Shown: positions 1 through 64,000 of the stretch, in pieces | Layout: the number at the start of each line of letters is the position of its first letter | How positions within the stretch are numbered: position 1 is the stretch's first letter | Source of the DNA: Marchantia polymorpha subsp. ruderalis | Taxonomy: Eukaryota; Streptophyta; Marchantiopsida; Marchantiales; Marchantiaceae | Length of the DNA: 64,000 bases | Assembly: GCA_037833965.1 (NCBI GenBank) | Contig: AP031352.1 | Location: 8,908,501-8,972,500, forward strand | Direction: 5' to 3' | Made by a program: the position numbers and the translations under genes | The notes under the pieces: generated by a model | The model's input: the letters and a program-made list of their open reading frames with translations, nothing else | What the model was told of the DNA's origin: nothing | The model's database searches: none

Positions 1-843
1 ATGGATGGTGGTAGTGGGAGTCGTGGAGTTCATACACGACATACTTCAGGTCACAAAGAGCCTAGTGCGCGAACACCACTGCCTTCATTTTCTGGCCAGC
101 CACAAGGACCATCATGTTGAACATGCGGAGGTGGTCATATGAGGAAGGATTGTCCCCAAGAGAGAGGGGGACAAACTTCACAGGCTAGGCCACGGCCGGC
201 ACATGTGACGTGTGATTATTGTTGTCCCCAGGGTCACCCTCGAGAGCGTTGTTTTGACCTTCATCCTGAGTTGAGATCTCGAGGTGGAGGTCGTGGCGGT
301 GATGCTCCATGAGGTCAAGGTGGCAGATGCGGTAGGGGTGGTAGAGGTACCGGTGCCATTGAGCGTACCGCAGCGAGTGCTACTTCAGCCACAGAGAACG
401 CTATGGCTGCTCGGATTGAGCAGTTGGAGCAGAGGCTTGCTGCTATGGTTGGTCTGGAGGCGAGCACTTCCACATCTTACGAGGGAAAGGATTTCTTCTA
501 TTTGGCCAGCGCAGCACAGGTGGAGGCATCAGTTGCAGTTACCAGAGGTGGTGCTCGCTCTTCAGAGCCACGTGGTGCGACAATGGAGTTGGATCCTCAG
601 AGAGGTGAGGGTGGATGGCAGGCCAGACTACCCCAGTCCTTTTTGTTGTCGGAGGTGAGCACGAGTTCGTCTATGAGACATGCACCGCCTAATGACACTG
701 GAGGTAGAACAGAGACTCTTACATCATCAGTTGTGAACGCGGACGTGCCATCCGGTGTAGTGATGCGGATAGCCACTTCAGTCTTGCGATCTTCATTGTT
801 TTCAGCCACAAAGTTGATGGACTCTGGTATTGATTTGGCTTGA
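1..843 (+). pseudogene. Gag nucleocapsid region and gag-pol linker (broken)
   Basis: The reading frame from base 1 carries two retroviral-type zinc knuckles. The second (211-252) is a canonical C-x2-C-x4-H-x4-C. The first (115-153) has the spacing C-x2-C-x3-H-x4-C and an in-frame TGA at 118-120 where Trp or Arg would be expected. Such knuckles bind the element's RNA during packaging. A Gly/Arg-rich stretch follows (about 265-400), and then a linker open from 403 to 843 with a short heptad-like segment (EQLEQRL). The start codon is off the window. It is a decayed copy; the calls rest on the Cys/His spacing and the position upstream of the protease. Confidence 0.75.
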
Positions 844-1089
844 GTATTCTGGGTAGCAGCCACGTCGTGTGCGCGTGGGAGAGTCACTGCTACGAGTGCC
901 GAGATACGTGAGTATACAGTTGAAGAATCATCCTCAACGTCTACATTGTTCGAGGAGACGACTTGATAGGCGGCAGCGGCAAGGATGGAGTCCTTACCAG
1001 CGCGACCATCCATTGATCGTGAGAGTTTTGTTCGTGGTGTGTGTATGATGGACAACCGGAGTGGCTTATTTTGCTTAGTGAGCTCTACA

Positions 1090-1496
1090 GGACAGGTGTA
1101 TGTTCCAGCCAGAGTTTTGCTAGATTCTGGTGCACACCCTTGATGTTGGGCAAGGCTGCATGCATTAATTTGGGTATTCGGAGGTCAGAGTTGAAACCTT
1201 GCCCATTCCAAATCCAGACTTCACTTGGTGGTGCCAGCGATAGGTCTTACTTTATGACCAGGGAGAGCATATCGGTGCATTTGAGGCATGATCATGCTCA
1301 TGATAACTCGCAATTTGGAGTTCGTGTGGTGGTTACATCAGAAGAGTCATATGATATGCTTGTTGGTGGAGCTGTGTTATATCCAATGGGTTTTTGGATG
1401 GACTATTGGACGGAGACTGCTGCCTATCGACCTAGTTGGCAGTCTGACGATGGACGTGTTAGCGAGCTGCAAGTGAGATTTATTTCTCGGGATTGA
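1090..1496 (+). pseudogene. Retrotransposon aspartic protease (broken)
   Basis: The motif LLDSGA is encoded at 1117-1134, the retropepsin active-site signature (D-S/T-G-A) that processes Gag-Pol. It is closely followed by a TGA codon in the same frame, then about 110 further residues continue to 1496 with the look of a pepsin-like beta barrel: ICLG-type turns, a VVVTSEESYDMLVGG segment resembling the 'iiG.d.L' second half of retropepsins, and a Trp-rich tail. It lies between the gag knuckles and the methyltransferase, as expected for the 5' part of pol. Non-functional as read because of the stop. Family-level confidence is moderate because only one catalytic motif is diagnostic. Confidence 0.7.
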
Positions 1497-1712
1497 CCTC
1501 TATGATCTTCATCTACGGTCTTAGCATCCGTTGCGGGTTTCAGCGGAGTGCTTACTTGGCGTGATGACTTGTTAGAGGGGAACATGTCCGCCGACGATAT
1601 CTCAGTCTACGAGGATGTGGAGGAGGTTGTGAGTTTCGCAACGGTGGTGCCTTCTTTCTTAGATGTTCCACTTTGGAGTTCTTGTCAGGCACTATAGCTG
1701 GAGGCTGATAGG

Positions 1713-2790
1713 TTGGTGAAGAAGGCTCGGAGTGAAGCCTCTTTACCAGCAATGGCAGAGAGAGCTTCAGGTGACCGACTAGTATGTGGCTCTAGCACGC
1801 TATCACCATTGGTTACTACACCTATTGCATGGGATTATTCCTCAGAGGGCGTTTGTTTGTTGGATCTGTTTGGTGGGATCAGCATAGGTTTGGCTGCAAT
1901 GTTGCAGTCAGGTATTCTCGTACGGAGATACTTGTATGTGGGGAAGGACGAGACTACACGTCAAGTCTCTTCATGACATGTTGCACAGTTGATGCAGTGT
2001 TTTCCTTTGTTATTGCCGCGATCAGTTGTTCGAGGATACCAGAAGGCGTTGACTTCAGACATTTCGTTGCTGGGGGCGCCGGACCTTGACTGCGTTGGCC
2101 ATATTGATATGGTGATTGCAGGCTGGCCATGTCAGGGACACACACGTGCTGGACATGGGACAGGGTTGCATGATCCCAGATCTCGGATGTTTTGGGAGAT
2201 GATGCAAGTGTTACGTCATCTGCAGGTGCAGCAGACACGTTCTCTAGCATACATTCTGGAGAATGTACCATTGTTGGGTGACACTCGAGTTCAATTGATG
2301 GCGAGTGTCCATCAGGTCCGAGCATGGATTGGATGTTGCAAGGGTTGGATCACGTGCTCATTGTGCACGTTTATGGTGGACTAACCTTTTGCCACGAGAG
2401 ATATTGCGTCATGCCTATGATTCTGTGCAGCGTGATCATACACTCACCGTTGACAATATCTTGGATGTTTTCCGACACTCTCAGGTAGTGAGAGTTGTTT
2501 ACAGGTGATTTTGGTGAACCTCGTAGGTCAGCCTCGGATGACTTTACCTACGTTGGTCAGTTATCCAACATCACATGCATATCGTGATGATGGACATGGA
2601 CTACTGTGAAACAGTACATGACATCAGTTGGTGGAGCCCAACGCTGATGAGAAAGAACATGCGATGGGATTTATGACTGGTGTGACCGCAACTACTTTAG
2701 TTTCAGAGGCTTCGTGTTGTTAGGTTTTGGGTCAAGCTATGGACCTGAACTGCTTGACGTGGATTGTGAGCTTGGATTTGGGGGAGCAAT
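1713..2790 (+). pseudogene. C5-cytosine DNA methyltransferase domain inside the retrotransposon (broken)
   Basis: The conserved motifs of C5-cytosine methyltransferases appear in order. Motif I (SAM binding) is LDLFGGISIG at 1860-1889. Motif IV is AGWPCQGHTRAG with the catalytic Cys at 2130-2132, followed by GLHDPRSRMFWE. Motif VI is LENVP (2256-2270). Motif VIII is SRAHCARLWW (about 2351-2380, shifted frame). A target-recognition-like segment begins near 2526, then comes a C-terminal MGF segment (about 2667) and a motif X equivalent GQAMDLNC (about 2729-2752). The domain would transfer a methyl group from SAM to cytosine C5 in DNA. Breaks: TGA at 1974-1976 between motifs I and IV, a frameshift or short deletion near 2330, TGA at 2607, TAG near 2720. 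It sits between protease and reverse transcriptase in the same orientation, so it belongs to pol, not to a host gene. Its single-block order resembles bacterial-type or DNMT/DRM-unlike enzymes; exact affinity needs phylogeny. Confidence 0.85.
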
Positions 2791-3085
2791 GCCGTTTGCG
2801 TGTTGATTTGGTGGTTAGTACATCACTTGTTAGCTCATTGCCTACTGGGACGGTAGTGGCAATGGCTGGGGGCGACAGGCGAGATATTCGTCATTCTTGG
2901 AGTTCATGGGACATGACGAGAGGACTCGCTAGAGTTGCAGCCCATGCAGTTGGAAAGGTTTCTCATGCGGAGGTTGCTACGAAGGAGGGTATAGAGACCC
3001 CTTCTTTGGAGGATGTGGCGTGGCAATCAATGAAAGTATCGCCTTCCTCTAGTGTGACTATGTAGGAATGGGAACCATTGATTGG

Positions 3086-3324
3086 TTCCTAGATCACAAG
3101 ACAAGAGAGGCGACAGTTGACACAATTCCTACGAGATCATAGGAATTGTTTTGCTTTCAGTATGAAGGAGTTGGGTGCTTTGATTTGACCCGGTATACGG
3201 ATAGAATTGGCTAGTGATATGCCAATCTTCTGTCGTCCTTATCGATATAGTGAGATGGAGAGGGATTTGATTCGGAGTAAGATTTTGGACTTACTAGAGG
3301 TTGGATTAGTGGAGTTATCGCATG
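3086..3324 (+). pseudogene. Reverse transcriptase, N-terminal part
   Basis: This stretch encodes the usual entry to gypsy reverse transcriptase: a FLRDHRNCFAFSMKELGAL block (the 'l..f.DvFa.s..dl' region), then PIFCRPYRYSEMERDLI and ILDLLEVGLVELSH, the conserved finger segment in which the primer strand is held. A TGA interrupts it near 3187. The frame runs into foreign sequence at 3325 and resumes at 6840 (HEYASAT), so the insertion between them cut an RT domain that was once continuous. Confidence 0.85.
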
Positions 3325-6300
3325 CTTAGTTGTAATGACAGACAAATACCAAAATGGAGCATAATGGTACAGATCCGTTCCCACGAGGACAGAAACAACC
3401 ACAAAGTCACAATTTGTCACAGAATAGCATTCTATTAAAGAGTTTCACTTCTTAGGCCAATGCCAATCCCAGAAGACACTACCCAGCTAGAGCCGAAGAC
3501 CCGCAGAGTAGTGCATAACCACACACACAACCTGAAACTTTTCCAAACAACGCATGTAGGAATCGCTTGCAACTCCACACTTATATTTCAGGGGGAAAAC
3601 TTCCCAGCATTGCATACATCTCAACTCACTGACCCGAATACTCAGACCCAAATTTGCTTAAATTCCAAGGAGCCTCGACTGCTTAGGACATTCGAGCCGA
3701 ATACTCACAACTCCTGATGCGGTAACTTCGACAAACAGGAGCGCATCGTGCCTTAGGCCTAGATCACACACCATCGCACAGACACAACGGATACACATTC
3801 ACAATCAAGACAAGCGAATAGACAGATGAGCCCCCCAAGGAAAGAGCCTTGGGCCTCTTTATTCACAATGGCAACTCTGGAATATCAACTGCTTGAGGCG
3901 AATCGGTCTCAGGGGCTGTGCTGTCCGATGTAACAGTTACGACATCGTCTGAACTACTCTCTACTCCTAATCTACGCAACACGTTTACAATCTCTACTTC
4001 TACATTATGGCGCACCTCATTCAATTCCTTTGAAATGAATTAACTAACTCTACAATCTGTTTGTGTCTTGCGGATCCGCCGCCCTTCGCGCTCATCAGCC
4101 GTTGCTCGAGTAGATCTAGCTTCAACCACTTCACCGAGTCCAGTTCCCACATCGTGAACCCATTCAGGCATTTCTCTAACCGCAATTTCAACACGTCGGT
4201 TGACTACTCCCTCAGCTGACGGTAGGCCTCCTCTGCCTTTTCCATTCTCCTTTACGACTCTTCTGATCTCATCTCCGCCTTCCCTAACTAATCTCGTAAC
4301 CGTCAACAGTAGGATTCAACCTTTATTTTACATTCGACCTCCGAAGATTTGGCCGACTCGCAATCTGCCAATTTCTTGGCCCAATCCGCTAACTCCTCTT
4401 CATGCTTCTGGTTTCCCGCCGACAGACTTGCTGATAGCTCCTCCGCACGTCGGAATTCCATCTCGCACTTCGCCTCAATCTCCAAAATTTTGCCACAAAG
4501 ATCTTCCTCCGCCGTCTTCGCCTTTGCGATTTTGCCCCGAAGTTCTTCGGCGATACGAGCTTCTTCGGCTCTTTGGGCTTCCAATGTAGCAAGTTCCTCG
4601 ACATGTTTCTTCTCTCGCTTCTCCGCAGTAGTGATCAACCGCTCCGATCTTTTGATTGCCGCCTCGTAAGCTTCTCTGAATTTCTCCAATCCCGCCATCA
4701 AATCCACTGTTACCTTCTGGGCATTTTCATTGGAGATACGAAGTCCTCCACAAGTCTCTTCCAACTCTGCACAACGCCGGGATTCCTTCTCTAGATTCAG
4801 CTGCAACACTTCACACTTAGTTTCCTTCTCCCGAAGCTAGTCTTCTCGCTCCCGCAATGCCGCCTTCACCGCCGCGCATTCGGATGACAAGGTTGCAGCT
4901 TGCTCCTGTGCCAATGCAGTTGCGGAATTCCACTCCATCTTTACTGCAATTGCTCTCTTGAGCTTCGTCCTATTCCTAATCATCGGTACATAGAATCTTG
5001 GCTCCTCCGATACAGCATACTTCACTCTCTTCCCATCCAAATACTTCAACAATGGAACTACACTATCCTGCAAGAATTCAGGAAATGTAATTTCTAATGT
5101 CTTCACATCTTCGTCCGAAGTCTTCTTCCCTTCTTCGGGTCTCACCTCTTCCACTGGAGATGTCGGCAGTGTAATGCCCTCGGCTTCTACCACCGTTCCT
5201 CCTATCTGTGCGACAATCTCCTCGCTCAAAGTGGACTCCTTCTCCGGGTCCTCGTTCATCTTCTTCTGTGGTGTCTCTTCGCCCCGCGCAGACCGCGTCT
5301 GCTCTGAAGACAGAGAAATCAGACATACCAATTCCGTTCCCTCCTTCAAAGATTCTGCCGGTATGTCTGTTGGGACTTCGACTGACACCTCTGAAGGTAC
5401 TTCTCTCTCCACAGGCCGCATTACCTCGCTAGTTGCGACTTCAGATGTGTTCACAATTGATGCCACCGTCTTCTCCACGCTGCTGTCCGACACCTCAACT
5501 ATCACCATCCTCCGATTTGCCCTCTTCTTTGGTCTTGCGCGAGCTCTGTGCTGCCTCGCTCCTCCTACATCCATATCCATACTTCTTACCTCGTGGGCCA
5601 ATTCCTCCTCGTCATCACTCACGACCTTCTTTCTCTTTGCCAATCGTCTCTCTGGCTTCTCCCGTCTCTGAACCACGTCCACCTGAACTGGTCCTCGAGC
5701 TGTCGTTTGTGTTGGGATTGAGGGGGGTTGGTTCTCGTCTTCGGTCCCTTCACTGGACTCAGCTGTTAGGATTTCCCGCTCTCTCGGAAATCGCTTCTCC
5801 TCCTCCCTCGTAAGCAATCCCATCCCTCAATAGAAATTCACCAAAAAGGGAGTGATGTGATTGGTCAAAGGTCCCGTCCACCGAAAGCCTGCATTCACCT
5901 TGACAAGATCGTGAAAGATCCTTCGCTGTCCCTTCAGAATGCGTTCGAAGAACTCTACTTGCCAGACCGTCACATAAGTCGTGCGCGCCGGCCGTAAGAT
6001 GTGCATGATACCCAACGCGATCGCCCTTCTCTTCGAATCTTTGTAATCGATAGTCTTCCATCCATTTGTTCCCTATCTTCCAGACTCGAAGAGAGGCCCG
6101 TAAGAGAATTCCTCGCTGCGCTTAAGTCCTACGCTATTCTTCTCAAATAGCAGATCTCCTTCGCTGCCCGCACAGGATCCCAGTACCTTCGTCCAATGTT
6201 CGATAGTCCACAGCATGGGATTACCGCGGAGCTCCTCGCCTTCGATCGTGCTCTTGTCCATTACCTCCTTGCAGATACTCGCCAAGACGCAATTCCAATT

Positions 6301-6839
6301 TCACAAAAGGAATTCAAGCCGCAGTTCACTCAACTCGCGTCTAAAGGGTCTCAATTCCTCGTAAGGCACATTCAAGGGAACCAATTTCCTCACCTTCTCA
6401 CTCTTCTTGAGCGCCATGTCTTCAATTTGCATTTCGCTAATCGCGGGCTGGCTCGATTTCACTTCCTCTCTCTTTCGCTCTTTCTTGCTCGATATCGTAA
6501 TGTCGGCGCGAAGTCTCCTCGTACTGCCTTTACCTTTGAAGCCCTAACATTGACTTCTCCCGCACCCAGTAGAACTCCCGACGCGTGCGAACATCGTCCG
6601 GCCCGTTGCATGATTTTAAATTGATTCCGATGTCTTCGCCGAAGACGTAGCTCTTCGTACATCCATAAAAGGCTGCGCCGAAGACACGAAGATCCGAAGA
6701 TCTTTGGACGTAGACGAATTCTAACTAATTCTATCATTTCTCCTAAGTAGCTGCTCATTCTAACTCTAACAACTACTTTCTAAACAAATATCTTTTAGTT
6801 TTAATGAATTTTAAAGAAAAATGAAAAAACTAGGCACCA
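3325..6839 (-). mobile_element. 3.5-kb insertion nested in the reverse transcriptase, flanked by CATG duplications
   Basis: RT coding sequence is cut between SH (3318-3323) and HEYASAT (6840). CATG occurs at both edges (3321-3324 and 6840-6843), which fits a 4-bp target-site duplication, or 5 bp with one change (GCATG/ACATG). The inserted block has base composition and coding strand unlike the host element and carries one long decayed minus-strand gene with leader and trailer sequence. No LTR pair, terminal inverted repeat or poly(A) tail was found by eye. The ends are CTTAGTTG on the left and GGCACCA on the right. The class of element is unresolved. Confidence 0.75.
3863..6417 (-). pseudogene. 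Decayed Marchantia-type coiled-coil protein gene (mst101(2)-like family)
   Basis: Reading on the minus strand from ATG at 6417 (MALKKSEKVRKLVPLN) the following blocks appear: NPMLWTIEHWTKVLG (about 6200), LGIMHILRPARTTYVT..FF (about 6000), GPLTNHITPFLVNFY, GMGLLTREEEKRFPRE (5823), an acidic Ser/Glu-rich linker, FLQDSVVPLLKYLDGKR (about 5030), a long Ala/Glu/Lys coiled coil (4809-4303), LEKCLNGFTMW (about 4170), and a tail ending at TGA 3863-3865 followed closely by AATAAA. Lesions include a one-base deletion near 6258, stops near 6088, 5826, 4836 and 4306, and more frame changes before the tail. The block order matches, from memory, an abundant Marchantia family annotated only by coiled-coil similarity; function unknown. 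The frameshifts and stops make this a dead copy. Confidence 0.7.
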
Positions 6840-7540
6840 CATGAGTATGCGTCAGCCACTGTCATGCCGGTGTACATGGCAACTACACGGATAGGCGCAT
6901 GTGTGGAGACTACTGTACTATCAATCGGCAGACGAAGTTTGATAAGTATGCCATGCCTACAGCTGAGGAGATCTTTGATATGGTGGGACATGCGAGGATT
7001 TTTAGTACTTTGGATCTGCGGGCAAGTTACCATCAGTTGCCAATTAGGGAGGAGGACAAGGCCAAGAGAGCGTTTTGGGGCGTCAACTCCCACGGCAAGG
7101 ATTGTTTGAATCAGTGGCGATTCTTACCCTTTGGGATGAAGAATGCACCTGACAAGTTTCAGAGGGTTATGGACAGAATCGTGGCGGGGCTGGATTTTGG
7201 CAGATGTTACATTGATGATACCTTGGTGTTTAGTGACATTGTGGAGCAACACCAGATACATTTGCAGATTGTGTTTGAGCGGTTGAGGGCTCATGGTTTG
7301 AGGTTACATCCCGGGAAGTGTAAGTACTTCCAGGAGAAGATTGAATACTTGGGTCATGTGATATATCCAGGTGGTTTAGGAGTTCACAAGCAAAGGTGGA
7401 GGCTATTGCACGCATTCCTCGTCCCACGGATGTGAGTAGAGTTTGTGCATTCATGGATTTGATGAACTACTATCGGAGGTATGTGAAGGGATTTAGTGCT
7501 ATAGCCAAGCATTTGAACCAGTTGCTGAAGTCAGATCAGG
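6840..7540 (+). pseudogene. Reverse transcriptase, palm and thumb
   Basis: This is the continuation of the RT domain after the nested insertion. Visible blocks are RRMCGDYCTINRQT (the 'R..vDyr.lN..t' motif), FSTLDLRASYHQLPI (first catalytic Asp in LDL), AFWGVNSHGKDCLNQWRFLP, PFGMKNAPDKFQRVMD (dNTP-binding region), YIDDTLVFS with the catalytic Asp pair (7208-7219), and HLQIVFERLRAHGLRLHPGKC plus YLGHVIYPGGL (thumb). The frame 6899-7435 is open and well preserved. After a one-base shift the sequence continues through 'NYYRRYVKGFSAIAK' to a TGA at 7543. It copies element RNA into DNA in family members that are intact. Chain-terminating lesions make this copy inactive. Confidence 0.92.
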
Positions 7541-7545
7541 AATGA

Positions 7546-7680
7546 CAATGGGGAGATGAGCAGGAGAGAGCTTTTGTTGAGCTCAAGGCAAGGTTGGTGG
7601 CCGCTTATTTCTTGAAGAGACCTATGAGAGGTCGTCCATACTAGTTGCACACTGATTGAAGTATGTTGGGACTTGGAGCT
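7546..7680 (+). pseudogene. RT-RNase H connection and RNase H start
   Basis: The sequence reads W-G-D-E-Q-E-R-A-F-V-E-L-K-A-R-L, the typical gypsy connection ('w..eq..AF..LK..l'), then ends in a HTD-S-M-L-G-L-G-A start of RNase H, where the Asp is the first catalytic residue. Stops TAG 7642-7644 and TGA 7657-7659 interrupt it; both fit C-to-T or G-to-A transitions. The frame then meets unrelated sequence at about 7681. Confidence 0.75.
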
Positions 7681-8475
7681 GTAAGACCGGGTGTTGCACA
7701 TATGTACTAAGTCTTAGAAGTGGTCAAGTGATTAGGGATAATTAGCCAAGACATAGCTAAGTCTAGCTAGTTATGACTAAACTAGTTAGTTATAACTAAG
7801 TTTATCTAGTCATGACTAAGTTTAGCTATGATGTCTATAGTTGGCGGAAAAATTAGCGGAGTTCTAGAAGAGTATAGTGAGCACTTCTATTTTGTCTTCT
7901 AGAAAGGAGTGAGAATTTCTATTTTGTCTTTTACAAAGTTCTCGATTCCAATGGATTAGATATTTGACTAGAAGCTTGGATTTGATTGATTTGACTCAAT
8001 ATATTAAAGATGATTAGCTAGACTAAGTCTAATGTTGACTCAGTGGTTAAGAAGCTTGTAGAAGTTTAAAAGCTTCCAATGACATGTCGCCACCTCAACC
8101 TTGGATTGCGAAACTTCTACAAGGTTTAGGTAGGCAAATGGCATGTTGCCACTTAGAGAGGGTTAGTCAAACTTACCTTGGTAATAGTAAGTTAGGAGGA
8201 ATTACCACATGTTACTATGATAACTTCTCAAGTAGTATAAATAGAGAGGTAGAGTAGCAACTCTCAAGTGAGTTTGGAGAGTCATGTGTGAGGACTTGTT
8301 TCATATATGAAAGAGTGACCAATTTTCTGTACCTTGGAGTGTCGATGTGTGTGAGTTGGAGTGCTACCTTGAGTGAGTGTGTGTTTGAGTTATGAGTGTG
8401 AGGATGAATCCTATTTTTTTAGAACCATGATGCACTACCGCAAAGCCATCAGAGGTAAACTTGAGTGAGAGTCAG
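7681..8475 (+). mobile_element. LTR-like insertion in RNase H
   Basis: RNase H reading is lost at about 7681 and resumes at about 8475. The insert starts TGTAAGACCGGGTGTTGCAC, is rich in TAGCTA/TAACTA runs, and has a TATA box with short leader (TATAAATAGAGAGG at about 8236), the layout of a plant LTR promoter on the + strand. Near its right end CCATCAGAGG (about 8448) recalls the tRNA-Met primer-binding site of copia elements. No clean target duplication or matching second copy was found, so a solo or truncated LTR is the best reading. Confidence 0.5.
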
Positions 8476-9114
8476 CTCGGAGGTTGCATTGCGGTGTTGA
8501 CGCAGCGTGATGATGAGGGCAAGGAGTTTGTGGTTGCGTACCCTAGTCGTTCGAACAATGCAGCGGAGTCGCGGTATAGTTCGTACGAGGGAGAGTGCTT
8601 GGCAGTGGTGTGGGCTGTGGCACACTTCAGGTGTTATTTGTTTGGTACGCAGTTCACCCTTGTTACTGATCATCAGCCGCTCAAGTGGTTGATGGAGTCC
8701 GACAAGCTCATAGGAAAGCTTGCATGATGGGCTCTCATCTTACAAGAGTACGACTTTCAGGTAGTGCATAGACCTCGAGTTGTGAACCTGGATGCAGATG
8801 GTTTGAGTCGGAACCCATGCACTAGCCAGGAAGATGACACTGGAGCTAGATGGCATGGTGAGGTTGATGAGGAGATGGTGCCTGGTTCGCATGCATCTGT
8901 CTTCATGTGTTGGTTACGTGGAAACTCTAGCAAAGAGTATCATCCGACATCTTACTCTAGTCAGAGAGTAGATGGTCAATCTTCAGATCCTGAGGTTGAG
9001 GATGGTGGTGTGGATCAACCTGATGTTCACGATGATGCATTGGTGTTGGAGTTCCTACGGACCAGCATGGTGCCAAGCACAGTGGGTGCTAAGGAGCGAG
9101 ATCGTGTTCTCTAA
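8461..9114 (+). pseudogene. RNase H domain and tether
   Basis: RNase H resumes with AVLTQRDDEGKEFVVAYPSR, then AAESRYSSYEGECLAVVWAV (catalytic Glu), YLFGTQFTLVTDHQPLKWLM (catalytic Asp in TDH), and after a TGA at 8725-8727 continues WALILQEYDFQVVHRP and LDADGLSRNP, the standard gypsy RNase H ending ('..adaLSR'). This enzyme removes the RNA strand during reverse transcription. The open stretch 8764-9114 beyond it is an acidic tether before integrase. The TGA replaces an Arg-type codon (CGA), again a C-to-T change. Confidence 0.88.
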
Positions 9115-9132
9115 CGGGCGAAGACATATCGA

Positions 9133-10238
9133 TTGGAGGGATCACATGTTCTCCGAGTGTGGGAAGAGGGTAGGGTACGAGTAGTACCACATCCAGCTAA
9201 GAGAGCACGCATTGTGAGGCATGCTCATGAGGAGTTGGGACATTTTGGAGTGAAGTGTACATACATCTTACTCCTTGGTCACTATTGGTGGCGTGGTATG
9301 CATACTCAGGTACAGCAGTTAATATCACGTTGCATAGTTTGTGATCGGATGAGGGCATCGTTCAATGCCCCGACACCAGAGTTACATCCATTATCCATCA
9401 TGGGGTTGGGTTACCGTTGGAGTTTGGACTTTGTTGGACCACTACCTTTGACTATACGACATCATCGGTATGTGTTGGTCATGGTAGAGCATTTCTCCAA
9501 GTGGATTGAGTTACCTGAGTGGATTGAGGCATTACCTGACAAGGCAAGTGAGGGAGTAGCATATGCTTTTCTTGACAGCGTACTTAGTCACTATGGTGCA
9601 CTAGCTGAGTTGTTGATCGATCAGGGGACGGAGTTTCAGGTCTTGTGTGACAAGGCATTGATTGATCATTGGACCACGTCGCGAGATCTGTAGAGGCGGA
9701 TGGTTTAGCTAAACGTGTTGTACAGACGATGAAGAGGGCATTGCGCAAGTATGGCCTGCAGAAAGGTTATTTTGGGGACTGGGATATTCAGTTACCATGG
9801 TTGGCCATGGGATATCGGTTCAGTCGTCAGGCATCCTTGGCTTACTTCTCACCATATTTTCTATTGTAGGGCCGAGATCTAGACTTGCCAACATCGATTC
9901 ATCGTGAGTCTAGCGAGGTGGTGAACCTTGATGACTCGAACATGTGGGTGAGAGTGTGTTCTCAACGTGCACAGCTCTTTTGAAGAGTTATGCCTGCAGT
10001 GAGTGAGAATCTTGCGATTGCTCAACATAGAGATACGTTGCGATATGCAACCATTCGAGGAGGAGGTTATCGACCATCGGTTCTTAGATTCCATGTGAAA
10101 GACTACGTCTATCTACAGCAGACTGCACTGACGACATTGGATTTGACGGCGGGACGCACAATCTTGCGAGTGCGAGATGTGTTATCTTCTGGAGTTCTTC
10201 TATTGGAGGGTCGTGACGGAGTTGTTTAGAAGTATCAT
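9133..10238 (+). pseudogene. Integrase (HHCC, DDE core, GPY/F-like tail; broken)
   Basis: The N-terminal zinc site is seen as HEELGHFG and CIVCDRM (about 9218-9347). The catalytic core follows with WSLDFVGPL (first Asp), HHRYVLVMVEHFSKWIELPE, and LLIDQGTEF (second Asp, about 9618). The third catalytic residue, normally Glu in 'GLAERV', is Lys here (AAA at 9711-9713), and a frameshift lies just before it near 9690. The core ends at LPWLAMGYRFSRQAS..SPYFLL with a stop at about 9867. The C-terminal part (10060-10230) has FHVKDYVYLQQ and TILRVRDVLSSGVLLLEGRDG, matching the integrase SH3-like or GPY/F module. It would insert element cDNA into the genome; this copy is catalytically dead. Confidence 0.9.
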
Positions 10239-10472
10239 GTGCGTAATTGTGCACCATGCCACCTCCTAAACGTAGATGGCACTATGGACCCAAGCTTAGC
10301 AATAATACGTGTTGGCTTGAGGTGCATGCTGTGTGGGTCAGCTCGTCAGGCGGCCCGTATGTTGGTGTGTGATAGGTGTTCTAGGGGATGGCACATGTCG
10401 TGTATGACTCCACCTATCGATGTTATTCCGGCTGGACGATGGGTTTGTACTCGATGTACTTCAGAGGGGTAG
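10239..10472 (+). pseudogene. PHD zinc finger at the C-terminus of pol
   Basis: Directly after the integrase tail the frame encodes VDGTMDPSLA, then a perfect PHD spacing from 10323 to 10457: C-x2-C-x11-C-x2-C-x4-H-x2-C-x14-C-x2-C, with the conserved Trp two residues before the last Cys pair (RWVCTRC) and the core CDRCSRGWHMSC. The frame stops at TAG 10470-10472. PHD fingers read histone H3 tails (K4 methylation state in many cases). At the end of an integrase this would be a candidate targeting module, a role chromodomains play in other gypsy lineages; that role is inference. The finger itself is intact in this copy although a stop near 10228 separates it from the integrase frame. Confidence 0.85.
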
Positions 10473-10625
10473 ATGACTTGATTCTCACATGTTATGAATT
10501 GCAGATAAGCCACTAACGATGAGGCGACATAGCACCCGACCTACTGATTCACGCACCCACGAAGGTGTATAACATGTAATCGTAGATTGGGCTATCTGGG
10601 AGTTAGAGGGACCTGACCGCCAGCT
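10473..10625 (+). other. Untranslated spacer between pol and polypurine tract
   Basis: No coding signal is seen. The stretch lies between the PHD stop codon and the purine-rich tract next to the LTR, as expected for the 3' untranslated part of an LTR element. Confidence 0.5.
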
Positions 10626-10636
10626 AGGGGGGCGAG
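10626..10636 (+). other. Polypurine tract
   Basis: An 11-base run AGGGGGGCGAG (one C) lies just upstream of the LTR start. In LTR elements such a tract survives RNase H and primes plus-strand DNA synthesis. Position and composition support the call. Confidence 0.65.
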
Positions 10637-10639
10637 TTA

Positions 10640-11015
10640 TGACATTTGAGTGTGTACTCTCTCGCGCCTTATATGTGTGTATGTGTATGGGAGTAGCATG
10701 TCAGCGATGTAGAGTGTATGGCGATATGTATTCGCACGACAGCTGTCATGTGATTCAGTCTATTATTAAAAATAGTAGTCGCATAGGGTTTCAGGTCGTA
10801 GGGTATAGGTAAGAAGGCGACTCGAAGAACGTCAGTTCTTCGAGTCGAGCCTAACGAACCTAACGAGTTGGGAGTAGTGCCCGTGAACATCGACCTGTAC
10901 TCTCCGAGTGTGGAGTGGGTTTGGCTTGACTATGTTTTTGACGGTGACAGTTTCTTGCCAGTAAGGTAATCAGACCGACGAGTTTCCAGTGGGGAAATCC
11001 CGTACCTTTCAGTTG
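10640..11015 (+). repeat. 3' LTR of the gypsy element
   Basis: The repeat begins TGACATTTGAGTG next to the polypurine tract and contains a TATA-like element in CGCGCCTTATATGTG (about 10663-10677). At 11016 the first 102 bases of the same repeat recur (three mismatches), so the repeat unit is 376 bp from start to start. The end is TTTCA at 11007-11011 or a few bases later. Because the 5' LTR is outside the window, LTR status is inferred from position, the TG start and CA near the end, and the partial tandem copy. Confidence 0.75.
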
Positions 11016-11117
11016 TGACATTTGAGTGTGTACTCTCTCGCGCCTTATATGTGTGTATGTGTATGTGAGTAGCATGTCAGCGATATAGAGTGTATGACGA
11101 TATGTATTCGCACGACA
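11016..11117 (+). repeat. Truncated tandem copy of the LTR
   Basis: 102 bp matching 10640-10741 with three differences, two of them G-to-A. The match stops abruptly after CACGACA. It is the remains of a second LTR abutting the first, from recombination or a tandem insertion, later truncated. Confidence 0.85.
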
Positions 11118-12200
11118 CTATAGTTACTTAGACGAATCATAGCTCTCAATAACACAAGATATGGGATTTGAATAAGGTATCTATGTGTTTTTCCAAAAGC
11201 CGACTTGTAGATATGAATCAAGTCTTGGAACTATTGTTTCTGCTGTATGGTTATCATGGATACATTTTTATTTTTGTCAGTTTTTTTTATGATACTCAAG
11301 TTTTGCAAAGAGTTCCAATCACCAAAAGAAAAATATATTTGAGAGCTATTCATACTTATCATGCAACTCTAGTAGCACACTTTAGTATAAAAACTTACAT
11401 TTGCTTACATAGAATTAAACAACAACTAAAAATCGATATTCAGAATGTATCAAATGTAGGTTTGATGTTCATGTTAATCCAATTTGATATTATTGTACTT
11501 AGTTGTGTAGTCCACATGGCTTGATTATCTCCTTCAAAAATCAGGTAGTTCTATTGCCATGTTGAACAATGTAGCGAGTCACAACCTCGCCTTGTAAACC
11601 ATAAGCTTAAATTTATTAAGCTAGTAATGAAATCGTTATCGAGCATGTCACACTAAACAAGATCTGGACAAAGTTTGATCATTGTCAAATATAAGTTGAA
11701 AAAAGAAGCATATGATACTTATTGATGCACACATAACATAAGTGAATAGAACCTTCTGAAATTACAACTTTCCATTCTCTAATGGCAACAAGAATCAGGG
11801 TTCCCCAAAGATTAGTGGTAGCATAGATTGGATATTTCTGGGATGTTCTACTTCCGATGCGTCTCCCAGTTCCAATGTCCGAGCCATGTCTTAATGCTAC
11901 ATGTACTGTACTGTACTTATGATGAAAAACTCGATTGTACTGTGAGAAAGCATGAATTGGATGTATAGTCAAAGCTACCTTGTAGACAGTGTATGGGCGC
12001 TATCATACTGACCTGGATAACAAAGCAAAATCATGTCAGTTATGCGAGCGAGTTTGAATCCGAAGAAGTCACGCTTTGCACCACAATTTTGAAATGTGCT
12101 CACCTACTTACAGTCAGCATCGGGTAGTACTTGGTAGCAGTTAGGCACTGGTCGCCGGACGACAAGGCGTGAGACGGGACGAGACGAGACGACAGATGAC
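11118..12200. other. Flank with no recognised gene
   Basis: Open stretches at 11168-11524 (+) and 11685-11972 (-) exist, but neither shows a recognisable domain or exon neighbours. The region is fairly AT-rich. I see no supported gene. Confidence 0.4.
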
Positions 12201-12318
12201 TATGGAGCACGTCTCCCTCTCTTGTCACTTGCTTCTATCCCCAAATGGAGCTGAGAACGATCGCCCGAACGGGGGAGGAGGATGAGGAGGAGGAGGAGCA
12301 CTATGTAATCGGGTACGA

Positions 12319-13032
12319 TTATAGGTCGGTTTGGTTTGGTTGCGAGGGTTTGATGGAGAGATGCGAAGCACAGCAAAGTATCGCATCATCTGTTGGGCAG
12401 GTTCCGTTTTCTCTTGGATCATGTGGATCCTCCTCATCCTGCTCCTCCTCCTCATCCTCCTCTCCTGTTGCTGCTTCCAGTACAGTATTCGTCTTCCTCA
12501 TGGCACGCTTGGTGTCTGCCTGCCTGCGGCGATGCTCCATCGCTCGGGTGACGACATGCTCTGGCCACTGTTCCGTTCTCACGGCCGGCTTCTTGGCTTC
12601 GCGTTACTCGCTGGTACTCGACACTGCGCGAAGGAAGCAATCCACCGCTTTATTCCACGTCGCCGTTGTCCACAAGAGTCATCACAGAGCATTCTGTCCG
12701 GAAAAGGGCACAGTTCATGACGTGGGTGCGAAGCTTGGCTGTGCCAGCGAGCCACGCGGGTTGACATTTGAATCAGACGAGAGATTTTGCGCGAACGTGG
12801 TGGGGTAGAGAGAATCAGAGTTCTCGGGGACTTGTTGCGAGCAAAACATGAGCTGGTCCGGCTGCCTGCGGTGCGCAGCGTGGATCAGATTCGACTGCTC
12901 TTGAAGAATCTGCCGATTCCATTGAAGCTTCTGAACTATTCCAGACCTCCCGAAATGCTGCGCCCGTACACGTCCGATTCCCTTCTGCCCGGAGACCACC
13001 AGCCATGCGCCACCACGTTGTAGATACGACAT
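12319..13032 (-). other. Unrecognised coding-like segments, possibly a broken gene
   Basis: On the minus strand an ATG-initiated stretch of 105 codons (13032-12715) has a natural-looking composition. Further down, two adjacent frames give WNKAVDCFLRAV then, across a stop, AKKPAVRTEQWPEHVVTRAM and an acidic run of Glu/Asp. Together they look like pieces of one decayed or spliced gene, but no family is recognised and no consistent splice model was found. The opposite strand is also open (12245-12808), so coding direction is uncertain. Confidence 0.2.
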
Positions 13033-15787
13033 GAAGATTAGCGTGACTGATGGCCGGGTCCATCCAATACACGGCCTCCATCGGTTGCTTCATCCTGCAG
13101 ACGCGTCTTTTTTACATTTCTCTCTGGTCTTCCTTCTCATCGCCCTTTACGATCGAATTGGCGCACATTCGTTTGACTCAGCCCCTCGTTCCCAGAACGT
13201 ACGAGTCATCTTCTTCTCAGCGGGCGCTAAGCAGGAAACACTTGACACGTTTCTGTGGCACGATTCGCAATACTTAACACTAATTTAAGCTCTTGGTGAT
13301 TTCTGATCACCCGAGTCCATTCAGCGGTTTCGGCTGCTGTCTCATCGTCTACGACGACGGGCGGAGGGGCTTCTGAACAGGCTCGCGACAATATTCCACA
13401 CCCATTGACCAATCCGCCCGTGGTCACGAGAACAATGAATTCACGCTCGACTTCGCACTCGGTCCATGAGGAAGAAAGAAAAGTGATTATGGGCAGTCCT
13501 GGCCCTTGAGAGCTTGTCGTCATGGACACCGTCGGGTCCAGACGGACAGAGAGATCTCAGTTCTTTGTGTGCAGCCGTTCCGTCCGAGGGATCGACCAGT
13601 GAGGCTTGTGGTCAGATTCGAGAAGAAAAGATCACACACCGACGACAGTGAAGGAGCGAGCTGGGCTCGCTTGTTACAAAACGGTTCGATACTTCGTCTC
13701 CAAACGATTCTTGAAAGACTACTGAAATTGATCGATTGTTGTCGGTCTGGACGCCACACCAACCTGGCCGTTCCGATCGTTCGAAGAAATGCGACCATCC
13801 ATAACGATGGCATCCAGTAGTAAATTGGCTGGTTGAGTGGCCGGCCAGGCAGCCGTCTTCTTGACAGGTCATCCCAGAATATCAAACTGCAGATGGCGCC
13901 AGGAATGTAACCAACTCCACCAGACTAGTTCACGTGCAACCAACGATTGACGTCAAGAGTCGAAGAGAGCTTGCTTTCCTGCTGTCCATACGTGTTTCAG
14001 ATCACGGGCATCCATCCATCATACGAAGGGAAAAACAAAATCGAAGAAATAGGCGCATTGAGTGTCGGGACTCCATCAACATTCTCAAGATCGCGATGCG
14101 AAGAATCTTGAGCATCATGACTGAAGCAATCATGGTCTCAATCATACAACTGGAAAATCCTCTTCTGCCAAGCTAGTCAAGCCAACCATCATTATAACAA
14201 GAACGACATGCGTCGAATGTTCCACATGAGACAGACAGCAATTGAGTAGCTCGAACTAAAAATTGATCATGCTGCAGAACTGACAATTCAGGACATTCAG
14301 AGGAGAGGCTTCAGAGCTCAGCCGTGAATCGCGAGCAAGATATAGCAAATTTATCTTTAAATCAATGGTGTTTCTTCATATCGCTTGAGTGGTTCAAGTT
14401 CCAATATGGATCCTGCCTGGTGATCGTCAGCAAGTGGAGACTAAAAGCGAGAAGAAAGAAAGGCTAATTCACCAACAAGTGCCTCCCTCCATGCATAAAA
14501 AATTCACGAGAACCCAGGGCCAGGGTCTAGTCAAACGTTTCGAGAGTTAGCTGCAAGGAAAGTGTACTCTGGATCACCAACACCTGGCATCACTTGTAAG
14601 CTCACGTCCGGAAAAGAGTCGTTCACTCTTTCGTCCCTTCGGGAACATAGAATTCAAGTGCAATCAAGTGCAACAGAGGATCGCCCGGATATTCTCTGAG
14701 CACGCGACACTAGGGCTTATGAAATATGAAGCCAGATCGGTAGCATGTGAGGAAAAACAAGGCGCAGCGGTGACCATGGCTGCTCCAGGCCCAGACCCTG
14801 GAGGATGAAACGCTGCGACATGGAATGCGGAATAGACAGAAACAGTCATGCGAGGGTCCCGAGTGGGTTCAAAATATAAGTCCTCAATATTATCGCACCT
14901 CTCGACTTTATTACACAGAAGTATTCGACGGAGTGGTACGTTACTGGTTGATTCAGTTTTCGCTTCTAAGACTGCCACTATCTGCGACTGCAGCTGAGCG
15001 CTGTTCACTATGAAAACTACTCGCTACGGCTGCACTCGCTGTACCGAAGGACCTGCAGATGGTGGTCGCACATGATCGGAATAAAGTGGTGGACGCGAGT
15101 CTACAACCTAGCTTCGATTACATATCCTGCAGGTCCTTTTGGAAGCTCCGGACACCTCCTAATTGGGCTGTCAATTCCGAGGTCTGCACCGCAGAGACTA
15201 CTGTAACAATTGTAAATCTAGACTCGTAATGTCTAGAGAACCGAATATCATCGCAAAAAAAATAAAATTACTCAGAGGACGGCGAGCCTGTCACAAAGCT
15301 GACGGCCGTGTAAGCCTCCGTCTTCACTAACGCTCCCAATCTCTACCTGGACTCCGCTTTTCCCTCGATCTTGGTGAACCGTGCACGAAGACGATAGGAG
15401 AGAGGTCCCTACAGTTGAGAATCGAAGGTCGAGTCTACAAGCCTTGGAATCGATCAGTCAGACTACTACCGGAAGGTGATCGAGCCATGAGTATTCCAAC
15501 TGATAAACTTTGGGCGGCCAAAGAATTAGTTACAGGAACAAGATCGACCTAGATTTAATTTACAATGGAACTGAGCGTATCCCAGAGGAACGCACTGCAG
15601 AATTCATTCGAATAAGCTAACTTAGTCTAGCTAATTGTTGAAAATTGGACAATTGGCTGCTGAAATCGTTCACGTCCAACTAACCAGAAGTTCTCGATCG
15701 GGTCAGGCCTAGAGTTCTTTCGTTGAGCCATACAGCAGTCGTTTGGACGGGGTCGGCGAGACATCCGAAACTCGTACCTTGTGCCAC
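13033..15787. other. Intergenic, no recognised gene
   Basis: Short open frames on both strands (for example 13520-13885 minus) lack domains and consistent splice sites. The part nearest 15.6-15.8 kb is the likely 3' untranslated region of the xylosyltransferase. Nothing else is supported. Confidence 0.4.
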
Positions 15788-17495
15788 TTAATAAGTCGTC
15801 GACGTCGTCGGCAAGGTCGAAGTCGTCATCATGGGAACGCTCTGCCAGGTATTTTTGCCTAGGACCTCCAGAGGGTGGGCAGTATCGTTCCTGATGCGCT
15901 TGACCTTGGGCGTGCCGAGAGCCCTGTGTTGCAGGCCGTACTGTTGCAGAACCTGGTTGTCGGCAAAATTGAACGCCCTCTCCATCTGTTTCAGGCACCG
16001 GTCCACAGAGTAATCACCATAGCTTCCGCAAGGCTTGCAGCCCACGAAATGGGTGACGAATGGCCATCTGTCGTCTCCCAGGCCTGGATGATACTTCTCC
16101 ATCATCTCCTCATACTTCTCCACCAGAATGACCCAATATCCGTGCAGATAGTAAGAATTCTCCAGGAACACCTTCGGTTGAAGCTCGGCTTGGCGGGTGA
16201 CCAGCAAGTAGATCAGAGCAGACTGATCGTCGGCCTCGAATTCCGGTCTTCCCGTCAGAGTGGCAGTCAGCACCTTGCCGGCCTCCACTCTGATCTTGCC
16301 CTTGGGACCCATGGGAGCCCAGATGTCCAAAAGATCCAGCGACCACTGATTGTTCCTCATGAGGAAGCTTCCGGTGTTGAGACCGACCCAGTTCTTCTTA
16401 TTGTAGACCAGCTCGTCCCAACCGTGCAGAATCAGGTTGAAGTCCTTGTACTTGTCCATGGGCAGTTCGAACAGCATGTCGGTGAACATGGCGTCGGAGT
16501 CCATCCACCAGATCCATTCGACCTCGGGATGCGCCAGCATGAGCTTGCGCAGAAGCGGCAGCTTGGCCCAAAACCCAGCCATTTCTTGGTCCAAATGAGC
16601 CATGTTGTAGAAAATCTCGATGTTGTGCAACCGACAGTAGTCAATCTTATTTTTGATGGACTTGAGCAGATAGTGATCTCCCACCGGGTTGTCGCAAGGC
16701 TTCGGCTGAGACCCAGTGACCAGAAGAATGCGAGGCTTGCCGTTCGCCGCATACTTCATGCCCGGATTCTTCTCCAGCCACTCCGCTCTTTGTTCATTCC
16801 AGTCCTTGATTTCGGGTCCAAGGCTGTAAGGCTTGTTGGGATCACTCTCGGGCTCGGGCTCTTCCTCCTCATGCATCTTCTTCTCATCTACCTGCACACA
16901 TTGGATGTTGTTCATTCTGATCAGACGCTCGGCTCGCTTACAATTGTAAACTGCTATGATGCCCCTGCCACATTTTCACGCAAGCATTTGCAACACTGGA
17001 ATTGTACGGCAAGCAGTGACTGTCTCTCCCTCGGCTGCAAAGTGTCACGATGAGTTTTGGGTCTGTGTTACAGCGCAATGCCAGTCGACGTGAAGGTGAA
17101 CGACGCCATGCATGCAGGGCGGTCAGTGCGTCGGCGTGCGCAGACGATCTGACATTGCCCGATTGGTCGCGAGGAATAAGGGTGACACGTCTAGAAATAG
17201 GACGAAAAGAAAAGCTGAGACTGAGTCATTTGTTCGTGCGTACCTGCGTGAGAGAACGCTTGTGTTCATGCTTCTCGGCACTGTCACGAACATCTCCTCC
17301 GTTATCTTTGCCTCCGGGGAAGCCAAGGTTGCCAACTCCGATCGTGCCCCTGAGGACGAGGATTGTAACAAATCCGCAAAGCAATGTGATTTTCAAGTTA
17401 TTCAAGTTCCTCGCTCCCTGACGCCCTTTCAATCCTCCAAAGACGCCCTTGAATGAACTCGATCCAGCACCTCCCTTCTTGAAGTTATCCTTCAT
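15788..17495 (-). CDS. XXT: Xyloglucan 6-xylosyltransferase (GT34 family)
   Basis: A Golgi type II glycosyltransferase that adds alpha-1,6-xylose from UDP-xylose to the glucan backbone of xyloglucan. Two coding exons: 17495-17244 (84 codons, donor CAG/GTACGC) and about 16936-15788, stop TAA at 15790-15788; total about 466 aa, the family norm. N-terminal KKGG and Gly-rich cytosolic part, membrane anchor LKITLLCGFVTILVLRG (residues about 34-50), stem, then the catalytic domain: GKPRILLVTGSQPKPCDNP, VGDHYLLKSIKNKIDYCRLH, EWIWWMDSD with the DxD metal/UDP-sugar site (about 227-232), LNTGSFLMRN, EADDQSALIYLL, HPGLGDDRWPFVTHFVGCKPCG. All core motifs are intact. Uncertain points: the acceptor of exon 2 (16936 or 16927, both in phase), and the start, since an in-frame upstream Met at 17600 exists; the 17495 Met fits family length better. 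GT34 galactomannan galactosyltransferases are the alternative, but sequence is much nearer XXT. Confidence 0.95.
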
Positions 17496-18150
17496 CGTTG
17501 CTGCTTCTGAATCACTACTCTCAGCAACTCCTATCTCGCAGATAGGCGATAGCGTGCCAGTGATCTCCGGTTCGATCATGCAGTAGTAATTGAACAACAC
17601 ACCTCAATTCACTCACCCAGCACACTGACGAACGACGAACGACGACCACTACTACTCCACTCCTCGAGTCTGCTCGAGTTCTGCAGCAGCAGGAAAAGTA
17701 AACATAATAACACTAGTACTCATATGCTAGATAGCTATTGTGTCCAAGACTTTGTGTTCTAGAAAAAAGTGCTTATTGCTTGACGACGAGAGTCACCGCT
17801 GCAATTAATTGCTCCTCAACCGCATGCCTTGCTCTTGGCACTCGACGACTCCTGTGACTCTGACTCCTCTCTCTCCCTCTCTCTCTCTTGTCGACTCCTC
17901 GGTACTTGCTAGTACTCGTCAAGATCGTCCGTATCTATCGGTCCATCAGACTGTGGCGGTATGCCTGTCAGTTAGTCTGTATGCGTGTGTAATCCAGTAT
18001 ACTACCCCAGGAGCTGAGCTGCTTGCCTTGCCTTGCCTTGCTGCTTTGTGCTGGGGACGGACTGTCTACACGAGAAGGTAGGAGGTAGGTAGATAGATAC
18101 ATAACATAGATAGAACCCGGAGACGAACTGCTGCTGCTGCTGCTGATGTG
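17496..18150 (-). promoter_or_regulatory. Probable leader and promoter of the xylosyltransferase
   Basis: Upstream of the XXT start lie pyrimidine/purine-rich microsatellite runs (CT repeats at about 17870-17890, GCT repeats at about 18130-18145). No clear TATA box or factor site can be assigned. Included as the likely 5' region by position only. Confidence 0.3.
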
Positions 18151-21150
18151 CACTGCTAGCTCAGGTCGCAGAGGCTCCTACTTCAACTACTGCTGGCTGT
18201 CCCCTGCTCGCCTTCTTCTGTTCCATTTTCCTCTCGTTCGCTCCCTTCTTTCTCGCCTTCACTGCTCGCCCCCCGCCCCCCGCCCCACGCCCGCAACATC
18301 AACAGCGATCCTTTTCCCCGCGAATTCGCCCAAATTCTCTCTCTCGCCCTCGTCCTTCTCTCCTGCGTCGGCCGCCGGCCACGCGCCACGGGCTACGGGC
18401 TAACGACGGTCAACCCCTTCCCGACCTCGGCTACGTGGGCCTCGAGGGAAACTCGCCATCTCGTTTCAGTTACCAGCGAGCGAACCAACTTCTCACGAGG
18501 CCCAGCCACGAATTTACCGCGTCGTATCCACCCATCATGTGTTTACGTTGGCGTGCCCCGTCACGTCATTATTTGCCACCGGAGACGGCCCCGATCTCCG
18601 ATCCCCGACCTCGCAGTAACAGTTCCGAGTGAGAACTTGCGATTACAGACTGAACCGCATCATCGACCCAAATGTCTGAGCTATGGGATCCAATTGCCCA
18701 CGGTGCGACCAGGAAAGGAAGACGAAATGCAGTTACTGTACTGTATCGACGAAGAAGTCTCTCGTGACAGCGCCCATAACCTTCCAATATTCTCGAAATT
18801 TCCCCGCCCGTGTGTGGGAGTTTTTTCTGTGAGAGAGAGCATGACCAGAGGATCCAGTCATCGCAGTGGCTTGAAAGGTGAGTCGTGCTTGCCTACAGCA
18901 GGGTCAAACGTCTCCGCATGTGACGACAGTAAAGGTCGAAGTTCATACATGCTCTTCTTCAATCGGGGTGGACTCAGTAATACACGTGACGTACACTCTT
19001 CTTTTAATACACGTAACTTACTGATGTTGGTGTAGTGTGGACTAAGATTCATCCAGAGTCCTTCAATGGCCTAGACACTGATCGGCTGATGCTTCTCGTT
19101 TTCTTCTTTTCTGCGGACTCGGATTCCTTCTCGAAAGGCTCGAACAGGAAAGCTAGAGTCTTCATATCAGATTGAGTTTGTATCCGGTTGACCCTTAAAA
19201 CTGGATCAACTGGATCCTATCCGGAGTATTTGGAATAAACTGCGAGAAATTATCTTCAGCTATCATGCAGTATTATTCGCCTGATGACTGTTGGGAGAGA
19301 AGCGGTATAAAGCATATCGCAAACTCAAGTGCATGTCAACCTAATGGAGAACATTCCCCATTTATGTAAATAATCTTATGATGGGAAGGTCGTAGGCATT
19401 TTCCCATCCCTCTCGAGCATGCTCATTTGCAAGGTTTAACCACACTAAATTATGAGTATCATGCAGTCGAAACAAGAGTCGGCAGTGGATATAGCCAATT
19501 ATTATTCAAGGGGGAGGCCAAATGGATTAATAAATTCATGGGAGGACCCATCAAGGTTAAAGAAACAAACAAACGTGACACGGTAAATTGTGGTGAGAAC
19601 TATGTGCCAGAGCAATTAGAACAGTTATCATTAAATAGCCTCTCTCCATTTGATGGTTTCCCATCGCGGTTTTATTCCATGCGTCCCTTTCTGGATGTTG
19701 GAGGGTTGAATCCGAGGATCACGATGACGCACAGACTCACTTAACAGTAAGTATGTGCTTCGAGAACCGTCCGTCAAGCAAAGCAGGCGTAGTCGACGTC
19801 GTACCGTCCGACCGACGGGAACGGCGTGTGGTCTGGCACCTGGGTTGGCCGAAGCCGAGGTTGGGGAACGTAGCGGACCGTGTGCGGCGGTGCCGGGGCT
19901 GTCTCCTCTCCGCTGCGAAGGACCTTGTCTCTCGAGGGATGTCATACATTACAACTCTCTGCACATTATGGGAAGGTTCACATCACTTATTGCACCGACT
20001 TCGTTGTACTGTCGCCTCGAGGACTATGAAGCGAGATTCTATTGCCAATCTCAATTTGGCATGCTGCACTGCATCGGACCATTATTCTTGGAATTCTTGT
20101 CTCGCAGCGATTCCGTCCATCATGATTCCTCCTGGTTATTGTGTCCATGAAAACAAGGAGCGAGCAGTGCCCCGGCAACCCAGGTTACGGAACCCAACCC
20201 CAGGTCGGGGTACACGTGGCAGGTGTGGAAGCAAGGAACGGGCAGGCCATGACGGGAGCGCCCGAGGCGGCGACATCTGAGACGCTGGGGATGAAGCGGG
20301 AAGTATCGGCCAGGACATGATCGCGTCGAGGTGGGTGTCATCCGGCGGCGACTCCCCGGTTGCAGATGCTCGGTAACTTTAGTAATGTTGGGTTCCTCAC
20401 TGTACAGAGGGGAGCTCCCGGAACTCGGAACGACGACGCGGAGGACATTCGCGACGTGGTGGGCCCCGGATCCCAAACCCAATCATGTCTCAACACTCGG
20501 CTCGGAACCACGTCGGTAATGGTGCGAGGTCAAGTGGAAGTCGCGGAGGTTGCAAAGGAGGCATCCGAGCTGGACCCAATCAGAACGGGAGGAGACGCGA
20601 GTGATAGCCGCCGACAAGGGAAAAGACGGATCTGATTGGTCGCAAGAAACCGACCGCACCACGTGGCTGGTCACCTAACGACGACGCTCATAACAGGTTC
20701 TTGGAGCCTGGAGTGAGACGATAATGGCAACGTTACAATGAGCCTACCGTGGTTCTCCCATACTCACTGCGTGCGTGCGGGCGTGCGTGCTTCGCAGCGA
20801 GTTTCGGGGGCTTTCCCATGCCACGCATAGTTCGGTCCGGGTCACGCACGCACGTAGGCTTGCTGCACGATTCCGAGCGACTATGGTCTCGGCGTTGTTC
20901 TCTCAGAATAGGCGCGAGCGAGAGCAAGAGAACCCGGTGGTGGGAAGGTGTGGCTCATGCGCGCTCGATGCGCTGCAACGCGGATCTCCGCGGGGTTTGC
21001 TCAGATGTGATTCCTCCTCACTGTGCAACCGGCCTTGTCCTGGCACGCCGGTCCTCACCTCTTTCGCTACCGCAGCCTGCCCGTCATCATATTTCATGAC
21101 CTTTCGTCATTTTCTTGGCTGGGAATTTTGGCCGTGATTATTCCGGGGAA
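18151..21150. other. Moderately GC-rich region, no recognised gene
   Basis: Numerous overlapping frames on both strands reflect high GC rather than coding. None shows a domain or splice-linked partner. A GCGTGC simple repeat lies at about 20768-20790. Composition falls sharply to AT-rich sequence just after 21150. Confidence 0.4.
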
Positions 21151-23824
21151 GCCCACTCGAGTACTTCATGTGCTTCGCATATGATATGATTAATTCTTTG
21201 TGAAATCGTTTTCAAGAAGTCCATGCATCCCCCTTTGTACATAAATTAACATATCGAGTCAATCAATGCGTGTTCGATTGGAAGTTGGACGAAATTTCTT
21301 TCACCGTTTTCAGAGCAGGAAAACCGTTTTTGTAGAAAATTTTATTACATCTCATTTTGAGCCCTCAATTCTTTTGTTTCCAGAAATTTAGAGTGATATG
21401 AAGATATGACACAGGTTCTGAAAGAAAGGTTGATGCTAAACGAGACATATAAGCATTTGTATCGCTCTTCTTCTTTTCAATTTCAGCTTAGGTGCCCATT
21501 TGAGTAGCGTTCAACAGCTCTCGGAGCTCGCTAGCTACTCACATTGAATGTATAAGTGCCAGAAGGTTCCTAACCCTATAACTCTGAAAGCAAGTTAAGT
21601 TTCTCGTACATATCTTATCCTCAACGGATATCTTAAAATATGTCGAATGTATTCAGAAGTCATCTTAGCGTACTTTTTGATGATATAGTTTTCAAATCTC
21701 TTTGCCCTTTGCATAAATCGCATACATAGCTATATTTACATTTTCTTTTTATCGTCAATAGTATATGACATGCTTAATTCTAGAGGGGGAGGAATATTGA
21801 TACTAGAGCTATTTAGTGTCACTAAACTTGGTACGCGAGATCATTTGAGTCTTATTCCGGGGAATCCACTCCGCCTGAGAAGTTGGTTCAAACTCTCACT
21901 GTGTCGCAAGTGTCTTTCGTTATAAAATAACATCATCTTCCAGTTTTTTTAACTATAATAGAACCAGCAAAACTGAGTTAACTTAAGATTGTACTCCGAA
22001 TCTGATCATCCATATGTTTTTTGGTCACATAATATAGTCGCAAGTTAGGAATTATTTCAACTCGTACAACTATTCACTGTACCTTGCTTCACAATAGATA
22101 TATCAAGCATAGATTGTCATGCACATAGATATATCAAGCATATGTTCTTGACACAATCATCATGTATAAATTATTATACTTATGTGCAAGAGTACTTATT
22201 TATTGACTCAAGAATTCAGAGCAAATAAATATAATAGCAATAAATAAGTATAATTATGGGTGGGGTTTAGGGTGTAGATATCATAATAAATTTTTAACAG
22301 GCTTACTGTATTATTTAATAGATATAAAAAATTATTATTAGATATCACAATAATTTTTTTATTGATATATATATTTTATGTAACATTTATTTCTAAGCAA
22401 AATTCTGAAAAAACTTGAGTGAAGACTTATTTTATTAATGAAAAAATATTTTTGAAGTATATTTTATCAATTATGAAATATTATATTAAATTTTGAGTGC
22501 AAACAATGTGCAGAAGTTTGTTTGGCTAGAACATTTGGACGTAACATGAAGCTCTAGATTCATGATAAACAAGGAATAAAATCTTATGAAGTATATATAA
22601 ATGATAGCTAGCTTGGAGATCAAATTTTTTATATGTTGCAAAAAAGTTGATCTATAATGAGTTCATAAATTTTTGAATACAGTTTATGATTCAAACATAA
22701 TCACAGATGATTTGTTCTTCGGAGATAATTTTTGAAAAGGAGTAAACAGGGAGTAACTAGAATATTATATACATTTCATGAAATTAAATTTTATGATAGT
22801 TTACATATTTAAAAAATTAATATAAATTTTCTATATTAGTTCTATTTGAGCATAAAATGAATTTTTAGACAAGTATTCAATATGATAGGTTAAAATATTT
22901 TTTTGACATGTTATTCACTTTGACAAATTATAGACATAGAATAGTTTTTGCAATAAATACTCAATGATTGTAATGATTGAAGATTAAGTTTCAGATTTCT
23001 TATTTATATTTCGTTGTTTGATATTCCATTTGTAACTCTAGACAGTTGATAAACTAAAATGTATTGAAAAATATCAAATTTTAGCTTCCAAATTCTTTGT
23101 TACAAAAAAATCAGTTTTTTCTTTTAATTCTACAATTTTCTGTAAGTGTTGATTCTAAAGCTAATTTTCAAGTGAAAACAGTAATTTTGGAAACATTATT
23201 TGGAAATAAAACTTGTTGTATATTGAATAAAAAGTAATAAAGAAAAAGAAAATAAATGTGATGAGCTTTTTGTGATATTTGACCACCAAATTTTTAAATT
23301 GAATGAATTTTTTATTCTACTTTTGTGATAAAATAAGTTTTTTTTTATATATAAAAACTACATTGTCAAATATACTTCAAAAAAACTAGATGAAATAGTA
23401 TCAATGAATGTTAATACAAAAAATCCAAAATGAAATATGAAGAGATAAGTTTTAATCATTATCTACTTTTGAAGCTTAACATATATGTTTATGTTTATTA
23501 TATACTGAAAAGGAGTGCATAATGATGTTAATTTTATGTATCAAAAATTAAAAAAAAAATGCAAGAGAGTTGAAAGTTTATTTATGATCGTTATTTTTAC
23601 ATACATTTCAAAGCGCTATAGAATACAACAATTGTGAAATGCTAAGGCCATATGTATGTTACGAATAAAGCGATGTAAAATTGTTCCTTGAATCATTCAT
23701 TTTTTTGAACAAACTGAAAAATTAAACTTGAATTATTCAAGTTCAAGGCGATGATGAAATTTTTCTATCAAACGATTAAACGTTTTTTTATGGATATAGG
23801 ATTTGTCAATTTTTTTAGTGAGTC

Positions 23825-24161
23825 GCTAGTCACCATTCACTTTTCACTATTCACCACTCACCCCCAATTTTAAAGAGCCCTTGCCCACAAAGGCAGGCTG
23901 GGCCGAGGTGGGATGACCCTTAGCACCCCTCCTCTTCCTTCTTTCCTTCTTGCAAGGATGTCACTCTAGGCGAGCAAGTAAAAAGTGAGTGGTGACTAGT
24001 TCTTCCCAATCTGGGTGCAGCTAAAAATACAGTCAAGATCTTTTCAGGGCAAGGCAGCCGGTTCCCAAGTGTTTAGAAGCAACTACAAGGCAAGTCAAGG
24101 CACCGAACTGAGGGCAAGTTGAGAGTGAGTGGTGAATAGCGAAAAGTGAGTGGTGACTAGC
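23825..24161. mobile_element. MITE-like element with 37-bp terminal inverted repeats
   Basis: Bases 23825-23861 (GCTAGTCACCATTCAC...) and 24125-24161 (...GTGAGTGGTGACTAGC) are inverted copies with 35 of 37 matches. A third internal copy of AAGTGAGTGGTGACTAG lies at about 23983-23999. The 337-bp body is clearly more GC-rich than the surrounding block and has no coding capacity. No convincing target-site duplication was seen, so the superfamily is open. Confidence 0.75.
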
Positions 24162-24840
24162 AGCTCCCTTTCTTTAAGAAGAATTAAAAAATTGAAAAAA
24201 ATTAGAAAAGCCAGATTTTTTTATTTCTCATTCATAAAGTAATCTAATTACATTTTTTTATTGTATGAAAATATCTCATATAAAAATGAAATGAAAATCA
24301 CAATTTTCATTTTCATTTCATCTCATATGAAAATGTCTAGACATTTTGCTTAAATCTTAATAAGAAAAAGAAGAAATAAAATATGCTTTTGTTATGTATT
24401 ATTAACTAAGTTGGGTTGAATGATTAAGCTTTAAAACGTTACATAGAGCATGAAAAGACATGTGAAAAGATAAAAATTGGAGATTTTTTCAGAAAAATTT
24501 ATTGAGAATTTTAAACGAAAGTCATAAAAAATTGATGTATGGTGTCATTTTTTTGAAGCAAGAGTACAATTATAAAGTAAAGCATATATGGAAAGTATTA
24601 AAAAGAAATAGTCATGATTTCAAGTGTCATGGTCACCTAGTCATTAAAATTATAATTAAAATGATATCTAGATAATACCTCGTAATCAATTAGCTTACTT
24701 ACGAGGTATTTCAAGCTAATTGATGATCAAAAGTTGGTATAAACACAGAATTGCAAGATCAAAGTAACTGGAAAAACTTCTAAGTAAAACTTGAATGATT
24801 GCAAGAGCATTAATTTTTTTTGAAGTATTCAATTTGATTG

Positions 24841-25072
24841 CACGCTACCTAAGATGTCCTTTACTACAGGAACATCTAGAATATATCCAGTGCGCTTTAC
24901 AATATCTCCTTCTTTAATAGCAGTGTCACTTCCAAATATAACAATTCCTGCATTTTCATTTTCTAGATTTAAAGTCATTACACCACTGGCAAATTCAACC
25001 ATTTCCGTGCTTTAATCTTGTTCAGTCCATAAACAAGTGCAATTCCATCTCCAACTGAAACCACTTGAACCG
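24841..25072 (-). pseudogene. atp1: Nuclear fragment of mitochondrial atp1 (ATP synthase F1 alpha)
   Basis: On the minus strand the translation gives VVSVGDGIALVYGLNKI, then after a small shift [30 protein letters not shown] and [19 protein letters not shown]. This is the N-terminal beta-barrel region of the mitochondrial ATP synthase alpha subunit; the [10 protein letters not shown] and [10 protein letters not shown] wording is mitochondrial rather than plastid. There is no start, no catalytic domain, at least one indel near 25000 and a deletion near 24975. It is therefore a nuclear copy of mitochondrial DNA (NUMT) of about 230 bp, decayed. No adjoining mitochondrial sequence was recognised. 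Confidence 0.75.
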
Positions 25073-28006
25073 TTAGACTTATTTCATGTTAGACTTTAAA
25101 CTAAATTAAAGTTTCAACTTGATTGTTTTAGATTTAAGTGCATATTAATAAGAATACAAGTTTTTGGTGAAGCTTAAAAATTCTACAATTTTAAAAATAA
25201 AAATTTGGTTAATGGCCAATGTGTTATGGAAGTTTAAGTTACATAACACAAGAATATTTATTTTTGAATTACTAAACATGTTACTATATGTTTGTTGCTT
25301 GTTATGAATACTTGTGACTTTGTTTAATCTCATCTTAGATGGAACTAATGTTGTCATAGTTTTTTATGAGAATTTATTTGAAATTTTCATTCATAAAGAA
25401 CATATGAATTAAATAAAAAATTATAAATGATGATATGAAAATTGCTAAAAGCATTATATAAAGCAAAATTCTAGACCAAGAAATAAATAATTTGATTCTT
25501 TCATGAGATGGCAAATTTTTTTTAAAAATGTTTCATATTTGCGCATACATAAATAAGTTGTGATATGAAGTTTTTGGCTTCATTATTTGGATGCTTTGCT
25601 TATTGCAATAAGATTCAAATCTGTTGTTATAAAATTTAAATTTCTTTGAAATTTTTTTAGATAGAATGATTTGGATGCAACAAAAAATAAATTTAGATAG
25701 AAAATGAAGTTGTAATAATTTTCAAGTATGGAATGTTATTGTGAATATAAAGGAAGCATGTTAGAAATATAGCTTGAAATGTTCAACATGTAAGTAATTT
25801 AATGAGATTTATGTAAGTTACATATATTTGTTTGCTCTATGGATGTTCTAAGTTTTATCATCAAATGTAAGAAGATGAAAAAATATTTATCGTTCATGCA
25901 TTAACATATCATTTAGGATTCTAGTTATTATTTATATAAGATGAAAATTTTAATTTTTCAATTCAACAATTTTCAACAAAAAAACATATACATCAATTGT
26001 AAATTTTGTTTTTTAAATGATTTGACCTAAGTTTTTGCTAAAATATAAGATCATAGTAATGTAACAGCAAATTATAATGAAATATATGTTCATGCAAAAA
26101 TTATTTTAAAATTATTTTTTATCTTTATTTAAAAATAAAGATGAAACAAATTTGATTTTTTTAATCATAAAAAAATCATTTTGGAAGAAACATTTTTAAA
26201 AACTCCTTCATCACCTATTGATATCAAACTATTGTGCGAAAAATTTGGTAAACAATTTCAATATGAAAATTGCTAAAGATTTCAATAAGATGAGAAAGAT
26301 TATAATTTTAAATTCTTTCAAGCTGTTTATTTAAAACCAAACAACATAAATGAAATTGAGACATAAAAATTAATGAGATTTTATCATATGTGATAAAGAT
26401 GAAAAACAAGTCTTAACATACAACTTGACATCACAAACAAATGTATTGGAAGCAATATTAGTGTAGTGTAGGAAGTAATGTAATAAATTTCTGCATCTTT
26501 TTTTACCTCGTTTATCATCATTATATATAATAACCTGAAGTTCAGATTAAACTTCAAGAAAAGAAGTGTTGCAATTAAAGTGAATAAATATTTTATGTGT
26601 AATAATATTGATGTGTTGTATAACATGTTGAGAATGACAAGAACATATTGAACATTTTCTTGTCATATTGAACCTGTTCATTATCAATGTGCTGATCAAT
26701 CATAAACAACAAATCTAAACCAGCAAAGTTACAAAGTACATAGTTTGCTGAAGTATGAAAGTGAAGTTTGGACTGAACTAAATGCACTAGAGCTAAGGAA
26801 CAAGTAAATAAAAAAAAAATTCAAATAAAAATTTGAAAAGTTAGGACGAGATTCCAATCTAATCATGATGATGTCAAATGACTTATATAAAGAAGGCATA
26901 ATTAATCTTGTGGCTAAAATACTAACTAGTCACAGAAATTTTTACTGATTCTCACATATTATAGAAGATAGAGATTGATGCAAAGTCATAAGTACGTATG
27001 AAAAGAGTGATGCACCAAGCAAAATAACAATAATCTTGTTCAATTGTATCGGGCTAATCAAGATGCATGAGAGAAACACTAAGTTGGTTTTAAGTTACAT
27101 TTGGATCAAGAGTTTAAAGAGTTTTTATAACATAAGTATCATGGATGATCCTAAGATTCATGTTGGATATAAGATCCACTTATCGGTCTCATGATCAAAC
27201 CAAGACCTAAAAATCAGACTCAATCCAAAGGACATATGACTAGATCAAGACCCAGTAATGAATCCAAGATCTAGATCATGAGTAAAGTTGAGTGCAAGAC
27301 TCAGCAAGACTCATATCTAGAATAGCAACATTGATGGTTGGATAACAAAGGAACCTATCCTTGCCAAAGACTCTAGATGGTAGAGAAAGCCTCTCTACTT
27401 CAAAAAAATTTAGTGAACCGATTTGATTCAGAACTCAAAAAGCTTTGAGATGCAGAAGAATTTCAAGTTAAGAGTTGACGAGTTTAGGTTTATTGGTGCA
27501 AGCGTCTATTGGAAAATTAGACAAAGGTTTAATATTTGTTGAGTTTTGAATAAAATCTAAATTCATAGATGGACTAAATACCAAACACTGAGATACTGGC
27601 TTTTTTTATACCTACACTCCCAAATTCTTGTGTTGAACTCTTGGAATTGACGAAGAGCTGAGGAGTAGATACAACCAAGTAGTTGAAGAATTCAGACTCG
27701 GAAGTTTCACAAGTAGAAAGTCATAAAGCGAGAAGGGAAGCGAGAAAGGTCTCTTTCAACTTTCAAGATCCTGCAAAAAACAAATGATTGGTCCTCGTAA
27801 AACCCATGCCACTCCACCAACCAACTGCAATCTCTTCAAACTAACCTAGTATAAAATTTAGTTAAAACATTTCAAGTAAAAAAATTAACAAAAAACATTT
27901 CAATCAAAACAAATACTAGTACTTCTACAATTTCAGAAAACAATTCACATGGTTTGTGAGTTGCATGTTCTCTCTAAAAATGTTAAAAGTTTGAAAGGCA
28001 AGTTCA

Positions 28007-28056
28007 AAAATTCTAAAGCACCAGTGAAATGTGTTTCACTAGTGCTTTAGAATTTT
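28007..28056. repeat. Near-perfect 23-bp foldback
   Basis: Arms 28007-28029 and 28034-28056 pair with one mismatch (a G-T wobble on one RNA strand) around a TGTG loop. The stem reads AAAATTCTAAAGCACCAGTGAAA. It may be a tiny inverted-repeat relic or a hairpin transcript; the stem is too short for a typical plant microRNA precursor. Confidence 0.7.
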
Positions 28057-30302
28057 ACTTTGCAGTAATTTGGATCAAGATAACGGAAGGTAAACAAAAG
28101 ATTGCAACCAGGAAATGGACTTAGCAAAGAATAACACGTCAAGGATTTGCTACCTGAAAACAAGTTGGTCATAAGAGGCTGGCTATCCTTCAAAATGAGG
28201 TAGGGTGATCGTTTGTATAGATGAAAGGGAATAGCATCTACGACATTTTTCACATTCGTTGTAAACCAAGACGCTTATATTGCAACAAAGTTCTCTAGCA
28301 ATTTCTGCTAAATGACGAATCAAGCCATTGGAATCCAAAACAATTGTGAATTCTCATAGCAGTGATAACTTAGATAAAGCTTACATGCTTCAAGATATAA
28401 CTAAAATATTCCAATGTGATTTGAATGATTAAGATTTCATTAGAAAGCTCTCAATATGACAATTCAAATAGAACAAGGTCGCGAAGAACATCTTTGCATC
28501 TCGATTGCACCCCAATTGGCCACATCAGATTTAACAGGGCATTCCTGTATCTTAGACTAGGTTAGGGTATGTGGTCACTATTGGGTGAACCATGCTTACC
28601 TGCAAGCTGCTAGTGCAACTTGCAATACCTCATTGGAAACCTTTCGAATGAATGCTTGTAAGGAAAGATTGCTCACAATGCAACTGTGAGCAGCGCTATA
28701 TAAGCTTGGGCAAAGGATAACGTTGACACGTACGAATTTGGGGTGTTTTTGGACCCAGATTTATGATTCTTTGACCTAAGATTTAATGGCTCCTTCGATC
28801 ATACACAACTGATGTGTAGGCTCAAAGACTGGCCTATGGAACTAGTGCGCATGGTCATATAACGATATACCAATCAGAATAACTATGGACCAGACTGATA
28901 CCTAATATTCCAGTACATGGTAAATGGTAATAGACCAAGCCCGAGGGACCCAAAGGCTGAAAAACACAATACAAGTGAAAAGACCCCGAACGTAAATCCC
29001 TAGCAGACCCAACGAATGTCTACGTGACCCAAAATCTCAATTACTTAACTCAATAACCCATAGCCAAACCTTGATTGATACCTTGCGCCGTTGATAATGG
29101 ATATATGCCGTTAACGTCTCCGAATCATACCACCGTGTGCGCGGTTAGACTTAGGATAAATCCATATGTATATATTCTCCTACACAGAGAGAACTTGGCC
29201 AGAGTACATAGCATGTCACCAATTCACTTGCTGATATAGGCTTGATCTATGTGATCAACTCACCAAACAATTCCCAGACCCTAACGGACCAGTTTAGGTT
29301 GTTCCATAAATTCAACACTGTCTCCATTCAAGCTAATCAAAAACATTCGTGTTTAATAGCTTCTGAAGTGTAACCATTATGAGAAAATCGTCCCAGGGTG
29401 GGTTACCTTTCCAGTTATGCGGATTTGTCGCCACACGATTTGGCTTCATATAGACCCACGAGTGCAATTGATATGTCCTGTATGATGTGGTTGTACAGGA
29501 AGAAATGAGAACCTCAGGCGTGTCTAAACGTTGGCACAGTTTGAAAACCTGCAAATTTCGAACCTCTACATTTTCGTTCTAGCATCGTCGGCTGAAAGTT
29601 TACAACAGTGCAAGATAGTGAAAAAAATAATCTTCAATTGCTCCGATTGAAGTCTTCGAACTTGGCTTTAAACCAGATTCTTCGAAATACCCCTCTTGAA
29701 AGGACGACAAGATATTGATTAGATCCACACATTTGTTTATTTCTAAATCCTCTTATGTTTTAGTCCTAAGACGAGGTACCAGAAAAAGTGGATGATGAAA
29801 TTAAGGCGACACTCCCAGTCATCTAAAAAAGCCAAGAAAAAATTTGGCCTTCGGTGTCAATCTCCACAACCGAACTTGCTTTACAGCGATCTAACTGTAC
29901 AATTCCGGAAGAGTCACTCCACAATAAGTAGAACTTAAAGAGAACTACTGTTCATCAATCCGGGCATAGTACAGATGATCTACGCGCAGCTGTGAGACCA
30001 TCTGCTTTCTTGGTGAAGTTAAAAGCTCCATGAACTCGTCGTTACGCCATAATTCGAGTTCTACTTATGGAGTCAGGTACTGAAAGGCATGCGATGAAAG
30101 AACGATTAAGCTTGAAGGAACATTCTCGCCAGCGGTAGTTTAGGTTCTCTTAGGACCCTTCTTTCCAACTTAAAGTAGAGTCAGTAATCGCGCCATGAGA
30201 GTCTGTCTTCAGTTTCTCTAAGTTCTCCTAACCAGTAGATGCAAATTGATTGCTCCGAAGCCTTACGGAAAAACAGACTTTGGGTCAATTTGAGATCCGA
30301 GC

Positions 30303-33300
30303 TCAGTAAATACCCGGAACAATCGCATACCTAACTTTCTTGCAATATTGGTCCCAATACTTTTGGTATCTGCAAAAGTTCAACGTTACGGTCAGGCTTA
30401 ACCTCCCAAAAGTTGACAGCCATATTCAAAAGCAAAACCTGAACCATGAAATTCTGCTCCTGTGTGCCTATATTCTCTGTAAAGTACTAGTTACCCAACT
30501 CAACAAATGCAGAGCAAACTCAAACGCTATGGCGTTGAGGATGGAATGTTTGAAGGTATTGTTTGATGTCTTTAGTCTAAAATCCTTCCATCTCATAGAT
30601 GGAAGGATGCAACTGACAACCACTCTAAGGGAACACACGAAATTTCTCGAGAAGAGTATATCAGAACTTACTTGGCACGACATCTTTGATCGTCTCTTTT
30701 CGCGCGATCAAATAGCAATATTGTCAAAAAGACAGTATAAAAATACGGTGCAAACTGCAGATAACAAGTACATTAGTTCGACTCATGTTAAAAGCGCATT
30801 AATACCCGATATCACACTAACCGACCATGTAAGGCAAATGCACAGTAAGAAGAAAGGCTCCTAAGTCCAGGTCCGTATGTTAAGCAAATCAAAGTTCTAA
30901 ATAATACGACTCAAACCTCTGCGTACTCTGATTTGTAAATTATCATCCTCAACTAGTAATGAGACATCCGTAGAGATTCAAACGTTCCAAGAGCATGGGC
31001 TAGAAGCTCACATTTGAGAAAAGAGCAGGTAAGCTCCAGAAAAAGGCAGCGAGAATTTCTGGTACGTAGTGGAAGTGACGTGAGACACCCCACCTGAGAA
31101 CACCCAGAGAGATTCTTACTTAGCTAAACGAGCAGAAACGGTAACTTATGCCATCCCGTCTAAAAGATCTCACAAAAATGTGTCAGATAAGCAAAAGAGG
31201 AAGCATGTAGAATATACCAGCCAGAAGTTAAGAGGATACTCTGCTTTGGTTCACCGGCTTCAGTAGTGTAATGAGCAACGATCTGATCGTCAAACCACAT
31301 TAACCTTCTTCAGTCTCAATAGCAACCGATTTTGCTAGCATTTTGCCTATGCTAGCAAAATGAGCCGAGCATGAAAACATGGCTAGGAAACATATGCCAA
31401 GTAAGAAGGTCTGCTCTTACCTTCGTGGGTACTTGTCCCCATATTTTTGCTGTACCTCCTGTGTGACGAAACAATTGCCTTTGATAGTCACACTCGTAAT
31501 TAATGTAGATACAAGTGAGCCCAGCCAAAGTGATTAGAGTTGCAACCTGCACAACAGGCGAGAGCTTGAACTGAGCAGCAGCCATGGGTCTGAGCTACAT
31601 GAAGTGGTCTGGAAAATGAAGGGTACGACTTTCGCCATCATTCATCTCAATTCACGGCTGTGGTGCCTGGTGGACAAACTGGAGTGACTCCGAACTAAAG
31701 CGAAATGCAGTTAAAATCCTCAAGCGTCACTGCGATAATTATGTCTCGACAGCAAACAGTCCCTCTCGCTAGGCCTTCACAGTACACTTACAGGCCAGCC
31801 AAGTTCTACGGGGTGCTTCACGAGGTACATTCCCGGGGATGTATAAATACATGGAACCCATACCAAGCAACCCCATACGATATAGAATCCCGCTGCACAT
31901 ATCCAGACACGTAAGACGACGGAAGAGGTTAGATGAAAAATCCGGCACAAAAGAATCTAGATATTGAGATGACAGTTCCTTTACTGCACCCAAAACATTG
32001 CTGAGGTATAGAGATTTTCACTGCCTTCATCCAGTCATGTGTATTCTAGCTATGCAATTAGGAAAGACGCCAGACAAGATACTAACCACGATCGTGAGCA
32101 ATATCCATGGAAGCCATGTAGCCGGGTTCCCACCAAAAGAACTTCGCAATGTACACGGACATAAGAACTGTATTGACCAGCATGGAGTCACTCAACTTCC
32201 CATCAAGCTCAACCTGCACGGAAAATAATCAGATATGCCGAAGAGTGTTGTGGGTCCACTCCATGTGTTCATGATTGAAGAGGATTATAAAGGATTTCAA
32301 CTCTATTATCGATCAAAGTTGAGAAGCACATAATCTCCACCGAGGCAGAAACGTCACACCGCAGCGGTTGCTTTAGAGAGAATAAAGACGCACATAAGGC
32401 ATAGCTGTGAAACTGAATGTACGACACTACCTGCTTGATGCAATACGTGAGGGCCAATACTTCCCACGACATCATCCCAAATCGACAATTGGTAAACTGC
32501 TTGATATCAAACCATTTGCCAATACGTGGGTACAACTCCATTCCCTACAAAGACAAAAACGACATCATTATTGTAAAAAGCTCCGAACGGTACTGCTTCA
32601 AGGATTAAAAGAACGAACTTCTCAACACCTTACTGTTCAGACGCTTCACTTATATACTCAGGAACCCAAGATGAAAGTACCAGATAGAGGTATAAACAAC
32701 TCCATACCCAGTAGAAGTCCACGAGGACGTTGCCGGAAGTACCTCCATCTGTAGATGATGGTGCTAGGTGTCCCTATAGAAGATATTTGGAGATCTTGTG
32801 GTGAGATACAAAATTACGTTCATCAGATAGGATGATATTCACACGAACTAAGCGCAGATACAATGTACTGATGCGCACTTTGAATTGACGAAGAGATCGT
32901 ACCTTAATGTAAAGGAGGACACAGAAAGCAAGGCTCCCAAAGATGAGTGCTGAAAGAATCTCGCCAAGATGGTCGTACACAATGGCTGGGTTAAAAACCT
33001 TTTCCCTGAAACAGACAATCGTAACTGATCAACAAAACCAGACAAATACTGAAAGTTTAACAAATACACGAATTCGAGACAACTGGCATAATGCCGTAGG
33101 ACGACGTTGCTGCCTGATTACGAATTCCCTCTTGCTATAACGACGTAGGCTGAACTATCACAATGGGAAAATATGCCTTGCAGTCGGAAGGGGTCTGTGT
33201 GACTCTCAACCCTAGCGGCTTCGTAAGATTTGTCCATGTACAACAACAAAACAAATAAACAGGACGTTGTTTTTAACTTTATTATTGAGTTTTGAAAATT

Positions 33301-34383
33301 ATTGAGTGAACCTTTAAGCTTGTGGCCCGAAATAAGCTGGATAATTATAAACATCAATTAAAAGATGGAAAACTTTCAGGCCCACTTACCTCCAAAGAAC
33401 GTAGTACGTTACCATTGTTACTATGAAAGCAGAAAATCCATTTCTCTGCACAAAAACGAAGGAGGATCAAACCACTTCCGAAACTCTCGTGACTAACTTG
33501 CAAAAAGACCATCCAGCTGCACGAGTAGAAGTCAGCAGGACTATTCTCCAACCTTGTAGACAGGACGATGGCCCGTGGGCGAAAGAGGACCCAAATACTC
33601 TTCACCAGGAAGAGCCACCTGAAGGAGCGCCTCAAAGGCGCCAAAACCCAGAATTATTTTACAGGCTGTCCACGTTGGTCTGGGCCAGATTGACCAAAAT
33701 CCGCTGAATCCGGACTTAGCAATAAACTTTCCCAGGTTCATGAAAGAACCGTCTGCCTCTACCATAGTGTACCATCTGCAATATCCCAGATTCTTCATCA
33801 AGTTTACTTGCTAGTACCTTACGACCAAGTCATGACTACGGACAATTGAAAACAATAACAGGCGTAAGCGTTAAAAAGCCCAATGAGGAATCTATGGACT
33901 GAATAATGAGAGGAAAACGCATGAAGGCTAGTAAAGTAGGCGCTGAGGGCACAGATATACCAGGACCAAATCTGATGACTGTTGCATTGAAATACGCATC
34001 CACGTAAGGTATTGATCTCAGCTTACAGAGCATGATACACTAAACAGGGCTGCTCCCATGACATAAGTTTTCTAAATTCACGATGAAGCTCGCAGCTTAT
34101 TCCCAATTACCACTTCCACGTTACCGTGGTTATGACGCAAAATGCTTTGAGATTTAAGATTAAGAGGACCCGTTTTTCCTTGCAAAGTGTAATGTATATC
34201 ATGTCAGATGCTGAATACTTACAAGGCAATGACGAATGGTGGACACAAGAGGAGCAACGTAGTCATGGACACATAGGTGACGATTGGTGCGTGGGCAGAT
34301 AGAGGTTTAGTGGAAAGAACTTTCTCGATCTTTTCAACTTTATCCTTCTTCGGCTGAGCCGAGACGCTCCGCGCTTTCGCCAT
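30303..34383 (-). CDS. DWF5: Sterol delta-7 reductase (7-dehydrocholesterol reductase)
   Basis: NADPH-dependent ER membrane enzyme that reduces the C7 double bond of sterol precursors in plant sterol synthesis. Thirteen exons, all in phase with GT-AG introns: 34383-34223, 33775-33553, 33445-33390, 33005-32903, 32773-32708, 32544-32431, 32213-32087, 31892-31792, 31546-31421, 31282-31218, 31093-31012, 30754-30672, 30369-30303 (TGA). Total 457 aa. It matches plant DWF5 throughout: VTYVSMTTLLLLCPPFVIAL, IWPRPTWTACKIILGFGAF, NPAIVYDHLGEILSALIFG, family signature 1 DFYWGMELYPRIG (about 200-212), NCRFGMMSW, KFFWWEPGY, HPVELGWP, signature 2 LLTSGWWGVSRHFHY (about 376-390), LLFDRAKRDDQRC and the terminal YAIVPGIY. 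About 8-9 hydrophobic segments. The N-terminus carries about 25 extra Lys/Ser-rich residues compared with the 432-aa Arabidopsis enzyme. No lesion; appears functional. Confidence 0.97.
30582..30608. repeat. Perfect 12-bp hairpin in DWF5 intron 12
   Basis: ATCCTTCCATCT, loop CAT, AGATGGAAGGAT. It lies within the 30370-30671 intron. Function unknown. Confidence 0.75.
31329..31361. repeat. Perfect 13-bp hairpin in DWF5 intron 9
   Basis: Arms ATTTTGCTAGCAT and ATGCTAGCAAAAT surround a 7-base loop within the 31283-31420 intron. Function unknown. Confidence 0.75.
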
Positions 34384-36450
34384 CTTCTAACAACTAACTA
34401 TTCAAAATTGAAAAGTTGCTTCTATCCTGCTAGAAACAAGAATAATCTGTAAGAAAATGGGTCAGGTGATCTTGCAATAATATAACAGGCGGGCACATGG
34501 CACACGGCATAACTGCTGCTGCAACCTCTCTACAGCTATATCTCTTCATCACTCTCTGGCTTTAGGATAAGTATTACAGAATGCAATTTCACTTGCTCCC
34601 AAAGATCCATATATCGAGTGAATTACATTCAACTCGAAGGCAATGGCATTCCAACTATAGCTAGAGAGAGTGCGAACGAAAAGCATGTGAATATCGAATC
34701 TCTGGATCCTCTTTACACTCCGACAAAGAAGCCCGACCCTCATTCATTTCATGAAAAAACCTTCAAGAAAATTGTCGGGACGGGGCAAAGGCATGTAGAG
34801 GGGCAAAGGCATGTGTATAAAGACCAATCATCCCAGCTGCACTGACCGTCTTCTCATCGCAATGTGGGTGGATTACAGCACAGGACCACAGTCACAGGGA
34901 GGAAAACAAATTCGAGAATTACCAGGTCGCGACTACAATGGCGCTATCACTGACTTCCACAGCAGAGGAAACTAGCTTTGAAGGAGAGCAACAATAAAAA
35001 GGTAAAACAATAAAAAACAAAACATAAGAACAAGAAACGAACAAACAAATCACTTTCAGGTGTGAAGTGCTAATCTGCTGCACTTTCGATCTAACAAGGA
35101 CACCAGCGACGGTCAATCCTCAAGAGGCGCAAGATCCAAATTATACTTGGCGGCCTCGACTACCGCGAAACACAGTCTCCATTCAAGCTCAGCGTACTCG
35201 AATTCCAGATACGTGAAAAACTACGCAGGAATGTAGCCGATCGGTGTGCAAGGAATGCACACTTTGAACATTTCCCTTTCGTGATACCTCGTGATTACGC
35301 ACAATTAGCTGCATTCACTCAGATCGATCGATCGAGCTCCATTTGATGAGAAGCCGGTCCGACCTCGCCGCAGGGGCACAAATGCTGAAACTCTGAGTCT
35401 CACGTCGGGGCACTAAATATGAGGTCGTTGGCCGACTCCCGACTCGGCCTCCAATCGGAACCCGTCCTTCCGCGCTCGTGCTCGAGCACAATCGTCGGGC
35501 TTGTAGACATCGACGGGGACGACATCTTTCACGCTCTCCACTGTCCCTCGTCGCCCGAACATTTGCAGCGCGCCTCAGCGCTCCTCTGGCCTTCCTCCGA
35601 CCGCTCAAGGCCGGCCACGTCATCCGCATGTCATCTGACCCCGCGCCTCCGCCGTCGATCTCCGGCCATCTCCTTATTTCGTTCTCGTCGTCGACGAACA
35701 TCTACTTCTGTAGGCCCCGCCACCAAGTTCTGTAAAGATAAAGTACAGTACGTGGGATCATAAGCACAACGGGGTTCTAGAATATTCCGCGTCGGACCCT
35801 GCGCGAAATTATTTAGCAATTATTTTCCTTAGATTGGGACTGAAAATTTATACTCCCTTGAAAATTTATACTCTTTGTTCGGAGCATATCTTGGCTGAGG
35901 ATATTACTGCATCGATGATACAATATGAGGCACGTTTTTCCATTACTACCGTAGCAGATTCCCACAGACCTTCAGTTAGATATACTCCTTCTATAAATTA
36001 TTCACTCGGTTTGATATGACACTCTCAAGTTACACTCTATATGGATAACAAGATCTGTGGTTGTGTTTTCTGTCCAGATTCTCCTCTTGGTCGGTTGCTT
36101 CATATCGGAATGTATCCACTCTTACGAATGTAGATTTGCTAATTGCCGTGCAGTTTTTATCAATTTGAAATAATGAACATAATGTTTTATATCTTAAATC
36201 ATCAACATACTGGACCTTGTGCGAGATACTTTCGCCATAGACAATACAGGGAATATCGTGTGATCATTATTATGAAGATGATGAGTACATTTGTGTTTTT
36301 CATTTATGAAGTGGCATGTGATTCTAATGACGATCTACCATCATTGTTGTTTCTATTAATTTCACTTTTGAGTCACACGAGATACTTTTTGTCGGATATA
36401 GAGAGGTAGCAAGTGTGGAGGCATCCGTTTTTTATTAAAAACATACAGAG
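34384..36450. other. Upstream flank of DWF5, no recognised gene
   Basis: The first few hundred bases are the probable leader and promoter of DWF5. A GC-rich island at 35.3-35.75 kb is open on both strands (for example 35701-35315 minus) but shows no domain and may be a promoter-type CpG-rich segment. No TATA box is convincing. Confidence 0.35.
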
Positions 36451-39400
36451 ACATTCAAAAGTCTGAAATAAAAGAGGTTTTTTTTAATACATATTTTATC
36501 CGTTTTATAGTCATGTGGAATATGGAGACTCCTGAGTCATCCTAGTTCTCTCGAAGGAAAATAGAAAGCCTAAATGTTTTGAATAATATATTTAAGACAT
36601 TTTAAATGTCTGTTTAGCTGCAAAATTTTGTAATTTGATTTCGAAACATTTTTAAGTTGCCAGTGACTTTTGAGATTATGCTCAGTAGGTTGGTCTATTT
36701 TGCAAGGAAATTATCTCCGGAACACACATATTTTGGGTTCAATATTATTCTCATAGTCATAGGCATGTTGTTTCAATTTACAAGTTTTTTGAATAATTTT
36801 TATTTAATGAATCATGATGAGAACCATGAAATGGATAAATCATCTGATAAGTTAAAAAATTGTCTCATGTTTTTACATAAATTTACATGAAGTATATTAA
36901 TTTTTTAGGAAAAGAATATTTTTATATGTATCTTATAGCTTATATATATATATATATATATTGCAAGTAAAATAGTTTTTCAATATGTATGTAAGATTAT
37001 TTTTGATTTCAAACATATGTAGCTTTTGTAATTATCTAAAACAGAAAAAAAAATATTTGAAGAGTTTAAAACTTAAAATTTTTTATTGAAATAATGATTT
37101 CAATTGTATTTTGAAGATAATTACAATAGTCTACCACTTAAGTAGTCACATTGAATCCTAAACTTCTGTGCGTACATAACCAGGAGATGCGTAATTAACA
37201 ATTTTATTTCCAGATCATTTGCGTAGAGCTTCAATGTGCAAGAAATTGAAAATCAAGTGTCTTAACAAGTCCCAAATATGTGAGATCATTTCAAAACTGA
37301 GAAAGTAGAATACTCCAAGCAAACTAGCTTTAGTGTGTGAGTATGAAATTAATGATGCATCTAGCAATTAGTGTACAATTTTCTCAGCCCTCCTCCGTTC
37401 GCGAGTGCCAAAGAATTTTAGTATATTTGGCATCGCAGCATTATTTTTGTGGTTTTTTTGCCTATTTTCCAGCGATTACTTTCCATCTCCCTATAACAAT
37501 AAGGTTTAGAGAGAAGTTAATTCAAAGATGAAAATTTAAATTCTCAAGATGAGAAATAGCAACAATGGATCTCTCCCTTATATAACTATCACCAACAAGT
37601 ACACGGAGAGAAAATGTGATCCACACTATCCATCCCACTCCTAGTGGATGGATGACGTGGCGGATAATACTAACAAGCACATGAATTTTTTACGTGGCTC
37701 TCATAACTAATATACTAATTAACACATTCAATCTTTACCTAACAAGCACATGGATCGTTGACGTGACACGATCAACTAGCACACATATTCTCTAACTACC
37801 GAGCGCACGGATTGCTGACGTGATGGCTATGACTAGTGCACGCTAAAGTATCTATATCAATATTTAGAGTAACCTCTATTTTAGTTCTAACTAACTAATG
37901 ATGTTTACACTACCACCGCCATTTAATAATATGGGTATCATGCATCATATGATACTCATATTTTTTTTCGGGTGTAAGATGATCATTTTTGCTCTAGATG
38001 TGTCATGATATGAAGAAGCAAAAGACTAGATTATTGGAACGAGATATTTGCATCTCATACTTTTTCCAACACCGCCCTTTATGGTTAGATATATCTCGCT
38101 TGACTTTCCTTGCCCCATGGCATTGAATGATGCATTAGTCTAATCTCGATTGTGAAATTTAAAGTGAAACTTTGAAAATGTTGAAATTTCTGAAATCTAC
38201 AGTGAATCCACTGAAAATGTTGATCCCTGTAAATTTTCTCATAAAGTGAGTACTTAATCGGAATGCGTAACTAAATAGGTGCGTACTTAAGTGGGAGGTT
38301 AATGTAGACAATCTTTAAAACATTTGTGTGAACATTACCTTTTTTTTCCAAACATTAAAGCTCAATTTAGCCCTTGTAGAAAAAATTGAATCATTGGACT
38401 CTTTATTTTATTATTCCAAAATTATTATTTTTATTTAATTCAAGATTGAAAAGCAAAGTAGTATAATTTTTGTAATTGAAAAGCGAATCCAATCACAAAA
38501 AGTTGAAAGTTGAAAATAATCAAAAGATTCTATATAGTTTGGTTCAAAGGGTTCACACATTCATCATAAGCTAATACATTTTTATATACATCTTTCAACT
38601 TTAATTGGTTCATATTCATATATATTATCTTTAGGAAATTCTAGTTACATGTCAAAGTAATGCAATATACATCTTAATACTATGGAATCTTTCTTTGAAC
38701 TTTCAAAATGTTTGTCATATGTTACCTTTTAATTATATCAATAATAGCATATTTACATATGATAGAATTTAAGTTTTACAATTAATAGCAAATTATTTTT
38801 CAATTAAATTATATATGAAAATAGAATAAATCAACTAAGTTCAAATGATTTTATTTCAAATTAAGTATAATGTTAGTAAAAAAATTTTCCACAATTTTAC
38901 ACAATATGTTGTGTTCTTTGCACATTTCAAGGTTGTATCAGATGCAATCAAATTGAAAGATATGATCTCCAAAAGTTTATTTTTATTTTATTTTATCTTT
39001 AAAAGACTGATAAGAAGCATCTTACACAAGAAAAATGAAATGCAAAAATTATATTTCATTTATAACTTGATCATTACATCAGACTGCTAGAACTTTGATC
39101 TGTATGCATATTAAAAATGACATGGGAAAATGTCTATTTTCCTATCATATTCTATTAAGCTCTAATGTAAACAATTAAAAAATCTGTGAAAATTCCATAA
39201 AATTTTAGTAACTTTTGTGCATGACAGAATTTTATAGACTAAAGAGTAGTGAGGATGACTCTTATTGTAAAAATTTATCATGGAAGAATTACATTCAATA
39301 TATCGAATTTGACATTCAAAACCATATACAATATTTAATGTGTAATTGATAAAATGAATTTTTTTTAAAGAAACCAAGCTGAATTCCATTTACATGAAAA

Positions 39401-42400
39401 TCCCACTCTACTATATCTTTGTGTGAGTACAACATGAGTTTATTTTAGAAATGGAACATTTTAAACTTAAACTTAATATTTTGTCAAAACATATTGATAT
39501 CTGCATAACATATGAATTTATTGTTAATTTTGAATTTACTAGAGTTCTCTGTGGGGTCACGGGTAACGAGCTTGCTCGATGAGGAATGAGCAATTTGCAG
39601 GGAACATAAGAACGTGGTCAAATTATTCATTCTTGCGATGATCGAAATTGCATGTGGCGTGCATCAAATCATTGTTGCTTAATTTCGATCTACGCGTAGA
39701 CGAGTCTTGCCAGTCAAACAAGTCGAAGCTTAAGTTTGTCTGGCCCTCCACATTTAGCTGACGTGTGTGCGTGAGGAGACGTAATGCTTCGAAGAAACAT
39801 GAAGCCAGTCCAAAGATTCAGGTGCATATATGTTTGGCCTAGAGCCGCAGTGCTTGAAATCCGTGAAGTACTTTTTCAGCACCTGAATTCGAAGCATGTG
39901 TGCTGAGTTGGATCACTGCCTCGAACGTTCTCTATATCGCTAATCGACACCTGTGATTGATTGCAAGATGTTCTCAAAGTTCGAAGTTACTAAGCGTTCT
40001 GCCGTCGAGAATGAAAAGGATCCACTTGCATGCATCAAATGCTCGATCGAAAGCACCATCGCTCGTCGTGACTTGCGACTCTCAACGGGAAGTCATGAGC
40101 GGCCAACATATCTCGGACATACTCAATGTTGATAATACATATGTGGTGGAATTTCCAAGAAACTCTCCGTCCAGATCCCAGTATCGCAAATCCTCATGTA
40201 CACGACAAGCAGGTAGAGGGAATATTCTTGTAATATGTACCAGAACTACTAATCCTCGAGTTCAATGACTGCGACGAGTCATGATTGTGATCTAGTGGGG
40301 AAGAGAAAAAACTCGTACAGTCAGTTCCCATCCATTCCACGGGCCTACGAGAATACGATAGTACCTGTGACACAACCCGAGCATTGCCTCTCAGAGCTAC
40401 CGAAGTACTTGCTCTGGGTTCAAATTGATGCTTAGGTTAGCGCTCGTAATTGCAATCTTATTCTGGTTCATATGCTCGAGTGAAGCACGCCGAGGAAGTT
40501 TTGTGCTAGTTTCGTCGTGCTAGTCTTCGTTCTAGAAGGACAACACGCGAGTCACAGCTGTGATTGAATAGGACAGAACTTCCTGCAAGTTGACATTCAG
40601 GGAGTTTATAGGACACAAATTCAGGCAGAACAGTTCGCAAGGTGACGGTGACTTGGGTGTGGTAACCGAGACGCTCCACTCGCGATCACGAATGTCAATC
40701 TGTCTTCAACGTAGTAAGTAGCAAACTAGCACGTCAGTTTGCGGCATTCGCACAATCCGCTTTCATCTAGAAGGACAACAACGTGCTAGCACAGAACTTC
40801 AACGTGCTAGTTTCGTCGTGAATTACTCAAAAACTCATTTAGCTCAACGATTTTATTGGAGGACTTTATACACAACATCGTTGATGCTTACGAATAGTCA
40901 TATGCTGCAATATACACGTTCTGTGAAGCTGAAGCGGTTTATCAGCATCTCTGATTAAGTGGCTCTTCGAACTGGCTGAGTCGAAAGACTAAACCTATGC
41001 ACTGCCCTCTGGCATGGAAGGTGGGTTCGCTTAGTCTGCTAGTTGAGTCCACCATCAGGTATCTAGGATTTGGTGGCAATTGCATGTCAATTTCAGCTGT
41101 ACATGTTTCACTATAGCTACTTTCATCAATGTCACCAACGTGAGTCTGTTTAAAGTTACATCTTCAGTTGGATAGGAACTGAATAAACAGAGACTGTTTT
41201 TATGCCACTGAAAGTGCTATCAGGTTAATCCTTCGGGAAAATGTCACATTCAAATTGATGCCCTCCGGGTCCCTTTCTTCCTGAACTTTTCAAGCATAGT
41301 ATAGTCAGCTATTAATCACTATGTGCTATTACACTGCAGCTATACGTATGATATTGAGCACTAAAAGGCTGTTGAGCGTACATTGAGAAATGCCACTCTG
41401 AATATAATTGTGCGCCTTTGACAAGCTCGTAGCACGAAATTCCATTGTCTTGAGTCTGTTTTTGTAAATGAGTGCATGATCGTTGCTCGTTAACAAGTCA
41501 TCATGAGCCCCCTACAGCAATGGAATTGCAGAGTGTTTACGCCGGTACCGGTACAAGTCAAGTCAATGATCAAACAGGACGATGCATCCTGAAATGACAA
41601 TTACAGCTTTGCTCAGAGTGGAGTGGTGGGTCAATCCCCATCCAACCCTTGAAGCCTTTGCAAAATTCTCCTACTTAGTCTACGATACTCACAGAAGTCC
41701 AAAAGAGCAGAGCAGAAAACTCTCCCTCGTTATCATATTACGGCCAGTTACGTCAAGCCTGAAGCGGAGCTCTTGCACAGCCATTCTCGCCTAGCCATGC
41801 TTGCTGATCGATTATTTATGCCACATTGGCGATGTGTACCAGTCTACATCCAGATCAACTTCACACTTCGGCTTTATCCATGCATGTGAGTGGTTCCTTC
41901 TCGTATGCACAGACGACTAATGCAAATTTTCATGAACGTTCTGAACATTTAGTTGTGTGCATTCCCGGGTTTGCTCTTGTATTCGGATTTTATGCAATGC
42001 TCATTTAATTTGAATAATATGTCATCGATGTATGACATTGGAAATATTTTTATATTGCTGGTCATGGTAAAATCATATTTTTTCCTTTCAACCTTCAGAT
42101 CTGCATAAGGTAAGATAATTTTTAGGTTTGTATCTGCTCATTTGTTTTGCATTCGCCTAGCGTGGGGAACATCTTGGACGCGCAACATGACTCAATTTAC
42201 ACTGTATTGAGGCAGAGTCGAAGCACCATTAAGGTATAACAAACTAAATTGATTCAACTTTACTTTAAGTCAACGAATAGATTGGATTCTTAGGTGAAAC
42301 AAGGACAGAAATTAATTAAAGCACCTACCCTTAATAAACTGTTTCAATAAGTCTAATACAAGTACAACTGACCTAGACCTGCAAAAATAATCTCCTCTAA

Positions 42401-42860
42401 GAATGAGAATAATGACCTGTTGACAATATGGTCTGTATCTAGTACAAATTAAAGAAGGGTAAACTCTACTTTTTAGTTTCCGGGGGGATTTGTTAATCTA
42501 CATCCACATACATTTTATCTCTTCGGAAAAAATACAGTTACTTGAAGCATGTGACAATCAGCTGTAAAGTTTACAAAGCAAATACAATATGAGACGTGAA
42601 AGCAAGGCACATATAGTAAGTGATGTTCCTATACGATCTAGCGTTATTTCGAGTAGAAAGATGAAGTCCCCGCGAAACCACATCGGGAGTATTTAGCTTT
42701 CTCAGACGCAGCTAAGAAGTAAGAACTAATGGTGCCCGTCGCTTTCGAGCTAATTGATCGGAGCCCGCGATTCACTTTCTGATTCAATCCGATTTTGGAA
42801 AAGGAGTGCATGGATAGAAAGCCAGACAATCGGCAGGCCGGTCCTCGGTGACCCAAGCTC
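36451..42860. other. Gene-poor region, AT-rich to 39.5 kb
   Basis: Sequence to about 39.5 kb is AT-rich like the 21-28 kb block and includes a (TA)10 run at 36941-36960. A possible LTR lies at about 37350-38071. From 39.5 to 42.8 kb composition is mixed. Short frames such as 39957-40268 and 41826-42008 have no recognisable domain. No gene is supported. Confidence 0.4.
37350..38071 (-). repeat. Possible solo LTR (copia-like), minus orientation
   Basis: Read on the minus strand the segment starts TGTTGGAAAAAGTATGAG at 38071, a common plant copia LTR opening, and later shows TATATAAGGGAGAG (about 37605-37592) as a core promoter followed by a leader. The downstream end is not fixed and no second LTR or target duplication was found. 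Confidence 0.3.
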
Positions 42861-43315
42861 TTGAGTAAGGACGCGGACCTGATGGCTAAATCATCGAAGA
42901 ACTAACGAAAGTATCTATCTTTACAACTCTTATTTGGCATCTAGTCTTGTCTCGTCTCTGACGGTATGAATGTTCGATGGCTACACAAATGCTCGTGAGT
43001 AAGGACGCTGACCTGATGGCTAAATGATCGATTGATGGGAGCGAAGAACTAACGAAAGTAAGTCTATCTTTACAATTCTCATTTTGCATTTAGTCTTGTC
43101 TCGTCTCTGACCGTATGAATGTTCGATGGCTGCACCAATGCTGTAAGTGACAGGCGAATTAACGAGGGTCTTGTGTCGTGTCTATATGTATGAATGTTCG
43201 ATGGCTGCACCAGTGCTGTAAGTGACAGGCGAACAAACGAGGGTCTTGTCTCGTGTTTAAATGTATGAATATTTGATGGCTGCACCGGTGCTGTAAGTGA
43301 CACGCGAACGATAAA
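42861..43315. repeat. Tandem repeat array (75-bp units plus older larger units)
   Basis: Three adjacent units start at 43094, 43169 and 43244 with an exact 75-bp period and high identity (core ATGAATGTTCGATGGCTGCA). A related unit starts at 42945, and a longer block (GTAAGGACGC.GACCTGATGGCTAAAT) repeats at about 42865 and 42998. The 75-bp period is a multiple of three, so all copies stay open on the minus strand, but no gene is inferred. It lies about 0.6 kb beyond the URB1 stop codon. Confidence 0.85.
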
Positions 43316-43853
43316 ATTGCTACTACTCATGATCCCCGTCACTGGTTATGACTTTTACTGGAATACAGGCAGTGGGATGTATGGCCTTCAATTGGGGTCC
43401 CATCGGGTAAAATGAAATGTGTTGGATCCCATCAAGAGCTTTGAGTTTCCCAGGGGTCCCATCAAGTAATTTCCTGCTCCATTTGTCCTCTTGCGAAGAA
43501 TCAGCAAGAATAAAGTGTAACAGGTCACGACATATCGCCATTGCACATGTCCTTCTCAGGTCCATACAAGAACAATAGTTGATAGTCAATACAGGGCTGT
43601 CAACTGCAGTCTCAGGGCAGGAGAGCACGAATTGATAGCAGGTAAACTCTCTCTCCGTCTTTCACGTAGCAGGATGGTGAGCGAGATTACGATGGGTAGA
43701 TTTGAAATCATATCAATCAAGCCTTTCACAATGAATTTCTAAGCATCTTGCAGGAAGTTAAAAAGTCTTTGGCCGTTAGGGAGACAGAAAACCCATTATA
43801 GTGTGGACATAGTCAAAATATAGAGCATCACACCGTCAGGTAGTCTGGTCCGG

Positions 43854-46800
43854 TTAATGGTATTTATTACACTCTTCAACCTCGAGAGGTCTTCTCTGCA
43901 AAGCACGGCAAAAATTTTCTTGCAACAACGCAAGCTTTTTAAGAATTTTGTCCCTAGATGAATCGTCATCCCTTGTGGTGAATATAAAAGGATCTGTAAT
44001 ACGCGCCTCCATATTGATAAGACAAGAAGCAAAACTAGCCGGTCGTTTGGACCAAAGGAGTTGAAGGAAGGTGAAGATAGTGGAGCACACTTCAGAAACG
44101 TAGCGGACTTCCACGGCGGCGTTCTCACCCGGGCTGCTATTCCCATGTGTACTCCAAGGACCACTGAAGGACCTGACAAATTCATCAAAAACATGTTAAG
44201 TAAAGCCACCTGATGAATCTTGACGAGCCTAGCTTTCCAAAGAAAGCAAATCTCAATCACTTGCTTGGAGGATTCGGCAGACAGACTTACCATAACCAGG
44301 AAGGATTGATCTCTTCGGGACAAGGGAGCTCAGTGAGCAAAAGCTCCAAAACTGAACTGATTTTCTCGCCACTTGTTTGAAATCCATCATCATCTTCAAT
44401 GACGAAAGTACTTGTCAGATTATATGTGAGTATAAAGTTTCTGAACTTATGACCCCCTCTGCTACATATTTGCTCATCGTCCAGTAACTAACCCAACCTT
44501 CCATGTGCCAAGATCAATTCAGATTAAAGACCGATTTAGAGTTAGATACACTACCTTTAATTGAAAACCCTGTAAACGGCGTCAGTGTTGTCACAGCAGC
44601 AATTACTGTAACCAGGGAAGGAGCTTCAGTCTGTAATTTAACATGCCCTTGCAATGATAACAGAAGTCTGGCTAACTTCCTGTCGATAGGGAGACCGACC
44701 ACTCCGTGAAGAGATTCAACTTTTTTCAGTGCACTGACAACCGACAAACAGGTGGTGAGCTTCATGTTGCTGTCAGCAGTTTCACTGACCCTTGAAATAC
44801 CTCCGAGGACTAAAGCAGCTGCTAACCAGCGCAGCAACTTTTGAGTAAGAGATTCATGAAGCCCCGCTTTTCCCTGCTGCGACGACTTTACAGTCATGAT
44901 ATTGCTGGCTACGGAGTTCTCCAAGTCGCTTTGCTGCGCAACTTGCACTGCCCAGCTTGCGATATTATAAAAGCCAACTTTGTCCTGTTCAAAGATACAA
45001 ACATTAATAGGACTCCACGTCAAAGGAGTAAAATACCTTTAGATATGAACTGATTACTCAAGAAACATCACTTAGGACAAACCACCTTGAAGCTACTAAT
45101 AACTATTTTTAATTTCACCCTAAACCCTAAACTCCTGGCGTTCTCAAAGTGTCACGACTGTTCATATCCACAAACAAGCAAGAACACATAAAATCTTCAT
45201 GCAGAGCAATTACTCTACTCAAGCTTAACTGACTTGTATCAGAAGGAACACTACAAAACACTTTGGTATGTTGCAGTCACTGCAGTTACAATCTACCTGA
45301 ATAGATGTGACTTGCGGAGGTGAACTGTGGAGGATCATTTCCAAAGCACTGGTCCTCAGTTCCATTTCCCCCACAAACTTTAAAGGCATTGCTCCACCTT
45401 CAATCCAGTTAATCACCTCCTGCAACCCTACAATATTCAGAGTGAAGTGGGTTTGGTGTTTCTTCCTTCTGTGCGACATCCGCAAGACAGAGATCATCAC
45501 TTTAATGGTAGGTCTCGCGAAAATCTTTTGATAGTGTGATGTCGAGTTTCGCACAAGAAACCGGTGAAACATAAGAGCTACTTTGGACAATTCTTCCGTT
45601 CCATCCGTGAGAAGATGACGTTGCACAACTCCCCAGCTCATGATCGATTCGATTACCTGCAAAGGATGAGAATCGCGATATCAGCAACAAGGAGATTTCA
45701 GAAACATAGCCAAATAAAAATAATTATAAGAATCAAGAGCTCTGCAATTCGACCTCCGTATCAAACGCAACAGGTATAGCTGATCTAAAAAGTTTCTCAA
45801 AGTTGCTGATGTAGAAAGTTTCTCGAAGTTACTGAAGTCTTGCGATGAGAGCAATAGACCACAAAAATAGTTGCAGTTCATAAACAGAATTTAGAAAAAT
45901 ATCTTATGCAGCACAGCTGTATAGGAATGTCACTTGTAAGTCCTACCTTCAGTGACACAGATGCTAATTCACCCTCAGTCCCCTTTCCATCCGAGCCTGA
46001 TTGACTCAAACAATCGTTCACAGCTACGGAGGCAAGCCACGACAGCAGGCCCGTGTGTTCAACCAAGTAAAGTGAACATGAGCGGACATTGGCTGCTTGA
46101 TACAGGACCTGAGAGGACAACACAAGAATGTATCAACTACTGTATCCTCAAAGTGGGCATCAGGTACGATGATAATAAGGTCGCATATATCAAATAAAGA
46201 CAATATACAGAGGTAATCAACAAGTTAACAATCTTGTACGTGGCTGGGATTCATTAAAAAACTGGACAGTAAAATCATAAATTACGCACAGAAGATTCAG
46301 AACTGTCATCACTAATCGATAGTCGGAAAAGTAAGGAAAGTACGTGATACAATAAAAGTAACAAGGAGAAGAATATGTTTTCAACAATAATACGTTTTCA
46401 GCCTAGACAAAAATTCGACTAGCCGAAATTAAGAGAGTCACACCTGTAACACCCATTTGCGAGTAAACCTATCTGCCATTGCTGAATCATGAAAACTCAT
46501 CAAAAGTTCTAGCACAAACTTCCGGCGATAGATGTGTGCATCCACCGATGAACCCAATCCCGCAGCTAGGAGGCGAAGCATCCACAAACGATCACTCCGG
46601 TATTGGACTGAACCACTCCCAAACATTATTTGAAATAATGGTATACTCTGTAAAAAAGTCCCACACTCGTCAGTTAGTCGGAGTATTTCAGGACAAAACA
46701 ATAAACAAAACTTAAAACAAGTAGAAGGAATTTTACTGAACGAGAGATGAAGATTACATGCCGAGAAAAAAAAATCTCTTATGAGGAAATACGACGGAAA

Positions 46801-49800
46801 GGCAAAGATCAAACCTCCATGTCCAAGTTGGGTGCGCGCAGCAGGAAGCGATTTATAGTAAGGTAGTGATGATTTTCTGGATTCATCAGAATGCAGGAGG
46901 CTTCTGCGGCAAATACAGATAAAACAAGAGGTAGTTTCTGCCAAGCGTCTGCAACTGAATTCTTAACGTATGTCATCAGGAGGCGGACTTGTGTTCTGCC
47001 TTTGAAACTCGGACAGCCCTGGAAACACAAAGATAAATCACAAATTAACTCTTGGTTTGCATGGAACACAAATCTTTGTACAGAGAAATCAGTGATTGAT
47101 ACTTGAGAAAAAGGATACCCCAGTAAATCTACAATATCCCACTCATAAGCGTCAAAAAGGTCACCTTTAACTCAAGGGATTAGCAAAAGTAAATCCAAAC
47201 ATAAAAACTAAAAACGGTTTAGACTAAAAGTATCCCGTTGACAAAATAGTCTCCAATTACGTCAATACCTCAAGTACAGTATAATATTTAGCCAGAACCT
47301 CGTATCCAGCCTTCCTCATACTCTCATTGGCTGAACTTATGCTGGCAAAGGCAACGGCGAGCAGACCGAGTCTTACAAACTCTTCAGCACTGATGCAGCC
47401 TATGGAAAGACCGTGCACAGAAAATGGTAAAAGAAATGCGGGGTCGTAAGCGGCAGCACGTAGCTCTCTTTCCACTGCAACCATACCCCGACCACGGACC
47501 TCCTGGAAACAGTAAAGCGTACATTACCAACGAGCTCACAGAGTCCTGTGCTTGCAAGGATTATAGAGCAAAATTCCAGCAGTTGGAGTCGCTAGAAGGC
47601 AAGGTATCCTACTCACACGACCTTCACAAGATTGTTGCTAGAAGGCAGCTGAGTTAAAAGAGAGTCGCCGACAGACAGGGTTTCAAACCTTGCAGCCGTC
47701 CAGAAATTGCTTTGCTGTCTGAAACTGCCCAACTCCTGGGACATCCACCGGCCTCCTGGGAGGGAAAAAGAGCACAGTCAGTCCACATCGTCGTGGGTCG
47801 ATGACAAGATCTTCCTTGAAGGTTTGTCTGCGGATCTCGCTCAAACCATCTGCCTCGTCCAGTCCACTTTTCAAAGACAACAATTGTGCGGACTTTGACT
47901 TCCTCCGTTTCAGTGCTGCCTCACCCCAGAGGTAATCTAGCCCTGACAGCCCTGAAAAACCTGGTCCTCCTTGTGACTCAATTTCGTGCATCAACGTCAA
48001 AAGCTCCTGATCCAGCTCACTCATAGTTCCCCCATATGCAGCCAGTAGTACGGACAGAATCTGCTCAAGAGGTACGGATTCAGAACTTGTCATATCAAGG
48101 TTGCATTGCTTCAGTCTCAGCGCCACGAAGACTCTGAGCAATTTCACCAATTCCATCTTTTTCTGATCTTCCTCATCACTCCTGACATCCTTCAGCTGAT
48201 TTTGAGGCTGCATCTTGACAGTGACGTCTAATGAAGCTGCAGGTTCGTCTGAGGATTCAATTCCCTCCTCTTCCACATGGTCGACAAGAGGTGATCCAAC
48301 CAATAATAGGACTGAGGTTAGGGAGTTTAAAGCCGTACCTTTGCCAGCATGCTTACCAGAAAGATGAGGAATCTGCATCCTTTTGGGATTCCAAGCTAGC
48401 ATGGAAGGAAGAAACCTTGAATGAGAAATAAGGAGTTCCAGTGCATTTACATCTACCGTTTGCCCTTCAACGTTCTTTACTTGCAGGCAATCCAAATACA
48501 CCATTGTGAGGTATCGAGCAGCCTTCATGGCAGAAGGTATAGCATATCTATAGCCTAGGAGTGTGGCAAGCGAGTATCTGTACATCGGGATGTAACTACT
48601 AAGATCCACAGAAAGCTCCAACAGTTGCTCAGCAGTTTGAATAACTTGAAGTAGCAAGAATTGTTCCAAGAAGAGTAGCCAATGGCCTCTCTTTGGGCCG
48701 GCTTGGAGTACAGATGAAACACTAGCCGACTCTTCTTTCCTGTCCATACCACCAGACTTAAAAAGAGCACCCAGAGTGTAAACCAAACATGATAAAAACC
48801 TCTGAATGGCCATGTTGTCATTCCGACCGTCCAACTTAGCACCATCAACCGACTTTACTTTGTCCTTTACAATTGACTGGCTTTCTTCACGGTCACTAAA
48901 TTCGACTTTCGAACTAGAATCCAATAAATGCCTCAGAATATGAACCTTTGCAACCGCCTCGCACACCATCTGACGAGTGTCTTCGTCAGCAGATTTTGGG
49001 ATGCTGAACGGAATCAAGGACGAATTCTCTTCACTCAGTAGAGACTTGAAAACTCTGTCCCGCTTTTTGTTACTCCGCGGATCGAAAGACTGGCAATGCT
49101 CCAGAATACGGACCACCTGTCCTAGAGGGGAGTAAGAACAATAATCGTCCATACTTCCAGATGAATGGAAGTATGCGCCAGACAAGGTACCCGGCGAACG
49201 ATTGCTAACATACCACTCAACTACGGCCTCCTTGGCCACAAGTTCGTCCCAACTCTTTAGCAGTTTGCTAAGATACCTGCCATATACCCCTGCTATATGT
49301 GTCACAACTTCTTTGTCTTCATCCCTTCCTTTCACTGATTTTACGTCAAAGTAGACCTTAACAGCGGGTAGAAGGGAGAAAAGATCCTCATCTGATAAAG
49401 CCAAGTCGAGACTTTGAGTTTTCTCACAAGAGACGAGCATCCTATCCGCGAAACTGAGCCGAAGGCCGGAAAGAATACTCTGATTTTTGTTAGCAGTCCC
49501 ATGGACAATCAACCGACCAAACTCCGACAAATGCACAGAGCTGGATTCTACTAACAGTTTGGCAATGGTGCCTGTGACTTTGTTTGGGTGCATTACGCAG
49601 TGCCTGAGAACCGCTAATGGAGTACACCGCGCCAGATCTGCGAACCTCGTTTTATCAAACCTAAGATAAAATTCTTCCGACCTCTTAGAGACAGCCGACT
49701 TTGGATCGAGAGCTTGCAAGAACGAAAGCAAGCACAAGTCAGCCATCACTGAAGGAAAACTGATGACCTGCTCTAACACCCTTTCAAACAAATCAAAAAT

Positions 49801-52800
49801 AAGCTGCGAGTCCGACTCTTCCGCAAACTGATGTCCACAATTCCAACTCTCGGGGTGACCCGTTTGAAACCTTTGTCTCCCACTAACCTCTGACAATGAA
49901 TCAATGAACACAGTGGCCAAATGCAGCCCAAGAACATGAGGAGCAACTGCTTGCTTCGACTTCTTGAACTTATTGCTTCCTACTAAGAGTAAAGATAACA
50001 AGAAATCGACGGTCGAGGGTACATCTGCATATGGAATGAGAACAGATACGGCGAACAGAGATGGTGATGCAACCACGCCAACGCTGAGATTCTCCTCCAT
50101 TTCCTTTCGAAAAATGCTCACTGCCTTGCGAACGAAGGATCCACAAGCTTCAAAAACAAGATCTTGAAGAGTTCGGACCTGGTCAACTAAAGGTAGGAAA
50201 ATGGCACTCTCACCAAGGGTTTGGATTGACTCCAAAAGTCGTGTTAGCAGTACTAGAATGTGCCCGTCAAAAGCATTCACGCTGGAAGCAGCGGAAGCTA
50301 GAACGCGTCTCAAACTCGTGTCACATAACTTTTCATCTTTGTTGTCTCGCCTCAGACCACTCACAAGCGGACAAGAAGCTGTGGACAAGATATTGGAATC
50401 TAGAAAATATGTGTACAGTGCTGGATGATGGAGAAGATCAATAATCATATTTTGATAATCTCTCATAGTGTCACCATCATCTGCGCCTGCTAAACTCGTC
50501 AAATGGTCACCGACCGACTTCAGATGTGTAGGTGAGATTAAGCTACACAGGAGAGAAAAGCAAACATCCAACGGTGATGCTCCTTCTGTAGGTATGCCGA
50601 CTACATGCTTCACTCCAGAAACCACCAATCTTACAGCATGTAACCAACTGGAGTGGGATACTTTGGAAGACGATCTGAGTAAAATTTGGGTGAAAGCATG
50701 ATTCCTCAGCAGCATTCCGTTATTACCGTAAACGGCAGCTGAGAACAGCACTGGGAATGGACACCTCAACAACAAGGAACATAGCCCAACTGCTTCAGAC
50801 CCTTTGCTTGAATGTACAGACTTCAAAGTTGAAGCCGTCGGATCAATAATATCCACGGTTTCTCCATCCATGTCCTTGATAGCCCCTGCTTGCTCCATCG
50901 CTAACGCAAATAATTCAGGCCAGGCCGTTGAGACGTCGGAAAGAAGGCTTTGGTGTACACCGAGAAGGGCGACTAGCGTGGAGCTATCTCCATTGAAAAT
51001 ATCCGCGCAAACCCTCATTAGTAGAGGAAAAGTCTCAACCACCTCTTTGACAGGAGTGGTAAGAAGCACAGATCTTACAGTTTCTAGTCTTGTTTCTATA
51101 GCTACGTCCTTTTGCCTCTTACAAGCCTTGAGTACAGCCAGAAGTTTCTCCTCATCAGGGTTTTGGGCTTGATCGACACCGTTGAGTCTGCTGGAGCCAC
51201 TAATCTGTGCGATATCACAGGATGGTAGAAGCTGGGCAGATTGCTGGAGGAGAAAATAAAGAGAAGACCATTCGAACAACTGAAGATTTGCCGTCTCCTT
51301 CAGTTGTTGTGCATATGTTGTAAATCCGGTAGAGAGCTCTGTGCTTACAACCGCTGCCAAGGCCTGAGGGTGCACCTGCAAATTCCAAATGCAACAGACA
51401 AATGTACAATATTAGCGTCGATACTCACAATCGTCAGGAGCCTCGTAACTAGGAAGCCTTCACTGTTTCTTGTCACAGTCATGATCAGCACACAAACAAA
51501 GCTCAATCGTTTTACATGTACGTGTAACAGCGTTTGTTCATGACGCTTAGATCTCTAGTGATACAAATAGATCAAAGGCGATAGCTCTTCATCACAACCC
51601 TTAAAGGTCCAGAAGATGAAAAGAACCCCGGGTGGAGAAGGTGCTAACCTGGTACTTCAGTAACATGTAAAGCGCATTTGCCACATATGTTGCAATCGCT
51701 GCCCTCTGAGGCACAGTCTTGCTCTTGGCTGATCTGAAGCAGGTCTCGAGGGAACAAATGACGAAGGGCCCAAACTCAGGCACATAGACATCTGCATAAC
51801 CAGCAAAATTTGACAACAAATGATCACGGTTTAACCCCCTGTACCCATACTTTTGAAGCTCCACAAGAAAAATTCATTCTTCCGACGCTGATGATGGCTC
51901 ATACAGTACTGTAATATCTAAATACCTGCTCTTGACATAGACAAATCTTCCATTATCTCTTTTTGGGCACGGAAGATTCAAGCTGAATCAGAATTTACCT
52001 TTAGACACCATATCGATCGAAGTTGTGTGACCCACATCACTCTCAAGCATCAACGTGGATAGTGTAGAGTGCAGCCTTTCCAGATATTTGTAAATACTCT
52101 GACTGATACTCCCGACAGCTTCAGCCAGAAAATCTATAAGGCTTCCGTGTACGGTATCGGAAGTCAGATTGTTTCTAAGATCAAGCTCCGTTCTTTCTCC
52201 GGTAGCCTGTGGTTCTTGAAATTTGTCGAACTTCCAACCTACCAAAGCGTCAAGCCAAAGCCTAACCTCCCCGAGATTCATACCGAATGCTCCAGTACTG
52301 ACCATAATTCTGTGAATGATGAGGTATGCAGCCTCACTCACATCTTTCAAATCTGTACTCAGCATTAGCAATAACAAAGGTTTTAACCTCTTATGAGCCG
52401 AGCCCACACCTGCGAACTCTCCGACAAACCGAACTGCTTTTTCTGAAGAGGAAGTGCTAGAACTCCCTGTGACAGCTAGAAGGAGAGAAGTAAGTGCCTT
52501 CTGTTGGACGACAGGCATGGCAACAGGGTTCTCTGGCAACAGCTTGAAGGCGTCAAAGCCAGTATCCGCCAACGCAATAGGTAGCACCGTCTGTGAGTAC
52601 AAAAAGGATACACTTAGAATGTAGATAATAGACTGTGCTTTACTCACTACTAGTTATGACAATATACAAACGTCAAGGCGACTTAAACAAGAAATACACC
52701 TCTGAGACACGATACACTGATGCGCAATTATCACCTGAAAAGAAGCCAACACTTCCACCACTTTGGAATGAAGCAAAACCTCGCTACTTTCTCTCCGGCC

Positions 52801-55128
52801 AGCATCAACTATGGCATCAGATCCCCACAGCTCGATGATGGTTGCTTCATAATCGTAATTATCGATTAAAGCAATTTGCTGCTCGTTTGATCCATCTGCC
52901 GTACCTAAGTCGGTCCTCTTCCTCTTTTTTACGGATACTTGCGCTCCTTCATCGGACAGGGATGCAACTCCAATCTTCGTTGAGACTAGGGAAGTTTTCA
53001 AAGAAGGTAATATACCAAAAAGAACATTCGGGTCCGGAAGATATGCACGCATAGTATCCTGAATGGAGTGTGATAACTTCAGCCACTGTTCCTTTTGAGG
53101 CTCTCCACGGCTTTCTCTTTCAGCAGTAACATTTATCTCCATCGCGGTACAACTGATTCCTGGAGGTCCTCGAATGGGCTCAGAATATGTAGCAGCAGCA
53201 GCAGCCGCCACATCCAAGGATTCGAGCAACCGTTTCAGCGCCATCAAGGCTTCATATAGCACTCGCAAGCATGCATGCTTAACCATGATATCAGCATGTT
53301 GAAGACCCCTATTGAGAGCCAGCCGGGAGAGGGAAGCAGGTAATAAGCTTAAAATTGCGCTGCGAATTAAGGGGCCGTCATGTGGAGGTGCCGTGAGACC
53401 CTGACCAACAAGAGATGCGAAAGGAGAGGTCTGACTCGCTAAGGGAATCAGCACTGCAACGAGAGACATGGCTTTGAACCTGAAAAAAGATCAAATTGAC
53501 GAATGAGTTGTACTTCAGAGTTAGGACAACAGAACGAAGCTAAGGGTACTTTTATCTGAGTACTGACTGACATGAGTTACGGAAGGACTTCAGGTCAAGC
53601 AAGAAGGAGATCCGCCATAAGGTGCTAGAATAATATAAGTGAAGTCAATGCCCACCAAACACGTGAAACTCGAGGCTCCAGACTTAATGGGATGGAAGCC
53701 AGATAGGCTGCTGCAAACTTCGGCCTCGCTCGCCCGGTAGCCAACAAGAGATCCCTGTGTTTGTCCACCTCGGTAACTTTCAAGCGATTCATAAGTCGAA
53801 GCAATCTAGCCTGCCCACCTCCAAATGCCCCAGTTTGCCCCGGCTGAGCCTCCCAAACTTCAGTACTTTCTGGACAAAGGCCATGAGAAGGGTCTGTGCA
53901 TAGCTCCAAGAGAATGTCGTGTGCAAATTCGTTGGCCAACTCTAGCGTTTTATCAGCACTGATGCGTGCCAACTGCTCGAGAGTGGCATCTCCAAACAGC
54001 ACGCTCTGAAGGCCACGAGGAACCATGAACTGCGGATCCATAACCTTTTCCTGAAGGAGAACCAGCACCTTCACCATCATAGTTTCAGGATCTTTGGAGA
54101 TACCGTGCAGAACTCCAGCATAAAGAGGTCTCTTTTGAAGGATCCATCTCAGTAAACCAGGATCTCCAACTTCCAAGAAAGACATGGCGAATTCCACCAA
54201 AGCATACCTTGTGGGGCGCTTGAACATCATATCATGCTGAAAATCAGACTTTTGATTCTTTGAAGAACGCGCTAACTTCTTCAAAGCTTCGAGAGTAAAA
54301 TCAAATGTTGTCGCAATCTCAGTACCAAGGGTTCTACCTCGAAGCACCATGGCTGACAGGAGCAGCAAGCCTGCATTTTGTCTACTTCTCTGGCTTGATG
54401 ACAAGTGTGAGTATATATCCTTCATCCGGTTGCGTACAATAGATCGAGCTAGTTTGTCAAGTCTTAAATTCACGATCATGAACCTCCTCTGCGAATCGCT
54501 ATCTCTGTTCACCACATACCCATCTACTTTTCCTAGAGTGTGTCTGAACATATGATAGAGGAGTTGCATAAGTGGAACAGCGGTTGCAGAACCTGAGCCC
54601 GCCTGCCATATATTCATAAGCTCTACACATTGTGGTGATGCCAGAACGTATGAGACTAGGACGTTTTCTCCGTCTTTTCCCGTTACTGCTTTTTGCATGG
54701 CTGCAATTGCTGCCAATAAGTCTCCATCTTGAGATGCAAGTCCAGCTGCCAGTCTTGTCGTTTCGTCATTCAAAATATCTACAAAAGATACCCAACAATT
54801 CCACGAGAATCAGCAATTCAACAAATGAATGTTGAAGCATTAGCGTAGCCAAACCAAATTACTTACTGAAATCAGGTGGAAAAAAACTGACAATCGCATC
54901 GCGGACGAGGAACACATCGACAGAAATGTTACTACGGCACGCCTTCATGGTGCTCACAGTCTCAAAATGTTTGGGCAGTCATCTCGTACCTAGGGCCAAA
55001 GTCGCTGCGGGTACATTTGACAGTTCCGTCTCCATTTCTTCATCTTCAGGATCTCCACGCTCCAGACGAACCTCTTCCTCCAACTCCATCGGTTCGTCGC
55101 CATAGTCGGAACCGTCCTCGTCGTCCAT
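43854..55128 (-). CDS. URB1: URB1/Npa1-type nucleolar 60S pre-ribosome assembly factor
   Basis: A very large helical-repeat protein that acts in the nucleolus in early 60S ribosome assembly. Exons (minus): about 55128-54990 (acidic N-terminus), about 54949-54867, 54778-53656, 53479-52735, 52590-51999, 51791-51649, 51375-47689 (3,687 bp), 47502-47269, 47018-46815, 46647-46444, 46108-45947, 45656-45297, 44984-44555, 44393-44291, 44172-43854 (TAA). From exon 3 onward every junction is in phase with GT-AG. About 2,840 aa. The N-terminal Npa1 domain shows RNRMKDIYSHLSSSQRSRQNAG, KRPTRYALVEFAMSFLEVGD and GLQSVLFGDATLEQLARIS; the C-terminal NopRA1 region shows LLAAYGGTMSELDQELLTLM and YDPAFLLPFSVHGL. 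Alpha-helical, Leu-rich throughout. Unresolved: exon 1 to exon 2 phase (the obvious GTACGA donor at 54989 does not join in frame), and whether a further 3' exon (about 43323-43628) follows instead of the TAA. Telo-box motifs occur upstream and in the intron near 45125. Confidence 0.93.
45121..45134 (+). promoter_or_regulatory. Telo-box-like motif inside a URB1 intron
   Basis: TAAACCCTAAACTC lies in the 45296-44985 intron. It is a two-unit match to the plant telo-box AAACCCTAA. Position in an intron makes regulatory use speculative. Confidence 0.35.
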
Positions 55129-56748
55129 GCTTTCAAATTGTGGGCGGACTTCCGATCAATTCATGGACGTAAGTCTACATTCAGAGCAATGTGGACGTCT
55201 TATTAGGAACATGCTCACAATTCAGAGGTCAGTCAGTCCTCGTCGCAAAAAACCTTGACTCCCCGGTCTGTGAAATTCCCTCCGAGAAAGACTCGACATT
55301 AAACTCCGGTTCCAGACACCCGAATCATTATTCTTACAGGGGAATCCGTTAAGTTCGTAATTCAGGAGAATGTTGTTATCCACCAGCACCGTCCGAAAGT
55401 GTGATATCCAGGGGGTACTGATGTGCAATGCCTAAAACCCTAAACCCTGACATTCATTTTGAAGATTGACAACACGTGGTCCGGTTGAGACATGGTAAGC
55501 TCGAGGTTTTCTGAAGATTACATGTCCCTGGGATATATTAATCGTAATTTGTCATTCACCATCGAACTTCGATACGCTCCTCGTGATTCTTCGGACTGTA
55601 AAGCCTCCCAGTTTAAACGTAGACGATAGCACCTCGTCCGTTCCTTTAAAATAATGATTTACTTTCACTCACTGACCAGCGACGCGAGCGCCATTTACGC
55701 ACATTAACTAATGGTTCACCATCCTGTCCGACGAGAAGTTCACCCACAAGTGAGAGAGAAGAACTCTCACTTACCCATGCGAGTTACGGAGACCAGCACT
55801 CCAGAGTCCAGAGCTAGAAGAGTTCACAGCAGCTTCAAAGCTACGTCATTCACAGAACGGAAGCAGCTCGAGACTTCGCACTCGCACTCGAATGTGGCGC
55901 TCACTTCAGCGAGTCGAGAAAAAAAAAGGCAAAGCTGTGAATTTCGGCGGAAAGGGCAAATCCCTCAATTTCCAGCCAATGTTAAAAATAAAAAACCAAA
56001 AAACGCGCACCGCACTTTAAGTTTCCGTCCCTGAATGAATCCAGCTAACCGCCGCCCAGCCCTAATCAGACAGACACTGGCCTGATCACTCAGAGCAGCT
56101 CGGCACCTGAAGCTCGATCGGAGCCCAATCGGACAAGGGTAGAGGGCGGAGGGCTGCGGCCGCGGACCCGGGCGCGAACTGGGTTGCCAATGTCCAGTTG
56201 TCGTTCCTAATTCGCTGCCCGGGACGGGTGTCCGAGTCGGCGTTGATTGCACGGGAGCCTGGGAGCCTGGGAACATTGGAGCCTGGCTTCGACGTCCAAC
56301 GGACAGCAGGAGGAGGAGGAGCAGCACTGCGAGGGCGGATTGCGAAGCCAGGGGCGAAATTTACCGAATTAATCCCAGCGTTAAGGATGCTAATGAGACG
56401 GGATCTGAGCCTTCCAAGGTCGGAGGACGCGATCGGGCCCGTCGAATAGTGATCAAGAATGGGATTAATGGCGCCTGGTGAACAGAGCGCGGCACCCGGT
56501 TACCAGTGCCGAACAGAGTGTACAATTAGTGACATACTTTACGAGTATGGAGATTTGCAGTAATGACAGCGGGTTAGTCGTAATACGCGCAGATGTGGGC
56601 CGTCGGATTCGCCCCCGGTGGACGGGCCGCCGTCCGATGCGAAGTTAGCGCCTGGGATTACCGGAGCTTCAAGGGTAGGAGAAAGGGCAAGGCCGTGTTG
56701 CGTAGGACGGAGAGCTTTGACGAACGTTGGGTTTGAGAGGACAGAACT
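55129..56748. promoter_or_regulatory. Divergent intergenic region between URB1 and the Smr gene
   Basis: The 1.6 kb between two outward-facing start codons holds the telo-box and GC-rich sequence from about 56.1 kb, with open frames lacking domains (for example 55711-56034, 56327-55965 minus). It probably contains both 5' leaders and promoters; no TATA box is assigned. Confidence 0.5.
55435..55448 (+). promoter_or_regulatory. Telo-box upstream of URB1
   Basis: AAACCCTAAACCCT lies about 310 bp upstream of the URB1 start codon, within the shared intergenic region. In plants the telo-box is enriched in promoters of ribosomal protein and ribosome biogenesis genes, which fits URB1. Binding is not shown by sequence alone. 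Confidence 0.6.
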
Positions 56749-59332
56749 ATGGAGGAGCTCGGTGGCTATGGTAGTGCAGGGGGAGGAGGAGGAGGAGGTG
56801 GTGGTGATGGGAGCCATGGGGCCCCGGGCAGAGGAGGAGGAAAGCAGCAGCAGCAGCAGCAGCAGCAACATTCGTCTGCTGCATCTGCCGCTGCGGTTGC
56901 CTCTGCTGGAGGGAGAGGAGGAGGAGGAGGAGGAGGGAGGTCGAAGGTACAAGGTTGGTCCTCGTTGACGAGACTGCATCGCAATCCGCCAACTTCCTCG
57001 CCTCCTCGCGATCCATTCCCACCGCTGGCCACGTGCAGCTTTTCCAGCAAGAGTTCGAAGAATTCGAGGCCGTTTAATACTCTGTTGGCGTCTCCAATCT
57101 TCGGGGACGATTTTCACCGGCCGCAGCACAGCGGGGGTGGTGGTTTGTCGTCCGCGAGTTCGTTCTCTTCCAATTTGCAGGGTCGGAATTCTGTTCCCGG
57201 TGGCGCGACCTCGATTCAAAATGGCCTCGCTTACTCCAGCAATGGGCGCGGTGCCGGAGGAGGCGTCGAGGCGGACGGAGGAGTCGTGGTGGGTGAGACG
57301 GACGAGCGGCGGATTCGGAGAGTCGGGTACGGTGGGTCGGATTCGTCTTCTTCGTCCTCTGATTCGTTCGCTTCGAATTCTTTCGGCCCAAATGGGCATC
57401 CTCGTCAACAGGGTGCTGGAGGTGCAGGAGCAGCAGCAGCTGCCGCCGGGTCTACTGCAGGGAATTATTATCAGCACGGGCAGTCTGCGAGATCCCCACC
57501 AGCTTCGTCCGCAGCTTCGCACAACAATCGGGTTCAACCAGCGGGTGCTGGTGCTGGCCCCGGGCTGAGTCCGGGGCCTTTCGGGTCTGGCTTTCCGAGC
57601 AGCTCGGGAATCGTTGTGAGCAATCAGGTTTTGCAGCACAGCGGGAAAGAGGCAGGGGCTTCTAAACACGAGCGGGCCTTGGAGCTCTCGGCGGACGCTG
57701 CACCTTTCGTTCCTGCGGTGAAAAGAGGGTCTTACGATCAGGCCCTGCCGCAGCTGGGCGGGGCCGGAGAGGCCGAGCCGAGTGTTTTGAGGGATCACAG
57801 CAATGCTTTGGATCACAATATCGAGGGCCATTTTCACCATCGAGATTTGGGCGGGAGAAATGAGAATCGAGATACTGCGGTTGCTCCGGAGAATAGAGAA
57901 CCTGAAAGGCCCTCTGTTTCCGACTGTAGGTCTTCCACCGGCGACGCAGAGAGGGACGCTAATGGTGAAGCCGGTGCTCTCGCCTACGATCATGGTAGAG
58001 ATGGTGGCGACTCCACGGCTGCGAGCAGTGCTTTCTACGTCCCCATGGAACCAGAATGGGAGGAGGATGACCTCTACCTTCGTTACCGCTCGGATGCCCT
58101 CCGAACTGCCAGGTATGGTCAATGCTTTTCAACCCAGGTCTCAAAATTCCCGAGACCAACTCTACACGACCCAGATGGCTGTTGCTAAGGGATCAACAGG
58201 GACTCAAGCACTGATGCCTGGACTCAAATCAACCAAATGAACAGTTAGTCAGCTCTTTGTCCAGTAGCGGTAGTTTGGAAGGTTGTCTGACAGATTCTTC
58301 ATTGTCGAAGCAGATCCAACTTGGGAACCTTAGTGATCACACTTTATCATCCTGCACATCTGATACTGAAGTTTGTTCCCGTTTGACTTGGCGGCTGTTG
58401 TTGTAACTCTACAGGGAGAGAGATAGATTCGCTCGTGGAGCTTCACAGGCCTACATTCGAGGCGATCATAGGAGGGCAAAGACTATGTCCAAACAAGCCC
58501 AAGAGAGGCGACTACTTGCTGAAAGACTGAATGCGGAAGCTGCTCATGAAATTCTCAACCAGAGAAACAACGACGCCAGCAGAAATATTTGGCACATCGA
58601 CTTGCATGGGCTGCACACAGGCGAAGCTGTGGCAGCACTGGAGAACCGGCTGATCTACATTGAATCAGAGATTCTTTCTTCTGGCCAGACAAATACGAGG
58701 GATGGAATTTTTGTACCACAAATCGAACATGAAGTGGGCGAAACTTCGAATTTAAGAGCCCAGCAGGACGTTTTGAAACACAAGCATACTCAAAGTTTGA
58801 TCACGGCCCCTCGGGAGCTCGTAGTAATCACTGGTGAGTTCTTCTCATTTCGCTTAAGAAGGAAATTCTACGTGGTATATTGGCTCTGCAAAGTTTAATT
58901 GTTACGGTCCTGTCATTCTGGAAGCCTTGTGCTCCGTCACAATATTAACACTCTTGTGATCAATCTGCAGGAGTCGGTGTTCATAGCCAAGGAGGCCCTA
59001 CAATTCCATTTGCAGTGAAGAATTTCCTCCTCACCAACGGGTACGTTTCATGACCATACAGATTCTATTCACTACCTCTAGACCCTAGTGTACGTCCTAA
59101 GATGAGGATCGAAACCCTGGGAGCGGGAAGTGTGTTTTTGGAGTAGAGTAGCAAAAGTCGATGGCTCGGAGATTTAAACCAGCTGAACTGTAAAACTGAG
59201 AACGTTCCATCGAGAAATTCCGAAGTGGAAGAAAGCTGACCATTTATTACTTGTGGGAACAGGTACCAGTTCGCGCAAAATACCCCGGGTTCTTTCTCGG
59301 TGCGACCGAAGCTCAGATTGTCTGTGAGTTAA
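56749..59332 (+). CDS. PAM2, DUF1771 and Smr domain protein (CID5-7 type)
   Basis: Four exons, all in phase: 56749-58112, 58415-58833, 58971-59040, 59263-59332 (TAA); 640 aa. Residues 1-300 are low complexity (Gly runs, a Gln run near 37-44, Ser/Ala). A PAM2-like peptide ALELSADAAPFVPAV (about 310-324) would bind the MLLE domain of poly(A)-binding protein. The DUF1771 helix pair follows (DLYLRYRSDALRTAR/ERDRFARGASQAYIRGDHRRA, about 440-505), then the Smr domain (515-640) with IDLHGLHTGEAV (516-527), ITGVGVHSQGG (593-603) and NGYQFAQNTPGSFSVRPKLR. Smr domains bind or cut nucleic acid; the DLHG and T-G-x-G-x-H-S motifs are intact. This domain set matches Arabidopsis CID5-7 proteins, linked to RNA metabolism. 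A CUE domain found in some relatives is not seen. The start ATG was chosen because the frame runs unbroken from it into the conserved part. Confidence 0.93.
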
Positions 59333-61179
59333 CTGAAACTTTTATCTACTCTATGGGAACAATCATTCAATAAAATGCAGAAGCCTTTCCGAGGCATTGT
59401 TTTGTATGTATCGCTCTGCCAGTGTGGGCAAGATCTATTGCAAATCGAAGCGCTTACATTTGGTGTTGATGGCACTTTGGGGCAGGTATGATCCAACGAA
59501 GAGGTTGTATTTACTGTTCCACGAACAGAGATATTTGGTCTTTTTGATGCTTGACTTCGTCGTAGGTGTATAGAGTTCATAGGGTCTTTTCAGGTTAGAG
59601 TTCTTCGAGGTCGGAGTAGTACAATTTTCGCTATAGAGAATTAATTTGATGTAGTTTACTTCTTCGCCGGACAACCCGATGGGTAGGTTGTGTGATGTCG
59701 GGATAGGTTTACTTCTCTCTGGTTTGAAGAATAGCATGGATCTGGTCTATGCCTACGCCCGACAGCACGATGGTATGCTTCATCATGGGTTCGCTTATGT
59801 TGCCCCTAGTCGGAAACACATGAGCAACATCGTGATGCGACGAGCTTGAGTACGTTCGTTGTCTTGAACGATGTGTGTATTTACGAAATAGCGTAGGAGT
59901 CGGAGATCAGCATAAGGATCATCCGAAGTCAAGCACACCTTTAGAAGAATACACAGACCACGGTATATCACTTATATTGGACCTTGTACATATTCAGCAC
60001 CTATCGCTGATAAATATACAGTTGCCTTTGAAGGACAATCTTAGTGAACGTCGAATCTGTTGTAAAGGAGATGACAGGAACTTTTTTCCAAAATGGGCCA
60101 GTCAATCATCGTTGGTACTCTTCGCAGTATGATGCACTACCTGTCCCTCGGTACAGTATAAACGCCTTTGTCTTTTAGCTTTAACTGTTGATGGTGGTCG
60201 GTGCAAAACATATATAGTCATGAGCATCTTCAAGTACTTGTTTCCACACCATTTCTTGACCCAGGTGTTCTGTGTCCACGCATTTTTGAAAAGCCGTTGT
60301 AATAATATCTTTGGGGGACGCATTTTAACTTAGACCGTTCAGGATCAAATAAATTACCTGAATACCACTCTGTCTGTGTCGGGATATATTCAGGAAATAG
60401 AGGTTGTTCAAAACTATCAGACACTGCCAAGCCGGATCTGACGATCTCACAGAGCTTGTGCTCGTTCCCAAGGAAGAATCGCGAAAGCTGCGGTGACTTC
60501 TTTCAAGAGTGGCTGCTTACCGTTTGCAACGCTTGACGACAGTTGACAGGGGATCCAGACGTTCCCTCGGTGAAGCGTCCATGGGGAGGTTGTTAACTTT
60601 CATGTACAATATTACATCTTGATACATTTTTTCCTATAATAATACAGTTCTAATCAAAAGCATGATGTTTATCAATCTTCTCTCCTATCAAACGACTAGC
60701 TGTTTTTTGCCGGATATTTGGATGAACTGAACAGTTCTCACCGACCATCAGCCAAGTACCAGCAAGCTGAATCAAAACCACTTTGTATTCATGAAAGAAA
60801 AGGTACAAAGTACAATGACAAGTGTCACCGGTCTGTGCTTGCATGTACATGACCGTCAGAGTTTACTTGGCAGATTAATTAAGGAGGAAATTAGGACGGA
60901 AAGAAGTCAGAATCGAAAGACCTAAAAGTCTAAAAGTTGTCTAGAGCTATCAATATAACCGTACAAAACCTCATCGTACACAAACATGTACTGTACCAGT
61001 ACATAAACTACGAACTACGTCTAACATACAGACATAGACCCCAGGGTTAGTGGGGTAGATGTACATGTTGCAGCCTCAAGCATCTTGGCATAACCTCCCA
61101 TGATGCTGCAAAAGACAAAATATTTCTCCGTGTCGGTCCAGCAATATAGCAATCAACCATTGCCGACTTATGAAATGGC
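59333..61179. other. Convergent intergenic region, no recognised gene
   Basis: This lies between the stop codons of the Smr gene (+) and the Root_cap gene (-) and should contain both 3' untranslated regions. Open frames such as 59737-59435 and 60323-60102 (minus) have no domain. Nothing else is supported. Confidence 0.45.
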
Positions 61180-64000
61180 TTAGAAGTCAAGATCCATCTT
61201 GCAATCCAGTTCATGACCAAAACCAGTACAACTGTCAACGATTTCCTCTTGTCCAGCATCTGAAGAGAAAATAACTCCAGCTGTACTCATCAGAACCCTG
61301 TGTATCCTCTTCACTATGTTCTTGCGTCCCTGCGATCCCACCAACGTTGTCTGAGCTTAATTCAATCATTCAATCAGTCCCACTCGAAATTTGAAGCGAG
61401 TCAGTGCTCCACCTCAAATCTAACTAAGCTTTGAATCCTCAGTAGGTATCGTCTGATTTGGGGTACGGTGACAGTTTAGCCATGAATTCGGAACCACTGT
61501 TTGAATGCATATGTCTACATGATCTGGACTGAAAGCGAGCTTCAGGTTCATTTCATCCAAAGAACGAGCTTTGAAAATCGTGGGAAGAAGTTACCTCAAA
61601 CTGAGTATATTTGCAGTCTGGGGTCAAGATATCGCTGGTGAGATAGTCCTCCATGTTGCCATCAACCAGAGCTTCGGATGCTTTGTGACCATGTTTCCCT
61701 CTCGCATCATGGAGCTTCTTGTAGGTTTGTTTCGTTTCTTGATACGTTTGACCTGAAGAGTATTCGCACGAAAATCAGATTTCAGTTTTCAAAAGAAATA
61801 TACGAGCACTGATAAACAGCCATAACGATATTGAGTAACCTGAAGTGACAATACACATAAGCTCATGAAGAAACTTTTAACGTATAGGATTTTGTTAAAT
61901 TTACCTAGTACACCATGTACTGATGGCGTTACTTTCATCTTATCCACCTTGAAGTTGATCTGTAGGATGGTCATCAAATATTCACAGATTATCAGCATCA
62001 AGGCAAGGAACGCAAAAATAACGAAAATATCTACAGTGTTCACACTCCCCGCATTCTACTGATCAAATTTGATACTGTCTCTTCAGCTGTGTCCGAATTT
62101 CTCATATAGAGTTATGAGAAATGAAGTGTAAAGTTACTCCTCGGAACTGCAATCGCCTTGAGTGACTTTACAGAAAGATGGAAGGGGTAAGACAGTACAG
62201 AGTTGGCTCCAGATCCGCGTGGACCGTATGAAGGCGCCACTATGGTCACGTTCACATCTAGCTCTCCAGGAACTGTAATGCGGGCTCCTCGAGCTGAACG
62301 GTGTACTGTAAGTCCATCTTTCGTAGACACATATCCATTTTCGGCTATCTCAACCTGTGTCAAGTCCAGCATTGTGCGTCAGATAAGGTCACGGTGTAAT
62401 CTTTGAAACATAACAGCAGTGCCGAAGGTGACAGTTCATGAGCCCATAATTTACTGGCCATTTACAATCTTCGATCTCATAGCGTTGTTAGACTGAAGCC
62501 TCGTTAGCACATAACCTCCAACCATATGTACAGTGGAACACTTCGTGACTGGTTTGATAGAATGTCGCTTCTGACGTGAAAAGTTTAGTGTCTTACATCG
62601 TCCACCAACATCGACCATTGCTTAGAAAAGTAGCTGGCATTCGTACGCGCATGTGCGTCAATGAAGATCTCTGAGTCTTTATACAAAAACCCGATCTCTG
62701 ATATAAACTGCAACATCACAGACAACCCCATGAGTGAACGGGTTGCAGGTTAAGCTCGTCTTCAGTATGCAAGTGTTTTCGCCCTATGATTCATATTATG
62801 TTGTGGCCTTGCAACCTAACTGATACTGACTACTGAATTGATGAGAATTTACTGCAGCTGAGAAGAAGGTTGTTCTTTCTAATCTGCCAATGCCGACCTA
62901 CAGGCTGATATTCATTACTAACTGCTACATACTCCTGAACAACAGGTTCTAGAAACGAAGCATACTTTGACGGAATTTTGAACTCTTTACAAAGGTCTCG
63001 CATGTAGGTCAGGACAAGACATGAAATTATCTAAATCGTGGAACTCTAGAGTCAGGTCAGGAATATGATTAACAGGTCAGGAAGATTTATTCGGGCGTAC
63101 GATCGACTCACGAACGCACTGTACAGTTCTCTAGTCCTGTATACTACTACTGCTGATTGTAAGATTTACACTTAAAAAATCTGACGCCAAGAAACAAGGG
63201 CGAGAAAAGGCCTGGCAAGGAGCTTTACCGTTGTTCCTCTTTTGATTCCTGGGAAGACATGCATGTTGACGTGAATGTTCCTGTCAGAGACCACACAGTA
63301 ATCATGGCCGCTACTACCCTGGAAGTCGAAACGCTCTCCATGTTTACCGATGAAATGGGGATCGCCCTTGATGCTACCTTTGTGAGGTCGTCTGGCCGGA
63401 CAAGGAGGACATTGGCCATTGATGCACGGACGGAAAGGTGGAGGCGGAGGTGGTGATGGAGGAGGGGGAGGTGGGGGACTGGGTGGAGGAGGAGGACTGG
63501 GAGGTGGAGGACTCGGTGGCGGAGGGCTGGGAGGTGGAGGACTCGGAGGTGGAGGGCTGGGAGGTGGAGGACTCGGAGGTGGAGGGGAATGTGGAGGAGG
63601 AGGACTGGGCGGCGGTGGTGAATGTGGAGGGGGAGGGCTCGGAGGTGGTGGACTTGGAGGCGGTGGGCTGGGTGGAGGAGGAGATGGAGGAGGAGGAGGA
63701 GGAGGACTTGGTGGAGGGGGAGGCGATGGTGGAGGAGGCGACCTTGTGTGATAGTGAGGCGGAGGTGGTGATGGCGGAGGAGGACTGGGCGGAGGTGGTG
63801 ACGGTGGCGGAGGACTGGGTGGTGGGGGTGATGGAGGAGGGGGTGACGGCGGCGGGGGAGGGCTAGGCGGCGGAGGTGGAGAGGCCAGGCACTCTTGCGG
63901 TGTCCAACCGCAGAGTCCAGATGGAGGAACTGGACACTCCGTATCCAAATGACCCAGCGGCGCATACGATCGCTTCACAATTTTGCCTGCATTGAGAGCC
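61180..64000 (-). CDS. Proline-rich Root_cap/VWD-like secreted protein (5' end off window)
   Basis: Partial gene, open through the window end. Exons: beyond 64000 to 63229, 62707-62597, 62354-62172, 61959-61905, 61752-61595, 61329-61180 (TAA); every visible junction is in phase with GT-AG. Order: a short Cys-containing segment (CPVPPSGLCGWTPQEC), about 140 residues of SPPPP/SPPPPP repeats with a short HYHTR break, CINGQCPPCP, then the globular domain GDPHFIGKHGERFDFQGSSG..YCVVSDRNIHVNMHVF, FISEIGFLYKDSEIFID, VTPSVHGVLGQTYQ, YLTSDILTPDCKYTQF, and a last exon with CTGFGHELDCK. The GDPHF..G..FDF and GVLGQTY motifs identify the plant Root_cap (LEA-like, VWD-related) family. SPPPP blocks are extensin-type hydroxyproline glycosylation sites, so a cell-wall or extracellular location is likely; the signal peptide is not visible. 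Molecular function is unknown. Exon 6 joining is the least certain. Confidence 0.85.
63430..63880 (-). repeat. SPPPP-encoding minisatellite
   Basis: The minus strand repeats Ser-Pro3-5 codons about 35 times with 12- to 18-base units such as TCCACCTCCGAG; the + strand is correspondingly GGTGGAGG-rich. It is in frame throughout and belongs to the Root_cap gene. The G-rich strand could form quadruplexes, and repeat number is likely variable between individuals. Confidence 0.85.

Follow-up and report, generated by a model that had tools for sequence, protein, structure and literature searches.

A decayed Ty3/gypsy element at the locus

The window analyzed here is a 64,000-nucleotide stretch of Marchantia polymorpha DNA (C3:8908501-8972500), and the genome searched was the 241.5-Mb, nine-contig assembly. 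Near the start of the window lies a decayed pseudo-element of the Ty3/gypsy type (Table 1). A gag CCHC knuckle, the order protease (PR), reverse transcriptase (RT), RNase H (RH), integrase (IN), and a DDE integrase are all present, as expected for the gypsy element that a preliminary description of this DNA had claimed. The gag knuckle carries a TGA in the window copy at the position where P0122 and P0126 have W. A Pfam search with the protease piece (1023-1496) gave no match, and the rve core of the integrase scored 27.6 bits against PF00665, below its 32.6 cut-off. The insertion that splits the RT has CATG at both sides, with bounds good to a few bases. It holds a minus-strand frame of 329 aa with no Pfam match. 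A third insertion, upstream of the window (L036 2262-3086), is 81% identical to window 7683-8490; these two form one repeat family, both within the same decayed element.

Table 1. Features of the element in the window, with the basis for each assignment
Feature	Position in window	Strand	Basis
gag C-terminal CCHC zinc knuckle, C*TCGGGHMRKDC	109..162	+	Translation; P0122/P0126
Aspartic protease, VLLDSGA; YDMLVGGAVLYPMGFWMDYW; frame broken	1099..1420	+	Translation; motif recurs in other copies
DNMT3-class C5-cytosine methyltransferase, with stops and two frame changes	1839..2790	+	PF00145 E 1.9e-9, homologs, motifs; class from intact relatives
ORF1/ORF2 junction, TGG-CAA-TCA in window copy	3021..3029	+	Comparison with 30 other copies
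Reverse transcriptase, N-terminal part	3081..3324	+	Translation; homology to ORF2 of other copies
Later insertion within RT, unrelated sequence	3325..6839	.	Homology to other copies breaks here
Reverse transcriptase, remainder	6840..7440	+	PF00078 E 2.8e-27
Second later insertion, ~0.8 kb	7683..8490	.	L037 homology stops at 7682, resumes at 8491; self-match of stretch
RNase H, C-terminal part (rest precedes insertion)	8491..8727	+	PF17917 E 5.6e-27, frame 8431-8727
DDE integrase: H2C2 zinc domain and rve core	9115..9870	+	PF17921 E 1.5e-14; PF00665 E 3.5e-6
PHD finger, integrase C-terminus	10323..10457	+	PF00628 E 2.1e-11
Probable polypurine tract	10625..10633	+	Sequence; same place in E37/E40
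Terminal repeat B1	10635..10741	+	Repeat comparison
Terminal repeat A2	10742..11010	+	Diverged A1 off-window, about C3:8903028-8903253
Terminal repeat B2, element end	11011..11117	+	96% identical to B1

The methyltransferase (MTase) domain was then read directly. Motifs I (DLFGG, ~1863-1877), IV (PCQ, ~2127-2135), VI (ENV, ~2259-2267), and VIII (GSRAHCARLWWTN, ~2347-2385), an EPNADE..MGF block (~2634-2672), and motif X (GQAMDLN, ~2730-2750) are all collinear on the + strand, which is the order and strand that had been described for motifs I, IV, VI, VIII, and X. An in-frame reading of 1977-2384 matched PF00145 at 37.9 bits (cut-off 22), and a protein search with a 331-residue window reading, in which X was placed at every stop or break, returned 135 proteins at E<=1e-3, the best at 1.7e-140. 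These matches bear out the C5-cytosine MTase claimed for 1713..2790 and rule out a chance resemblance. The end of that span held, but its start did not, as the domain begins at ~1839, ~125 bases downstream of 1713. Two changes of frame, near 2330 and near 2510, interrupt the reading, as do in-frame stops (TGA at 1974 and others), and this MTase copy is therefore a pseudogene. The domain is a genuine but broken C5-cytosine methyltransferase.

Class of the methyltransferase and a DNMT3-like host gene

The nearest solved proteins to a profile of ten relatives (profile A1) were DNMT3A/B, with scores of 1.1e-20 for DNMT3A, 6.9e-11 for DRM, and 1.4e-6 for HhaI; a single-sequence search found DNMT3A at 2.5e-11. 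A structure model of the relative P0002 (pLDDT 89.7) had 185 fold matches at E<=0.001, of which the best 50 were DNMT3 entries (best 6.6e-20), with a target TM of 0.80-0.85 for most catalytic-domain chains among those 50. The motif order is linear and not DRM-permuted, with PCQ and ENV. By rank among profile and predicted-fold matches, the element MTase is assigned to the DNMT3 class; the same ranking ruled out a DRM or bacterial origin.

A genome search for the MTase family scored 123 of 290 candidates, and of six loci that were read, four were element copies. The best place in this search, L058 (G000:C6:12459429), is a host DNMT3-like gene, two exon pieces of which match DNMT3A at 2e-30, and L059 has a DRM-like motif order. 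C3:19066770 and C2:6442483 may also be host genes. L058 rules out the idea that the element supplies the sole DNMT3 of Marchantia and that the host has none. Compared with the element profile, it shows 35% identity across 155 columns, and the donor of the element MTase may have been a DNMT3 gene. In the available text of PMC5784723, five enzymes are listed for M. polymorpha (MpMET, two CMT, and two DRM); neither the element family nor L058 is in that list, though they may be listed elsewhere.

Copies in the genome and relatives in other species

Searching the genome with the MTase domain gave 643 first-look candidates. All 124 that were scored matched at E 1.4e-188 or better, and the family counts are lower bounds, with only the best candidates scored. 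The preliminary description had considered that other copies might lack the domain; every scored place carries it, though the search query was the domain itself. It had also proposed looking for further, intact copies, and 25 of the 124 scored places have an open frame of 1351-1365 codons in which the match is stop-free. DNA was read for 31 distinct copies (30 loci and L038). The MTase is full length without a stop in 18 of them; L031 and L034, among the other 13, were left out solely for length. Three copies each carry two labels (L006=L037, L007=L040, and L035=L039). Along 323 aa, the C5 copy and the domain of the M. polymorpha protein Mp_4g09160 are 100% identical, which confirms the liverwort host that had been proposed.

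In protein searches, the named relatives came from M. polymorpha, M. paleacea, Calypogeia fissa, Riccia sorocarpa, and Sphagnum species, and many metagenome proteins were further relatives of the element MTase. The PR-MTase order is also found in proteins of M. polymorpha and Calypogeia fissa, and the Sphagnum gene models, which are incomplete, represent parts of it. One of them, S. fallax P0143, spans gag to integrase; its MTase is missing the PCQ stretch and has no PF00145 match. Two distant relatives, P0104 and P0106, keep most motifs; their identity with the Marchantia domain is 42% and 38%, respectively. A search of a viral collection returned five loci that were 26-29% identical and were without element DNA. 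A tree was built from 35 rows of the family plus two viral outgroups, a set without MET1, CMT, DRM, DNMT3, and DNMT5. Two Marchantia rows joined those of Sphagnum and some others (98/91), apart from two Calypogeia rows. This separation from another liverwort may reflect paralogy or horizontal transfer.

We also searched the genome by RT, scoring 150 of 3559 candidates. Three RT-bearing places were chosen for having no MTase listed alongside; one has an interrupted MTase, one has only its last 19 residues, and one has none within 2 kb, a view in which deletion derivatives and relatives without an MTase look the same.

ORF layout and a conserved stop codon

Four 10-kb stretches (L037, L038, L039, and L040) were read for layout. 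In the first three, ORF1 is an open frame of 1358-1362 codons that encodes gag with CCHC, protease, a linker, and the MTase, and ends in TAG. ORF2 follows directly after this TAG in the same frame, and its 1042-1045 codons encode RT, RNase H, integrase, and a PHD finger. L040 agrees in layout, except that one stop interrupts each ORF. The TAG at the junction is present in 30/30 copies and is followed by CAACCA in 26, CAACTA in 2, and CAACAA in 2, so that 28/30 fit CARYYA. The window copy reads TGG-CAA-TCA here, against TAG-CAA-CCA in those 26 copies. Tobacco mosaic virus has UAG-CAR-YYA as its readthrough context, and the conserved TAG is probably a readthrough stop. The MTase sits on the Gag side of this TAG, at the C-terminus of ORF1. 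Readthrough is usually inefficient, and if that holds here, the MTase would be made in Gag-like excess over RT. The order PR-MTase-RT given in the preliminary description was thus recovered in other copies, with the correction that the MTase precedes the conserved TAG at the end of ORF1 and does not lie within pol.

At the other end of the polyprotein, all 150 scored places (of 478 genomic candidates) had the integrase tail together with the PHD finger. No chromodomain appeared among the matches of two integrase-tail pieces; the PHD finger occupies that place.

Terminal repeats and 5' segments

The ends of the element do not follow the standard LTR arrangement. In E37, a repeat A1 stands at the 5' end and B1-A2-B2 at the 3' end, with A1/A2 99.0% and B1/B2 100% identical. 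E40 has repeats of the same type (99.65% identical), and in E39 A1 equals A2 over 293 bases. The A1 of the window copy has diverged (77.5% over 267 columns). The complete A-coding-B-A-B set is therefore present in E37, E40, E39, and, in diverged form, the window copy, and the arrangement of A at the 5' end and B-A-B at the 3' end rules out a standard LTR element with identical LTRs at both ends. E38 has a single B at its end and no A within the 3.5 kb read upstream. Outer ends are TG..CA in E37 and E40, and their four-base flanks, GGTT and CCAT, are repeated; E39 is flanked by ACGC/ACTC without an exact repeat. The B1-A2 join reads CA-GC-TG, which looks like a circle junction, and a probable polypurine tract lies upstream of B1. 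The split repeats with this internal junction and, in some copies, a 13-base self-complementary site following A1 were noted at L037 8000-8523 and L041 1191-1500. In E37, the 13 bases that follow A1 are exactly complementary to part of A. Self-priming is known from Tf1, and by analogy this complement would allow a Tf1-like self-priming. The motif follows A1 in six of the 10 stretches examined (E37, E40, E43, E44, E45, and E55) but turned up in none of E38, E39, E56, and the window copy.

Between A1 and the gag leader lies a stretch of ~1.6-3 kb in E37, E39, E40, E43, E44, E45, E55 (where it extends past the fetched DNA), and the window copy; A1 was not in view in E38 and E56. Five of these stretches were compared mutually and had nothing in common save short, weak matches between V44 and V45. 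Five (V37, V39, V40, V44, and V45) were searched in the genome. V45 corresponds to 11 collinear blocks at one locus, with a GT-AG intron dropped at 9 of the 10 joins; on this exon pattern, it is a spliced host transcript, which we take to resemble MND1. A Pfam search with a 100-aa piece of V45 had no match. V37 and V39 contain pieces of several loci. V44 includes 1.3 kb from a single locus, and its flanks recur in another element copy around a different middle part. For V40 there are two matching loci, and almost all of it is shared with a further place. Introns were checked base by base in V45 alone, and the other segments are known as loci rather than as genes. Many places in the genome also carry parts of V37, V40, V44, and V39, which makes some of each element leader. 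Template switching is the likely mechanism behind the 5' segments. Differing foreign segments between A1 and gag were seen at L045, L041, L042, L044, and L053.

Selection and decay

Between subfamilies, comparison of 16x2 stop-free MTase copies (32 pairs) gave dS 0.207, dN 0.028, and dN/dS 0.137; within one subfamily, dN/dS was 0.221 (120 pairs). For the pair L037/L038, dN/dS was 0.16 in gag, 0.24 in the protease part, 0.13 in the linker, 0.15 in the MTase, 0.64 in the ORF1 tail, 0.11 in RT-RH, and 0.10 in IN-PHD; the MTase ratios of the subfamily comparisons are near the last two. Six MTase motif patterns are kept in 25 to 29 of 30 copies, including GWPCQ in 27 and LENVP in 29. The MTase thus appears, from these substitution patterns, to be under purifying selection. 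In the same pair, dS was lower in the MTase (0.21) and RT (0.29) than in gag (0.62), and recombination between subfamilies is therefore likely.

At 6302 sites that could be compared, 396 changes are private to the window copy; 233 of these are C>T or G>A, and 42 run in the reverse direction. Changes of the C-to-T type per site were 61/585 at CG, 61/589 at CHG, and 111/2173 at CHH. This excess, highest at CG and CHG, suggests that the window copy was probably methylated in host fashion.

What the methyltransferase may do

It is close to certain that these copies form a large gypsy family of Marchantia with the layout gag-CCHC-PR-DNMT3-type MTase, TAG, RT-RNaseH-integrase-PHD, enclosed by A-...-B-A-B repeats. 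A mobile element in a land plant thus seems to encode a DNA-methylation writer of its own. To the full reading, in which this identity is combined with methylation of cDNA in the particle before integration, we give a probability of about 0.5. Lying upstream of the stop, the MTase would be made in Gag-like amounts and would enter the virus-like particle. There, before integration, it may methylate double-stranded cDNA of the element itself, a step that we put forward tentatively and rate a little below even. A new copy could then arrive pre-marked and either do less damage to the host or pass as old chromatin, which would favor long-term spread. The PHD finger of the integrase would recognize a histone mark at the target, much like the chromodomain of a chromovirus. 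In the accessible parts of de Mendoza et al. 2018 (PMC5890265), related retrotransposon DNMTs are reported to methylate CG de novo. Against the full reading stand the results in the same text that SymbioLINE-Dnmt produced no DNA methylation in yeast and that the Klebsormidium methylome is not unusual. The existence of L058 also counts against it, as does the CG/CHG decay, for which host MET1/CMT-type methylation is an explanation without the element enzyme. Selection on transposon copies can, moreover, reflect any function of the polyprotein, structural ones included.

The enzyme could instead act in the nucleus, methylating resident copies of its own family or rivals and thereby serving copy-number control or superinfection immunity. 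The size of the family (643 candidates), the CG/CHG-type decay of the window copy, and a PHD finger that could tether element proteins to chromatin all agree with this. The decay is, however, what plant MET1/CMT would be expected to leave, and the Gag-side position points to particle stoichiometry; we regard a nuclear role as rather unlikely. Less probable still is a role outside DNA, in nucleic-acid binding or in methylation of the genomic RNA or primer. Purifying selection would fit any nucleic-acid function, and the text available from de Mendoza et al. (PMC5890265) suggests an RNA role for the LINE enzymes, discussing RNA methylation for SymbioLINE-Dnmt; the retention of GWPCQ and LENVP and the DNA enzymes that are the nearest solved relatives speak against it. 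That the MTase is a passenger, either an inert piece of the host genome or a host gene mistaken for transposon sequence, is scarcely credible. The window copy is itself broken, but the PR-MTase order is common to several species, open stop-free frames recur among the scored places, and dN/dS between subfamilies is low.

A bolder extension of particle methylation is a long shot. The PHD finger and the Gag-level DNMT3 would form a reader-writer pair that pre-methylates cDNA in the particle, while host transcripts are repeatedly spliced into the 5' region. Jumps would then deliver pre-methylated copies of host mRNA and might seed homology-dependent silencing of the parent gene.

MTase-bearing gypsy elements are abundant in the model liverwort and present in Sphagnum. 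With Marchantia a tractable organism, the question of why a transposon carries a methyltransferase becomes directly testable.

Comparison with known systems

In the literature searched, outside which most subscription papers fall, we found no description of MTase-bearing retrotransposons in land plants; a 2025 survey names, in its accessible part, only "streptophytes and dinoflagellates". The closest known system is KnitGypsy-Dnmt3 of Klebsormidium nitens, in which, according to the portions of de Mendoza et al. 2018 (PMC5890265) at hand, a Dnmt3 lies within an LTR gypsy polyprotein with Ka/Ks<0.2. The same text describes the A-coding-B-A-B arrangement for DIRS elements and says that it holds for KnitGypsy-Dnmt3. 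Compared by description, the Klebsormidium and Marchantia elements share a Dnmt3-class enzyme in a gypsy polyprotein, the A-coding-B-A-B repeats, and purifying selection. They differ in that the Marchantia family occurs in land plants (liverworts and Sphagnum) at hundreds of candidate places, and in its Gag-side MTase before a conserved TAG, integrase PHD finger, and foreign 5' segments. "PHD" occurs 0 times in the main text of PMC5890265 as available to us, figures aside, and the matches listed in our protein searches included no Klebsormidium-named protein.

Since the repeats match the description of KnitGypsy-Dnmt3, we place the Marchantia family as a land-plant version of that kind. The shared repeats and Dnmt3 class suggest, on the description of the Klebsormidium element, an older common capture. 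The preliminary description had the MTase captured by a land-plant element; a land-plant gypsy element does carry it, but the capture was probably dated too late. The Klebsormidium case is itself regarded, in the available text of PMC5890265, as an acquisition independent of that in dinoflagellates.

The dinoflagellate elements SymbioDIRS-Dnmt3 and SymbioLINE-Dnmt of Symbiodinium, as far as the accessible text of PMC5890265 describes them, also have a DNMT in a retrotransposon ORF, and SymbioDIRS-Dnmt3 shares the split-repeat layout. They use a tyrosine recombinase or LINE machinery, whereas the Marchantia element, in this respect unlike DIRS elements generally, has a DDE integrase, and their host has CG methylation across most of its genome. 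Chromoviruses, in the descriptions available, likewise have a chromatin-reading module at the integrase C-terminus, which is a chromodomain there and a PHD finger in the Marchantia element. An orchid Ty3/gypsy element with an m6A demethylase domain (PMC9289625, available portion) is a further plant gypsy with an acquired enzyme of nucleic-acid modification; that enzyme is an RNA demethylase, and the element is recent and from an angiosperm.
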